DNA from: Siphonodentalium dalli
Taxonomy: Eukaryota > Mollusca > Scaphopoda > Gadilida > Siphonodentaliidae
Length of the DNA stretch: 64,000 nucleotides
NCBI GenBank assembly: GCA_032622095.1
Contig: CP136064.1
Span: forward strand, 264,805,165 to 264,869,164
Direction: 5' to 3'
The position numbers and the translations under genes were made by a program. Within the stretch, counting starts at the first letter, position 1, and each line of letters opens with the position of its first letter. A model generated the notes under the pieces. The model made no database searches. It was not told the DNA's origin and saw only the letters and a list, made by a program, of their open reading frames with translations. Positions 1 through 64,000 of the stretch are shown one piece after another.

Positions 1-576
1 CCTCATGATGTATAAATATGCATATATGTTGATAATCATGGACTAGTTAGTTAAGTACCAGAATACACTTTATTTAAATGAAGCTGTCTTTCTCATTTTA
101 TACCCTAAATCAATATGAGGAGCGCTATTAGATATGTGACCAGAAGACCGATGATAACCTGGTCATATATGCCTACAGATATGTTACTTATCACTATTCG
201 CTATTTAAGCCTATTTAATAGTAACGTTGAGTTAATAAACATTCATTAATCACATGTCGCTTTTCGATGGTGATAGATTAGGATTTTGTAGGTATTTTGG
301 ATACAGGAAGTTCACGGAGACTGGTGGCCATCTTGGCGCCCATCCGTGATCAATAAGATAACTTGAGGACTTCAGCAGAGTTACCTTGCTGGCAGCTGGT
401 TTTATCTAAGCATCTGGGAGGTTTAGATATATAAAACTTCTAACTTAGCTAGCCCATCATCAAACTATAATTCTCTGTGTCTGAGGCGAGAAAGTGTTAT
501 CAGGTAGTCAGCCAGATATGTTCTTTCTAAGTCCGTGCAACATAACACATAAATAAGTCCGCTATTTATACTCTTA
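1..576. other. Unassigned AT-rich sequence
   Basis: No open frame, repeat structure or exon could be recognised here. It should lie in a downstream intron of the minus-strand GH9 gene, because that gene continues off the left edge. Confidence 0.4.
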
Positions 577-1040
577 ATAGTTTATTACTCCGTCCATTAC
601 TTATGGAACTGGAGGAAGGATATCACATACATAACACAAAAACCATAATCAGAAATGGTAACTCCCTCAAGATCATATTATTAGCCATAAATATAAATTA
701 TAATATAAAATATATTGGTTACACGAATGCACCGCCTCAGAATTCCGCTAAAACAACTAATCCTTCAAATTATTACAAAAAACTACGGCTTATTACTGCA
801 GGTTTCTCGTTCACCACACCAGAAAGCTTCTAAATGCGGATCAAAAATCGAAGGCATTGTGTTCCCGCCAAGAGTGCATGGCCCAGCCATTGTTCATACC
901 TAAAAATCGAACGCTGTCGTAATAGTTACTGCAACTATAAGACATCCAGCGAATACACACCCCACGAAAACACGAAATGTGTTGTCCTGCGAGATATCCC
1001 ATCGCTATAGCTCAATTTGACACGACCAGATTAGCCTTCC
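577..1040. repeat. Dispersed repeat, copy 1 (partner at 63289-63690)
   Basis: About 400 bp from 640 onward match 63297-63690 in the same orientation with few differences. Shared landmarks are TTAGCCATAAATATAAATTA and CCGCCAAGAGTGCATGG. The preceding stretch 577-640 resembles 34206-34290 (a TTTATTA...CTCCGT...GGAACTGGAGG pattern). The copy runs into the LINE reverse-transcriptase remnant that follows, so it may be part of the same decayed LINE. The short open frames here are not under visible coding constraint. Confidence 0.7.
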
Positions 1041-1580
1041 TACACTATCCTAAAACAATAAAGCTTCTCAAATCATCGGCATATAGTCAACAGAACTTTC
1101 ACGAACTTGGACATCGACACTTTCTAATCGCTCTACATAAGCATGGTTATACCTATCATCGAATACTGTAACTCTGCATGGAGCCCACATCACAAATATC
1201 AAAGCATTGTTTTAGAGAAATACAAAGAAAAGCAACGAAACTAGTTCGTCAAATCAAAACTCTATGCTACCGAGACCGAATGATAAGACTCAATCTGATG
1301 TCTTTAAAATGTCGAATATTTAGAGGAGATCTAATCGAGGTATATAAACTGTTGAATGGTCAATGCATGCATGTGGCCTATTAGAAAGACATTCATCAGG
1401 AAGAACAAGAGGACATAATAAAAAGCTACATATGCCCATTGTTAACAAGGCCATAGGAAAATATTTCTTCACGCAGAGGGTGGTAAATAGCTGGAACTTC
1501 TGCCAGACTTCGCTGTTGAGGCTCCAACACTCGATCAATTAAAAAATATACATAGACTCATTCTTCTATTATATAAAAAT
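1000..1580 (+). pseudogene. LINE reverse-transcriptase C-terminal remnant
   Basis: The plus strand carries the C-terminal signature of CR1/Jockey-type non-LTR reverse transcriptases in broken frames. First comes EYCNSAWSPHH around 1158-1192. Then, one frame over, come QRKATKLVRQIKTLCYRDRM and FRGDLIEVYKLLNG at about 1210-1360. Finally FFTQRVVNSWN appears at about 1465-1497. These are seen in the sequence; matching them to the 'LEY...WSP', 'QRRATK', 'RGDLIE' and 'FFTQRV...WN' blocks of LINE ORF2 is family knowledge. At least two frameshifts and a stop separate the blocks, so it is dead. No endonuclease or YADD core is present, as expected for a 5'-truncated copy. Confidence 0.8.
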
Positions 1581-2154
1581 ACGAGTTCGACGACAAGTAA
1601 TATGTTCAAGTGACTCACAAGTAAATATCGAATGACGATACATATATTTGTAAACAAGCATGGCAAATAATGTTATTGGGACGAAAAGTCGCAAGACTTG
1701 TTCCGTATTATGATGATGATGATGATATGATTGATAGAACAAACCACTATTATGATGATCGTGTCGTTATTTGTTTAAAATACGTATCAATTTACATATA
1801 CGGACCCGTTCCCTCATTAAAATCAACATATTTCGACCATTTTAGGGGACCTCCGCGAATTCGGGGACCTCCGCAAATAGGGACCTACTGCGAATTGTCA
1901 CAACCGGAAAAACCCATTATCTATAAATAAAACGCCAAGCGAACCACAGCTCTCGAGAATCTGTAGGACAATATTCACCCGAGGGCGTTAATGAATTACA
2001 AAATAAATAACAGCTACATGTAAATATTATATATACTGAATTGCCCAAGCAAATATGGTGAATATGGATTTGAAGTAGTATTAATAGATCGTACAGATGG
2101 TTTCATATCGATGGTTTTGTCGGGTGAGTGGTGAGTGTGTGTACATGTATGTAC
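1581..2154. other. Unassigned intergenic/intronic sequence
   Basis: This stretch includes a small GATGATGAT run near 1710 and a short direct repeat of GGGGACCTCCGC around 1847-1876. Nothing else was recognised. Confidence 0.4.
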
Positions 2155-2525
2155 CAGGGGCGCCGGAAGAGGGGGCATAGGGGGCAGCTGACCCCCCTGC
2201 CCTTGACCAAGGGGGGCGAGCGGGGGCAGGACTTGCCCTTTTTCTGGAGACAGAAAATGCTTTTTGTGTGTTTAATCTCGTGTTTTTATAGCAAAATGTG
2301 ACTTTTTGGGTCCAAATACCACCAATTTCACAAGGAATATTATTTTTTTGTCAATTTTATCACAAAACGGCCATAAAAACCGACAAATACCATTAAAATA
2401 GGGATTTTTGCCACAATGAATTTATGGTTATTTTCCCGAGTTTGCGGAGAAAATGCCCTTTTTTTGCGGAAAAGTGCCCTTTTTGTAGGCTCTGCCCCTG
2501 CCATTGGATGCTTCCGGCGCCCCTG
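2155..2525. mobile_element. hAT-type MITE with perfect 8-bp target duplication
   Basis: The 371-bp element starts CAGGGGCGCCGGAAG and ends with its reverse complement CTTCCGGCGCCCCTG. It is flanked on both sides by GTATGTAC (2147-2154 and 2526-2533), a perfect 8-bp target-site duplication. CAGGGGCG termini with 8-bp duplications are characteristic of hAT elements. The interior has no coding capacity and repeats TGCCCTTTTT motifs, so it must be mobilised in trans. Confidence 0.9.
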
Positions 2526-2542
2526 GTATGTACATAAGAGTT

Positions 2543-2830
2543 CTAAAACTTAAGATTTTTGGCAAATTTAGCCAAACGCACTAGCTCAGTCTTGTTTGTA
2601 GTATTCATTAGTGCTGCTAATGTCGTGTGGCTTGGAAACGTTTGGTAGTAGTTTTTGATACGAGTCCTGCAGGCAGAGTTTAATGCGCTACAAGTGAAAA
2701 TGTAATGGAGCTCATCAACAGTCTCATCTGAGTTGCAAAAAGTGCATTGGGGTGACGAAATATTTGAACTTTTCCACGAAGAAACCTCATCCGGTAATCT
2801 GGCTATGCCCGTAGTGATAATATATTCCAC
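2543..2830 (-). pseudogene. LINE ORF2 C-terminal Cys-rich fragment
   Basis: A 95-codon minus-strand frame contains CTFCNSDETVDELHYIFTCS followed by a basic helix and AALMN...LVRLAKFAKNL. This is the pattern of the zinc-binding tail after the reverse transcriptase in many invertebrate LINEs (C-x2-C...DE.HYLF.C...LM...L..F). It ends naturally at 2543 but has no reverse-transcriptase domain upstream. A different dispersed repeat begins at about 2831, so the copy is 5'-truncated. Confidence 0.7.
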
Positions 2831-3130
2831 CTGTTCAAAACCTGGGAACTTTTTGATGTTCAGACCTTTTATGACAGGGGACTTTATAACATTGAAATTT
2901 GAAAAACAGCGAAGAGAATATATATTTCTTTGTCAGTACTTGTTCCTTAATAATATATTGCATAGTGGTAGTGGTCATAGCTTGAGATTGCATGATTCAT
3001 TTGACTTTTGTGTGCTGATATCGCAATAAACATTGAATTGATTACACATAAAAAAAAAATCACGTTCCTGAGGGACGCAAAGCAAAATCGGCTCACCAAA
3101 ATCATGTAGTCGCGAGCTGGAACCTTCACA
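2831..3130. repeat. Dispersed repeat (family also at 22800-23010 and 25835-26395)
   Basis: The segments AACTTTTTGATGTTCAGACC, a stretch resembling GACTTTATAACATT, and CTTGTTCCTTAATAATATAT resemble 25840-25930. The downstream block 3340-3435 (GCACTGGTG...GATCTCTACG...AGAGACTCGTGGCAT) resembles 22940-23005. The element is old and fragmented, and no ends could be defined. Confidence 0.5.
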
Positions 3131-3177
3131 TACTGTAATCAGGTATTAATAAAATACTAAGAAATATATTAGATGTA

Positions 3178-3317
3178 CAGTAATGCTCTAAGTAATCGAC
3201 TCCTTAACCACAGCATAATTATGGGTAACTTTTCAGGATTTAGTCGGAAATATGGCTTGTTGCCATTCATCGGAAAGCTCTCGAGAGTTAAGGAGTCGAT
3301 TACTTAGAGCATTACTG
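3178..3317. mobile_element. Palindromic mariner-type MITE with TA duplication
   Basis: Arms of about 30 bp (CAGTAATGCTCTAAGTAATC...) at 3178-3208 are the reverse complement of 3288-3317, and TA flanks both ends (3176-3177, 3318-3319). CAGT termini with a TA duplication indicate Tc1/mariner mobilisation. It is 140 bp long and non-coding. Confidence 0.85.
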
Positions 3318-3464
3318 TACCTATAACCGCCTCTGTCATAACATTCCCATTCCCATCAGGTTTCGCACTGGTGACGTATGATCTCTACGTGGCGTAAGCC
3401 AGGGTAGAGACTCGTGGCATGATCTACTATTTAACGTGAATTTCCATATCATATATCAACTTAC

Positions 3465-3632
3465 CATCATACCAGCCGCCATCTAAAGGTTCACCATCTT
3501 GCCCCACATCACCAGTCGCCGAGTCACTTCGCCACGATATCCTATTGGTCGGCGGCAGGTAGCCCGATCTTTGAGCCTCCAGAAACAGAATCGACTTTTC
3601 TATGACCTCTGAATAATCATATGAAACAGCAC
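3465..3632 (-). CDS. Exon of GH9 endoglucanase: start of catalytic domain
   Basis: The minus-strand exon lies between a CCCAG acceptor (3633 side) and a GTAAGT donor (3464 side). In the frame given by the upstream exon it reads AVSYDYSEVIEKSILFLEAQ, then RSGYLPPTNRISWRSDSA and DGEPLDGGWYDG. This matches the N-terminal block of GH9 cellulases (YDYGE.L..SI.FYEAQRSGKLP..NRI.WR.DSA...DL.GG.YDAGD). The exon starts in phase 1 (completing the G of the linker exon) and ends in phase 1 just before the expected AGDH, so the catalytic Asp pair is split across the next exon. That exon and the rest of the GH9 domain lie beyond the left edge or were not found. GH9 enzymes hydrolyse beta-1,4-glucan; here the protein is probably secreted. 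This exon fixes the identity of the whole gene. Confidence 0.92.
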
Positions 3633-4230
3633 CTGGGAGAAGATATGCTCTTTGTTAACCCTGGCTATACTAAAAAGATTCTCCCACTCAGTTATACAAT
3701 TACACATGGGCATGGCTTATTATTCATATAGAGGGGTTATTAGGAAAAATAAGCAGATGACAGATATAATACAAGTAAAGAAGGAATCCTATTTATTGAA
3801 GGGAAGTGTTCAGATGGTCGTTTATTGAATAGTAGTATAGTCGGGGCCACTTTGATTTTCTTCAATTTTCCAGTATACAGGCACACCATACGAGGGAAGC
3901 AAGCCCTCAGTGACACCACATACGCGCTATATGACCATGTAAATACTATACATGTAGATCTGTGCAAGAGATGGTGATTTAATAAAAAAAAACACCAGAG
4001 CTCGAGGATTGAGACATCAAAGCTCCAGGAATGAGACACCAATTTTTGGGACAGGGGTGCTGACAATATAAAAAATAGGGTTTTTTCCCCCTGATTTAAA
4101 TCAATAAGTAAACCATGTTGAGTACTCAGGCTAATTAAGACATGTTATAATTAGCCCAATGCTCCCTGTGTTTGCTAGGTGATACACCAGGTCATGCCAA
4201 TAGTTTAGGTGTAGGTTAGATAGTAGTTAC
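3633..4230 (-). other. GH9 gene intron, no feature recognised
   Basis: This is the right-hand neighbour of the GH9 exon. A short fragment near 3755-3805 (ACAAGTAAAGAAGGAATC) resembles the dispersed repeat at 30860-30900. Nothing else was seen. Confidence 0.4.
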
Positions 4231-4355
4231 TATTACGCTTAAGCGCAATTAATTGCACTTAAGCGCAATTCATTACACTTAAGCGTAAATGCCATATTTG
4301 TGCTTTTAAAAGCACAATATGTGGTATTTGCACTTAAGCGTAATTCATTATTAAA
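4231..4355. repeat. Imperfect palindrome of CTTAAGCG repeats
   Basis: Four or five copies of (A/T)CTTAAGCG(C/T)AATT surround a palindromic centre TGTGCTTTTAAAAGCACA at about 4301-4318. The right arm reads back as the complement of the left over about 40 bp. This is a probable small MITE or foldback remnant. Confidence 0.6.
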
Positions 4356-4964
4356 TGTGAATTTGGCCTCCCATAAATATCTATGTTGCGATAAAAATCA
4401 TATTGTTCTCATAATTTGCCAAGATTATATCATGTTTTATTCATAATTCAAAGTATTCGCACAATTGTAAAAAGTTGAAACTATGTATTTACAATAAGAG
4501 GGTGCTTGATGTGAAGGTTGTTCTGACAGTAGGTATGTGTGCTTTCTCGTCAGATACAATGTAAATATCGGATATCAGTTATCATTTGTCTAAGAACCCA
4601 TCTGTTCGGCACGCCGCCCAATATGGGTTTTGTCAAATATTCATAAAAAACTATGTTTTATTTGTAGTAACTGTTGTTAGTAGGCCTATGCTATTTATAG
4701 ATTACACCGGTCACCAAAAATCATTCGATTAATTTTTTTGCTGGCCTATACGCAGTGTAATCAGCCCATTCCACTGATTCCAGCCTAGTGTAATGTATGT
4801 AATCAGCCCATACCAGGCCTATAGCACTTAACGTTCCAAACGTGTTATTTTATGCACTAGAGTAGAAAAAGTAAAATAGGTATCGAGAAAATAACCTCGA
4901 GAATATTAAAGGCCCACTTAATTTTCGAACCTCCCCAGATCACATATCTATATCTATATATGCG

Positions 4965-5014
4965 AATGTCTGTCTGTCTGTCTTTCTTTCTGTCTGTCTG
5001 TCTGTCTGTCTGTG
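4965..5014. repeat. (CTGT)n microsatellite
   Basis: A run of CTGT tetranucleotides with a few CTTT interruptions. A related TCTGTCTGTGTTCTATA block at 9927-9945 is followed by the same downstream sequence, so both are parts of one repeated element. Confidence 0.85.
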
Positions 5015-5039
5015 TTCTATAGAAATTCACAGGGTCCCC

Positions 5040-5807
5040 TAGATGGCACAAAAGGGGTCTAATAGGGGTAACTTTTTACGAGAAAGATAACGGCGAGGGT
5101 TAGAATTTTCTAAAGTGACGCCGTTGTTGTCAGGGGCAGAAAAGAGGGAGGGGCAGAAAAAAAATTGTCGCCGATTGCCACCAAACTTATATATAATCAT
5201 CCCAATAATATGAGGAATCTAACTGTGGTTTAAATATGTCAAAAGTCGCGCCGTTCGCGTTAGGGATGCCCGGAAGGGAAGAGGGGCACCAAAATTGATC
5301 AAAAATAATTTTATCGCCGAATTCCACCAGATTGATGCACATTAATTCTTCTGAGAACTTCTCCATGATACAAGGAATCTTATTGTGTGATTTAAAGACG
5401 CCAAATTGGTGTCGTTGGGATGAGAGATTTGAGGGGCGGAGGGTGGGTACTAAATCTGACAAGAAACTTATACAAATTCATCCCCATGGTATGAGGTGTC
5501 TAATTGCGTAGCTTAAAGCTGTCAAAAGTGGCGTCATTCGAGTCAGGGGTGCACTGAAAGGGAGAGGGGCACCAAAATTGATACACAATATTTTTAGCGC
5601 CAATTTCCACCAAATTTATACACATTCTTATCCATGATATGAGGAATCTAATCGTGTGATTTTAAAGACGTCATATTGGTGCTGCTTTTGTGAGAGAAGG
5701 GGGTGGAGTGGGTGCTCACTAAATTTGATAAAAAATTGTTTAGTCGCGGATTAGCACCAAACTTACAAATAATAATCTCCATGATATCAGGCGTCTAATT
5801 ATGTGGC
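5040..5807. repeat. Degenerate ~290-bp dimeric tandem repeat, left block
   Basis: Two related half-units of about 140-150 bp alternate. One carries GTCAAAAGTGGCG...GAGTCAGGGG...GGGGCACCAAAATTGAT. The other carries TTTAAAGACGCCAAATTGGTG. Both end in a 'CACCAAA-TTATA-...-CTCCATGATATGAGG' stretch. The anchor GTCAAAAGT recurs at about 5239 and 5520 and would recur near 5820 were the TTAA element not inserted there. Copies have diverged and contain stops, so peptide-like repeats such as WCPSSLPGIPNANGATFDIF are not evidence of a gene. Continuations are 6208-6331 and 9750-10560, with a reversed fragment at 36390-36480. Confidence 0.75.
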
Positions 5808-5811
5808 TTAA

Positions 5812-6203
5812 CCCTTTACCCAACAAACCAGCCAAAACCGGCCAAATAAAGCTTCAACAGCCTAAAATATCTTCGGTCTGTCTCAATAAAACCATACAAA
5901 TATGGATATCATTGGAACCGGCCCATTGACCACATTGTGATGGTTACAGTTATACCCTGTGCCAATGCATTCTCTTATATATGCGAGTCGACCATAGGTC
6001 GCCTCGCATATATAAGAGAATGCATTGGCCTAAAAAAAATCTTTTTTTAACACTTTTTACCATTTTTTCTTACATTCTTTAACAATTTTATAATTTTTAA
6101 TGTGTTAAGCCAATGCATTCTCTTATATATGCGAGGCGACCTATGGTCGACTCGCATATATAAGAGAATGCATTGGCACAGGGCCGTTCTGTTGGGTAAA
6201 GGG
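5812..6203. mobile_element. piggyBac-like MITE with TTAA duplication, full copy 1
   Basis: Termini CCCTTTACCCAACA... and ...TGTTGGGTAAAGGG are inverted repeats flanked by TTAA on both sides (5808-5811, 6204-6207). TTAA targets with CCC termini are typical of piggyBac. Removing the element and one TTAA restores the host repeat (GTGGC-TTAA-AGATGTCAAAAG), matching sister units such as the one at about 5510. The interior carries two 69-bp hairpins (5961-6029 and 6109-6177) that are reverse complements of each other. Other copies are 60896-61272 (complete) and 62333-62705 (truncated, reversed). Confidence 0.92.
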
Positions 6204-6207
6204 TTAA

Positions 6208-6331
6208 AGATGTCAAAAGTGGGGCCATTCGAGTCAGGGGTGCCTAGAGTGTGAGAGGGACACACACATTGATAAACAATATGTTTAGCGCCGATTTCCA
6301 CCTGAGTGATACATATTCTTCTCCGTGAATA
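6208..6331. repeat. Degenerate ~290-bp tandem repeat, middle block
   Basis: This continues the host repeat of 5040-5807 after the TTAA element. It contains GTCAAAAGTGG, GAGTCAGGGG and GCGCCGATTTCCACC. It is cut at 6331 by the Helitron array and resumes at about 9750. Confidence 0.7.
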
Positions 6332-6367
6332 TCTCATATATATTTTGAAGACCTCTGTCTGTATGTT

Positions 6368-6399
<32 letters not shown>

Positions 6400-6726
6400 A
6401 TTAATACAAATCTACGATTCTCGACCGATCGGGACGAAACTTGGTACGTGTGTGTAGTTTGACCAGGCGGTGAACGTTGTCGTATTGCCGAGCCCGTGCG
6501 ACACCAGCTTCGCGCATGCGCAGACGAGATCTCGGAAACGGGTCGAGCTATCGACTTGAAATTTGCTATGTGAATGTATCTTGCCCGGATACGAATTTTA
6601 TCGGGTCGCCGAGTCCGTGCGACGCCAGCTTCGCGCATGCGCAGACCAGATCTCGGAAACGGGTGGAGCTATCGACTTGAAATTTGGTTTTTGAATAGCC
6701 CGGACAACGTCGGGCTCATCGGCTAG
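6332..6726 (+). mobile_element. Non-autonomous Helitron, family H1, unit 1
   Basis: This first unit of a head-to-tail array starts A|TCTCATATATATTTTGAAG, the Helitron-type 5' TC after an A. It then has a (TCTG)n microsatellite and two copies of a ~122-bp core containing GCGCATGCGCAGACGAGATC. It ends with the hairpin AGCCCGGACAACGTCGGGCT and CATCGGCTAG, that is, CTRR seven bases after the hairpin. There is no coding capacity. The microsatellite plus tandem-core design resembles pearl/DINE-type elements of other invertebrates. Confidence 0.85.
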
Positions 6727-7292
6727 TCTCATATATATTTTGAAGACCTCTGTATGTTTGTCTGTATGTCTGTCTGTATGTCTGTCATTTATACAAATCT
6801 ACGATTCTCGACCGATCGGGACGAAACTTGGTACGTGTGTGTAGTTTGACCAGGCGGTCGACGTTGTCGTATTGGCGAGCCCGTGCGACGCACGTCCAGC
6901 GCATGCGCAGACGAGATCTCGGAAACGGGTGGAGCTATCGACTTGAAATTTGCTATGTGAATGTATCTTGCCCCGGTTACGAATTTTATCGGGTCGCCGA
7001 GCCCGTGCGACGCCAGTTTCGCGCATGCGCAGACGAGATCTCGGAAACGGGTGGAGCTATCGACTTGAAATTTGGTATGTGAATGTATCTTGCCCCGGAT
7101 ATGAATTTTATCGGGTCGCCGATCCCGTGCGACGCCAGCTTCGCGCATGCGCAGACCAGATCTCGGAAACGGGTAGAGCTATCGACTTGAAATTTGGTTT
7201 TTGAATAGCCCGGACAACGTCGGGCTGGGTAGAGCTATCGACTTGAAATTTGGTTTTTGAATAGCCCGGACAACGTCGGGCTCATCGGCTAG
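6727..7292 (+). mobile_element. Non-autonomous Helitron, family H1, unit 2
   Basis: It starts directly after the CTAG of unit 1 with no spacer and has the same 5' end. It carries three 122-bp core copies, and its terminal segment, including the 3' hairpin, is duplicated (about 7170-7225 and 7226-7292). It ends ATCGGCTAG. Confidence 0.85.
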
Positions 7293-7328
7293 TCTCATAT
7301 ATATTTTGAAGACCTCTGTTTGTTTGTT

Positions 7329-7360
<32 letters not shown>

Positions 7361-7818
7361 ATTAATACAAATCTACGATTCTCGACCGATCGGGACGAAA
7401 CTTGGTACGTGAGTGTAGTTTGACCAGGCGGTGAACGTTGTCGTATTGGCGAGCCCGTGCGGCGCCCGCTTCGCGCATGCGCAGACGAGATCTCGGAAAC
7501 GGGTGGAGCTATCGACTTGATATTTGGTATGTGAATGTATCTTGCCCCGGATACGAATTTTATCGGGTCACCGAGCCCGTGCGACGTCAGCTTCGCGCAT
7601 GCGCAGACGAGATCTCGGAAACGGGTGGAGCTATCGACTTGAAATTTGGTATGTGAATGTATCTTGCCCCGGATAAGAATTTTATCGGGTCGCCGAGCCC
7701 GTGCGACGCCAGCTTCGCGAATGCGCAGACCAGATCTCGGAAACGGGTAGAGCGATCGAAATTTGGTTTTTGAATAGCCCGGATGAATAGCCCGGACAAC
7801 GTCGGGCTCATCGGCTAG
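7293..7818 (+). mobile_element. Non-autonomous Helitron, family H1, unit 3
   Basis: It abuts unit 2. It has the same TCTCATATATATTTTGAAG start, a TTTG/TCTG microsatellite and three core copies. A small internal duplication of GAATAGCCCGGA lies before the terminal hairpin. It ends CTAG at 7815-7818. Confidence 0.85.
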
Positions 7819-8323
7819 TCTCATATATATTTTGAAGACCTCTGTCTGTATGTATGTTTGTTTGTTTGTCTGTCATTTATACAAATCTACGATTCTCGAC
7901 CGATCGGGAAGAAACTTGGTAATTGTGTGTAGTTTTACCAGGCGGTGGACGTTGTCGTATTGGCGAGCCCGTGCGGCGCCCGCTTCGCACATGCGCAGAC
8001 GAGATCTCGGAAACGGGTCGAGCTATCGACTTGAAATTTGCTATGTGAATGTATCTTGCCCCGGATACGAATTTTATCGGGTCGCCGAGCCCGTGCGCCG
8101 CCAGCTTCGCGCATGCGCAGACGAGATCTCGGAAACGGGTGGAGCTATCGACTTGAAATTTGCTATATGAATGTATCTTGCCCCGGATACGAATTGTATC
8201 GGTTCGTCGAGCCCGTGCGACGTCCGCTTCGCGCATGCGCAGACCAGATCTCGGAAACGGGTGGAGCTTCGACTTGAAATTTGGTTTTTGAATAGCCCGG
8301 ACAACGTCGGGCTCATCGGCTAG
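7819..8323 (+). mobile_element. Non-autonomous Helitron, family H1, unit 4
   Basis: It abuts unit 3. It has a short microsatellite, three core copies, the 3' hairpin and CTAG at 8320-8323. It is followed without spacer by an H2-family unit. Confidence 0.85.
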
Positions 8324-8686
8324 TCTATTATATATTTTGGAAGATCTGTTTGTGTGTGTGTGTGTCTGTCTGTCTGTGTGTTCGCGATGAACTCGAACAC
8401 GGCCGACCCGATTTCGATCTGTTTGTGTGTGTGTGTGTCTGTCTGTCTGTGTGTTCGCGATGAACTCGAACACGGCCGAGCCGATTTCGTGACCCCGACC
8501 AGACCTTGACCTTCAAAATAATCAATTCAAGGTCAAATCGGGTAAAACCGGATGGATTTCGACGGGCACGTTTGTTGGGTACTTTTGTCCGGGCAGTGTT
8601 TTTGGACTGGTCAAATCGTGACCCCACTTGACCTTGACCTTCAAAATGGACAATTCAAGGTCAAAGCCCGGACGGGTCACCTTCTA

Positions 8687-8687
<1 letters not shown>
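8324..8687 (+). mobile_element. Non-autonomous Helitron, family H2, unit 5 (short)
   Basis: The 5' end is the H2 type, TCTATTATATATTTTGGAAG. The body has a 73-bp duplication (about 8344-8416 and 8417-8489: TGTG repeat plus TTCGCGATGAACTCGAACAC) and then TTGACCTTGACCTTCAAAAT blocks. The 3' end is CCCGGACGGGTCACCTTCTAG followed by T. Its hairpin is shortened relative to unit 6 (CCCGGACGAAGTCGGG there). Confidence 0.8.
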
Positions 8688-8738
<51 letters not shown>

Positions 8739-8771
8739 CTATAGCTATATATATATATATATATAAATATA
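8688..8771. repeat. (TA)n microsatellite between two Helitron units
   Basis: Nearly pure TA/ATAT repeat with one GCTATAGC interruption. It separates two H2 units and may be an expanded AT target site. Confidence 0.9.
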
Positions 8772-9676
8772 TCTATTATATATTTTGGAAGATCTGTTTG
8801 TTTGTTTGTTTGTTTGTGTGTGAGTGTAATCGATGAACTCGAAAACGGCCGACCTGATTTCGATGAAACTTGGTATGTGGGGGTATTTTCGGGTCAGGAG
8901 TAACATAGGCCTGATTTTCAGATCCGAGGTCAACTTTTCACGTGCCGAGGTCAAATCTGTTTTTACGCTGTGTTACGGGACTTTCATTTGAGTTCGGTGC
9001 TTACAAATCGATTCGAAACAGCGCGAATAATAAAATGCCAGTCATAATAATGACACTGTGAGAATCTTTCGTGTTTCCTCTTTCCAACGATATATAATGC
9101 GTATGTATCCGTTTTAGTTATCTGCCTCAATTATCAAGAAGAAGTGGTACTATCTTCCATCAGGATGAAAACAATGCGTAACTTCTATGACGTCGTTAGA
9201 GGTCATAACGTTAGATCACGTTAACGCTTAACCGGCCGATGTTTCAGACGTCTTGGCGATATCTCGGGCACCGATGGTAATTTATCTTTACGTTGAAACT
9301 TGATAATTAATGAGCGTGTGTATATGAGGCGCGTTTATATACTTGAGTGGAAATCAAATCGGGTTAAACTGGCGGATTTTTACGGACGAAATTTGATGCA
9401 TAGGGTATCTCGGTATCCGCTGGGCCGATTTCCCGGTATCCGCTGGATCGATTTCCACCATTTTTGGGGTGTTGGTGTTTGACCCCACCTGACCTTCAAA
9501 ATGGTCAATTCAAGGTCAAATCGGGTAAAACCGGATGGATTTCGACGGGTACTTTTGTCGGGTACTTTTGTTCGGGCACTGTGTTTTGGACGGGTCAAAT
9601 CGTGACCCCACTTGACCTTGGCCTTCAAAATAGACAATTCAAGGTCAAACCCGGACGAAGTCGGGTCACCTTCTAG
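8772..9676 (+). mobile_element. Non-autonomous Helitron, family H2, unit 6 (longest)
   Basis: It begins A|TCTATTATATATTTTGGAAG and ends with the hairpin CCCGGACGAAGTCGGG and TCACCTTCTAG followed by T. At 905 bp it is the longest H2 copy. Its middle (8940-9340) is shared, inverted, with 43790-44190, so it belongs to the element rather than being captured once. A TA repeat (9677-9700) follows. Confidence 0.85.
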
Positions 9677-9749
9677 TATATATATATATATATATATAAA
9701 TTTGATACGAATTTGTATACTCGTCAATTTTTATAAATTGTATATATAT

Positions 9750-10560
9750 TCGTCTCTACAATGAGTCCAAGTGTGTGGTTTAATGATGTCAAAAGTGGCG
9801 CTGCTTGAGTCCGAAATATGGACGGGAGGGTCACCAAAAACTTATAAAAATATGTTTAGTGCCAATTACCATCAAACTTATACACGTTCTTCTCAAATGA
9901 TACAATGAATAAAATATTTGCGAATATCTGTCTGTGTTCTATATATAACTTTAAGGGTACAACGAGATGGCACCAAGGCGGTCTAACAGGGGTAACTTTT
10001 TACGAGTAAGATAATGATGCGGGTTAAAATTTTCTAAAGTGACGTTGTTGGTGTCAGGGGAAGTGCTATTTTTATCACAGATTTCGACCAAATTGATATA
10101 TTATTCTTCTCCGTTATACGAGGAATATAAACGTGTGATTTAAAAACGCGAAATTTGTGCCGTTTGGGTGAGAGATGGGGGGGGGGGGTAATAACTTTGA
10201 TAAGAATTTGTTTAGTTGCCGATTACCACCAAACTTATATATAATCATCTCCATTATATAATGCATGCATGAGTCTAATAGACGTGGTTTAACTATGACT
10301 AAAATGGCGCGGTTTAATTCATGCATGAGGGGAGTTGCACCAAAGTTGATACAAATATATTTATCACTGATTCTACCAAATTTATGCACGTTTTTCTCTA
10401 ATGATATGATGAATTAAATCACATTTGGGGTCGTTTGGGTCATGGATGGCGAGGTGAGATTCACTAGCATTTATAAGATTGTTCAATTCGCCGATATCCA
10501 ACAAAGTTATATATAGTCATCTACCAGGCCATCTCCATGTCGTTCTAAGGAGTTTTTGGC
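9750..10560. repeat. Degenerate ~290-bp tandem repeat, right block
   Basis: This resumes the host repeat interrupted by the Helitron array. It contains GATGTCAAAAGTGGCGCTGC, a CTGT/TTCTATA block at 9927-9945 with the sequence that follows 4970-5085 (GGGGTAACTTTTTACGAG), and several CACCAAACTTATA units. Copies are diverged and non-coding. Confidence 0.7.
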
Positions 10561-11289
10561 ATTCCAATTTCACAATCTCGACATATGGTGACCGAATTAA
10601 GTCACTTGAAAAATAGTGGTCACAGTGTGCAGTCAAATATGGTTACTTCTGAGATCAAGGAAAACGCAGTCCGTAGCACATGACTTTTCAGGATCCTCCA
10701 ATATTGACATATGACAAGGGTATATCTGCCAGATACAGAGGATTTCTTTCATTTTTTAGAACAGACTCATCGCCTAACATAAACAACTCAAAATATCGCT
10801 GTGTCGGGCACATGTAGCTGCTATGCATGCATAACATCAATTCTTTTAAACTGAAAATGATTAGCCAGTATATAGCACCAGAACAGAGGAGCACATGGAC
10901 ATATCTTTAAAACATCTGTATCTTCATGAAGATATGATAAACTAGATTGATTGATTGATTGATTGATATATCTCTATGTAAAACACAATTGTCGTCTTTT
11001 ATTTTTTCGAACTAATGTGTTTATGATGTTCATGTTTCATGCTATAACGTCTGAAGCATACGCAGTTGTAAATAAATAAATACTTCTTTACTGGTGGGAC
11101 GGATTAAACGCGATAAACAAAATGATAATCGCTCCGACCTGACAATGTGAGCCACTACTTATATTCCATGTGTAAGAATCATGTTTTGTGCTGCCATTTG
11201 GATATACAATTTATGAGAATACGTGTACCACTTTGAGAGCAAGAGTATTCTCTATTCCCACCAAATATATCCACAGAGGGTTTCCTATC
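10561..11289. other. Unassigned GH9 intron sequence
   Basis: Only an (ATTG)n run at about 10945-10968 stands out. No exon or transposon end was recognised. Confidence 0.4.
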
Positions 11290-11324
11290 ACTTTAACCTG
11301 GACAACGCCGGGTAACCCTGCTAG
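11290..11324 (+). mobile_element. Helitron-type 3' end, third family
   Basis: CCTGGACAACGCCGGG forms a hairpin and TAACCCTGCTAG follows, then T. This is the same layout as the H1 and H2 ends (hairpin, 7-8 bases, CTAG|T) with a different tail. The 5' end of this element could not be placed; it probably lies a few hundred bases upstream. Confidence 0.55.
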
Positions 11325-11777
11325 TATAGAATATATGCCATATTATATACCATTTGAAAGAGGAAGCTCCAAAGCACACGGCAGTGTATCATCCACTCAT
11401 CCGGTGTAATAAACTGTGAACATGTTGTTTTTGTTGAGTTACCGGCGTGTTTTGATCTTAAGGTTCATCTGGATTGTAGTGCAAATTGTATTATTATCAA
11501 TGGGGGTGAATAACTCTATATCTTAAAGATAGAGTCCCCACCCCCCTTCAATTGAAATGAATTATAGTATTGTAATCATATTCTGTGGCACAGATTGTTA
11601 TTAAAAGCGTATATCAAGGCCCTATAAAAATAATCGGTGACTCGCGAATTAGGTGGGCCTTTAAAGATGCTTCTGATTTTAATCAAATCAGTTCAGATGT
11701 AATATGAAACAAAGAGGCCCAAGCGGCGAGTGAAATCAACCAACGTCACAGATTCTTCACATGAAGACGCAAATGGG
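11325..11777. other. Unassigned GH9 intron sequence
   Basis: A short perfect palindrome (ACTCTATATCTTAAAGATAGAGT) sits at about 11512-11534. Otherwise nothing was recognised. Confidence 0.4.
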
Positions 11778-11785
11778 CATCTATG

Positions 11786-12029
11786 AGGCCCCCACCCCAC
11801 CCCCCATGGAATACGGAATACCACTTAACACAGATGGTGGAATACGGAATACCAGTTAACAGCCATATGGAATACATACAAATATATGAAAATTCCATTT
11901 TTTGGAAGGTCGGCGTACGAATACCTGTGTTTTTGGAATACCGAATACCTCCTAACAGAGGTGCCGGAATACGGCGTACCGCATAACAGGGCATGGAATA
12001 CGGCGTACGAAAAGAGGGGGTGGGGGCCT
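11786..12029. mobile_element. MITE with AGGCCCCCACCCC termini and 8-bp duplication
   Basis: Termini AGGCCCCCACCCC and GGGGTGGGGGCCT are inverted. Flanks are CATCTATG (11778-11785) and CATCTATA (12030-12037), an 8-bp duplication with one mismatch. The interior is a degenerate tandem of GGAATACGGAATACC / TTAACA motifs. 8-bp duplications suit hAT-like elements, but the termini are not diagnostic. Confidence 0.8.
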
Positions 12030-12044
12030 CATCTATACTATTAG

Positions 12045-12526
12045 TTATCTTCGGCAACATCGTGGGGTACATGGAGATTTAATACCTGGATGTCGATTTT
12101 GAACCTCGAGGCGGAGCCGAGGGGTTCAAAAAGAGACATCCAGGTATTAAATCTCCATGTACCCCACGATGTTGCCGGAGATAACGATTTTGTCCCCACA
12201 ACAATAACCATGTCTCCTTAATTTAAGTGTGTTTTTCATAGGTTATCCGATTAATTCACACCAATAAGAATAATTCAGTAGCCGACCTAAGGACCCGGCG
12301 TCAGGTGACGTCAAATTCGGCGTGCGAGAGCAACGTCACGATTGGTGGAAACTGCCAGTTCAAGGGTCATTCATATACCCCCGATGTTTCACGTGCTCAT
12401 ATACCCCCGATGTTTGGCGCACGTTTTCTTATACCCCGCCGTCAAGGGTGACGGGGGACATGGTGATTTAAACGTGGCGTTGTAGCCAATCAGATTGCTA
12501 GTTACAACCGGATGTGGGGACAAACC
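12045..12526. repeat. Dispersed element, copy 1 (inverted partner at 37355-37845)
   Basis: Positions 12045-12185 form a long hairpin whose arms contain GGTACATGGAGATTTAATAC. Positions 12189-12526 are bounded by TTGTCCCCACA and TGTGGGGACAA. The whole ~480 bp is repeated in reverse complement at 37355-37845 with few differences, including the CATATACCCCCGATGTTT doublet. This is an unclassified terminal-inverted-repeat element. Confidence 0.8.
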
Positions 12527-12960
12527 CGGATGAACCCTGAAGTAAATACCTGGGCGAAACCCTGGTGTGATTACCTGGGTGAACCCTGGTGTAAATACCT
12601 ATGTGTAAATACCCGGGATAAACTGGATCTAAATACCCGGGTTATAACCCGGGTGTCTACACCTGGGTTGGACGCGGGTATGTTGTTTCAACGACAGGTC
12701 TGTAACACTATAAACATGTCTATTCTCTATGTAAAATAACACCCTAGCTGTTTACTGATATGGTTGATAAAACGATTTCACCCCAGATAACCTGGGTGTG
12801 ACAGCGTCTTTCTAAATTATATCCATAAAAATCCTGGTAAACTAGGGTTTATGCCTATCAGATGAAGAAAACACCAGGGTAAATCTATACAAATCCCTTT
12901 TTACATGGGATTTACCTGAATGAACTGGGGTTTATCTGGGGTAAACACCCAGTTTTACCA
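12527..12960. repeat. Degenerate minisatellite of CCCGGGT/CCTGGTGTAAATACC motifs
   Basis: Many short units such as ACCTGGGTGAACCCTGGTGT and AAATACCCGGGTTATAACCC occur in both orientations. They fade to single motifs (CCTGGGTGTG, CCAGGGTAAATC) by 12960. The period is irregular (about 20-28 bp). No gene is visible here. Confidence 0.6.
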
Positions 12961-13236
12961 TGGTGCATTTTATATGGGTTCCTTCACCCCTCATCTTAAG
13001 CACTTTAATAGAAATTTTGTTTAAAAAGCACAAAGAAACAAAAAATTATTTGACATTCTTCTTGTACTGTTTTCGTCGCTGGAATCCAGACGAGGGGTGT
13101 TTACTCCCCCCCCCCCTGGAAGCACTGTGTGTTGGTGGTTGCTACAGTGCCCCAGCAGGTGCTGTTGCCTCGTCGGTGACGGTGATGGTGAACTCCGGCT
13201 AGGTGGTAGCCAGAGTCCGGGCTGACGTGATCATGT

Positions 13237-13394
13237 GCCAGTGTATCATCTTATATATGCGAGTCCCACATAAAGAGCCTCGCATATATAAGAGAATACA
13301 CTGGCTTACATGGTATTGTTTGTTAGGCCAATGTATTCTCTTATATATGCTAGGCTCCCTGTGGAGACACGCATATAAAAGAAAATGCATTGGC
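13237..13394. repeat. Double-hairpin module, diverged pair
   Basis: Two imperfect hairpins (13237-13305 and 13327-13394) belong to the same family as those in the piggyBac-like MITEs (CTCTTATATATGC core, ending GGCACAGGG). No TTAA termini surround them, so the module exists apart from that element. Confidence 0.8.
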
Positions 13395-13844
13395 ACAGGG
13401 TTTTCAAAAAAAATCAGGAAGCTCCAGCGTTATAAACTATTTTTCGCAGAATTGACGACCATGATCCGTTTGTGAGAAAATAGCGCAGTTCAAACTTCTA
13501 GCAACTCGCACTAAGGTGATATCATTGTATTTTCCGGGATTATTTTGTACCAAACATTGGGATCACCGTTAGTGGTAGAAAACACGTTTTGGTCTCAGCC
13601 TATTTTATAATACATATTGAGAAAAATATCAAACATATACTTCAGTCTGAAATGTTCCCCTTCTCTAGTTCCAAGTATATATCATGCATATTTGAATTTT
13701 CGGCCATAAATCGCGGGGAGGTGTTAGACCTCACACAGCCTTTCACCAGACATCGAAGAGCAATTCTAACTATTTGAGATTGTTTCTTCATTACGCCAGC
13801 AGACAATATAAATGAAATCAAGATGGCATAGCATTGAAACCTAC

Positions 13845-14739
13845 CCACAGTTGTTGTCGGAGCAGCCGTGGTTGGAGCAGGCGTTGTTGGAGCAGGCGTT
13901 GTAGGAGCAGCCGTTGTCGGAGCAGCCGTTGTTGGAGCAGCCGTTGTCGGAGCAGCCGTTGTCGGAGCAGGCGTTGTCGGAGCAGGCGTTGTTGGATCAG
14001 GCGTTGTTGGAGCAGCCGTTGTCGGAGCAGGCGTTGTCGGAGCAGGCGTTGTCGGAGCAGGCGTTGTCGGATCAGCCGTTGTCGGAGCAGGCGTTGTTGG
14101 AGCAGGCGTTGTTGGAGCAGGCGTTGTCGGAGCAGGCGTTGTCGGAGCCGGCGTTGTCGGAGCAGCCGTTGTCGGAGCAGGCGTTGTCGGAGCAGGCGTT
14201 GTTGGAGCAGCTGTTGTCGGAGCAGGCGTTGTTGGAGCAGTTGTTGTTGGGACAGGCGTAGTTGGAGCAGTCGTTGTTGGATCAGGCGTTGTCGGAGCAG
14301 CTGTTGTTGGAGCAGCCGTTGTCGGAGCAGGCGTTGTCGGAGCAGCCGTTGTTGGAGCAGGCGTTGTTGGAGCAGACGTTGTTGGAGCAGGCGTTGTTGA
14401 AGCAGCTGTTGTTGGGACAGGCGTAGTTGGAGCAGGCGTTGTTGGATCAGGCGTTGTCGGAGCAGCTGTTGTTGGAGTAGCCGTTGTCGGAGCAGGCGTT
14501 GTCGGAGCAGCCGTTGTTGGAGCAGGCGTTGTTGGAGCAGGCGTTGTCGGAGCCACTGGAGTAGTGGTTGTCAATGGGGTGCACGGATCCAACAACGTCC
14601 CACTAATTGACGGTCGACGTTTTCGATATTTGATCACGGTAAAGGTCACAACACGTCTATCACCCGGATTATATTGCACATTAATGTTGTTACTCAGCAA
14701 GAAATCTGCGGAACTCTGTGTTACAGTGGCATCTGTTGT
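13845..14739 (-). CDS. Exon of GH9 endoglucanase: end of CBM2 domain and Thr/Pro-rich linker
   Basis: The minus-strand exon runs from a TCTTCAG acceptor (14740-14742) to a GTAGGT donor (13844-13839). It starts in phase 0 (TTDATVTQSSADFLLSNNIN), continues QYNPGDRRVVTFTV and SISGTLLDPC, and then gives about 230 residues of PTT[P/A]A repeats ending TTTVG in phase 1. The first part completes a CBM2-like domain: VTQS...NPGD...F.V...P.I.G.L...C is the usual C-terminal half and ends in the second disulphide Cys. The remainder is a mucin-like, probably O-glycosylated linker encoded by a 15-bp minisatellite (about 47 units). Its phase-1 end fits the GH9 exon at 3632. The Cys pairing and glycosylation are inferred from the family. 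Antisense open frames here are artefacts of the repeat. Confidence 0.88.
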
Positions 14740-14742
14740 CTG

Positions 14743-15950
14743 AAGATTAAAAAATTGGTTGATTGAAAGAACTTGTAATGTCCATAAACTTAAATCTTGA
14801 AGATATTAATAACCCCACATTTCCGTAACTCCTATGATCATAGTATTATTTCAAGTTCATGCCTGTAAGAGAAAAATCATTATCCAAAATGACACCCACT
14901 GCTTTGTAATTCAAATGTAATGCAAAAGCAATTGGGTTACATGTATTTTTCGTGAAGTAATGTTACTGGTAATCTCACATACTATGAATACTTAGGCTTC
15001 GCCTCATTATACGACCACGGGATCTCAAACTAGAAAGAACCATTATATACTCATTGGCATCCTCAACATTTATTAAATCGCATCTATTAGTTCTGTTGTT
15101 TTTTTTGTGTTGCCTCCCTTTTCATCAACCTGGGTATATCCTTCTCAGGGTCCATCAGTTGTAGTAGACTGGAAAACGAGCCACTTAGTCAGCACATTAC
15201 CATGAAAACGATACTTTTTCTTTTTAGCTGTTCATTCTTTTTTTTTATTAGCATATTGAAACTATATTTCAGAATCCTAAGTCCGATATTCGCATTTATA
15301 TAGTATACTAACTTATTCAGAGTGGTGACCTGGGCACCAAGTGCCGACTTGGACTCATATCACGACTGGGTTATAGGTCATTATTTGGTTGTACTTTTAA
15401 TCCTAAGTTAATGTATAAGATGATCCATAATAGCACATGATATCTACACATCAGTTATAATCGGTTTTAATTAAATATAGTTTATTACATATAAAGTTTG
15501 GGCTTATAACTGACTCCAAATTTTCCCAAACATGGAGTTCCATCGCTTAGCGAGTTAATGGTAACAATGAACCTCAAATCTATTATTAATTAACGGTCCT
15601 CCCATTAAAAAAGAAGTAAAACTATAGTTTTTTTTATATCAATTGAGTACGATTCGCTACACAATTGCCATTATTATAAAAAAAGAGATACATTTCATCT
15701 AAAACTTTTATATTAACAATTTCTTCACTAAATAGTCGTTACCATGTAGTTCCCCTTAATGTATCTATCGTCTCTGAAAAAGATCTCCTGTTCGGCATCC
15801 CGCACCATAGTGAAGCAATAAATACGCGCATTTTCGAGACAGTCCATTCATTTATTTCCTCGACAGACCGCTTCTCATAAATGTTACCCTACCGCGAGAC
15901 CATAGCCACTCCAAACAGCTACAGCATGCAACATCCACTTTAAGCACAAA
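14743..15950 (-). other. GH9 intron, no feature recognised
   Basis: AT-rich sequence between the linker exon and the BED-finger fragment. No exon, inverted repeat or tandem array was recognised. Confidence 0.4.
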
Positions 15951-16148
15951 TTTTGAACCTATCACTAAATACGTTTATTAGCAGCCGAATGCCAGAGGAG
16001 AGGGGCTCTGATAAGTTCCGCAACTTGTGCTCCGATCCTCTGTGCCCACCAGGCTTGGGGCAATTTTATGAACTTTGCTAACTATCTTCAATGCTTTGGC
16101 ATTCTTGACCGATGTTTTTGCCTACTGAAAGATCCTAGTATGTTGTTG

Positions 16149-16202
16149 ATCACTTGCTGATGGTGCTTGTGTGACTGGATTCATAGACATCTTGACGCTT
16201 TC
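16149..16202 (-). pseudogene. BED-finger hAT fragment, second exon
   Basis: After a TTTTATAG acceptor the minus strand reads RKRQDVYESSHTSTISK and then TGA. Joined in phase 0 to THLK of the exon at 16581 it gives HLK-RKR-DVYE, the expected end of a BED zinc finger (HLKRKH.DVYE). The second zinc-binding His is replaced by Arg and a stop follows soon after, so the copy is dead. Confidence 0.5.
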
Positions 16203-16580
16203 GCTATAAAATGAAAATAATAGAGTATTTTAGTGACACACATGTATCCATCATTTAATTATTAAGGGAATAAGACGATCTCAGTAAGTCAGACACACAG
16301 CCAGGCCAATTGAAAAGGACAATGAGATAATCAACACTCTGATTGTTAATTAGAGTCATAAACTTAATTAGCCTTTGTGGCCACCAGCTTACTGGTAACA
16401 CTATGCCTACACTAGACAGTGCTAATTGGGGGATTATTGAGGCAGATATTTGTCCCCACTTTGTCATTCAGATGCAAATTAGAAGGGACAAGAAACAATG
16501 CATATACCAATACAACCATATGACTGAAGTTATATGTCAATTGAATTAAACAAAACTAATACATAGAAATGGAAACTTAC

Positions 16581-16715
16581 CTTCAGATGTGTCACAAAAT
16601 TGGAGGTAACTTTTTTGGAACTGGATATTGTAGTTGGGCAAAGTTTGCACTTCGCTTTCATAGGACACGATGTGTCTTTCTGCAAATTAAAATGCTGCCA
16701 GATTTTTTGTAGACA
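16581..16715 (-). pseudogene. BED zinc-finger exon of a hAT-type transposase
   Basis: The frame contains KIWQHFNL, KAKCKLCPTTISSSKKVTSN and FVTHLK and then a GTAAGT donor at 16580. W/F, C-x2-C and H in this order define the BED finger of hAT transposases and ZBED proteins (W..F.......CK.C...........TSNL..HLK..H). The intron (16203-16580) falls between H and the last His of the finger. It lies in a GH9 intron on the same strand. A domesticated ZBED gene is possible, but no further coding sequence was found. Confidence 0.65.
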
Positions 16716-17099
16716 TGTCGATAGCATTAGCAATGGTTGGTATGAATTTCTACCATAGCATATATACCATAACAGATATCGATGGAGATAATGAAACATG
16801 ATCATAAGAGTGATATATTATAGTGATCTATTGTCAATTATTTGAAGTTTGTTTCTCATTATATTTATCAAAACAAGCCTTCTACCTCAAAGGTTAACCA
16901 ACGCTTAAGCAAACAAACAGGAGGTGTCAACAGAATTCACCATTGAGACACAGTGGATGAAAACTCAGTGTTGTGACAACATAGTGATAGCCAGTCACCA
17001 GTCTTACACTTTGAAATTTGAAGAAAAAAACATTTGAAGAAACCATTGGATGAATCATGAAAGAGAAACTTTGAGAAGAAACAAGTACCTGTGATTTTG

Positions 17100-17265
17100 A
17101 AGTAATTGAAATTATACCCTAATTACAATTACAATTACATCCTAACCAATTACAATTGCAATTACATGTAATTGAGAATAAACTGAATTACCAATTACAT
17201 GCAATTACTTGAAAAAATGTAATTAATTACAATCAATTACAATTACAAATTACAATTACCCCATC
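17100..17265. repeat. AATTAC low-complexity repeat
   Basis: Runs of AATTACAATTACAATT and TGTAATTG in both orientations, a degenerate hexamer satellite. Confidence 0.8.
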
Positions 17266-17499
17266 CCTGGTGCCCACACAACTATCTGTGTCTATAATAA
17301 TATGTGTAATTTGTATATACATTTGTGGGTCATGCACAATAAATATGTTCAATCAAAAGAGTTCCCCTTGAACGTGTGCAGATAATAAGTTCTTATCTGA
17401 ACATTTCCCAACCAATTAATAGAAATCCTTCTAAACTTGTGTTCTATGTTCGTCGATCTGTCGAAATTTTCCAACCTTAGGGGGATGTCAGGTCGTAAT

Positions 17500-17960
17500 T
17501 TTCCAACACCTGGAGAGGTTGGTGCCAGTCTAGATGCTATAGGATTGTGCTGCTTTCAGGTTCAGATTTCAAATATTTAGCCCACTGCGCTGAGGGGGCC
17601 TGGTTCCTCCCAGATGGCCAGTCAAAAAATTGCTAATCAATTAAAGAAAGTCGACGCCTGAATTTGCCTGGAGTTAGATCTCGATGCTAGGAATTTTGCA
17701 GTTTTCAGGTTTAGATTTCAAAATTTTCTCACATTGCGGCCGAGGGGGCCTAGTCCCTCTCCCGTGGCCAATTGAAAACTGATAATCTATTTGTTTTTTA
17801 ATTTACGTCTGAATTTGCCTGGAGTTAGATTTTTCAGTTTTCAGCTCCCTTCCCGGTGGCCTCTTAACACTGCCTTACCAATTAAAAGAACGAGGGCTGA
17901 ATTTGCCTGGAGATGCAAGGATTTTGCAGTTTTTAGGTTCAGATTTTCAAAATGGCCCAG
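17500..17960. repeat. Degenerate tandem repeat, TTTGCCTGGAGTTAGAT units
   Basis: Units containing GAATTTGCCTGGAG, ATTTTGCAGTTTTCAGGTT and GAGGGGGCCT recur about every 90-155 bp (anchors at about 17656, 17811 and 17899). They are diverged and non-coding. Confidence 0.65.
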
Positions 17961-17977
17961 TGGGTTTTATTCCCTCC

Positions 17978-18231
17978 CAAGCCTTGAAATAGGGTGCCTG
18001 TCATTTGCAGAATGAGGTCCCCAGAGGGTGAATTTAGTGACGCTACCCCGCATAGCGGGCTAGCATCACTAAATTCACCCTCTGGGAACCTCATTCTGCT
18101 GAGGTGTAAGCAGAATGAGGTCCCCATATGGTGAATTTGGTGACGCTAGCCCGCTATGCGGGGTAGCATCACTAAATTCACCCTCTGGGGACCTCATTCT
18201 GCAAATGACAGGCTCACTATTTCAAGGCTTG
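17978..18231. mobile_element. Double-hairpin MITE with 8-bp duplication
   Basis: Outer inverted ends CAAGCCTTGAAATAG and CTATTTCAAGGCTTG are flanked by TTCCCTCC (17970-17977) and TTCCCTCA (18232-18239). The interior is two long hairpins, each with arms GCAGAATGAGGTCCCC...GGGTGAATTT, facing each other so that the whole element is also a palindrome. It is unrelated in sequence to the GCCAATGCATTC family but has the same double-hairpin architecture. Confidence 0.88.
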
Positions 18232-18329
18232 TTCCCTCATCGGTAGTAGTTATAGTCAAAGACTAATATTAATTAAAATAAATTAAAATCAAGGCATGTG
18301 AGATGCCAGTTTGGAAATTTCAAGCCAAG

Positions 18330-18480
18330 GTGGGGGGAGGTGCAATTGGTATATTGTTATTACACAAACTTGGGAGTTTAGCCTGGTCCAGGGGGGGGGG
18401 GGCGGAGCAGTTTGAAATTCCCAAGGTGAATACCCCCGACGAAGACCCTCTAGCCACGTCCCTGTATGTATATAACCAAC
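18330..18480. other. Possible hAT terminus
   Basis: CCCTCTAGCCACGTCCCTG (18448-18466) resembles, in reverse, a CAGGGACGTGGCTAGAGGG hAT end, and a CAGGGGGG... run lies at about 18391. No target duplication was found, so this is a weak call. Confidence 0.3.
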
Positions 18481-18574
18481 AGTTGCGGAGGTATACAAAA
18501 CGGTTATATGTCAAAAATTTAACGTTAGTATTGTTTTAACTCTGTTTAATTGAAACTAATGTTTCGTCTTTCAC

Positions 18575-19140
18575 GTGAATTTAAAGTACGGTGTGGCTGA
18601 AGAGCGATATACCACTCTTTAGCACTGAGGGCTAAAGAACGATATAACGCTCTTTAGCGATGAGAGCTAAAGAGCGGTATACCGCTCTTTATAGTCGGAC
18701 ACTAAATATCGAGCAGTACGGATGATAATGTAAGACCGTTCTTTACAGGACAATGTATAGCTAAATAGCGGCATATACCGGTGTACACCACTCTTGTGTG
18801 TATGACAGGTACACCGTTCTTTGGCGTTTGTCACTAAAATAGCAGTATACCGTTCTTTAGCACCAACGCTGAAGAGCGGTATACCGTTCTTTAGCACCAA
18901 CCGTTACAGAGCGGTATACCGTTCTTTAGCGTATCAGGCCCATATAGCTAAAGAGTGGAATACCGTTCCTTTTTAGCATGTCAGGCCCATATAGCTAAAG
19001 AGCGGAATATCGCTGTTTAGCGTTTGGTACTAAAGAGCGGTATATCGCTGTTTAGCGTTTGGTACTAAAGAGCGGTATATCGCTGTTTAGCGTTTGGTAC
19101 TAAAGAGCGGTATACCGCTCTTTAGCCACGGTCTTTAAAG
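18575..19140. repeat. Minisatellite made of palindromic GAGCGGTATACCGCTC units
   Basis: More than ten copies of CTAAAGAGCGGTATACCGCT and close variants are present, each itself a palindrome. They are spaced by short linkers (TAGCACCAACGC, TCAGGCCCATATAG, GTTTGGTA). At 19030-19105 a 35-bp unit (GTTTAGCGTTTGGTACTAAA) is repeated exactly about three times. The block is bounded by related inverted ends (TTTAAAGTACGG.GTGGCT and AGCCACGGTCTTTAAA), so it may be a terminal-inverted-repeat element with an expanded core. Confidence 0.85.
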
Positions 19141-19595
19141 TAACATTAACGACGTCTAGCCTCATCCACCTGTTGACTGTTCTCCATTTTGGCTTGTGGC
19201 AATCACAAATGGTGGTCCATTCTATGACTCAATTTGAAGGGTCCAACATTGGTAACTAAACCAATTAAACTACTACATGCCACTACATGATATATGCATA
19301 GTTTTAGTCATTTATATTGCTTTACAGTATGTGTCAATTAAAAAAAAACGTATTTAGATGTAAACGACTTGAGTATTATTTCTTTTTAGATGAGTATAAA
19401 ACTTGTGTTTAACGGATGATGAACCACCAACCACCCCGGTCAACGTGTCTGTAATTTTAGTACCGCCCCTATTTGTATTGTTCGTCGTCAATGTTGCCAT
19501 TAGGGGATATGAGAGCTAGACTTCAGTTTCATTGGTGGGGGAAAGACCGCACAGTTAAAACATAGCTAAAATTTTATCATTCGTAATTATTTTAC
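19141..19595 (-). other. GH9 intron, no feature recognised
   Basis: Nothing repeat-like or coding was recognised between the palindromic minisatellite and the CBM2 exon. Confidence 0.4.
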
Positions 19596-19732
19596 CTGTA
19601 CATCTAGCACGTTGTCGTTACTATTAAAGCTGAGTCTGACTTTCCAGACGTTGGTCGTTACAGTGAATGATATGGTGAGCTGATACTTGAACTCGTACCT
19701 TTTTGAACGAAGCTTGCGACTAGATAGGTAAT
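19596..19732 (-). CDS. Exon of GH9 endoglucanase: central CBM2 domain
   Basis: The minus-strand exon has acceptor TTTTGCAG and donor GTAAAA. It starts in phase 1 (two bases complete the D left by the upstream exon) and ends in phase 0. It reads YLSSRKLRSKRYEFKYQLTI, SFTVTTNVWKVRLSFNSN and DNVLDVQ without a stop. A basic stretch is followed by alternating beta-strand-like residues with the single Trp of the CBM2 core (F.V....WKV...F......D.). Both splice phases match the neighbouring exons at 25576 and 14739. CBM2 binds cellulose or chitin. Exposed aromatic residues typical of bacterial CBM2 are few here, so the ligand is uncertain. Confidence 0.75.
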
Positions 19733-20449
19733 CTGCAAAAGAAGAAATGTCATTAGTAGAGCAAAGAGTGTCAGGTTAGTATAGTTGTAGATTGTATAGG
19801 TACATACATGATTCATTCTGAGTTGGGACATTGGCAAGGCTTATTCTCACTTGCCGACGAGCCTGCTGAATTATGGCCGGTCGTGCCTATAGTCTGTATT
19901 AATTAAATAAAACAGTTTGCTCCCGATGCAGTGTTGTTTTAACATGCCGCCTGAATGCTTTTCAAATGAGTCGTCGTCAGATGAGTAATTTTCATGTTCA
20001 CTCGGTGAAATAGTAGTAAACTGTTATTTTGCAACGGGATTTTTGGGGATCGGTCATTCACAATTCCATTATTCCGGAACCGTCTGTCAGATAACTGATC
20101 CATTTATACAATTTGATGAATTTAAATCTGGACTAAAGGCTCATATATTTGAAAGAGTTTTTAAACACTTAAATGTAACTGGGATTATCGACACCTCGTG
20201 CAGGCACCAACGGAAACAATAGCCGTCGGCAGATTGAGATGCTCCCATTGGTGTACCAAGATATACCCAGGGCAGAACCTTCAACCCAGGAAAGCAGACA
20301 ATCTTCAGTTCGTAGGGGTTGCACGATTTACCATATATATCGGCACCCCTGTTAACTATATCGAGATACGATGTACGACACACAAACAACAGCTTAGACC
20401 ACCCGAAGTAGAAAGCTAACGCAGCATGAAAGTTTAGAAGTACACAGCA
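19733..20449 (-). other. GH9 intron, no clear feature
   Basis: No exon or transposon terminus was recognised. Minus-strand open frames of about 100 codons at 20141-20452 show no recognisable motif. Confidence 0.35.
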
Positions 20450-20921
20450 CAATTTACGGATAAGCGCGAGTAGCTATCATCGAGAAGATGACCATTGGAG
20501 TCTAATGCAGCACGCTATACGACAAAAGAAACATAGGGAAGACACAGAAGAAGGCCGCTCGCCTGATCACCCTAGGTACGCCCAGATTGATGTGCCGTGA
20601 AATACGCCCGGGGCTAACCTAATCCCCTCTGTATATAGATACAACGAATCTGATACTCGATACCCAGTTCTCAGCGAGCTACCAGAAGTTACCAACGACT
20701 CGCGACTCGCATGGCGCTGAGAAGGCAGCTAGGATCTCCAGCCGGAAACATGGGTAGGAATACAAGGTAAACATTACAATCTTGTATTTCTAACAACGCT
20801 ACCCCGATGGACCAACGAAGAAGCGAAGCAGACGACAGGCCGACGAACTCAACCGGATATCAACCACGCAGACGACAGGAAGACACCATCAACTGATGAA
20901 GACGCGAACAGACCACGAAGC
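20450..20921 (+). repeat. Old LINE-like tail used as insertion target
   Basis: A plus-strand stretch near 20515-20562 can be read as STLYDKRN..GKTQKKAARLIT, resembling the W..T...I.K.QKKAARIIT block of LINE ORF2, but it is badly broken. The following GACGACAGGAAGAC-type repeats continue on the other side of the insertion (22134-22260). Confidence 0.35.
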
Positions 20922-20933
20922 CCGTAGACGCCA

Positions 20934-22121
20934 TTTTTTTTTTATTTATTAGGGGTTTTGGGGGATGAGCCCAGGGAAGATTTGGAAGGGGCGTAGCCCT
21001 CCCCTACAACCCATTTGTGAAATGATGAAGGGGTTATGATATGATATATCATATACATAACATGGATGAAGGTAGAAAAGATGATCTAGACATAGAGTTA
21101 TTTTTTTCTTCTTGGGTTTCTTTTTTTTCCTTTGCTGAATTTCTGTTTGCTGTTGTTGTTGTGGCTGTTGGTGAATCGTTTCCGCTATTATTTCGTCAGC
21201 TTCTGCTCTTCGCCTGTCTTGTTCGCCCCATCTTTGTTGTTGCAACAACCGTTCTTTATACAACTTGGCACGGTTTTTTTTCCAAACTGGCATGGAAAGC
21301 ATCGGCTTCTGCATGCTCTAGTTTTACTTCTGCGACTAGCTCTTCCACAGAGCGGATGGTGTCTGTGCTGATGTTGTTGTTGCTGGGGGATACCGGGATG
21401 AGATGAAATTCCGGTGTCCGAGGTGGCAAACTGTCCAGCTCCACCTCGAAGCTGGCGGCAGGAACAGCAGGGGTGGTATCCTGCTCCCTTTCTCCGCTCG
21501 TCTCGATGACGACAGCAGGGACCTCCGGCAGATCCACGGAGTCCCTGCTAGCTGGTACGATGTCGTCTGTCTCCACGCAGGTCGGGTCGTCTGGGCGTCT
21601 CTCAGACAATTCCGACCTGCCGGCTGTGACACTGGACGGCTGAACCACACGGGGAGGGGTGACCGGCAGATCAACGGTCACCCCCATCTTCTTCTTCCAC
21701 TTCGCCCGTCTGGCGGCGTCCCTTCTCAATCGAGCTGGTGTCTTTCTCTTCGGATGCGCTGTCTTCATCTTCTTCATGTTACGGCAGGTCTCGGCGTTCC
21801 TGTCCCGGACAGAAGACCTCTGGATACCAGCATCCTCTGTCCGGAATTCAATGCAAAGAACCAGATAGCCCCTGTTAGCCTGGAGATTCCAGCTAACAGT
21901 TTCCACTATCTGACTTCTTTGCATTGCAGCTAACGCGGCGTCGGGGATTAGCTCCATAATCCGTCCTGAGCCTAATCCAAAACCGTCTCACTCAGGCCGG
22001 CATTAGCACGAGGGCGGCTGCTCACCGAAGGTCACAATCCCCACAACTCAATCGTGCTAACGTATGACCGAGAGGAACTAATACAGACACAGCAATTATG
22101 ACTGCCTCGCTCCACTCCCTG
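20934..22121 (-). mobile_element. Retroposed ORF1-like unit with poly(A) and 12-bp target duplication
   Basis: CCGTAGACGCCA occurs at both ends (20922-20933 and 22122-22133). On the minus strand the unit finishes in AATAAATAAAAAAAAA immediately before the duplication. Such flanks are the signature of target-primed reverse transcription. The ~1.19-kb body holds one ORF1-like frame and no reverse transcriptase, so it was mobilised in trans, like half-LINE (HAL1-type) elements or retrocopies. The target is itself an old repeat that can be read across the empty site. Confidence 0.88.
20949..21957 (-). pseudogene. ORF1-like protein with basic and coiled-coil regions, single frameshift
   Basis: The frame begins MELIPDAALAAMQRSQIVET (start 21957). 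It has a VSWNLQANRGYLVLCIEF strand-like segment, a basic KRKTPARLRRDAARRAKWKK motif near residue 75, a Pro/acidic middle, and VEELVAEVKLEHAEADAFHA (helical). A run of eight T on the plus strand (21274-21281) shifts the frame by one. The sequence then continues in another frame as NRAKLYKERLLQQQRWGEQD, a Gln-rich stretch and KKKKPKKKK. The K..P..LRRD..RR..W motif recurs in ORF1-like proteins of invertebrate retroelements; that link is recalled, not tested. It probably encoded a nucleic-acid-binding protein. Confidence 0.55.
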
Positions 22122-22133
22122 CCGTAGACGCCA

Positions 22134-22544
22134 AGCAGACACGCCCAACTTATGAGGACGCGAGAAAACCCCAACCGAGCAGACGACAGGAAGACGAACA
22201 CAAGGAGAAACCAGATGTCGACGATTGAATGCCATTGACTTTGTTGTAATTAAATAATCAAATCGTTTTGATTGTCTAAGCGTTATATGTACCCCGTATT
22301 GGCACACTTACCATTCGAAAACGCGCATCTGTGTTGCTAACCGCGCTTCTACGATGATAGCACTGTACATCTTCTAGTTTTATGTTGCAATCTGTATACT
22401 ACGGAATCGACATAAATGGAGTCTTTTAATTTATTTTGACAGAATGGAACGGCAGGTATAGTAGCAGTTATATTCGCTCAATACCTCGACAATTGCCGGG
22501 TTGAATTCGATACAATTCTGTATATTTCGGCAAAGCAATGGGGT
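22134..22544. other. Continuation of insertion target, then unassigned
   Basis: Up to about 22260 this continues the degenerate sequence of 20800-20921 (GACGCGAG, CAGACGACAGGAAGACGA). Beyond that nothing was recognised. Confidence 0.4.
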
Positions 22545-22800
22545 AGAAATAGGCTGCAGAAACAGCTGTTGAACTTATTATCTGAACATTTATTAAGGAA
22601 TCTACTCGTCAATGAGTATTTAGTATAGAAAGGATTGAACTGTACTTTTGCTTCAATGATGTAGAAACTTGAGCATAACTATTGTCGATGTATGTAGAAC
22701 ATTTCCTAAGGGATATACTCATCAATGAGTATTTAGTATAGAAAGGATTGAACTGTACTTTTGCTTCAATGATATAGAAACTTATGCAATCTCGAGCTGG
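22545..22800. repeat. Dispersed repeat with a ~113-bp tandem duplication
   Basis: The block TCAATGAGTATTTAGTATAG and AAAGGATTGAACTGTACTTT occurs twice, about 113 bp apart. The same family (TGTTGAACTTATTATC, TAGTATAGAAAGGA) recurs at 30830-31030 and 38600-38730. Confidence 0.75.
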
Positions 22801-23010
22801 GACCACCTTCTAATGTGAAGTAGATTATTGAGGAACAAGTATTAACAAAGAAATGTATTCCCTGACCTGTTTGTTCAATGTTATAATGTTGTAAAGTTCC
22901 CTGTCACAACGGGTCAGAACATCAAAAAGTTCCCATGCAGGTTTTGTACTGGTGTAATATGATCTCTACGGGCGTAGCTATAGTAGAGATTCATGGCATC
23001 ATCTAACTTG
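22801..23010. repeat. Dispersed repeat fragment
   Basis: GAAGTAGATTATTGAGGAAC and TTTTGTACTGGTG...ATGATCTCTACG recur at 26320-26350, 26025-26050 and 3367-3395. No ends were defined. Confidence 0.55.
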
Positions 23011-23479
23011 ATGGGATATTATTTTAGCACCCGTGAATTGAACATTCTGGGTGCGTGCAGGTGCGAGAGCACCGATCTCTTGTGAAATACTGATCGTCAG
23101 CGGATGTCATTAAATGCGCGTATATATACTTATATGCCTTCAATGGTGTGTTTCTATTATGACTGGAAATTCTGGAATAGAATTATACATAAAACACGCA
23201 GAACCCCGGATAAATTGTCTACACCGGACCACACGGGACCGACCACATGGGGCGGTGTCCGTTCATTACGATGAGCTACGCTGAACTCAGTACCTGCGTT
23301 GCATTGTCCAGGACAAATGAATGGAATGATGTGGCCCAGAGTCGTTATTCCTTTGGAATATCAGAATAAGAAATTAGATACAACCAGATTACGGACCAAA
23401 TTTGGTTGAAATCGGTCCAGGGGTCTGGGGAAAAAATTGCGAACAGACAAACATACAGGCAGCTAGACCGATACTATTA

Positions 23480-23640
23480 TTAATTTAATCGATAACAAAA
23501 TATTTTGCATGTGTTTTTTTTCAGTGGAGAAAACTTTCGCGGATTCTGATAACTAAAGCGTATTTTGAAGATATATTGTTGTTGTATCTAAGGACCGTCT
23601 GATCGGATTCGGTACCTTTATTTATTTAAATGGCTGCTTT
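23480..23640. repeat. Dispersed repeat 'CGATTCTGATAAC' family, fragment
   Basis: GATTCTGATAACTAAAGCG, TTGTTGTTGTATCT and GATCGGATTCGGTACCTTT match the 3' parts of 23945-24740, 32040-32300 and 37850-38283. Confidence 0.6.
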
Positions 23641-23944
23641 GGTAACTATTTGCGCCCTGTGTGTAGTGAGAATGGCCGGGCCAATACATTTAAGCCCGAT
23701 CATTCCATTCACTGCCCATCGTAATTAATGTAAGCGCCCCCCCCCCCCCGGTGTTAAGTTTGGATTCTTTCAGAATTAAATATATTTAAATAATTGAACC
23801 ATATATAGTGTGTGTTATCCTGCACATAATATTCACACCATCCCCAAGTCCTAAAATAACTCATGCATCGCTCTCTATATTATATATCTGTATAATTTTG
23901 CTGTAATTATATATAATTACTTTGATGAAGAGTAATTAAAAATG

Positions 23945-24740
23945 CATAATCCGATTTAACACCCCATAATTACTATTTATTTGGGAGTAAACAATATTTT
24001 ATTCGAGTAGAGGAATCCACCCACCCAAGCTCAGAGTTAGGGTACGTTCATACACTGGCAAGTTTGCAATGCATTTTTAGCAGGCATTTTCTCATAGAAA
24101 ACCCTATGGTACCAGAATATGAACGGAAACGTGCATATAGCATCTTTATCAAAGGGAACGACATGAAAAGTAAGATTTCTGTAGTTCCACTTGTAACGGC
24201 GCTACTGGCATTTGCCTTCAAATACCTGTATGATTGATTCTTCAGAGATAATTGCATGCTATTTACAGGCAAATTCCGGTAGCATCGTTACAGGTGGAAC
24301 TACAGAGATTTGAGTTCGTACGTAGTTATAGCTATGGTACAGGTGCATTCTATGTGCTTATTTCCGCTCATATTATAGCAACATATCGTTTTCTACGACG
24401 AAATGCCTGGAAACCATACCGTGAAAACTTGCCAACGTATGACCTTGAAGAGACCCTTATCAGATATCGATTTTTGAAATCTATTATTTTTCACCACCTG
24501 GAATATTTGACGGCCTGGCAAATATTCGACGAGCCGACTTATGCATACTCTGGATACCAAATTGGGTTGAACAAAATGTTGGTATATAACAAACTTTGTA
24601 AAAAAAAAATACCAGATTTGAGAGTGGTTAGCATTATTTTTTGGCAATTAACCGCTTCTGATAACTAAAGCCTCTTTTAAAGAAATGTTATTGTTGTTGG
24701 AATCTAATGATACGGGGACCATCGCATCGGATTGTGTACC
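23945..24740. repeat. Dispersed repeat of the same family, nearly full, with nested MITE
   Basis: The left part (TCCGATTTAACACC...ATTCGAGTAGAGGAATCCAC...AAGCTCAGAGT) and right part (ATATCGATTTTTGAA...CTTCTGATAACTAAAGCC...CGGATTGTGTACCTTTAA) parallel 37850-38283. They are separated by an inserted inverted-repeat element. The 138-codon frame inside has no recognised domain. Confidence 0.6.
24045..24445. mobile_element. Inverted-repeat MITE nested in dispersed repeat
   Basis: Positions 24050-24222 read back as the complement of 24265-24440. Shared motifs are CTGTAGTTCCACTTGTAACG / CCGTTACAGGTGGAACTACA-like arms, and TTGGCAAGTTT ends. A single-arm fragment with CATAGAAAACC.TATGGT.CCAGAATATGAAC lies at 55515-55580. 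The target duplication is unclear. Confidence 0.65.
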
Positions 24741-25206
24741 TTTAAATTGAATTGTAGACACGATATGGTATATACCTTTTTGTTATTTTTTTATTGAAAA
24801 CAAAGAGTAACAAAGGAGAAAAGACAAAATACACGCACGCGTTCATGCTCTCAATCCAGGACAAGGAAGACTCTACCATGAACTGGCCCACCTTCTCACA
24901 GGTGACATGTCTTTCGGAAATATTTAAAGGCACATATTGTGTTCGGACAAATTTTGCAAACACCGTTGAACTGAGCAGAAAGACGAAGCAGTGATACTAG
25001 TTTTATACCTTGACACATCTTTGCCCGAAAATTGACTATATCTTAGGGTGTCTTCGTCCATTTTGTGTGGAATCATTACGCGCGCCGCGTGTATACTAAT
25101 GTAGAGATTCTTGTTTCGCCTGGACCCATGGGTGTTTTATTTATAGAATGGGAACGTTTGGGATGATTAATAGTCAAACTGCGAACCGGAGGCCGAGTCC
25201 GGTAAA
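24741..25206. other. Unassigned sequence
   Basis: No repeat, exon or inverted structure was recognised. Confidence 0.35.
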
Positions 25207-25510
25207 AGGTGTAGTTGGGAATATCAATTTTGTTTATTGTCCTTTACATTATTATGTCAATAATGTTGATTTATGGTTTGTGACACGCTATGTCAATTAC
25301 AAATAAGAAAAAATGAAAAAGATAATTTGGAAGTCTTATATTTAAACTTTTATAGACATTTTTCGTTCTGCAGCCCACTGGGGGTTGTGGTCGGAGACGG
25401 CGAGTCGGCCGCCGGTTCGTTAATTAGGTGCTGGTTGTTATTGTTATTTGAAGGGAATTCTGAGTTGGTCGTTCGCGAAACCATTATATTTTATATTCTA
25501 TAATTACAAT
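25207..25510. repeat. Dispersed repeat, inverted partner of 63705-64000
   Basis: The reverse complement matches the last ~295 bp of the window over TTATTGTCCTTTACATTATT, the GCGAGTCGGCCGCCGGTTCG region and TGAGTTGGTCGTTCGCGAAA, with scattered differences. This is one of several related copies. Confidence 0.75.
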
Positions 25511-25575
25511 CATGGGTATATAATATATTATCCTGAGCGCGTTAACATTTCTGACATTGGTTTTCTTGTACGTAC

Positions 25576-25672
25576 CTGGGATGATATCCGCACATCCGGT
25601 ATCAGCACTGGAAACCCATGTCACGAGGTATGATAATCCAAGAAATAGGCTGATGGCTGCCCTTGGACTCCA
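25576..25672 (-). CDS. Exon of GH9 endoglucanase: signal peptide and first CBM2 Cys
   Basis: The minus-strand exon lies between a TTTTCAG acceptor (25673-25675) and a GTACGT donor (25575-25570). It reads WSPRAAISLFLGLSYLVTWV, SSADTGCADIIP and ends on a G (phase 1), which with AT of the next exon gives Asp. A hydrophobic core followed by SSA|D looks like a secretion signal with its cleavage site. The Cys just after it sits where the first disulphide Cys of CBM2 is expected. There is no ATG in frame, so a short 5' exon with the start codon must lie further right; it was not found. Exon length alone gives weak evidence. The matched phases and domain order carry the call. Confidence 0.7.
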
Positions 25673-25834
25673 CTGAAAACATATATATATATAGTGCCGA
25701 TTATGTATATATATTATCCCTTTCTATATTTACCGAATTTGATGCTTCCATTCAGCCATATATATAGAAGTATACAATGGAGCGGTTGATTATTCATTTA
25801 GAGGGGTGTTCATGTAATGAAAGCAGACGCCAGT

Positions 25835-26395
25835 TCAAAACCTGAAAACTTTTTGAAGATCTGACGGGGAACTTTATAGCATAAAAAAAACAACAACAGG
25901 TAAATATATTTCTTAGTCAATACTTGTTGCTTAAAGGGGGACTGTGTGTCTTCCTAAACATATGAGGCCGGGATTAAGGGCTAATTATGTGATAAATAAA
26001 GTTACCCGCCTCAGCTGTTAAAAGGTTTTGTACTGGTGGAATGTGATGTCTATGACAGCCGTATTCTCTACTTACGGACCTGCATGGTTACGGGACTCAT
26101 ACTAGGTCGATAGCTATATGAAATATATAATGTACGTCACTGTATTTGTAGGTGAACACGAAATTGGACGATTTAAGTGACACTGTTAGAGATTTTGCTT
26201 CACGTCGCTTACAGTAATGCACTATATCCCCCCCGGGTAATTAATTCAATGTTTATTGCGATATCGGCTCGCCAAAGTTACAAACGAATTTGTAATATCG
26301 AGCTGGGACCACCCACTAATGCGAAGTAGATTATTGAGGAACAATTATTATCAAAGAATATTTTCCATGCCTTGTTTGTTCAAGAAATCCAGCCT
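25835..26395. repeat. Dispersed repeat fragments
   Basis: GTTCAAAACCTGAAAACTTT...CTTAGTCAATACTTGTTGCT parallels 2835-2945. GAGCTGGGACCACC...GAAGTAGATTATTGAGGAAC parallels 22795-22845. Several old insertions appear to overlap. Confidence 0.5.
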
Positions 26396-26504
26396 ATATA
26401 TTGTCATACTTAATTAATCGTACATGGCTCATTCGAGTTCAAACCTTTTTTCTACGTAATTTGGAAGGAGGTATAAAATAAGTAAAATACTTGCCATGTT
26501 CATC

Positions 26505-28108
26505 GGGGGGGGGGGGGGGGGGGGGGTCGAACAAAAATTCAGGCACGTATGCTGATTTTTTCCTTTCGACCCTTGTTTGGACCCACCCACCCCCGCGTCC
26601 AAATTATTTTCCTTTTTGGGCAGTTTTTTTCCGACCATTTTTGGACACCCACCCCATTTTAACACTAAACAAGAGATTTGCGCAGTGATTTGCGGGGGGG
26701 GGGGGGGGGGGGGGCCATACACTGTAAACAGCTGTATTTGAATTTTACCAAAAATAACAGAAAATTTAAGTTAAAAATACTTTTATAGCAATATGAAGCA
26801 ACCATAAGTCAATGGAAATATCTAAACATAATGATACAATATCAAACAAAGCCCCATGCATGCAATTGTACCAGATGGCAGGACATAATGTCTGTTTAAC
26901 AGACCTGCCATGCCAGTCTTTCACGGCAGTAACTCTAGTGTTGATGCCATCAGCCTCTCCCCAACTTGGGGTGGGGCTACACTCCCGATAGGGCTACTGG
27001 GTGCCGGAAGCTATCATGTCAACCATTGTCAGCTTTCCCCAATGAGGGGAGGGGGGGGGGGGGGGGCTAACATACCTCGAAATGTGTGGGGGCTTTAGAC
27101 CCCCTGATGGTACATACTGCCCATGCATAATTCCCATGCAGATTTATCACTTTCTTTACTATCTACATACGGATCCAGGAGTTTCTTCTTTAAATATGTC
27201 CAACATGTCGCGATTATCGTTTGAAAATAAGAAAATATGAAATTAACAACTTATCATGGCGAGAAGTGAAATTTCGTAAAATTAAAATTTTTCTTATAGG
27301 AATCGCTGAACTAAATAGTTCCCCATATGCGACAGTGTTAACGTTTCGACCGAATTAGGCTATTCCAGTGGTGTTTACACAGATTGACACCAGTTGATCA
27401 CGAAAATTCAAGAAAACTCATAGGTCATGTGTTTACTTGTTTTTAATAAATCCCCAAGTGTACGACAGGGCTATCCCACAGCCAAATTTTGTCTGGAAAA
27501 ACCCAGAACTACAGCAGCTAGTTAAATCAATTTCCAACTCACAAAAATCCATTCCCCCATCAATTCACCAGTTTAAATTATTTAGATATGATGTACAAAG
27601 CAAATAAACACGATGTAATCCTTTAATAACATGTCACATGTATCAGGTGAAGGTCATTCTTCAGTTACCTTCACCTTTAGCATTCCACGGTGTATTCGCT
27701 CCCCGACTCTGGAACACATTTAACTCCCTGATTCCTATACGGTTTGTCTGATCACCATGAAATTTGTCATTTATGTTAATATTGACATATAGATGGGAAC
27801 GAGTCATTTTGGGGTCATTCGGCCATCTTGGATTTTACTCTTTGCATGACTAATTCCTTTGGCACAGGCTACAGCTGGGACTGACACCCATTTGCAACAA
27901 AATACAACACGATAACTGCCTCCGTCAGTTTAGCAGTTAGAATTACATTAATTCTCTTATTCTAATGTGTTTTAAGCCAAACTCATTGCAAAAACAGTCA
28001 AAAAGACTTGCAGGAAAACAAATTTGAGTTGCGGAAAAAATTGTTTGTTGGTCCCATTGACCACCCACCCACCCGGCATACGTGCCCGGAAAATCCCCCC
28101 CTGTGGTC
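26505..28108. mobile_element. Poly-G-ended TIR element, long copy
   Basis: The left end is a G22 run then TCG, AAAAATTCAGGCACGTATGC. The right end is GGCATACGTGCCCGGAAAAT then CCCCCCCTG, the inverted counterpart. Flanks TGTTCAT (before) and TGGTCAT (after) suggest a 7-bp duplication with one mismatch. The ends and parts of the interior (GAACGAGTCATTTTG, GCAACAAAATACAACACGAT) match the shorter copy at 32501-33047. The extra ~1 kb (about 26740-27790) is probably a nested insertion. Confidence 0.7.
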
Positions 28109-29540
28109 ATAGCCATTTTCCATCTGTTTAAATTTTTCGCACGGAAATGAAGAAAAACAGACGCTCTCTATTTCTACCATATCAGGAATAGACTAACACA
28201 GAACGCTCTTTTCTGGTCCATGCCGTGCTCATGACTGTTATTTGTTTGGGACCCAAGCATCTATGGTTTGTACAAATACGTAAAATGTCGCTGTTTTCCG
28301 GTACCAAGAATCTGCAAAATAGTGCAAAAGTGCAGTTCATAATTATGCGTCCATGAAGCTATAAATGAAGATCATGGGAGGACATTAACTTAACTTGATT
28401 CAAGAAATTTCATAATTATTTTTTATTTATTATAAAGTTAGATAATTTTCGCAATAAATTGCTATCTCTTTTGGGGTTTCTCGAGAACAATTTCAAATAA
28501 AAGTCTCAAAGGCAGTAATTTGTGTGCGTGACCGTATGAAAGTTATTAAACAGGAATGTTAAAAAGTTAATAAGTACGACGAAGAAACTTGTGTGCGACC
28601 AATCGAAAAACCCTGAATGTTGGATAGCTACAGCAAGATGAATAACGTGCGGAATTTATCGACTAAAGGAAAGTCAGGCGAAAATAAGGTCGGAAGCTTT
28701 GTGTTCTGTCCTGTTTCCGGGTTAAAACTAACAAACTCCCATATCGACCATCAACGGATGTAATTATACACAGAGCGCTAAATCAAGCTGGTACATGTGA
28801 TCCACTAATGGTCCAGACACAATAGGGTTCACAAGGGTTCACAACCAGGGAAAGCTGGGATTAATAAGAAGTTGTTTATGGACACCATGGCAAAAGTTCC
28901 CTAGTATCCGAGTTGGGTTTTTGAGATATCATGATTTTTCAGAATGGTTCAAATTCTGACGAAATTCCATCAGGCCATGTATATGCGAATGCAGTCAGAT
29001 GTAGACTAATATACGGACTCATCTTCACTCATACCGTCTATCGCGGAGCAGGTGCCGCTAGATATATGCAATTGATGTCGGAGATACCAGTCATCGCTCC
29101 ATTGCGGCCTCTGTTCTTGGTGACCATAAATAACCCGTCTGACATCGTGGTTAAATGGTGTATGCGGCCTTGTCTATAGATGACTGGATCCAAGGCCAAT
29201 ATATAGGGGCTTATGTGTAACGGCATGCCAGGCCTGACCCATGGCCTATGCATATCATACGTACATAGCCTATATGTGTTGGACATGCATGGGTAAATGG
29301 AATATGTGAACTCTGTCGATAAACACGAAAATGCGCAAAGAGAATGGCATATACTTTCGCTCAAGATATCACTTTGAATATTAATTTTTCCCGAATGGCG
29401 ACTGACGTTCGCTGAAATAGAGTTACCGTTCTTCTTGATATTACTTGCGTATCACTGGCCGCTGAACAGTGTTATAAATTCCATACAAATTGACGTGAGG
29501 CACATGTATTCAGCGGAATCCCAGTCATTGAATACATTGT
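28109..29540. other. Unassigned sequence
   Basis: No exon, tandem array or inverted repeat was recognised. Frames of 82-108 codons around 28931-29364 overlap on both strands and show no motif. Confidence 0.35.
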
Positions 29541-29547
29541 GTTGTAT

Positions 29548-29914
29548 ACCAAGCTCCATGCAGAGTTCAGTCCCCTACGCAGGACTTACCGCTGCCCGCA
29601 CCAACACGTAATGTGAAGAAATGTCACATTTATTTATTTGAGAATTTTGTAGGTTACAATTCATTCTGCATTATTCTGAGAAACTGAACTGTCCATAATC
29701 ATTTAAAAATGGTCTAGTTTTAGCCAGAACGAATTGTAACTGGCAAAACATTCAATAAAACATGTTAGATTTAATTAAAAAATACACGTGCCGGCAGCGT
29801 TCAGACATTGCTTAGCGAGGGGACTGAACTCTGTTTTGCTTGGTTGTATACCTCTACTGGAATGCCAAGCTGCAAAACGGAGTTCAGTCCCCTCTCTATG
29901 TCTTACCGCTGCTG
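29548..29914. repeat. Foldback element with GAGTTCAGTCCCCT arms
   Basis: GAGTTCAGTCCCCT...CTTACCGCTGC occurs at 29571-29603 and 29880-29912, and its reverse complement at about 29792-29836 (GGCAGCGTTCAGAC, GAGGGGACTGAACTC). The last two make a hairpin of about 50-bp arms. Confidence 0.75.
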
Positions 29915-29932
29915 TCATGTATATTTTCTTAA

Positions 29933-30462
29933 TTAAAGGTGGATTATCTCTTTGTATACATGTATTATATAGTTACCGGGGTATCAAATATTAGATCTGA
30001 ATCGAAGACTCCTGTCAGAAAATGCTTCTATCGATTAATATTCATTTAATTTCGAATATTTTCTGGTTTAAAAAGGTGTGGTTGTTTAGCTAACGAACAA
30101 TAGTGGTTATACTGTTAACAGAGACCAGAAGTTTTATGGTGTAATTTTGTCACAAATAAACATTAAATATGCTCATTATCGCTTATAACTATGGAATAAA
30201 ACAATACAACCAATCACTCTGGGACATTTGACGTTCGGTACGTAGCCATAGGAACAGCCTAATGCTCTCTATTGATATATGGTATCACCCGAATGGTCTG
30301 TTATAAAAATAGACAAATAAACGGTCCCAATAATATATTCGAAATAAAATCAATATTAATTGATAGAAGCCTTTCCGGACAGGGATCTTCAGTTCATATT
30401 TATTATTTAATACCCACGCAGCTATTTCAAATTTGTTATTTAAAGAGATAATCCATCTTTAA
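29933..30462. mobile_element. Possible MITE with TTAAAGGTGGATTATCTCTT ends
   Basis: TTAAAGGTGGATTATCTCTT at the left end is the inverse of AAAGAGATAATCCATCTTTA at the right. The span is 530 bp. A TTAA or TA target is possible but not proven, and there is no coding content. Confidence 0.5.
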
Positions 30463-30829
30463 ATCTAACATTTTTTATTGAAGTGTTTTGTCAGGTTTTC
30501 GAGACGCATGTGACACATATTTAATTTTTCTTTTGCACGGCTATCTGAAATTTTGGCTTAGGACATTTTGTCAACTTTGTTGTCAAATAGTACCGCACAT
30601 CTTTAAAATGAAGCTTCGATAATTCTTTGATTACTAGCTGGTACTGTGGTATCGCGTTTTATTTTCAAAATAAATTAGACATGAACCTATACAACTATGT
30701 AAATACATGTGATAATGTAATGTCGAAGCTAAAGGGTTGACCCTATATAAATATGTACACATATGAAACAATTTAACAATTTCGCTACTACATGTAAATG
30801 GATGCTCACAAAAAGTGTACATAGGAATG

Positions 30830-31030
30830 GTCTATTTTTGATTTGCTGGGATGTACAGATAATATACAAGTACAGAAGGAATCATATTATTTGAGGGAAA
30901 TGTTTAGATTATAAGTTCAACAAACGACCGGCTAATGGTAGTTCGTTGAACTTAGTATTTGAACATTTCTTATATATGGAATAATTTTCGATAACCAGTC
31001 ATCAATGATCCTTTAGTATAGAAAGGAATA
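30830..31030. repeat. Dispersed repeat (family of 22545-22800)
   Basis: GAGGGAAATGTTTAGAT.ATAAG.TCAACA and CTTTAGTATAGAAAGGAATA are shared with 38630-38730 and 22600-22745. It also contains an inverted ACAAACGACCGGCTAATGGT...TCGTTGAACTTAGTAT motif. Confidence 0.6.
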
Positions 31031-31589
31031 ATGTCGGAGTTATGGGCGATTATCCTGTCTAGACTTATAGTGACATGTATTGCAAGAATTTACTACTCTG
31101 AATGGAATTCGGATAATCTACGCGTGCGTCTCTCTAAATATTTCCATGAATATACCTGCATAAAACATTGCTAGCATGATTTTGGGTAGGCATATAAACC
31201 AATACACCGATTAAGCGACCATGCCGCAATGAGTACCTCAGTACTAAGAGATTATCACCAAAGACGATACAAAGAGTTCAGTTTGAATGGTTACAACGAT
31301 AAACCAAGTCTTCCTGTTAGAAAATATCGACACAATTTCTTCAGGAAAGTCTTCTACAGTATATTATCGACTTCGAGTTAATAAGTAAAATGCCTTGCAG
31401 GAGATATAATGAGCACATGAAGATTGAAAACAATCGTTTTCAAACTTCCGGCCCAGTACGGCGACATCTTAAGGGGAGGTTCTCTCCGGCGAAGGACTGT
31501 ACATTCGTATTCTATCTTCGGACCCGGCAATGCGCGATTTCCCATGGGGCATTTTTGCCTCTCTAATCGAAATACTCTGTTTTTACCAG
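31031..31589. other. Region upstream of the PAN exon
   Basis: No repeat was recognised. If the PAN exon is the first coding exon, its 5' untranslated region and promoter would lie here. No TATA-type signal could be chosen with confidence. Confidence 0.35.
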
Positions 31590-31848
31590 GCCTTATGCGT
31601 GACATACCAGACTCAGAGGCCGAAGAATGTTGCTTCTCACAATGGCTTCGTTTGTGACGATCACGTGTTGAGCATGTTCATATCTGAGTCGAGTATTCGG
31701 TGCGGATCAGAATGTTTGAAGAATAAGGGATGCCAGGCATTCGTACACAGTCAAAGGGGTACTGGGTCGTGTCGACTGTACTCACAGATACACAATAGTA
31801 CCACAGCATGTACTGCCGAACCAGACGCCGTATACTTCACAACAACAG
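31590..31848 (+). CDS. PAN/apple-domain exon of a secreted protein
   Basis: The frame reads SHNGFVCDDHVLSMF, CGSECLKNKGCQAFVHSQRG, then GSCRLYS and TACTAEPDAVYF, and ends ACAACAACAG|GTGAGC. The spacing C...C-x3-C-x5-C.AF...C.LY...C is that of a PAN/apple domain, an extracellular protein- or sugar-binding module. A CTGTTTTTACCAG acceptor would begin the exon at 31590 in phase 0. Alternatively the in-frame Met at 31530 (MRDFPWGIFASLIEILCFYQ) starts translation with a signal-like peptide. The exon ends in phase 1 with G, which joined to AA of the lectin exon at 55243 gives Glu. The pairing with that exon is inferred. Confidence 0.82.
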
Positions 31849-32039
31849 GTGAGCATTATTTCCACACAATCTATAATTATAAAGTTGCCACGGTTCTTCT
31901 AAATGTTGTTATTATTAAGTGATAAAATATAATTTTAATTAATAGTTACCAATTATATAATAGTATACTATACATATTAAAACAGTCATGCATCCAAATC
32001 ACTATCTTGTATCTCCCTTCTACTGGGATTATTACAGCA
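31849..32039 (+). other. Intron start of the PAN gene
   Basis: AT-rich sequence after the GTGAGC donor. No feature was seen. Confidence 0.4.
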
Positions 32040-32330
32040 GTTTCAGTGTGGTGTTAGCTGTGTCCAATTCAATTTTATTTTGCTCATCATGTAGATATAC
32101 AGTAGCCAATGGGATGACAATTTTAGGCAAACCTCTCGGACCAAATTGCAAATGAAGATGGATAACTCTAAAAACAAGTTTTTTTTTGTGTGTGTTATTT
32201 TTTGGGCAATTAATCGATTCTGATATTTCCAAAAATGTTGTTGTTGTTGAAATTTGATGATATGGGACCATCGAATCGGATTGAGTACCTTCAAATCCTT
32301 GTTGATTGTTTTATAAATATAGGTCAGGTC
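32040..32330. repeat. Dispersed repeat (CGATTCTGATA family)
   Basis: GATGAAGATGGATAACTCTA-like sequence (32153-32172), TCGATTCTGATATTTCC, TGTTGTTGTTGAA and GAATCGGATTGAGTACCTT match 38040-38283 in order. Confidence 0.6.
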
Positions 32331-32500
32331 ATTGACTACTTCCTAGCAAGCCAGTGAAGTGTCTAATTGGACACAGCTACCACCACATTTGTAGAAGGGA
32401 GGTACACTGTGGCGGTTACTACGGGTTATATGCATGAGTGTATGATTTATTAATACTATATAATTGATATATATTAATAACTGGAAAGTTCTTACTATTT

Positions 32501-33047
32501 CAGGGGGGGGGGGGGGTCGGAAAAAAATTTCAGGCACGTATGGCATTTTTTCCCTTACGATCATTTTTTGTACCCACCCACCCCCACCACCAAATTTTTT
32601 TCCGTTTTCGGCAGTTTTTTCCGACCATTTTTTGACACCCACCCCCCCTTTTAACACTAAAACAGAGATTTTCGGGGGGAAATTCACTGTAAACAGCTGT
32701 ATATGAATTTCTGTGCATATTATTTATGATGGATGTTAACATGGACATGTAAATAGGAATGAGTCATTTTGAGGTCATTCGGCCAAAAAAACATGGCTGC
32801 CAGCGGCCATCTTGGATTTCAAAATTTGCAACAAAATACAACACGATAACTGCCTGCAGTCAATTTACAGTTAGAATTACATTATTTCTCTCATTCAAAG
32901 TGGTTTTGAAGCCCAACTCATTGCCAAAACACTAAAAAACAAGCAGGAATTTTTGTTTTAGTTGCGGAACAAATTGCTTGTTGGTGGCTTTGACCACCCA
33001 CCTACCCCGGCATACGTGCCGGAATTTTTTTTTCACCCCCCCCCCTG
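32501..33047. mobile_element. Poly-G-ended TIR element with 7-bp duplication, short copy
   Basis: It begins CAGGGGGGG...TCGG and ATTTCAGGCACGTATG and ends with GGCATACGTGCCGGAATTTT and CCCCCCCCCCTG. ACTATTT flanks both sides (32494-32500 and 33048-33054). If the first C is counted as flank, the duplication is 8 bp (ACTATTTC). It is a non-coding element of 547 bp; CAGGG ends suggest hAT affinity. Confidence 0.82.
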
Positions 33048-33328
33048 ACTATTTCATGATATTTCCAACTGAAAAAGCATTTCTATGTTGGTATTTTTAC
33101 TGAAATGTAATTGTAAGGAATAATCTTCATTCGTGATATAATTACACAGAAAATACATTGGTGCTGTTCACATTCGATTATAAATCGCGAATGTTTGCGA
33201 TTCGGCCCAAATGTATTTACATGCACGATGAATTGAACCAGGAAATGAAGCTTATTCCTTGAATAAATACAACATCTAGAAGGACTGAGTTAGCATTTAA
33301 ACCTTCCTGAAATTTTGCGAAACCCTGT

Positions 33329-33493
33329 GCCAACACATTCGCTTATATATGTGAGTCTCCCATAGGGACCCTCGCATGTATAAGATAATGCATTGGCCTA
33401 TCAATATTTACCTTGATTTTGTAAGCCAGTGCATTCTCTTATATATGCCAGGCATCCTATGGGGGATTCGCATATATAAGAGCATGCCATGGC
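33329..33493. repeat. Double-hairpin module, diverged pair
   Basis: Hairpins at 33329-33397 and 33425-33493 are bounded by ACCCTGTGCC and GGCACAGGGT. This is the same family as at 5961, with more mismatches and no TTAA MITE around it. Confidence 0.85.
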
Positions 33494-33499
33494 ACAGGG

Positions 33500-34190
33500 T
33501 ATTTAATGCTGCACCCGCGCAGCTCCCGTCGTGAACCTCATGAAATGGTTAAAATGTCAAGATGCTCCATCCGATTTGCCTGTAAATTAATCATTTATAT
33601 TTCCTATATAACATTTCTCAATCGACGTCATTCGTAAATGGTCAGATTCACGATTTATAAACAATTCCTGATATTTCAAAATGTATTTTTTTTTATCTCA
33701 AAAACAGTGTTACACAGTATTTAAGAACTGTCAGCTCATTCGAAATTATCACCCCATTTACTATACTTTTCTGGCATGAATATCATGTAAATATGTATTT
33801 GTAATTTTGCTGTTTTCCCGTACCAAGTACATCTGTAATATAGAACTTTTTCAAAAGTGAAGTTCAAATATCCATGATATCATATCTGAAGATCGTGAGA
33901 GGAGACTTAATATTTCTTGATTCAAGAAATTAGATAATTATTTTCATGTAGAAAGACATCCATCACTAAATCCACCCATAAATCATTTTCTATATTTAAG
34001 AATTTTTCATTCCATGCCTGGTGATAAATTTTATTTCATATGTCCATATCCGAATCCCCAGCTGTCCAGGTACCTCTAATACTTTGGCCTATTTCCAGCT
34101 GATTGCTCCCTGTTTGGACTAGCCTGCACACCAACATTTGTTTTCATTGGGCTGAAATATTTTCAACGTCTCGAATGTATTAAACTCATT
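33500..34190. other. Unassigned intron sequence
   Basis: Nothing recognised. Confidence 0.35.
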
Positions 34191-34330
34191 TCAATTCAAT
34201 TCAATTCTTTATTATCTCCGTTCACTAATTTGTGGAACTGGAGGTAAACAGTTATATATTATCATACATAAAATGTCAACAAAACTATAAAAATAATAGA
34301 GATAAATAAAGTAGGAAAACTCACACACAC
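34190..34330 (-). mobile_element. LINE 3' tail fragment
   Basis: On the minus strand, CCTCCAGTTCCACAAATTAG...GAGATAATAAAGAATTG leads into a tandem (ATTGA)n tail (TTCAATTCAATTCAATTC on plus). Simple-repeat 3' tails are typical of some LINE clades. The block near 577-640 is related. Confidence 0.5.
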
Positions 34331-34549
34331 AAAAAAACTCCATTGTTTTGTGTTCTCTTAATGATTGTTCAGATTGTGAAGATGAGGATATATGAAATTC
34401 TTTGTTGAAAATAATTATTTGCCTGCATTATGGATATATGAAATATGCGCACCTTCCCATTAAACCGACATTGCTCATTTGAACTTTCAAATTATGAAGA
34501 CGTAATTTTTAAAGAGTTATAAGAAGGTTGGTAAATACACGAAATGCAG

Positions 34550-34990
34550 AAACAATTTTCATATACACTACTTAAAATAATTACTTAATAAGAAAACAAT
34601 AACTTGAAACAAGAGCTATTAAGGAACATTTTTTTTTATTTTGAGAAAATATACCCCTCAATTCTGCTACGTTAAGAACATTTAAGAAAATCCCACTAGG
34701 CAAGAGATAGTTTTCTCAAATATGATAGATTTGATCTTGAAACAAGACACAATTAAGAAATAAATATTTCACTTGAGAGACCATTTTCTTACTAAGAAAA
34801 TGATTTCTGAAATGAAAGATATATTTCTTGTTTTTTTATTGTTTCAACATTTTCTTTCTAAGTTAAGAAATACATTAAGAAATAATAGAAAATATTTCTA
34901 ATGTCTTAGAAAATATTTCTAAAGGGTGAGAAAATATTTCTCCTATTATCTTGTTTTCTTATTAAGAAATTATTTCGATATTAAGGAAAG
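34550..34990. repeat. AAGAAATATTTCTT-rich low-complexity block
   Basis: Many copies of AAGAAA, AAAATATTTCT and TTTCTTA lie in both orientations with short palindromes such as AGAAAATATTTCT. This looks like a decayed palindromic satellite. Confidence 0.65.
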
Positions 34991-36389
34991 AAATGTGGCC
35001 TATTGTTTATAACTCTTTAGTAATTATATTTTGCATGTCAAAACCAGGTATTACTGCTATAGTGGAATAACTGTTAAAAGTCCAATGGGAGCAAAATGTT
35101 GATCAAAACTTTATGGTAAACATTGGCAAAGGTCCAACACGTTGATCAAATGTTCTGAAAATCATATTCAGACAAAAATATTTGAACTAATACTGCAGCT
35201 AGGATTTATTTTGACAAATCACTACATGTATAACAGTTTTATTTACATAATAATAGTTTCAACAGATGTAATTTTGTTATTGGAAAACTGTGAGTAAGTT
35301 TTATCTATTTCTCAATGTTCTTAGTGACGTTTAACTAATTTTATTAAATTATTTTTTTGCACAAACGTTAACGCTGGCCGGATAATTAATTTGGTTAATG
35401 TTTTTGCCATTCCTGAATTTTTTTGTTTGGCCATTTTTCAGAAACTTTGGCCAAATTGAAAAAAGAAATATGGGATCATTGAGAAACCAAAGCTACAAAA
35501 TACAAAGAAACACCCCCAAAATTAACTGATAAATTTTGAGTTGGACAAAACTGATAACGGAAATGAGCTCGGATGGGAACCTTGAAACAACTGAAATAGG
35601 TCTCGTCGCTAATATGTATCATATAAACACAAATGAGCACTGATTCGCAGCATCTAATCGCATGCATTTTTTTGATAAGTATAAGCCTGTGTGACTTCGG
35701 ATCTTTTCATAAATTGTTATTGATACTTATAAGTATAAGTAAATACTTATAAAACTAATATAGGCGAGCAAGTGCTGTTTACCTGCTAACGAATTGACCT
35801 TTTTATTCTCAAACGTTTTATACGCAAATGGTCATTCTTATCCATGCATGGATTATATTCATGCAGTGACATACTGTTTTTTTTAAGGATACATCACGAT
35901 AAAACAATATAATGTCTGAAAAGATGAATCAGTATTGAGTGTTTATGTCTTGCAAACGTGGTTGAATGATATTTATATTAATTTATGTTGTTTTTGTCCT
36001 TCACACGATAAAAAAAGTTTGGCAACCAAAAACCTAAAATATGCAATGAAAAATGTTTGATTTATTTTCCCGCAGACACCGTAATGATTTTAGATGGTAG
36101 ACTGATCGCGCGCACTAGTTGGTTCATATATAAGCAAATATTTCCTGTCAAACTCTCTATCGACTTACCTAAAAAAAAGCTGTCTTATTTTGTTTAAGCC
36201 ACTTTGTACATACTTACAAAACATCTTTCATTGGTTATATATGATAATGATTTCCCTTCAAATTGATCGTTTGAAATTGAGCAGCACCAATTCAGCGTCT
36301 TTAAACCAATTAATTAGAATCATTGTAAATAAAATAGAGATGATTGTATATACATATGATGGAAATCGGCGAGAATGTTTTTTTTTTTA
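34991..36389. other. Unassigned intron sequence
   Basis: Small repeats of ACTTATAAGTATAAGT occur at about 35724-35752. No exon was recognised. Confidence 0.35.
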
Positions 36390-36480
36390 TAGATTTTGGT
36401 ACCCCCTCACCCTCCCCTCCCCCTGACTCGAACGGCAACACTTTGGCATCATTAAACCACACCATTGTAATCCGCATATG
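36390..36480 (-). repeat. Fragment of the ~290-bp degenerate repeat, reversed
   Basis: The reverse complement (GTGGTTTAATGATGCCAAAG, GTTCGAGTCAGGGGGAGGGG, TACCAAAAT) matches the units at 5510-5580 and 9778-9830. Confidence 0.65.
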
Positions 36481-36822
36481 CACCTAATGCGCACGAGTGT
36501 AGACTATAAACGATATCTGATCATACGGAGGATAACATAGGTTTTGATATGCGATCTTGATCTGTTTTAGTGATTTTATATTAAGGGTAATAACTCTATA
36601 AAGAATGTACCTTTACTAAATAACGGCGATTTGTATGAGAAATTACAACACAACAATAGATCAACTTTGGTGAAATATAAGTCAAATTCTTCTATAGGGT
36701 GGGTGGGATTGGGGCAGGTTTGGGGTACGCTCTTTAAAACACTTTTCAAATATTTCCGTTATTTCGTCAAAAACACTTCTTCAAATATCTCCGTTATAAT
36801 AATAAAAATATTTTCTTATTTT

Positions 36823-36906
36823 AGGATCACATATCAAAATGAGAGGATATGGTGATCCCCTTTTCATGGGATCACCATATCCTCTCATTTTTATATATGA
36901 TCCTGC
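36823..36906. repeat. Hairpin with ATGAGAGGATATGGTGATCC arms
   Basis: AGGATCACATATCAAAATGA, GAGGATATGGTGATCCC is followed after 8 bases by its reverse complement through GATCCT, about 37-bp arms with two mismatches. GAGGATCACATATT motifs recur at about 36938 and 36975. Confidence 0.85.
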
Positions 36907-37354
36907 CTTCATTGAGCCACGAGTGACTCCTGAGACGAGGATCACATATTATATGATACCTTATCCTACGGAGGATCACATATTGTTTTATATCTACACC
37001 CGTGCGCATGGCCTGCATGGCATATCATACTCGGTCTGTTCCGGTCTGGTCCGATCTGGTCAGGGCTGTGGTTAGTCGCACCCAAACGACATACTGATAT
37101 AAGCGTGTAAGAAATACTTATTTCGCTGTTTTCGAAGATTTTATGTTGCACACCGAACCGTAGAATGACAATTTCCGTTTTTCGATAAGTGATACCATGC
37201 ATAGACGAGGTATTTGTTTAAATTTCATATGATTTCTGAACCGTAAAGAAGACACTAGGTATAACAACATACGAATATATCAAGGACCATATAATCCGGG
37301 TTATCCCTTTATATACTAAATGGATTACTCCCATACAGTCAGTTAAAGATGCAT

Positions 37355-37845
37355 TGTCCCCACATCCGGTTGTAATTAGCAATCTGATTGGCTACAACAC
37401 CACGTTTAAATCACCATGTCCCCCGTCACCCTTGACAGTGGGGTATAAGAGAACGTGCGCCAAACATCGGGGGTATATGATGAGCACGTGAAACATCGGG
37501 GGTATATGAATGACACTTGAACTGACAGTTTCCACCAATCGTGACGTTGCTCTCGCACGCCGAATTTGACGTCACCTGACGCCGGGTCCTTAGGTCAGCT
37601 ACTGAATTATTCTTATTGGTGTGAATTAATCGGATAACCTATGAAAAACACACTTAAATTAAGGAGACATTGTTATTGTTGTGGGGACAAAATCGTTATC
37701 TCCGGCAACATCGTGGGGTACATGGAGATTTAATACCTGGATGTCTCTTTTTGAACCCCTCGGCTCCGCCTCGGGGTTCAAAACCGACATCCAGGTATTA
37801 AATCTCCATGTACCCCCGATGTTGCCGAAGATATTCAAGATAACT
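37355..37845. repeat. Dispersed element, copy 2 (inverted partner of 12045-12526)
   Basis: It runs from TGTCCCCACATCCGGTTG to the long hairpin with GGTACATGGAGATTTAATAC arms (37690-37835). The order and content mirror 12045-12526 in reverse complement with few mismatches. Confidence 0.8.
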
Positions 37846-37849
37846 AATA

Positions 37850-38283
37850 TTATCCGAATTAATGCTCCTAAATTACTATTTGGCTTCGGGGGTAAAAATA
37901 TATAATTCGAATCGAGGAACCCACCCATCAAAGCTCAGAGTGATCAGGTATCGATTTTTGAAGTTAGTTATTTCTCGAGATGTACAATTATTTATGGCCC
38001 AGAAACACGTCGTCAAGCGGAGGTCTCGGTCAAAATTGCGGATGAAGATGGATAACTCTAAAAATAAGTGGTAATACGGCCAAATTTCGTGAATACTCAA
38101 GTGATAATACGCCATATTTCGTTGAACAAGATGTTGATAAATAACAAGAATTTGGGCAATTTGATACCATAGTTGACAGTGGTTAGCATTATTTTGTCGA
38201 TTCTGATAACCAAAGCGTATTTTGAAGAAATGTTGTTGTTGTATCTTGATGATGTTAGGAACCTCTGATCGGATTGAGTATCT
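37850..38283. repeat. Dispersed repeat (CGATTCTGATAAC family), best copy
   Basis: It runs from TATCCGAATTAATGCTCC through GAATCGAGGAACCCACCCAT and AGGTATCGATTTTTGAAG to TCGATTCTGATAACCAAAGC and TGATCGGATTGAGTATCTTT. The TTAA at its end received the following MITE. No transposase was found and its class is unknown. Confidence 0.65.
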
Positions 38284-38287
38284 TTAA

Positions 38288-38527
38288 CCCTTTGAGTGCC
38301 AGGGGCCGATCTCATCGGCCATAAACCTACAAAATAAGTCTGTTAAAGAATATAAGAATAAATTATTAAAATTGTAAAAAATTGTAAAAAAAAAAAAAAA
38401 AAAAAATGTTAGGCCAATGCATTCTCTTATATATGCGAGGCGACATATGGTCGACTCGCATATATAAGAGAATGCATTGGCACAGGGTATATGGGTTGAT
38501 ACACAAATCGACCTGGCACTCAAAGGG
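38288..38527. mobile_element. Second TTAA-flanked MITE, carrying one hairpin module
   Basis: Inverted ends CCCTTTGAGTGCCAGG and CCTGGCACTCAAAGGG are flanked by TTAA (38284-38287 and 38528-38531). The ends differ from those of the 5812-6203 family after CCCTTT. The interior still holds one 69-bp hairpin of the same module (38413-38481), a poly(A) tract and AATTGTAAAAAATTG. Confidence 0.9.
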
Positions 38528-38539
38528 TTAAAACTGTTC

Positions 38540-38760
38540 ATCGGAATGGTCCATTATTTATTTTCAGTGATATACAGGTTATATAAGTAGACGACAAAGA
38601 AATAAAAGTGTACAAAGAGACCTATATATTGAGGGAAATGTTTAGATAATAAGCTCAACAGACAGTCGTTTGTTGAACTTATTATCATAACTGTTCATTT
38701 GGGATACCTCAGTATAGAAAGGATAAATACCGGCGTTGTTCAACATCATAAACGCCTGCT
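38540..38760. repeat. Dispersed repeat (family of 30830-31030)
   Basis: GAGGGAAATGTTTAGATAAT, TTTGTTGAACTTATTATC and CAGTATAGAAAGGA are shared with 30880-31025. Confidence 0.6.
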
Positions 38761-39687
38761 ACAAGTCTTATCGCATATGTGGTCGGTGAATATCCCATTA
38801 AAGTCATACGTATCAACTATCAAGAGAGATACACACATGCGTGATGTTTGTACTTTCTTTGATATCTGAGGTACCTATATTTCAGAATCCACACTGACGC
38901 GAAAATTCTGCTTTAGTTTCAATGAAGACTAGTACTGATCATTATAGTGGGTTATGTCTATACCACAACTTGTTGGTCTGGTCGTAGGAAATATCACAAA
39001 GCGCTGATAAACCAGATTTGCTGAAAACAGCAGAACCTTATCGTTTGCATGTGTTGGGGACGTACAATTTACACCGAGCATATTAAGCCAAACGGCGAGT
39101 TTGCAAGAATATGTACTAACTCGTCGATGTATACATGTATACCATATATATATAGTACAAAGGGGAGAGGAGATAGCTCCCTGTCGCAAATCAAATATAA
39201 GAATGGTGACAGATAACAGAAGCCGAAAGGGGTACTCTGATACTTATAGATATTGTTGGCAGTTTTGTTGAATTTCTAGTACCAGCCTTCGTCGAAATAT
39301 ATTATAAAATAGAGTTATCATATTTCTTGCACTGAATAACTGCATTTCAAGACATATATTTTTTCCATTATATTGACAGGGCAGGTGTGTTATCTATTCG
39401 AAAATGTCATTGAAAAATACTGTTCTGTAAAAGAATGGTTAATTTTCTATTGTTTGATAAATACCACAACAGTGTAACGAGGAGCATGCAATGTGCTCCT
39501 ATTTATTGCAGTATAACCAAATGTTGTCTCCGGCTGGAAAGTTCGTATATAATTCAAGGTGTATAACTGTATGGTGGTTGAGGGTAAAATATATCCGCAA
39601 CAACTTCATAGAAAATCATGGAAATGCATGAAGTTGTCCGTCTGGGGTGCAATATCAAGTTGATAATGGGTTAATTAGCTCGCATGT
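38761..39687. other. Unassigned intron sequence
   Basis: No repeat or exon was recognised. It contains an AT-rich ATACCATATATATATAG stretch at about 39139. Confidence 0.35.
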
Positions 39688-39953
39688 GCATATGTGACCC
39701 GCCATATCAAATCCAGTCGTAAGTCGGGATTTTTTTTTACCCTGTGCCAATGCATTCTCTTATATATGCGAGTCGACCATAGGTCGCCTCGCATATATAA
39801 GAGAATGCATTGGCCTAACAATTTTTTACAATTTTAATAATTTTTTCTTGTATTCTTTAACAATTTTATAATTTCACCCATACAGAGCCCCAGACAAACA
39901 CGAGCAGACGACACTCTTCTATATGCTTCTATATAAACAAAACACAAAAAGTA

Positions 39954-41702
39954 AGTTCCCCCCTCATATAATGACCAATAATTCCAAATATTATGGGTGG
40001 ATATTTGTGAAATTTCACACTTATTACAATGGTCCATTTACCAATATGATGCGCTTATTTGTGAACATATTCATAGCGACATGGTTTAATGAGCAGCAAG
40101 TAACCAAACAAGGGGTCAGTTTTAATTCTACAGAACATTTAATTCGTTGATTTCGGGTAAGGGAATTTGATTTTTGGAGTTCGTGACTGTTCAATATCTG
40201 GTGTAACTTCCGTGTCGATGCAGGAGGTGTTGACATCTTGCCCTCATGGTGTTCACAAGCTTTGCTACACGGTTTTGCGGAATTGCTGCCCATTCCTCTT
40301 GTAAAAGACGCCGCAGATCAACCATAGTGGTCCCCTCGTCAACTCGCCGGTAAACAACCCTCTTGAGTTGATCCCATAAGTGTTCGATGGGATTCAGATC
40401 GGGGGAATTTGCCGGCCATATCATTCGCTCGATCCCATTGGCAATCAGAAACTCGTTCACAACCCGGGCTCGGTGGGGGCGGGCATTGTCACCCGTAAGT
40501 ACGAGCTGGTTACCAGCCACCTGAGCCTGTATGATGAAATGTGGTAGGAGCACATCGTCCCGGTACATCACACCGTTGAGGTTGCCGTTGATCGGGACCA
40601 GTTCTGTCTTGGTACCAGCGCGAATCCCTTCCCAAACCACGACGCTGCCGCCACCATAAGCCGTCACTGGTTGAACACAACAGTCCGCGTGCTGCTCCCC
40701 GCGACGGCGACAAACTCGTCTTCTGCCATCAACATGTCGCAGACAAACCCTCGTCTCGTCGGTGAACAAGACGTTTGCCCATTGTCGTCTTGTCCAGCGT
40801 GCGTGATGTCTGGCTCAAGCCAACCTTGCTGCCTTGTGTCGCATCACGAGGGCTGCCCTTTTCACCAACCGCCGTATCCGGGCCCGTATCTGGGCACCAT
40901 GTAGCCGGTTCCGGATGGTCTGGCGGCTGAGTCTTCTGGCCCCTCTAACAGCGACTGTGTCCTGGTCTCGTATCTCTACAGCTGAACAACATGAGAATTA
41001 CCATAATTGGTTGCGTTACGAAAAAAATAAAATGGATATGTTCGCCCATTTGAATAACGAAAATGTCCTTCGCACATGTAAGTGACTGATGCCGTCAATG
41101 GGATAAACCTGTCATCGCGTGGTGCACATGTTGTCACTTTTGGACGCCCGCTCTTTGATCGATCCTTCACCGAACCAGTTTGCTGAAATTTCGCCCGTAG
41201 TTTCCGAATGGCATTCGGCGACACACCCATTCTCCGCGCTACCTGCTTTACTGGAGTATTTGCTTCCAAAAGCCCAATGGCAATCGCAAGATCCTGTTCT
41301 GTAAGGTGCGGCATCGTTGTGTGCATGAGATCGCACAAATTGAACTGAATCTGTATCCAAAAAAGTGGGGTGACATCGATTCCGTGCAATGCATCGGCCG
41401 CACCGTGACTACAGGTCAAATAGGGGATTTTCCTAATCTGTCGTTATAGCGATACCACCCAAGAGATAAAGAACGCGAGGGTAACCCATTTTTCGTCGAA
41501 GCTATGGACCTCAGAATGGTGAAGTGCGATTTCGTAAAAACATCATTTTCATCTTCAATTGTTGACCAGTCGAGCATGCAATGGACCAGAACATTTAAAT
41601 TTATGCTACACACTGGCAGAATGCTATAGAACATACATGTCAAATTACATCAATATCCGATCATTAATTCAGAAAATATCGGTCGTCATTTAGGGGGGAA
41701 CT
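39954..41702 (-). mobile_element. Tc1-like transposon, nearly complete
   Basis: Ends AGTTCCCCCCTCATATAAT and (inverted) AGTTCCCCCCTAAATGACGA are flanked by TA (39952-39953 and 41703-41704). It spans 1749 bp and contains one transposase on the minus strand. It sits at the middle of the palindromic MITE, so it is the younger insertion. Confidence 0.92.
40191..41314 (-). pseudogene. Tc1-family DD34E transposase, inactivated
   Basis: The start MPHLTEQDLAIAIGLLEANT at 41314 (an in-frame Met lies 4 codons upstream) gives the first helix-turn-helix, followed by RRMGVSPNAIRKLRAKFQQT. The second HTH region (RRLSRQTIRNRL) and the catalytic core follow: LFTDET (first Asp), LTGDNARPHRARV (second Asp) and SPDLNPIEHLWD (Glu). 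The last Asp and Glu are 34 residues apart, so it is DD34E. The protein ends GSYTRY at 40191, as in many Tc1 relatives. Two lesions are visible: a poorly matching, frame-shifted stretch between the HTHs (about 40980-41100) and an in-frame TGA at 40815-40817 where relatives usually have Trp. It would cut and paste DNA at TA targets if intact. Confidence 0.9.
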
Positions 41703-41935
41703 TACATTTTGTGCGGTGTTTATATGTGTGGGGCTCCCTGCAGGGTAATGGATGTTTTTTATTTTATGTCCTAAAAATTGTAAGAAACATTTATTTAAAA
41801 AAATTGTTAGGCCAATGCATTCTCTTATATATGCGAGGCGACCTATGGTCGACTCGCATATATAAGAGAATGCATTGGCACAGGGTAAAAAAATGCCGAC
41901 TTACGACTGGATTTGATATGGCGGGTAGCATATGT

Positions 41936-42565
41936 CAGAACCGCGGCTAAGTCCAAATTGTCTGTGAATTTGGACGAACTGCAAAGTTTATCAAGAAAAG
42001 AAAAGGTCACTGTTGGTTATTTGAAGAACCATTCAATGTCGTCAAATGTATGCTAGATGTAACTACAGTAACTATAGGCAGAAAGCATTCTATTGTAACG
42101 CGATGATAACAACCATAAAATGTCAGTTTTCTTAATTGGTTGGTAAATATTATGGACCACGTGTCTGCTAAATTCCAGGTACATTACTCCTATTTAAATT
42201 CGCATAGTACTATTTTTTCGCGCACCGATGAACGACAACTAGTTCGACTCTTGAGTTAATACGAAATCACAGGGATAATCAGCTTTGTTATACATTACAT
42301 ACTGTTGGACTGAATATAGACAATTATATTGACATGCGTGCATGCATTCTCAACACCATTATTCATATGTAAATCATGGTAAAATCTTCGATCTTGCAAT
42401 ACTTGTAAGAAATACGCATATTCCCATACGACGGAACACGAAAACATATCTCCATATCTACCACCATGGAGTGACACCATGGTCATTGCAGTATATTTAC
42501 ATACACCTAATATCTCCTCCGATTTCCCCATAGTGTTACGGTAGACACGCCCCCGTATTCAATGC
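41936..42565. other. Unassigned intron sequence
   Basis: Nothing recognised apart from a short ACACCATGGT-type inverted pair near 42465-42483. Confidence 0.35.
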
Positions 42566-42624
42566 GTGCATAAACCTATGAACGCAACGTGACGTCACTT
42601 CCAATGTCGTTCATAGGTTTATGA
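42566..42624. repeat. Short inverted repeat
   Basis: GCATAAACCTATGAACG and CGTTCATAGGTTTATGAA are arms around ACGTGACGTCACTT, itself palindromic. This is a small foldback of unknown role. Confidence 0.75.
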
Positions 42625-42847
42625 ACACATTGGTCCCGGAAATGACCGGAGATTGTCGGACATTGCCGACTGATTGAGTATCTATATAGTACGTCCGGAT
42701 TTGGCAAGATTTTTTTTTTGGTCTATAATCATTGTTGTTGCCCGGTGTTACTGAACGTTGATGTTCAAAAATCCCGCTACTTAATAACGTTTTATCATTT
42801 TCCTTACCGCTACAAATATCCACCCGAACCTCACAAATATATCATTA

Positions 42848-43576
42848 CTAGAAGGTGACCCGACTTCGTCCGGGCTTTGACCTTGAATTGACCATTTTGA
42901 AGGTCAAGGTCAGGTGGGGTAACGATTTGACCCGTCCAAAACACTGCCCGATCAAAAGTACCTGACAAACGTGCCCGTCGAAATCCATCCTGTTTTACCC
43001 GATTTGACCTTGAATTGATCATTTTGTAGGTCAAGGTCAGGTCGTGGTCACGATTTGACCTGTCCAAAACACTCAGTGGACAAAAGTAACCCTATGTATC
43101 AAATTTCGTGTAAATCCCATCAAAATTCGCGATTTGACCTTGAATTGACCCGATTTCAAGGTCAAGGTCTCGTCGGACGGGCAAATGAATAGGCTTATGA
43201 GACTCCCCATTCGAAAGTATCCATAGAAACTAATTTTTATCGAAACCCGTGATATTCGGGCATTTGACCTTGAAATGACCCGATTTCAAGGTCAAGGTCA
43301 CGTCGCACGGGCAAATTAATAGGCCTATGCCACTCCCCGACCGAAAGTACCCCCACATACCTAGTTTCATCGAAATCCCGTGATATTCGGGCGTTTGACC
43401 TTGAAATGACCCAATTTCAAGGTCACGTCGCACGGGCAAATTAATAGGTTTATGCCACTCCCCGACCGAAAATACCCCCACTTACCAAGTTTCATCGAAA
43501 TCGGCTCGGCCGTTTTCGAGTCCATCGATTACAGACAGACACACATACACACAGATCTTCCAAAATATATAATAGA
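42848..43576 (-). mobile_element. Non-autonomous Helitron, family H2, reverse array unit 5
   Basis: Read on the minus strand it begins TCTATTATATATTTTGGAAG (43576) and ends with hairpin CCCGGACGAAGTCGGG and TCACCTTCTAG (42848), then T. The body has repeated TTGACCTTGAAATGACC blocks and GAAACTTGGTA.GTGGGGGTA. It is the last unit of the minus-strand array. Confidence 0.85.
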
Positions 43577-44350
43577 CTAGAAGGTGACCCGACTTCGTCC
43601 GGGGTTTGACCTTGAATTGTCTATTTTGAAGGCCAATGTCAAGTGGGGTCACGATTTGACCCGTCCAAAACACTGCCCGAACAAAAGTACCCGACCAAAG
43701 TACCCGTCGAAATCCATCCGGTTTTACCCGATTTGACCTTTTAACCCGATTTGATTTCCACTCAAGTATATAAACGCGCCTCATATACACACGCTCATTA
43801 ATTATCAAGTTTCAACGTAAAGATAAATTACCATCGGTGCCCGAGATATCGCCAAGACGTCTGAAACAGTCAAATGCATCGGCCGGTTAAGCGTTAACGT
43901 GATCTAACGTTATGACCTCTAACGACGTCATAGAAGTTACGCATTGTTTTTATCCTGATGAAAGATAGTACCACTTCTTCTTGATAATTGAGGCAGATAA
44001 CTAAAACGGATACATACGCATTATATATCGTTGGAAATAGGAAAACACGAAAGATTCTCACAGTGTCATTATTATGACTGGCATTTTAGTATTCGCGCTG
44101 TTTCGAATCGATTTGTAAGCACCGAACTCAAATGAAAGTCCCGTAACACAGCGTAAAAACAGATTTGACCTCGGCACGTGGAAAGTTGACATCGGATCTG
44201 AAAATCAATATGCCTATGCCACCCCCGGCCGAAAATACCCCCACATACCAAGTTTCATCGAAATCGGGTCGGCCGTTTTCGAGTTCATCGCGAACACACA
44301 CACAGACCATACACAGATACACAGACAGATCTTCCAAAATATATAATAGA
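43577..44350 (-). mobile_element. Non-autonomous Helitron, family H2, reverse array unit 4
   Basis: It has H2 ends at both sides and abuts its neighbours with no spacer. Its centre (43790-44190) is the inverted counterpart of 8940-9340, so this and the 8772-9676 unit are two copies of the long H2 form. Confidence 0.85.
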
Positions 44351-44920
44351 CTAGCCGATGAGCCCGACGTTGTCCGGGCTATTCAAAAACCAAATTTCAA
44401 GTCGATAGCTCTACCCAGCCCGACGTTGTCCGGGCTATTCAAAAACCAAATTTCAAGTCGATAGCTCCACCCGTTTCCGAGATCTGGTCTGCGCATGCGC
44501 GAAGCTGGCGTCGCACGGGCTCGGCGACCCGATAAAATTCGTATCCGGGGCAATATACATTCACATACCAAATTTCAAGTCGATAGCTCCACCCGTTTCC
44601 GATATCTCGTCTGCGCACGCGCGAAGCTGGCGTCGCACGGGCTCGGCGACCCGATAAAATTCGTATCCGGGGCAAGATACATTCACATACCAAATTTCAA
44701 GTCGATAGCTCCACCCGTTTCCGAGATATCGTCTGCGCATGCGCGAAGCGGGCGCCGCACGGGCTCGCCAATACGACAACGTCCACCGCCTGGTCAAACT
44801 ACACACACGTACCAAGTTTCGTCCCGATCGGTCGAGAATCGTAGATTTGTATAAATGACAAACATACAGACAAACATACAGACAAACATACAGACACAGG
44901 TCTTCAAAATATATATGAGA
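44351..44920 (-). mobile_element. Non-autonomous Helitron, family H1, reverse array unit 3
   Basis: The 5' end TCTCATATATATTTTGAAG lies at 44920. It has a TGTT/TCTG microsatellite, three 122-bp core copies, and a duplicated 3' segment with the hairpin AGCCCGGACAACGTCGGGCT, then CATCGGCTAG at 44351. The same terminal duplication occurs in the plus-strand unit 2. Confidence 0.85.
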
Positions 44921-45620
44921 CTAGAAGGTGACCCGACTTCGTCCGGGCTTTGACCTTGAATTGTCCATTTTGAAGGTCAAGTGGGGTCACGATTTGACCA
45001 GTCCAAAACACTGCCCGGACGAAAGTACCCGACAAACGTGCCCGTCGAAATCCATCCGGTTTTACCAGTTTTGACATTGAATTTATTATTTTGAAGGTCA
45101 AGGTCAGGTCGGGGGCACGATTTGACCCGTCCAAAACACTCAGTTGATAAAAGTACCCCCATGTATCAAATTTCGTCGAAATCCCATCAAAATTGGCGAT
45201 TTGACATTGAATTGACCCGATTTCAAGGTCAAGGTCACGTCGCACGGGCAAATGAATATGCTTATGAGACTCCCCATACGAATGTACCCCCGCATACCAA
45301 GTTTCATTGAAATCCCGTAATATTTGGGCATTTGACCTTGAAATGACCCGATTTCAAGGTCAAGGTCACGTCGCACGGACAAATTAATAGGTTTATGCCA
45401 CTCTCCGGCCGAAGATACCCACACATACCAAGTTTCATTGAAATCCCGTGACATTCGGGCGTTTGACCTTGAAGTTACCCGATTTCAAGGTCAAGGTCAC
45501 GTCGCACAGGCACATTAATAGGCCCATGCCACCCCCCGGCCGAAAATACCCCCACATACCAAGTTTCATCGAAATCGGCTGGGCCGTTTTCGAGTTCATC
45601 GCGAACACACACACACACAG

Positions 45621-45653
<33 letters not shown>

Positions 45654-45674
45654 TCTTCCAAAATATATAACAGA
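44921..45674 (-). mobile_element. Non-autonomous Helitron, family H2, reverse array unit 2
   Basis: The 5' end is a variant H2 (TCTGTTATATATTTTGGAAG). An (AC)n microsatellite lies at 45606-45650. The 3' hairpin and CTAG are at 44921. The junction with the next unit has lost the C of CTAG (reads CTA|TCTG on the minus strand). Confidence 0.8.
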
Positions 45675-46183
45675 TAGCCGATGAGCCCGACGTTGTCCGG
45701 GCTATTCAAAAACCAAATTTCAAGTCGATAGCTCCACCCGTTTCCGAGATCTGGTCTGCGCATGCGCGAAGCTGGCGTCGCACGGGCTCGGCGACCCGTT
45801 AAAATTCGTATCCGGGGCAAGATACATTCACATAGCAAATTTCAAGTCGATAGCTCCACCCGTTTCCGAGATCTCGTCTGCGCATGCGCGAAGCTGGCGT
45901 CGCACGGGCTCGGCGACCCGATAAAATTCGTATCCGGGGCAAGATACATTCACATAGCAAATTTCAAGTCGATAGCTCCACCCGTTTCCGAGATCTCGTC
46001 TGCGTATGCGCGAAGCGGGCGCCGCACGGGCTCGCCAATACGACAACGACGACCGCCTGGTAAAACTACACACACGTACCAAGTTTCGTCCCGATCGGTC
46101 GAGAATCGTAGATTTGTATTAATGACATACATACATACAGACAGACAGACAGACAGACAGAGGCCTTCAAAATATATATGAGA
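45675..46183 (-). mobile_element. Non-autonomous Helitron, family H1, reverse array unit 1
   Basis: It begins A|TCTCATATATATTTTGAAG on the minus strand (46183), the expected A before TC. It carries a (GTCT)n microsatellite and three core copies. Its 3' hairpin is intact but the terminal CTAG is trimmed. Confidence 0.82.
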
Positions 46184-46502
46184 TGGTAGAACGGCGTGTT
46201 GTCGATTTCTTATCCACAGTCGAAACTTAATTGTTAGTTTCAGTTATCATTCTTGAAATCAACACGTCTACATTAGTTACTAGCTAAACAAGACAGTTTG
46301 TCATATGTGTATACTAAACTGTGCAATAGCGTTTTTTTTTCGTTCTTCAAGAACGGATTCTCAAAATGTTTGGTTTTCCAAAAAAAACGAGGATTCGCAC
46401 TTTCTGAACTGAACTCCATGCGTTCATTTAAATAGATGAATAAATAGTGGGAAAGACAGACAATCCTAGTTCATAATGAATTTAAGTATATAAATATAAA
46501 TA

Positions 46503-46800
46503 ATACACGGCGGATTCAACGTGGTCATGGGTTTTGACCGCGATAAAAAAATCAGCAAACTCCGTTTATATGCCCATGCCACCCCCCGGCCGAAAATACC
46601 CCCACATACCAAGTTTCATCGAAATCGGCTGGGCCGTTTTCGAGTTCATCGCGAACACACACACACACAGATACACACACACACACACACAGATCTTCCA
46701 AAATATATAACAGATAGCCGATGAGCCCGACGTTGTCCGGAACAGATATTTTTTCTCGCGGTCAAAATCCCATGACCACATTGAAACGGCCGTTTATTTC
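46503..46800. mobile_element. Inverted-repeat MITE containing a copied Helitron junction
   Basis: Arms GTGGTCATGGGTTTTGACCG (46520-46539) and CGGTCAAAATCCCATGACCA (inverted, about 46759-46778) define the element. Its centre (46570-46740) is a near-identical copy of 45528-45702, including the defective H2/H1 junction CAGATAGCCGATG. Only the (AC)n length differs. Confidence 0.8.
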
Positions 46801-47094
46801 TTATCTGAATTAAATATGTCAACCCAACTAATTGAAATACTCGCAGCTACATGTTGATAGTCAGCCGTACTTTTACATGTACTTCCTTAAAGTTCATTCC
46901 ATTGACGTACATAACTATTTGAATAACATAATGATTATTTTGAGCATATAATACAATCTTCTCAACAAAATGTTGATGCAGTTACAATTTACTCGATGAT
47001 AGTTTTCGTCGTGGCGGTCATTAATACACGCAGTTATATATTTATCTACATTCAAGAACAATTCAGAGCTGAAACTGTCACCAGATATTGTCTT
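46801..47094. other. Unassigned intron sequence
   Basis: Nothing recognised. Confidence 0.35.
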
Positions 47095-47289
47095 TTACGA
47101 AAATATTTTTGTCAGTTTTGAATTCGCGCAGCACGGTGCGCGTATTCAAAGGGGCAGCGGCTATTCGCCATCGGATGGCAAATAGCGATTCTACCGATAT
47201 GCGCTATTTGCCATCCGATGGTATTTTAAAGAAAAGAAAACATATCATATCATCACAATACGCTATTATAATGATGATTCCTACCGCCT

Positions 47290-50200
47290 TCGTGATAATT
47301 AGGACCAGTTGACCGTCGGTTGACCACCTACATATATCCTGGGGGATGGCAAATAAGAAATCGACAATGTTGAAGGAAATTTCGTATAGTTTGAACATTT
47401 AGTGCCACAAGCTGTCGCTATATGGCCACATAATCACCATTTCTACCCGCCTTACTGAAAACCCGGACCAGTTGACCGTCGGTTGACCACCCACAGATAT
47501 CCTGGGGGATGGCAAATAAGAAATCGATCAATTTTGAAGGAAATTTCGTATAGTTTGAACATTTAGTGGCACAAGCTGTCGCTATATGGCCACATAATCA
47601 CCATTTCTACCCGCCTTACTGAAAACCCGGACCAGTTGACGGTCGGTTGATCACCCACAGATATCCTGGGGGATGGCAAATAAGAAATCGATCAATTTTG
47701 AAGGAAATTTCGTATAGTTTGAACATTTAGTGGCACAAGCTGTCGCTATATCGCCACATAATCACCATTTCTACCCGCCTTACTGAAAACACGGACCAGA
47801 TGACCGTCGGTTGACCACCCACAGATATCCTGGGGGGATGGCAAATAAGAAATCGACCAATTTTGAAGGAAATTTCGTATAGTTTGAACATTTAGTGGCA
47901 CAAGCTGTCGCTATATGGCCACATAATCACCATTTCTACCCGCCTTACTGAAAACCCGGACCAGTTGACCGTCGGTTAACCACCCACAGATATCCTGGGG
48001 GGATGGCAAATAAGAAATCGACCAATTTTGAAGGAAATTTCGTATAGTTTGAACATTTAGTCGCACAAGCTGTCGCTATATGGCCACATAATCACAATTT
48101 CTACCCGCCTTACTGAAAACCCGGACCAGTTGACCGTCGGTTGACCACCCACAGATATCCTGGGGGGATGGCAAATAAGAAATCGACCAACTTTGAAGGA
48201 AATTTCGTATAGTTTGAACATTTAGTGGCACAAGCTGTCGCTATATGGCCACATAATCACCATTTCTACCCGCCTTACTGAAAACCCGGACCAGTTGACC
48301 GTAGGTTGAAAACCCACAGATATCCTGGGGGAATGGCAAATAAGAAATCGACCAATTTTGAAGGAAATTTCATATAGTTTGAACATTTAGTGGCACAAGC
48401 TGTCGCTATATGGCCACATAATCACCATTTCTACCCGCCTTACTGAAAATCCGGACCAGCTGACCGTCGGTTGACCACCCACAGATATCCTGGGGGATGG
48501 CAAATAAGAAATCGACCAATTTTGAAGGAAATTTCGTATAGTTTGAACATTTAGTGGCACAAGCTGTCGCTATATCGCACATAATCACCATTTCTACCCG
48601 CCTTACTGAAAACCCGGACCAGTTGACCGTCGGTTGACCACCCACAGATATCTTGGGGGGGATGGCAAATAAGAAATCGACCAATTTTGAAGGAAATTTC
48701 GTATAGTTTGAACATTTAGTGGCACAAGCTGTCGCTATATGGCCACATACTCACCATTTCTACCCGCCTTACTGAAAACCCGGACCAGTTGACCGTCGGT
48801 TGACCACCCACAGATATCCTGGGGGGACGGCAAATAAGAAATCGACCAATTTTGAAGGAAATTTCGTATAGTTTGAACATTTAGTGGCACAAGCTGTCGC
48901 TATATGGCCACATAATCACCATTTCTACCCGCCTTACAGAAAACCCGGACCAGTTGACCGTCGGTTGACCACCCACAGATATCCTGGGGGGATGGCAAAT
49001 CAGAAATCGACCAATTTTGAAGGAAATTTCGTATAGTTTGAACATTTAGTCGCACAAGCTGTCGCTATATGGCCACATAATCACAATTTCTACCCGCCTT
49101 ACTGAAAACCCGGACCAGTTGACCGTCGGTTGACCACCCACAGATATCCTGGGGGATGGCAAATAAGAAATCGACCAATTTTGAAGGAAATTTCGTATAG
49201 TTTGAACATTTAGTGGGACAAGCTGTCGCTATATGGCCACATAATCACCATTTCTACCCGCCTTACTGAAAACCCGGACCAGTTGACCGTCGGTTGACCA
49301 CCCACAGATATCCTGGGGGGATGGCAAATAAGAAATCGACCAATTTTGAAGGAAATTTCGTATAGTTTGAACATTTAGTGGCACAAGCTGTCGCTATATG
49401 GCCACATAATCACCATTTCTACCCGCCTTACTGAAAACCCGGACCAGCTGACCGTCGGTTGACCACCCACATATATCCTGGGGGGATGGCAAATAAGAAA
49501 TCGACCAATTTTGAAGGAAATTTCGTATAGTTTGAACATTTAGTGGCACAAGCTGTCGCTATATGGCCACATAATCACCATTTCTACCCGCCTTACTGAA
49601 AACCCGGACCAGTTGACCGTCGGTTGACCACCCACAGATATCCTGGGGGGACGGCAAATAAGAAATCGACCAATTTTGAAGGAAATTTCGTATAGTTTGA
49701 ACATTTAGTGGCACAAGCTGTCGCTATATGGCCACATAATCACCATTTCTACCCGCCTTACAGAAAACCCGGACCAGTTGACCGTCGGTTGACCACCCAC
49801 AGATATCCTGGGGGGATGGCAAATAAGAAATCGACCAATTTTGAAGGAAATTTCGTATAGTTTGAACATTTAGTGGCACAAGCTGTCGCTATATGGCCAC
49901 ATAATCACCATTTCTACCCGCCTTACAGAAAACCCGGACCAGTTGACGGTCGGTTGATCACCCACAGATATCCTGGGGGATGGCAAATAAGAAATCGACC
50001 AATTTTGAAGGAAATTTCGTATAGTTTGAACATTTAGTGGCACAAGCTGTCGCTATATGGCCACATAATCACCATTTCTACCCGCCTTACTGAAAACACG
50101 GACCAGTTGACCGTCGGTTGACCACCCACAGATATCCTGGGGGGATGGCAAATAAGAAATCGACCAATTTTGAAGGAAATTTCGTATAGTTTGAACATTT

Positions 50201-52119
50201 AGTGGCACAAGCTGTCGCTATATGGCCACATAATCACCATTTCTACCCGCCTTACTGAAAACCCGGACCAGTTGACCGTCGGTTAACCACCCACAGATAT
50301 CCTGGGGGGATGGCAAATAAGAAATCGACCAATTTTGAAGGAAATTTCGTATAGTTTGAACATTTAGTCGCACAAGCTGTCGCTATATGGCCACATAATC
50401 ACAATTTCTACCCGCCTTACTGAAAACCCGGACCAGTTGACCGTCGGTTGACCACCCACAGATATCCTGGGGGGATGGCAAATAAGAAATCGACCAACTT
50501 TGAAGGAAATTTCGTATAGTTTGAACATTTAGTGGCACAAGCTGTCGCTATATGGCCAAATAATCACCATTTCTACCCGCCTTACTGAAAACCCGGACCA
50601 GCTGACCGTCGGTTGACCACCCACAGATATCCTGGGGGGATGGCAAATAAGAAATCGACCAATTTTGAAGGAAATTTCGTATAGTTTGAACATTTAGTGG
50701 CACAAGCTGTCGCTATATGGCCACATAATCACCATTTCTACCCGCCTTACTGAAAACCCGGACCAGCTGACCGTCGGTTGACCACCCACATATATCCTGG
50801 GGGGATGGCAAATAAGAAATCGACCAATTTTGAAGGAAATTTCGTATAGTTTGAACATTTAGTGGCACAAGCTGTCGCTATATCGCCACATAATCACCAT
50901 TTCTACCCGCCTTACTGAAAACACGGACCAGTTGACCGTCGGTTGACCACCCACAGATATCCTGGAGGGATGGCAAATAAGAAATCGACCAATTTTGAAG
51001 GAAATTTCGTATAGTTTGAACATTTAGTGGCACAAGCTGTCGCTATATGGCCACATAATCACCATTTCTACCCGCCTTACTGAAAACCCGGACCAGTTGA
51101 CCGTCGGTTAACCACCCACATATATCCTGGGGGGATGGCAAATAAGAAATCGACCAATTTTGAAGAAAATTTCGTATAGTTTGAACATTTAGTCGCAGAA
51201 GCTGTCGCTATATGGCCACATAATCACAATTTCTACCCGCCTTACTGAAAACCCGGACCAGTTGACCGTCGGTTGACCACCCACAGATATCCTGGGGGGA
51301 TGGCAAATAAGAAATCGACCAACTTTGAAGGAAATTTCGTATAGTTTGAACATTTAGTGGCACAAGCTGTCGCTATATGGCCACATAATCACCATTTCTA
51401 CCCGCCTTACTGAAAACCCGGACCAGTTGACCGTCGGTTGACAACCCACAGATATTCTGGGGGAATGGCAAATAAGAAATCGACCAATTTTGAAGGAAAT
51501 TTCATATAGTTTGAACATTTAGTGGCACAAGCTGTCGCTATATGGCCACATAATCACCATTTCTACCCGCCTTACTGAAAATCCGGACCAGCTGACCGTC
51601 GGTTGACCACCCACAGATATCCTGGGGGACGGCAAATAAGAAATCGACCAATTTTGAAGGAAATTTCGTATAGTTTGAACATTTAGTGGCACAAGCTGTC
51701 GCTATATCGCCACATAATCACCATTTCTACCAGCCTTACTGAAAACCCAGACCAGTTGACCGTCGGTTGACCACCCACATATATCCTGGGGGGATGGCAA
51801 ATAAGAAATCGACCAATTTTGAAGGAAATTTCGTATAGTTTGAACATTTAGTGGCACAAGCTGTCGCTATATGGCCACATAATCACCATTTCTACCCGCC
51901 TTACAGAAAACCCGGACCAGTTGACCGTCGGTTGACCACCCACAGATATCTTGGGGGGGATGGCAAATAAGAAATCGACCAATTTTGAAGGAAATTTCGT
52001 ATAGTTTGAACATTTAGTGGCACAAGCTGTCGCTATATGGCCACATACTCACCATTTCTACCCGCCTTACTGAAAACCCGGACCAGTGGACCGTCGGTTG
52101 ACCACCCACAGATATCCTG
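47290..52119 (-). repeat. 165-bp satellite array, left arm (~29 units)
   Basis: The unit contains AGTTGACCGTCGGTTGACCA, GGGATGGCAAATAAGAAATC, GTATAGTTTGAACATTTAGT and GCTGTCGCTATATGGCCACA. Starts of ATGGCAAATAAG at 47346, 47509, 47673, 47838 and 48003 give 163-165 bp, varying mainly in a G-run. A variant unit with TTAGTCGCACAAGC and ATCACAATTTC recurs at about 48060, 49048, 50368 and 51190, exposing larger internal duplications. Confidence 0.95.
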
Positions 52120-52965
52120 GGTTTTCAGTAAGGCGGGTAGAAATGGTGATTATGTGGCCATATAGCGACAGCTTGTGCCACTAAATGCTCAAACTATACG
52201 AAATTTCCTTCAAAATTGGTCGATTTCTTATTTGCCATCCCCCCAGGATATCTGTGGGTGGTCAACCGACGGTCAACTGGTCCGGGTTTTCAGTAAGGCA
52301 AGTAGAAATGGTGATTATGTGGCCATATAGCGACAGCTTGTGCCACCAAATGTTCAAACTATACGAAATTTCCTTCAAAATTGGTCGATTTCTTATTTGC
52401 CATCCCCCCAGGATATCTGTGGGTGGTCAACCGACGGTCAACTGGTCTGGGTTTTCAGTAAGGCGGGTAGAAATGGTGATTATGTGGCCATATAGCGACA
52501 GCTTGTGCCACTAAATGTTCAAACTATACGAAATTTCCTTCAAAATTGGTCGATTTCTTATTTGCCATCCCCCAGGATATCTGTGGGTGGTCAACCGACG
52601 GTCAACTGGTCCGGGTTTTCAGTAAGGCGGGTAGAAATGGTGATTATGTGGCCATATAGCGACAGCTTGTGCCACTAAATGTTCAAACTATACGAAATTT
52701 CCTTCAAAATTGGTCGATTTCTTATTTGCCATCCCCCCAGGATATCTGTGGGTGGTCAACCGACGGTCAACTGGTCCGGGTTTTCAGTAAGGCGGGTAGA
52801 AATGGTGATTATGTGGCCATATAGCGACAGCTTGTGCCACTAAATGTTCAAACTATACGAAATTTTCTTCAAAATTGGTCGATTTCTTATTTGCCATCCC
52901 CCCAGGATATATGTGGGTGGTCAACCGACGGTCAACTGGTCCGGGTTTTCAGTAAGGCGGGTCGA
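52120..52965 (+). repeat. 165-bp satellite array, right arm in opposite orientation (~5 units)
   Basis: At 52119/52120 the array flips: GATATCCTGG is followed directly by GTTTTCAGTAAGGCGGGTAG, the reverse complement of the usual preceding part. Five units follow, reaching the right terminal repeat. Because 165 is divisible by three, some frames run through two units; they are not genes. Confidence 0.95.
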
Positions 52966-53150
52966 AATGGTGATTATGATAGCGTATTGTGATGATATGA
53001 TATGTTTTCTTTTCTTTAAAATACCATCGGATGGCAAATAGCGCATATCGGTAGATTCGCTATTTGCCATCCGATGGCGAATAGACACTTCCCTTTGTCT
53101 ATTCAAAGTGCGCGAATTCAAAACTGAGCGAAAATAGTATTGCGCGAATT

Positions 53151-54028
53151 TAAATACGATTACGGTAGCCCCATTTTCCTCGAAAGTGGGGGTCTACAGG
53201 GTGGTTATTATGACGAATGGGACATTCATGTAAGTTACCTGTGAAACCACATGCGTGCAATTTGAAAAGTAATCAGTCAACCCATAGGGTTTCGGAAGCT
53301 TTCTCTTGAACTTAGTGGTACATAATATCGCTTGCATATCGTTCAGCAGTTAGTCGGTACGCTGTTCGAAATTTTGGACATTTTGTTTCTCGATTTTGAA
53401 TGTCAAGGACACATAAATAGGAATGACACCTTGGTTAAATTTTTTCAGCATACCTAAATTATGTCACCGGGGTTACCACCGTTCCGCGCAAATGCCGTTA
53501 AAGGTCTAATGTTGATTTACACTTTAAGAGCTTTTTGTTCGCCAAGACGCAATTGTTGCTCACAAAGTATTTATCTGATTTTATGGAAAATGACTTTTGC
53601 ACCAGCGATGATTCACTGAGTTTTTGTGTAACTGCACACATGCGTAAGATAAGATGAGATAAGATGAGATAAGAATCATAAGATGCGTGGAGATATTTTC
53701 CTTTACTAAGTAGGATGTACTACAGCATTACACACATCACAAGCTCTCAAACAATTTTGATCGGCTTGCGTGAAATTACACAAGCTTTCAGAAGACGATT
53801 TTTTGTATAACACTCCTATGCGCGATTTCCATTGAAAACGCCGTTAACTAAAAATGGTAATGTCACTAGTGAATTATGTCATTTCTTGTTACGTCATTGA
53901 CGTTACGCCGCTTACTGATCTTGACTGAAATTTAGCTGATTAATCTTTCTCCACTCGGGACTTTCATACATTAATTCTGTGTGTTTCAATCATATTTGGC
54001 GAACCAAATTGACGCAGAAGTGTAATAA
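53151..54028. other. Unassigned intron sequence with a small GATAAGAT repeat
   Basis: A (GATGAGATAA)n run lies at 53647-53685. Otherwise no repeat or exon was recognised. Confidence 0.4.
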
Positions 54029-54193
54029 ATAGAGTAATCAATTAGTTCCGAAAATTACGTTATATAATTCACTCGAGGTGAGAGACGTTTGTCTAAGAAA
54101 CTCGTGCGCTAACGCGCACTCGTTTCTTACCGACATCTCTCGCCTGTCGTGAATTATTTAACGTAATTCTCGGAACCAATTGATTACTCTCTA
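54029..54193. mobile_element. Palindromic MITE
   Basis: GAGTAATCAATTAGTTCCGA...AATTACGTTA...AATTCAC and its reverse complement form arms of about 70 bp around AAACTCGTGCGCTAACGCGC. AT-rich flanks prevent a clear target duplication call. Confidence 0.8.
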
Positions 54194-54769
54194 TAAACAA
54201 CATCGTGTGCCCCAACCTACGTCATAGAAAATAAGCATGTCGCATGTGCACCATTTTCCTGAAATTAGCATTTAAAAAGTTACCATGACGCAAGTGTTAT
54301 ATAATATATATAATATAAATATTATATGAGTCAAAGAAAACATATTCCTCAATGTTTTAGCATTATTTGCCTTTATTATTAATACCATATAATATGATGG
54401 AAGAATTTATTGATGCTCATGTATGTTTAGTATTGTTTGTATATATGTATATACGTTGTAGCATGTTGCAACTTCGATGTTGACTTTGCAAATAAACAAT
54501 TAAATTAACCAACATCATATAGCAAATTAGCAGGATCGCTTTACAAGTGTTATACACTGGTTACCAACCAAACATTCTACAAGAAAAAAAACCCCACACA
54601 TTTGAGCCGGCAAGGGGGCTTGTCGTGCTAATTTTGAATGTCTAATTGATCATGGCCTATTTGCGAACATATAGATACCACAATAAGTAGCACCTCAGGT
54701 GTTGGAATACCCCCACGGTGCCAAATATAAACATTGGCAGGACAGAACCCAAATTTAGAATAAACAAAG
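54194..54769. other. Unassigned intron sequence
   Basis: An AT-rich (TATAATATA) stretch lies at 54300-54330. No exon was recognised. Confidence 0.4.
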
Positions 54770-55140
54770 AATGATAACTCTATGACTGAAAATGAAACAA
54801 CATCATTGGGCACTCATGCAGTCGTGATGGCAAACCTCCATACCAAACTGCATTCAGATCCGATAACCCATCGCTGAGATATCTGGGCGGACGTATAAAA
54901 TAAAAAATAAAAAATTCCAGATACGCAAATAAAAATAACTCCAGAATGAAAAACGCGAACATCGTAATTGCCCCTCTTTTGAAAGCAGTAATTATGGAGA
55001 ACACACCAAATTTCATTGAGATGTGATGGTAAATGGCTGATATCCGACCGGAGGGACAAGAAACAAGATTCCCAGATAAACACAGGATTACTCGAAAACC
55101 TCTCTAAAAACTCTGAAAATGGCAAGAACGTCATTTGTCC
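54770..55140. repeat. Degenerate ~185-bp tandem repeat, two units
   Basis: The paired anchors are CAAACCTCCATACCAAACTG...GATATCTGGGCGGAC and a second set CACCAAATTTCATTGAGATG...GATATCCGACCGGAGGGAC. The units are diverged and non-coding. Confidence 0.5.
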
Positions 55141-55242
55141 CTCTTTTTAAAGTAAAGTAAAGTTTCTTTTAAAATATGGGTGTGGGGGTAAATCACGGCA
55201 TGTGATATTAAAATAATGATGTGCGTATGATTATTTTTTCAG

Positions 55243-55464
55243 AAGACAAATCATGTGAACAGAATGAACAAACAGTAGCATGTAATGGGAATTTCACAAG
55301 TTATTCAGTCGGAGACAGGCAGTTGTGCACCAAACAGGTGGATGAACGGCTCAGCTGGTTCGACGCAGAGGCTAACTGCAATCAGAGTGGCGCACACCTC
55401 TTCAGAATCGACAGTCCCGAGATACTAGATTGGTTCTTCGACAGGACTAAAGACCAATTTGGAT
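55243..55464 (+). CDS. C-type lectin-like domain exon (N-terminal half)
   Basis: After a TTATTTTTTCAG acceptor the exon reads DKSCEQNEQTVACNGNFTSY, then RQLCTKQVDERLSWFDAEAN, CNQSGAHLFRIDSPEILDWF and FDRTKDQFG, and then a GTAAGT donor. LSW.DAEA.C...GAHL..I.SPE is the first half of a C-type lectin-like domain, an extracellular sugar- or protein-binding fold. It starts in phase 1 and ends in phase 1 with T, so the next exon should supply GG (Trp of the WIG motif). That exon was not found up to 64000. The phase-1 start matches the PAN exon at 31848, giving a plausible PAN-CTLD secreted protein. Calcium- and sugar-binding residues lie in the missing half. Confidence 0.87.
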
Positions 55465-55514
55465 GTAAGTGTACGCTGTATATATGTCAAGTTTTCGTGA
55501 TATTTTTGCAGGCA

Positions 55515-55580
55515 TCTCGTCATAGAAAACCATATGGTGCCAGAATATGAACATCAAAATGCGTATACAATGCAATGGAA
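55515..55580. repeat. Fragment of the 24045-24445 MITE
   Basis: GCAGGCATCTCGTCATAGAA and CCAGAATATGAACATC parallel 24080-24125. Only one arm is present. Confidence 0.55.
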
Positions 55581-56520
55581 CTTTCCACAGTTGTCAATCA
55601 AATAATTATTAGCAGATATATTTCAACCAATCAGCGACTGAGCCGGTCGGTTACTGCAATGAAAATTCTTTGTTCACCCTAATTTTGATATCCGGGCATA
55701 CTTTCAGTGTTAAATCGTCTATATTCAAACAACTTTTTTGTTGTCAAATCATCATGTACTGAAATTTATATTTACGCCATGATATTGGAAATTCATCCAT
55801 GATTATAACACTGTTTTTCATTTTGAGAAATGTTTCACAATTAAAGGCGAAAAGAATGCATATAAGTAAAAGAATGGGATGTGTCTCGGGGAAAACTGAA
55901 TTTGTTATATTATTTAGGCCATAACATTGCGGACGCGTCACGAAAAGTCCCCTGAAATCCGAGTTGAGCTTTCTGAGTTAAACCTTTTTTACACCTTTTT
56001 TTCCATATAAAAAAAAACTAAATATTTTATTTTTCACAATCATGGAAATAATTGGATGCTGTAGCACTTTTCTAGCCTATACGTATACAAAGGGCACTCG
56101 ATATTGTCCAATACATAATTCTCGAACCAGAGATACCAATTTAAACTTGGACTTCGAATGTATTTCGCAGATATGGAAATGAAATAACATAATGACCCAA
56201 AAAAATTGCGATTTTTTCAGGCAAACTGTCGTATTTGATGTTGGATTTCTAGGGCCACCAGAATTGGTATGGTTCAACATGGGCTGTTCGGTGTCGTTTG
56301 GGGATGGGAAGTTAGGGGCCACCAGAACTGATAAATCCTTGTTCCTTTAAATTTATAGTAGGCATCACGTGATCCACGTAATCTAAAGGTGTGGTTTGAA
56401 GTGGCAAACTCTGAGCTTGGGGTGGAGGTTGTGCCTCGAAAATTGGAAAACAAAAAGAAAGAAATAGATAACAGAAAACAATATTAAACGCCCGGTTTAA
56501 AACGCCCGGTTTAAAACAAA
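55581..56520. other. Unassigned intron sequence
   Basis: A direct repeat of AGGGCCACCAGAA.TG...T lies at about 56250-56330 and a duplicated AACGCCCGGTTTAAA at 56489-56514. The second lectin exon was looked for here and not found. Confidence 0.4.
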
Positions 56521-56524
56521 ACAC

Positions 56525-56860
56525 GGGACGTATTATGCTATAGGTCAGTCCGCCTGTCCGTCCGTTCGCTTTTGGTTTCCGGATGATAACTTTAGAGAGT
56601 CTCAACTGAATGGAATTAAATTTGTTATGTGGGTTTACTGGCAAAAATACAGTTCAATTTCGAATTGGGGTTCCGTACGCCAATTTTCACCAGAGTTATG
56701 GCCATTTTTGTTGGAATTTGCACTCAATTTTCGTATCCGGGTGATAACTTTAGTAAGTATGTACTGAATGGAATTAAATTTTTTATGAGTTTACTGGCCC
56801 AGAATACAGGTGAAGTTCGAATTGGGTTGCCAGTGCTCAAGCTTTGTGTATAATGTGGAA
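56525..56860. repeat. ~170-bp direct duplication (GGATGATAACTTTAG units)
   Basis: CCGGATGATAACTTTAGAGA...CTGAATGGAATTAAATTTGT...TTACTGGC...TTCGAATTGGG is repeated as CCGGGTGATAACTTTAGTAA...CTGAATGGAATTAAATTTTT...TTACTGGC...TTCGAATTGGG. It is preceded by CCGCCTGTCCGTCCGTTCGC. Confidence 0.75.
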
Positions 56861-57234
56861 AAATGTGGCAATAATCCACTTTTATCCAACCACGTTTATT
56901 ATACCAAATAGAGAATAGCATATAGCGTCGGAACTACGCGCCATCGTCAATATTTACTTCTTAATTCGGGACGAATGAATCAGGATAAACAAACGACAAT
57001 CATTATGAACGTAATACATGTATGGGAACGACGCTATATGATGCCCATTTGGAGAAAAAACAACATTGATCAAGAGTTCTCTTTGTTCGCATCAAATTTC
57101 TCCAGCGGTGTGTTACCACATCACTACACCGTAGACAACACAGGGTCACCCTACTAAGCCTTAGTAACACTTGCAAATAGGTCAATCTCCCCGATTGACA
57201 CAGGTACGAAACTTAAATACAATTTACATACATA

Positions 57235-57440
57235 GGCGCTGATTATATCTAATGTATAAAGAATTAATTCTACCTCTAATGGACTACGGCGATGTAGTTT
57301 GGGGGGAAATGCACTCGATTACCTTCTCAGGAATTTAGACTAATGTATCAAGATACTGCTTGCACTGTATGTCACGAAGGTCTTATGCGTTCTGTTTCAT
57401 ATACTAGTGTACTCAATGAACATGTTTGGAGCACTTGATA
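57235..57440 (+). pseudogene. LINE reverse-transcriptase fragment
   Basis: The plus strand reads MYKELILPLMDYGDVVWGGN, the ILP..DY.DVVWG block just after the LINE reverse-transcriptase core, then decays (stops and frameshifts). It represents a different insertion from the one at 1000-1580. Confidence 0.7.
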
Positions 57441-57444
57441 TCAC

Positions 57445-57600
57445 TATTAAAGATACATAGTCCGAATTAACGCACCTAAATGACCATTTCTTCGGCTTCG
57501 GGGTTAAAAAAAATATTTTATTCGAGTCGAGGAACCCATCCATCAAAGCTCATTAACTAATGATACGATCGGGGTCATCGAATCTGATCTTTAAGGCGCC
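57445..57600. repeat. Dispersed repeat fragment (CGATTCTGATAAC family)
   Basis: GTCCGAATTAACGCACCTAA...TTCGAGTCGAGGAACCCATC...CATCAAAGCTC matches 37853-37935. A short 3' piece (GAATCGGATTGTGTACCTTT) lies at 58377-58396. Confidence 0.6.
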
Positions 57601-58350
57601 TGAATGCTTTATTTTCATAATTCAATTGAACATGGAGAAGCACATACACCAAATAACTTACTGTCTTGGATCTATGAGAGGAGGTTTTATTTTATCATAA
57701 CGCTGCATGAGTTAAAATTTGTTAATTGCATAATACAACATCATTCCCACATATATTATAATGAAAAATAAAGCGGTCACAATTATTCCAGCTCAAATGT
57801 AACCATTGTGGGTATGTATATGCTAGTCCACACAAGCAGAGAGCAATCATCTGGAAAATGGGCTACAGTGTTAAGAGATATGGTGGTCAGTTTTAATTTT
57901 TTATGAATATATATGACACAGAACTCATCTTAGCCCAATTTTTTATTGACCAACAGGCCAGACAAGAGCATTCTCGAATATAGGAAATTATCCATGGGTA
58001 GTTAGTTGCCTTTCTAAATGAAACTAATCATTAAATTTCACGAATCAAGAATAATTAAGTCTCCTCGCAGCATGCTCTTCGAATATGATATCATGGATAT
58101 ATGAACAAAACTTTTAAAAACAATTTATTTTACAAAAGTTCTTGGTGCCTGAAAACAGTGAAATTTTTAATATTTTCCAAGCCATAAAAGTGAAGTAAAT
58201 AAAGTAATACTTTCCAACAGGTTTATAGTTCTTAAATATTGTGTCACCATAATGCTTCCACCAAATTTCAAAAACAAATTCCTGATAGATTTTAAGAAAA
58301 TCCATTTTGAAATACCACGAATTTATTTTTACAAAACGTGCGTCTGGCCC
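57601..58350. other. Unassigned sequence
   Basis: No exon or repeat was recognised. The ATTTTGAAATACCACGAATT block near 58303 has no partner in the window. Confidence 0.35.
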
Positions 58351-58479
58351 TTAACGTAATCATACGTGGACAATCGAATCGGATTGTGTACCTTTAATAT
58401 TAGGTAATATTCCTTTTACCGGAAGTTATTCCGTTTTCGATTCCAGAATTGCAATGAATACAAATGTCGCAATATTTGA

Positions 58480-58713
58480 TGAGGACCCGATCATCGTGTT
58501 CGTAATGAGGACCCGTTCATCGTGTTCGTAATGAGGACCCGATCACCGTGTTCGCAACGAGGACCCGATCATCGTGTTCGTAATGAGGACCCGATCATCG
58601 TGTTCGTAATGAGGACCCGATCATCGTGTTCGTAACGAGGACCCGATCACCGTGTTCGTAATGAGGACCCGATCATCGTGTTCGTAATGAGGACCCGATC
58701 ATCGTGTTCGTAA
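58480..58713. repeat. 26-bp minisatellite, about 9 units
   Basis: The unit is GAGGACCCGATCATCG + TGTTCGTAAT, with occasional T/A, A/G and T/C changes. It runs directly into the 22-bp array. Confidence 0.95.
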
Positions 58714-60575
58714 TGCATCTTTCTGGGACATATAATGCGTCTTCCTGTGACATATAATGCGTCTTTCTGGGACATATAATGCGTCTTTCTGGGACATATA
58801 ATGCGTCTTTCTGGGACATATACTGTGTCTTTCTGGGACATATAATGTGTCTTCCTGGGACATATAATGTGTCTTTCTGTGACATATACTGTGTCTTTCT
58901 GGGACATATAATGTGTCTTCCTGGGACATATAATGTGTCTTTCTGTGACATATAATGTGTCTTTCTGGGACATATAATGCGTTTTTCTGGGACATATAAT
59001 GTGTCTTTCTGGGACATATAATGCGTCTTTCTGGGACATATAATGCGTCTTTCTGGGACATATATTGTGTCTTCCTGTGACATATACTGTGTCTTTCTGG
59101 GACATATGTGTCTTTCTGGGACATATAATTCGTCTTTTTGGGACATATACTGCGTCTTTCTGGGACATATAATGCGTCTTTCTGGGACATATAATGTGTC
59201 TTTCTGGGACATATAATGTGTCTTTCTGTGACATATAATGTGTCTCATATAATGCGTCTTTCTGGGACACATACTGCGTCTTTCTGGGACATATAATGCG
59301 TCTTTCTGGGACATATAATGTGTCTTTCTGGGACATATAATGTGTCTTTCTGGGATATACTGCGTCTTTCTGGGACATATAATGCGTCTTTCTGTGACAT
59401 ATAATGCGTCTTTCTGGGACATATAATGTGTCTTTCTGGGACATATAATGTGTCTTCCTGGGACATATAATGTGTCTTTCTGTGACATATAATGTGTCTT
59501 TCTGGGACATATAATGCGTTTTTGCTGGGACATATAATGTGTCTTTCTGGGACATATAATGCGTCTTTCTGGGACATATAATGTGTCTTCCTGGGACATA
59601 TATTGTGTCTTCCTGTGACATATACTGTGTATTTCTGGGACATATGTGTCTTTCTGGGACATATAATTCGTCTTTCTGGGACATATACTGCGTCTTTCTG
59701 GGACATATAATGCGTCTTTCTGGGACATATAATGTTTCTTTCTGGGACATATGTGTCTTTCTGGGACATATAATGTGTCTTCCTGTGACATATAATGTGT
59801 CTTTCTGTGACATATAATGTGTCTTTCTGGGACATATAATGCGTCTTTCTGAGACATATAATGTGTCTTTCTGGGACATATAATTCGTCTTTGTGGGGCA
59901 TAATGTGTATTCCTGTGTCTTTCTGGGACATATAATGTGTTTTCCTGGCACATATAATGCGTTTTTCTGGGACATATAATGCGTCTTTCTGTGACATATA
60001 ATGCGTCTTCCTGTGACATATGTGTCTTTCTGGGACATATAATGTGTCTTTCTGGGACATATACTGCGTCTTTCTGAGACATATAATGTGTCTTTCTGTG
60101 ACATATAATGCGTCTTTCTGAGACATATAATGTGTCTTTCCGGGACATATAATGCGTCTTTCTGGGACATATAATGCGTCTTTCTGGGACATATAATGTG
60201 TCTTTCTGGGACATATAATGTGTCTTTTTGTGACATACATGTATAATGCATCTTTCTGGGACATATAATGCGTCTTTCTGGGACATATAATGTGTCTTTC
60301 TGGGACATATAATATGTCTTCCTGGGACATAATTGTCTTTCTGGGACATATAATTTGTCTTCCTGTGACATATGTGTCTTTCTGGGACATATAATGTGTC
60401 TTTCTGGGACATATAATGCGTCTTTCTGGGACATATCATGCGTCTTTCTGGGACATATAATGCGTCTTTCTGTGACATATAATGCGTCTTTCTGGGACAT
60501 ATAATGTGTCTTCCTGTGACATATAATGTGTCTTTCTGGGACATATAATGCGTCTTTCTGTGACATATAATGCTC
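58714..60575. repeat. 22-bp minisatellite, about 84 units
   Basis: The unit is TCTTTCTGGGACATATAATG + (C/T)G, with G/T at the GGGA/GTGA position and occasional truncated 16-bp units (GGGACATATGTGTC). It contains no stop in any minus frame. 22 nt is not a multiple of three, so the three frames carry the same 22-residue cycle (for example MSQKDALYVPERRIICPRKT). The resulting 381-666-codon frames are therefore products of the repeat. Confidence 0.95.
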
Positions 60576-60891
60576 ATAGAAAGATAGTCTAGGTATTTGT
60601 CGACCTGTTGATACCGGGAACAAATAAAAAGCGAATATTATAACCAAGAAATCGCGGGAGTATCGATACCGTTCAATCCGAACTCCGTTGTATGTTACGA
60701 GTTCATCGAGTCATTTAACAAACCATAACAGCCCATATGATTACATAATCATCTGTTGCCATCAACAGTTTTCAGCAGCAACAACAACTAACCACAATTA
60801 TATGAAACTAATTTATGTTTTAACTCGTTTCACCTCGAACAAACATAAATGATTTATAGAATAACAACTACGCATTATAGAAACGAATGTT
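60576..60891. other. Unassigned sequence
   Basis: CAGCAGCAACAACAACTAAC lies at about 60774. Nothing else was recognised. Confidence 0.35.
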
Positions 60892-60895
60892 TTAA

Positions 60896-61272
60896 CCCTT
60901 TACCCAACAAACCGGCCAAACCCGGCCAAATAAAGCTTCAACAGCCTAAAATATCTTTGGTCTGTCTCAATAGAACCATACAAATATGGATATCATTGGA
61001 ACCGGCTCATTGACCACATTGTGATGGTTACAGTTATGCCCTGTGCCAATGCATTATCTTATATATGCGAGTCGACCATAGGTCGCCTCGCATATATAAG
61101 AGAATGCATTGGCCTTTAACACTTTTTACCATTTGTTCTTACATTCTTTAACAATTTTATAATTTGTAATGTGTTAAGCCAATGCATTCTCTTATATATG
61201 CGAGGCGACCTATGGTCGACTCGCATATATAAGAGAATGCATTGGCACAGGGCCGTTCTGTTGGGTAAAGGG
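60896..61272. mobile_element. piggyBac-like MITE with TTAA duplication, full copy 2
   Basis: CCCTTTACCCAACA and TGTTGGGTAAAGGG ends are flanked by TTAA (60892-60895 and 61273-61276). Hairpins lie at 61045-61113 and 61178-61246. It is nearly identical to 5812-6203. Confidence 0.92.
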
Positions 61273-61276
61273 TTAA

Positions 61277-62332
61277 TCTAGATATTCAGGTCAACGTCAT
61301 TTGCTTCAAATAAATTGTGCACATCATCATGTATATATTGTTATCATTATTTTATCACAAAAAGACCTGTAATCCTATAAACATGTATCATACAATGAAA
61401 CGAACTTTTGCAATATATAGTCGCATATGTATTGATGATCAACCTTTTCAAAAGCCAATATAATCGAATAATTATCTACTTTACTAAATTTGGGTGGGAT
61501 GGTGGACCAACACACAGGTACATGTAAAAAATATTTTATTACTTAATATAAAAAGAAAGGTATGCCATTCTGGCGGCCATATTCAAATTTGGTTTGGCGC
61601 CTTGGCCGGTGGGGGTTAATCTGCACCCATTTAATTCGGGTAAACGGCTAATTATACAATAACTTACGTATACAAACAGGATAATGTACGACGACCACTT
61701 CATAAATTATGTTGCTTATATTCTTATTCCAATAAAAAGTGTAGTTGATACATTAGATGATTTTATATAAGTGACTAGACAATATTTTGTCCGTAATGTT
61801 CACAGTGAATTGTAGCTGTCAGCTGATTGGCTGAAATAAAAAATACTTCTTTATGTTTTTTCCGCATGTCACCTGACTTGTGTTTGTAAATAAGACGGCA
61901 TGCTGTCAAAAATGGACGCTCGAAGTTGCATCCCGGAAATAAGTTCAAATTTCCCGCAAATAATCCACAAATAGCTCCGCCAATCGGTGAACATCAATAA
62001 ATTCACTGCGGTCTCGCGATGTAATGCGAATGGATCCCCGATCAATCTACAATGTTTTGTCGTTGAAAACAGTTATTAATACCAAATATTGTCAAATTCA
62101 AAAAGCGAGGGCACAAGGTTGCACAATTCGCATATTAATCTGTTTGTTAGCGTAAGTCATCAAACATGTTGCCATTTATCCGAACAAAATTGGTGCACAT
62201 TAACTCCTATACACGGCCGCATCAACAATGGCTACTCAATATCACCCCCACAGTGACCCACCTTCAGTGGTAATATTAATATAAAACAAAAATGTTGCAA
62301 GCACCTGTGGGCCAACCGTGCACCTAAGAAGG
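61277..62332. other. Unassigned sequence
   Basis: Mostly apparently unique, with some higher-GC stretches (GGCGCCTTGGCCGGTGGGGG near 61599). No exon could be supported. Confidence 0.35.
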
Positions 62333-62705
62333 GCCCTGTGCCAATGCATTCTCTTATATATGCGAGTCGACCATAGGTCGCCTCGCATATATAAGAGAAT
62401 GCATTGGCTTAACACATTAAAAATTATAAAATTGTTAAAGAATGTAAGAAAAAATGGTAAAAAGTGTTAAAAAAAGGATTTTTTTAGGCCAATGCATTCT
62501 CTTATATATGCGAGGCGACCTATGGTCGACTCGCATATATAAGAGAATGCATTGGCACAGGGCATAACTGTAACCATCACAATGTGGTCAAGGAGCCGGT
62601 TCCAATGATATCCATATTTGTATGGTTCTATTGAGACAGACCGAAGATATTTTAGGCTGTTGAAGCTTTATTTGGCCGGTTTTGGCCGGTTTGTTGGGTA
62701 AAGGG
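62333..62705. mobile_element. piggyBac-like MITE, reversed and truncated copy 3
   Basis: The right end TTTGTTGGGTAAAGGG is followed by TTAA (62706-62709). At the left, the first ~25 bases of the element (through GAAC) are missing and the copy starts at GGCCCTGTGCC. Hairpins lie at 62340-62408 and 62488-62556. Confidence 0.9.
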
Positions 62706-62709
62706 TTAA

Positions 62710-63288
62710 AGCACACTTTAGAACAATCGAGAAACCCGTGCTGAATCTATTCAATATAAATCAACGCTTATCAAGCGTGAACCACTGTCGCCAATCACCC
62801 AGATATGCCCCATCGATTTAACCCACGTCGATCTAATATTTTCCATTAACACCCTTATCTCCAAATAATTCTTCGTTGAACTTCAGTAAAGTAATTTCGA
62901 ACGTGATGAGATATTATTATTTTCATAAGTATTTTCAAAAGTAAAATAGACACACATGATGGAAAAGAAGTTACATATCTCGCACCTATACATGTATATT
63001 AATTTAACATATAACTTATTAATAACAAGTCCCCGGTGACAAGAAATATGTTGGTTATATCTGAATCGATACAGGGAAAAGATACAACATCATTAGCGAT
63101 ATCTTATGTTCTATGCACACAATTACACAATGCCATTACCCGACATACTTGGACCCATCCCACCTCGCGGGAGCAATAAGCGGCTACGTGAAACGACAGT
63201 CATATGTGAATTAAAATGGGATGGATATATAAATGATTGCCGGAAACGACTCACAATCCCACACGCTTGATGTCGAATCCGGTTCAGG
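62710..63288. other. Unassigned sequence
   Basis: Nothing recognised. Confidence 0.35.
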
Positions 63289-63690
63289 ATGTACAAGAAA
63301 ACCATAGTCAGAAATGGTAACACCACCAAGATCATATTATTAGCCATAAATATAAATTATAATATAAAATATATTGGTTACATGAATGCACCGCCTCAGA
63401 ATTCCGTTAAAACAACTAATCCTTCAAATTATTACAAAAAACTACGGCTTATTACTGCAGGTTTCTCATTCACCACACCAGAAAACTTCTAAATGCGGAT
63501 CAAAAATCGGAGGTATTATGTTCCCGCCAAGAGTGCATGGCGCAGCCATTGTTCATACCTAAACGTCGAAAGCAATTAACGCGGTCATAATGTTACATCC
63601 AGCGAATACAGACCCCACGAAAACCCGAAATATGTTGTCCTGCGAGATATCCCATCGCTTTAGCTCAATTTGCCTTCCTACAATATCCAT
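63289..63690. repeat. Dispersed repeat, copy 2 (partner at 577-1040)
   Basis: It has the same order and orientation as 640-1030, including CCGCCAAGAGTGCATGG and ATGTTGTCCTGCGAGATATC. Confidence 0.75.
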
Positions 63691-63704
63691 AAACAAGATC
63701 ATAT

Positions 63705-64000
63705 AGTATATACCAACGATTTTAATTATAGAATATAAAATATATTGGTTTCGCGAATGACCAACTCAGAATTCCGTCAATAACAACCAGCACCTAATTA
63801 ACGAACCGGCGGCCGACTCGGCCGTCTCGAACAACAACTATCAGTGAGCTGCAGAACGAAAAATATCTATAAAAGTTGAAATATAAGACTATCTTTTAAA
63901 TATTTTTTTGGTAATTGACATAGCTTGTCACAAACCAAAAATCAACATTATTGACATAATAATGTAAAGGACAATAAACGAAATTGAAATTCACAACCAC
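63705..64000. repeat. Dispersed repeat, inverted partner of 25207-25510
   Basis: GAATATAAAATATATTGGTT and TCAGAATTCCGTCAATAACA repeat the start of the previous unit. The rest is the complement of 25207-25445. It is cut by the window edge. Confidence 0.75.

What the first reader, a model, noticed from the sequence alone, without database searches (positions are those of the whole stretch)
47095..53150. Transposon-like element whose whole interior is a satellite that flips orientation
About 190-bp terminal inverted repeats enclose ~29 units one way and ~5 units the other, with the switch at 52119/52120. The element is one huge palindrome with unequal arms. GATGGCAAATA is shared between the terminal repeat hairpin and the monomer, hinting that the satellite arose from the element's own end. 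It may show how a MITE seeds satellite DNA.
Basis: partly seen in the sequence, partly recalled or inferred. Interest (0 to 1): 0.8.

Follow-up and report, generated by a model that had tools for sequence, protein, structure and literature searches.

The report
Foldback transposon with expandable satellite arms
The satellite that changes direction is a mobile DNA element whose two ends each carry a stack of 165-base repeats pointing inward, one of many relatives in this genome, and it shows how such elements can breed satellite DNA.

Summary
The flip is real: 29 units of 163-166 bp run + (47302-52121) and 5 run − (52119-52978), meeting at a 3-bp GGG overlap. Genome-wide copies place the element at 47153-53092; the outer ~50 bp of its 'terminal repeat' is a separate common palindromic repeat it inserted into.

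It is a non-autonomous foldback transposon with two distinguishable ends (A: GGCAGCGGC…, B: GGAAGTGTC…), each with a hairpin followed by an inward-facing satellite arm. Exact ends: 126 A, 122 B. Of 62 inward-facing pairs among the listed ends, 61 are A-B, spanning 368 bp to 49 kb. Seventeen independent insertions have perfect 9-bp target duplications. Some copies keep a middle domain.

Flip points differ in all 14 copies compared, with short overlaps or filler, so most were probably made separately by joining the arms after loss of the middle. Read copies of one contig-7 insertion have an A arm of none to at least 53 units. Six of 19 sampled array clusters, in two contexts, lack any end.

Closest known: Tetris and Tm1. 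New member of a known kind; transposase source not found.

The parts
47153..53092 (+). whole foldback element, end A to end B (5940 bp)
   Evidence: end motifs fixed by perfect 9-bp duplications in other copies; A at G000:C4:264852317 and B at 264858256; span 5940
47143..47151 (+). left copy of probable target duplication TATTCAAAG (one extra G, 47152, before end A)
   Evidence: a 9-bp match in the same offset space in 9 of 2000 random pairs
53100..53108 (+). right copy of probable target duplication TATTCAAAG (seven extra bases 53093-53099 after end B)
47153..47301 (+). end A terminal repeat: asymmetric tip, hairpin, AT-rich spacer, degenerate monomer edge (47267-47301)
   Evidence: 98-100% in the A ends of 20 other fetched loci; alignment; edge resembles monomer, 2 of 3000 shuffles
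52979..53092 (-). end B terminal repeat; in this copy its inner edge carries monomer sequence instead of the usual degenerate edge
   Evidence: alignment of 19 A and 9 B ends; of the 9 B ends the window and L011 show the monomer version
47168..47221 (+). hairpin of end A containing GGATGGCAAATAGCG and its complement
   Evidence: 131-nt stretch, z -8.7
53024..53077 (-). hairpin of end B
   Evidence: 121-nt stretch, z -8.7
47302..52121 (+). A arm: 29 full 163-166 bp units plus 42 nt
52119..52978 (-). B arm: 5 full units plus partial
52119..52121 (.). flip junction, 3-bp overlap GGG, A phase 42 to B phase 165
47095..47151 (+). left part of the palindromic host repeat that was the target
53109..53160 (+). 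right part of the same host repeat

Best explanation
It is a non-autonomous foldback-type DNA transposon, probably moved by a Mutator-like transposase supplied from elsewhere. Each end consists of a short tip and hairpin followed by an inward-facing array of 165-bp repeats. Shown: the two ends, the 9-bp target duplications, the multi-copy dispersal, the inward orientation, a shared middle domain in some copies, and large differences of arm length, also between copies of one insertion. Inferred: the arms grow and shrink by unequal exchange or slippage during repair; the middle is lost when repair of the gap left by excision copies inward from both ends and stops early, the two unfinished arms being joined by short matches or filler, which creates the flip. 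The monomer is probably related by descent to the element's own terminal repeat. Some arrays later stand alone as ordinary satellite.
For: Perfect 9-bp duplications at 17 independent insertions (0 of 768 shifted controls). 61 of 62 inward-facing neighbouring end pairs are A-B (listed ends only: first 100 of 126 A plus 4, first 100 of 122 B). Opposed arms in further copies. Middle sequence related among L022, L027, L024/L025, L012, L009, L013. 14 of 14 flip points have different phase pairs: 7 with 2-5 bp overlap, 2 with 0-1, 5 with 1-19 bp filler. In 10 of 13 copies with both arms, between-arm divergence is at most 1.25 times same-arm divergence; mean within-copy 4.1%, between-copy 6.1% over 25 loci. 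Copies of one contig-7 insertion share flanks at 93.8-100%, yet the A arm is missing (L024, L025, L061, L062) or at least 53.8 units (L023, L026); TSD TAAAAATAC is seen on both sides in L024, L025, L027, L061, L062. Blocks of units recur within the window's A arm. Tetris and Tm1 show the same design.
Against: No transposase was found: 10 open frames gave no Pfam match above cut-off, and of 150 scored MULE-domain matches (813 candidates) only 1 lay within 100 kb of 189 listed ends, outside the element there. The mobiliser is thus inferred from duplication length and analogy; Merlin was not tested (search did not complete). The gap-repair step rests on junction shape only; ordinary end joining after breakage would look alike. 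L045 and L047 flips lie within 4 bp and may share an origin. In L013, L015 and L032 the arms differ from each other clearly more than within an arm. The window copy has 1 and 7 unexplained bases between its ends and its duplication. One pair is B-B (C5:1959479-1967673), still with a perfect duplication. L012 has opposed arrays but no B end in the 2.4 kb read beyond.
Confidence: 0.85

Rival explanations
1. Palindrome by snap-back: a replication fork switched onto its own strand once, copying the A arm backwards to make the B arm.
For: The centre is a near-perfect inverted repeat with a short loop of about 40 nt and a 3-bp overlap.
Against: Each arm ends in its own terminal motif (A or B) with the same edge. 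Mirror-image units next to the flip were the best register in only 1 of 9 testable copies (L020, two units); in L032 register zero was slightly better than the mean of the others. Loop lengths over 14 copies scatter from 16 to 141 nt modulo 165. Later homogenisation could hide an old mirror.
Confidence: 0.06
2. A satellite captured between two transposon ends (as proposed for the Xenopus element miDNA4, described in the review PMC12628747, passages), with no ancestral link to the terminal repeat.
For: Arrays without ends exist (L042/L043, L037-L041). The similarity of the terminal hairpin to the monomer is modest (78 of 3000 shuffles) and a more permissive alignment is not significant (426 of 3000).
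Against: The degenerate monomer edge belongs to the conserved terminal repeat at both ends; 13 of 19 sampled array clusters have an end nearby.
Confidence: 0.2
3. Helitron/Helentron-type carrier of satellite, as in oysters.
For: Such carriers with ~165-bp monomers are described in the Pacific oyster (PMC8268682, passages).
Against: Inverted terminal repeats and perfect 9-bp duplications at 17 insertions do not fit Helitron insertion as I recall it.
Confidence: 0.01
4. Assembly artefact at a repeat flip.
For: Long inverted repeats are prone to misassembly; no reads were available.
Against: Short copies (L015 1771 bp, L045 1144, L046 2172, L047 2328) show the same two-arm order with intact flanks and duplications.
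Confidence: 0.03

Closest known systems
Tetris foldback transposon and its TIR-220 repeats, Drosophila virilis (PMC4079207; passages and part 1 of the Discussion read)
   Same: Flanking domain plus tandem ~220-bp repeats in each inverted end; variable repeat number; 8-10 bp duplications; short similarity between flanking domain and repeat (37 bp, ~80%); long arrays grown inside the element; no transposase found.
   Different: Here a 165-bp unit, strong hairpins in each tip, two distinguishable ends, many more complete copies (three structurally complete Tetris copies are reported), a set of differing flip junctions, and one insertion with A arms from none to at least 53 units. Sequence relationship not tested.
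Tm1 Mutator/Foldback elements, root-knot nematodes (PMC3169594; abstract and passages read)
   Same: 9-bp duplications, asymmetric short motifs at the two outer tips, tandem repeats in the inverted ends.
   Different: Tm1 repeats are ~14 bp; a Tm1 copy encodes a Phantom-like Mutator transposase, none was found here.
Galileo, Drosophila (PMC3573991, passages; PMC3688188, abstract and passages)
   Same: Long ends with tandem repeats whose number differs between the two ends of one copy.
   Different: P superfamily; about 210-bp repeats in two or three copies; no satellite-length arms in the passages read.
Helitron/Helentron-carried satellites of oysters (PMC8268682, passages; PMC7492417, search listing only)
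   Same: Monomers of about 165 bp dispersed by a mobile element.
   Different: By recall, no 9-bp duplication and no long inverted arms.

Membership tests
Foldback elements (structural class) | long inverted ends built of tandem repeats | tested here: met
Foldback elements (structural class) | repeat number varies between ends and copies | tested here: met
Foldback elements (structural class) | target duplications, 8-10 bp in Tetris and Tm1 | tested here: met
   17 perfect 9-bp cases; L033 8 of 9; window 9 bp but offset by 1 and 7 bases; L029 could not be judged
Mutator superfamily | duplication of about 9 bp (range recalled) | tested here: met
   not exclusive to Mutator
Mutator superfamily | MULE transposase in an autonomous element with the same ends | tested here: inconclusive
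   MULE domains abundant in the genome (150 scored of 813 candidates) but none of the 150 inside an element with listed ends; MULE flanks could not be fetched
Tetris family | sequence homology to Tetris ends or TIR-220 | not tested
   no Tetris sequence was available in the calls
P superfamily (Galileo) | 7-8 bp duplication (recalled) | tested here: not met
   9 bp in all 17 perfect cases
Merlin superfamily | 8-9 bp duplication (recalled) | tested here: met
   not exclusive to Merlin
Merlin superfamily | IS1595-type transposase in an element with the same ends | not tested
   search for PF12762 did not complete
Helitron/Helentron | no target duplication, no long inverted ends (recalled) | tested here: not met
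MITE | short non-coding element with inverted ends | tested here: inconclusive
   a 368-bp copy fits, but the 37 dispersed pairs have a median span of 7.1 kb

The most novel reading that the evidence does not exclude
A foldback element works as a renewable satellite factory: every loss of its middle fuses the two inward arrays at a fresh point, the arms then expand from none to tens of units within one insertion, and arrays that lose their ends become free satellite. The monomer itself descends from the element's own terminal repeat.
Probability: 0.45. Interest if true: 0.62.

Novelty: new member of a known kind. Interest (0 to 1): 0.5.

Why it matters
The authors of Tetris asked whether the repetitive build of foldback elements makes them prone to start new satellites (PMC4079207, part of the Discussion read). 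This family gives an independent case in another genome, with over a hundred exact copies of each end, end-to-end spans from 368 bp to 49 kb, a series of differing flip junctions, and a single insertion present in copies with very different arm lengths. That makes several stages (short arms, long arms, middle kept or lost, arrays without ends) directly comparable in one genome.

Tried and rejected
Reading the 8-bp direct repeat CGAAAATA (47098-47105, 53129-53136) as the target duplication: rejected, because other copies end inside it and it lies in the host repeat. Whole terminal repeat as an ancient full monomer: a permissive gapped alignment is not significant (426 of 3000 shuffles). Transposase in the middle domain: 10 open frames from L018, L012, L022, L027, L009 had no Pfam match above cut-off; two of them gave weak matches below cut-off to unrelated families. 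Not every frame of the middles was tried. Exact-pattern scans of viral contigs for monomer and hairpin: nothing. A DNA search with one monomer returned nothing, probably because its words are too common, so a 33-mer pattern was counted instead: 3890 exact matches; 49% of units in 13 loci carry it, suggesting very roughly 7,900 units. Literature searches for a prior description or for the mechanism; only open-licence papers are held, so an earlier description elsewhere cannot be excluded. The gap-repair model is recalled; for it I saw only the listing.

Organism: not identified; the genome has 2.2 Gb in 9 contigs.
Full report
Observation. Tandem Repeats Finder gives two abutting arrays of period 165: 47302-52121 (29.3 copies) and 52119-52978 (5.2 copies, opposite strand). 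Cutting at GGACC gives 29 full units of 163-166 bp plus 42 nt, then 5 full units of 164-165 bp plus a partial. The arms pair as inverted repeats up to 860 nt at 98%. At the flip the A arm stops at monomer phase 42, the B arm starts at phase 165, with GGG shared. The strand folds strongly there (z -13.4) and at both terminal hairpins (z -8.7 each), but not over 145 nt of one unit (z -1.35).

Boundaries. The window lies at G000:C4:264805165-264869164 of a 2.2-Gb genome in 9 contigs. In the 40 scored candidates (of 1797), the left terminal repeat matches other places only from about window 47144-47153 inward, most from 47152/47153. Two ends can be told apart: A begins GGCAGCGGC, B begins GGAAGTGTC; both then share TATTCGCCATCGGATGGCAAATAG and a hairpin, with single-base variants (19 A and 9 B ends aligned, the A ends of L012 and L014 dropped because the exact anchor was not found). 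In other copies these tips directly abut perfect 9-bp duplications: L011, L013, L015, L020, L022, the contig-7 insertion (L024, L025, L027, L061, L062), L044-L049, and the end pairs L050/51, L052/53, L054/55, L056/57, L058/59. That is 17 independent insertions; shifted controls gave 0 of 768. L033 has 8 of 9; the A end of L029 was not found. Copies with only one end in the fetched stretch were not scored. The window copy has TATTCAAAG at 47143-47151 and 53100-53108, with 1 extra base on the left and 7 on the right; such a match in that offset space occurred in 9 of 2000 random pairs. Joining the flanks restores a palindrome, CAGTTTTGAATTCGCGCA … TGCGCGAATTCAAAACTG, and the joined 109 nt match 40 of 40 scored places (1910 candidates) at 94-97%, often with one base more than my join (five further short reverse-strand matches are the palindrome matching itself).

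The family. Exact 35-mers at the tips occur 126 times (A, either of two bases at one position) and 122 times (B). From the listed ends (first 100 of each plus 4 A ends), neighbours less than 60 kb apart and facing inward are A-B in 61 of 62 cases, B-B in 1; 8 further neighbour pairs did not face inward. Thirty-seven dispersed pairs span 368 bp to 27.9 kb, median 7.1 kb; 25 pairs lie on contig 7 between 18.6 and 24.4 Mb and span 2.7 to 49.1 kb. The interiors of most pairs were not read. Copies that were read show + units from one end and − units from the other where both ends fell in the stretch, except that L024, L025, L061 and L062 have lost the A-arm array and L044 holds about 0.9 unit and a shortened B repeat. 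L012 has opposed arrays but no B end within the 2.4 kb read beyond. L022, L027, L024/L025, L012, L009 and L013 hold related non-satellite middle sequence, so the window's all-satellite interior is probably a state reached by losing the middle.

How the flip arises. In 14 copies oriented A to B, the pair of monomer phases at the flip differs in every one; L045 and L047 are within 4 bp and may share an origin. Seven have 2-5 bp overlap, two 0-1 bp, five 1-19 bp of filler. This fits separate end joining of two inward arrays. A single snap-back copy would make units mirror each other across the flip; register zero was the best in 1 of 9 testable copies (L020, two units); L048 had too few units. 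L011 has a further small inverted piece and two + to − junctions with the same sequence, so a junction can itself be duplicated. I infer interrupted gap repair after excision as the most likely source of the joins; junction shape alone cannot separate it from ordinary breakage and joining.

How the arms change length. Mean divergence between units is 4.1% within and 6.1% between 25 loci (not all independent: L023, L026 and L027 belong to one insertion; L037 and L042 have no end). Between the arms of one copy it is at most 1.25 times the same-arm value in 10 of 13 copies; L013, L015 and L032 differ more. In the window's A arm, runs of variants recur in blocks: those of units 5-9 reappear among units 24-29, and those of 5-6 also at 19-20. 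On contig 7 the eight copies read share A-side flanks at 93.8-100%, and where both sides were read the same duplication, so they are copies of one insertion made by amplification of the region. Yet the A arm is missing in L024, L025, L061 and L062, 7.2 units in L028, 13.4 in L027 and at least 53.8 in L023 and L026.

Origin of the monomer. A 12-bp exact match inside a 26-bp block links hairpin and monomer (78 of 3000 shuffles as good; a permissive alignment of the whole is not significant, 426 of 3000), and the 35-bp inner edge of the terminal repeat is a degenerate monomer end (2 of 3000). That edge is present at nearly all A and B ends aligned. In the window and L011 the B edge has been replaced by the ordinary monomer sequence, which looks like conversion from the array. 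This favours a link by descent but does not show its direction.

Arrays without ends. The first 100 listed of 3890 exact 33-mer matches form 19 clusters on contigs 1 and 2. Thirteen have an end nearby (seen in sequence for L020 and L029-L036, by end coordinates for four more). Six do not: five (L037-L041) are copies of one repeat holding 3.1 units, and one is an array of about 7.2 kb (its middle not read) with no end within 1.9 kb on one side and 1.4 kb on the other (L042, L043).

Mobiliser. Nine-base duplications and the analogy with Tm1 and Tetris point to the Mutator superfamily. MULE domains are common in the genome (150 scored of 813 candidates), but only 1 of the 150 lies within 100 kb of 189 listed ends (114 A, 75 B; most contig-7 B ends and the unlisted ends were left out), 12.4 kb from a complete element and outside it. 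Ten open frames from middles and from sequence beside an arm had no transposase match. The partner is therefore unknown, and Merlin was not tested.

Comparison. Tetris (PMC4079207, passages and part 1 of the Discussion read) has the same build: flanking domain, tandem ~220-bp repeats in both ends, 8-10 bp duplications, 37 bp shared between flank and repeat, arrays grown inside the element. Tm1 (PMC3169594, abstract and passages) has 9-bp duplications and asymmetric tip motifs. Galileo (PMC3573991, passages; PMC3688188, abstract and passages) shows unequal repeat numbers between ends and transposase binding in such repeats. This family is thus a new member of a known kind, unusually rich in comparable copies.

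Noticed in passing
window 6876-8489 and 44361-46034: Arrays of a 122-bp unit (with 56-bp and 131-bp relatives) on opposite strands, 90-96% alike in the eight pieces shown, about 36 kb apart: another inverted pair of tandem arrays, perhaps another foldback-like or composite element.
   Followed up: partly
G000:C7:18662592-24446825: 25 A-B pairs of this family over nearly 6 Mb; the eight copies read share flanks and look like one insertion amplified with its surroundings.
   Followed up: partly
G000:C4:148723547-148746052: Six A ends in a row on the same strand 2.4-9.3 kb apart before one B end, suggesting A tips caught up in tandem duplication.
   Followed up: no
G000:C5:1959479-1967673: A B-B pair with a perfect 9-bp duplication (ATTATATAA), so two B ends seem able to move together.
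   Followed up: partly
window 47095-47151 and 53109-53160: Host palindromic repeat family with 1910 candidate places in the genome, 40 scored.
   Followed up: partly
window 58711-60572: 22-bp repeats TAATGTGTCTTTCTGGGACATA with a 666-residue low-complexity open frame on the minus strand.
   Followed up: no
window 18595-19126: Three small arrays of 34-35 bp units that look palindromic.
   Followed up: no
window 40191-40769: DDE_3 endonuclease domain on the minus strand, a Tc1/mariner-like remnant by recall.
   Followed up: no
L018 5165-8294: Minus-strand open frames of up to 347 residues next to an A arm, without Pfam match above cut-off; possibly another element or a gene.
   Followed up: partly
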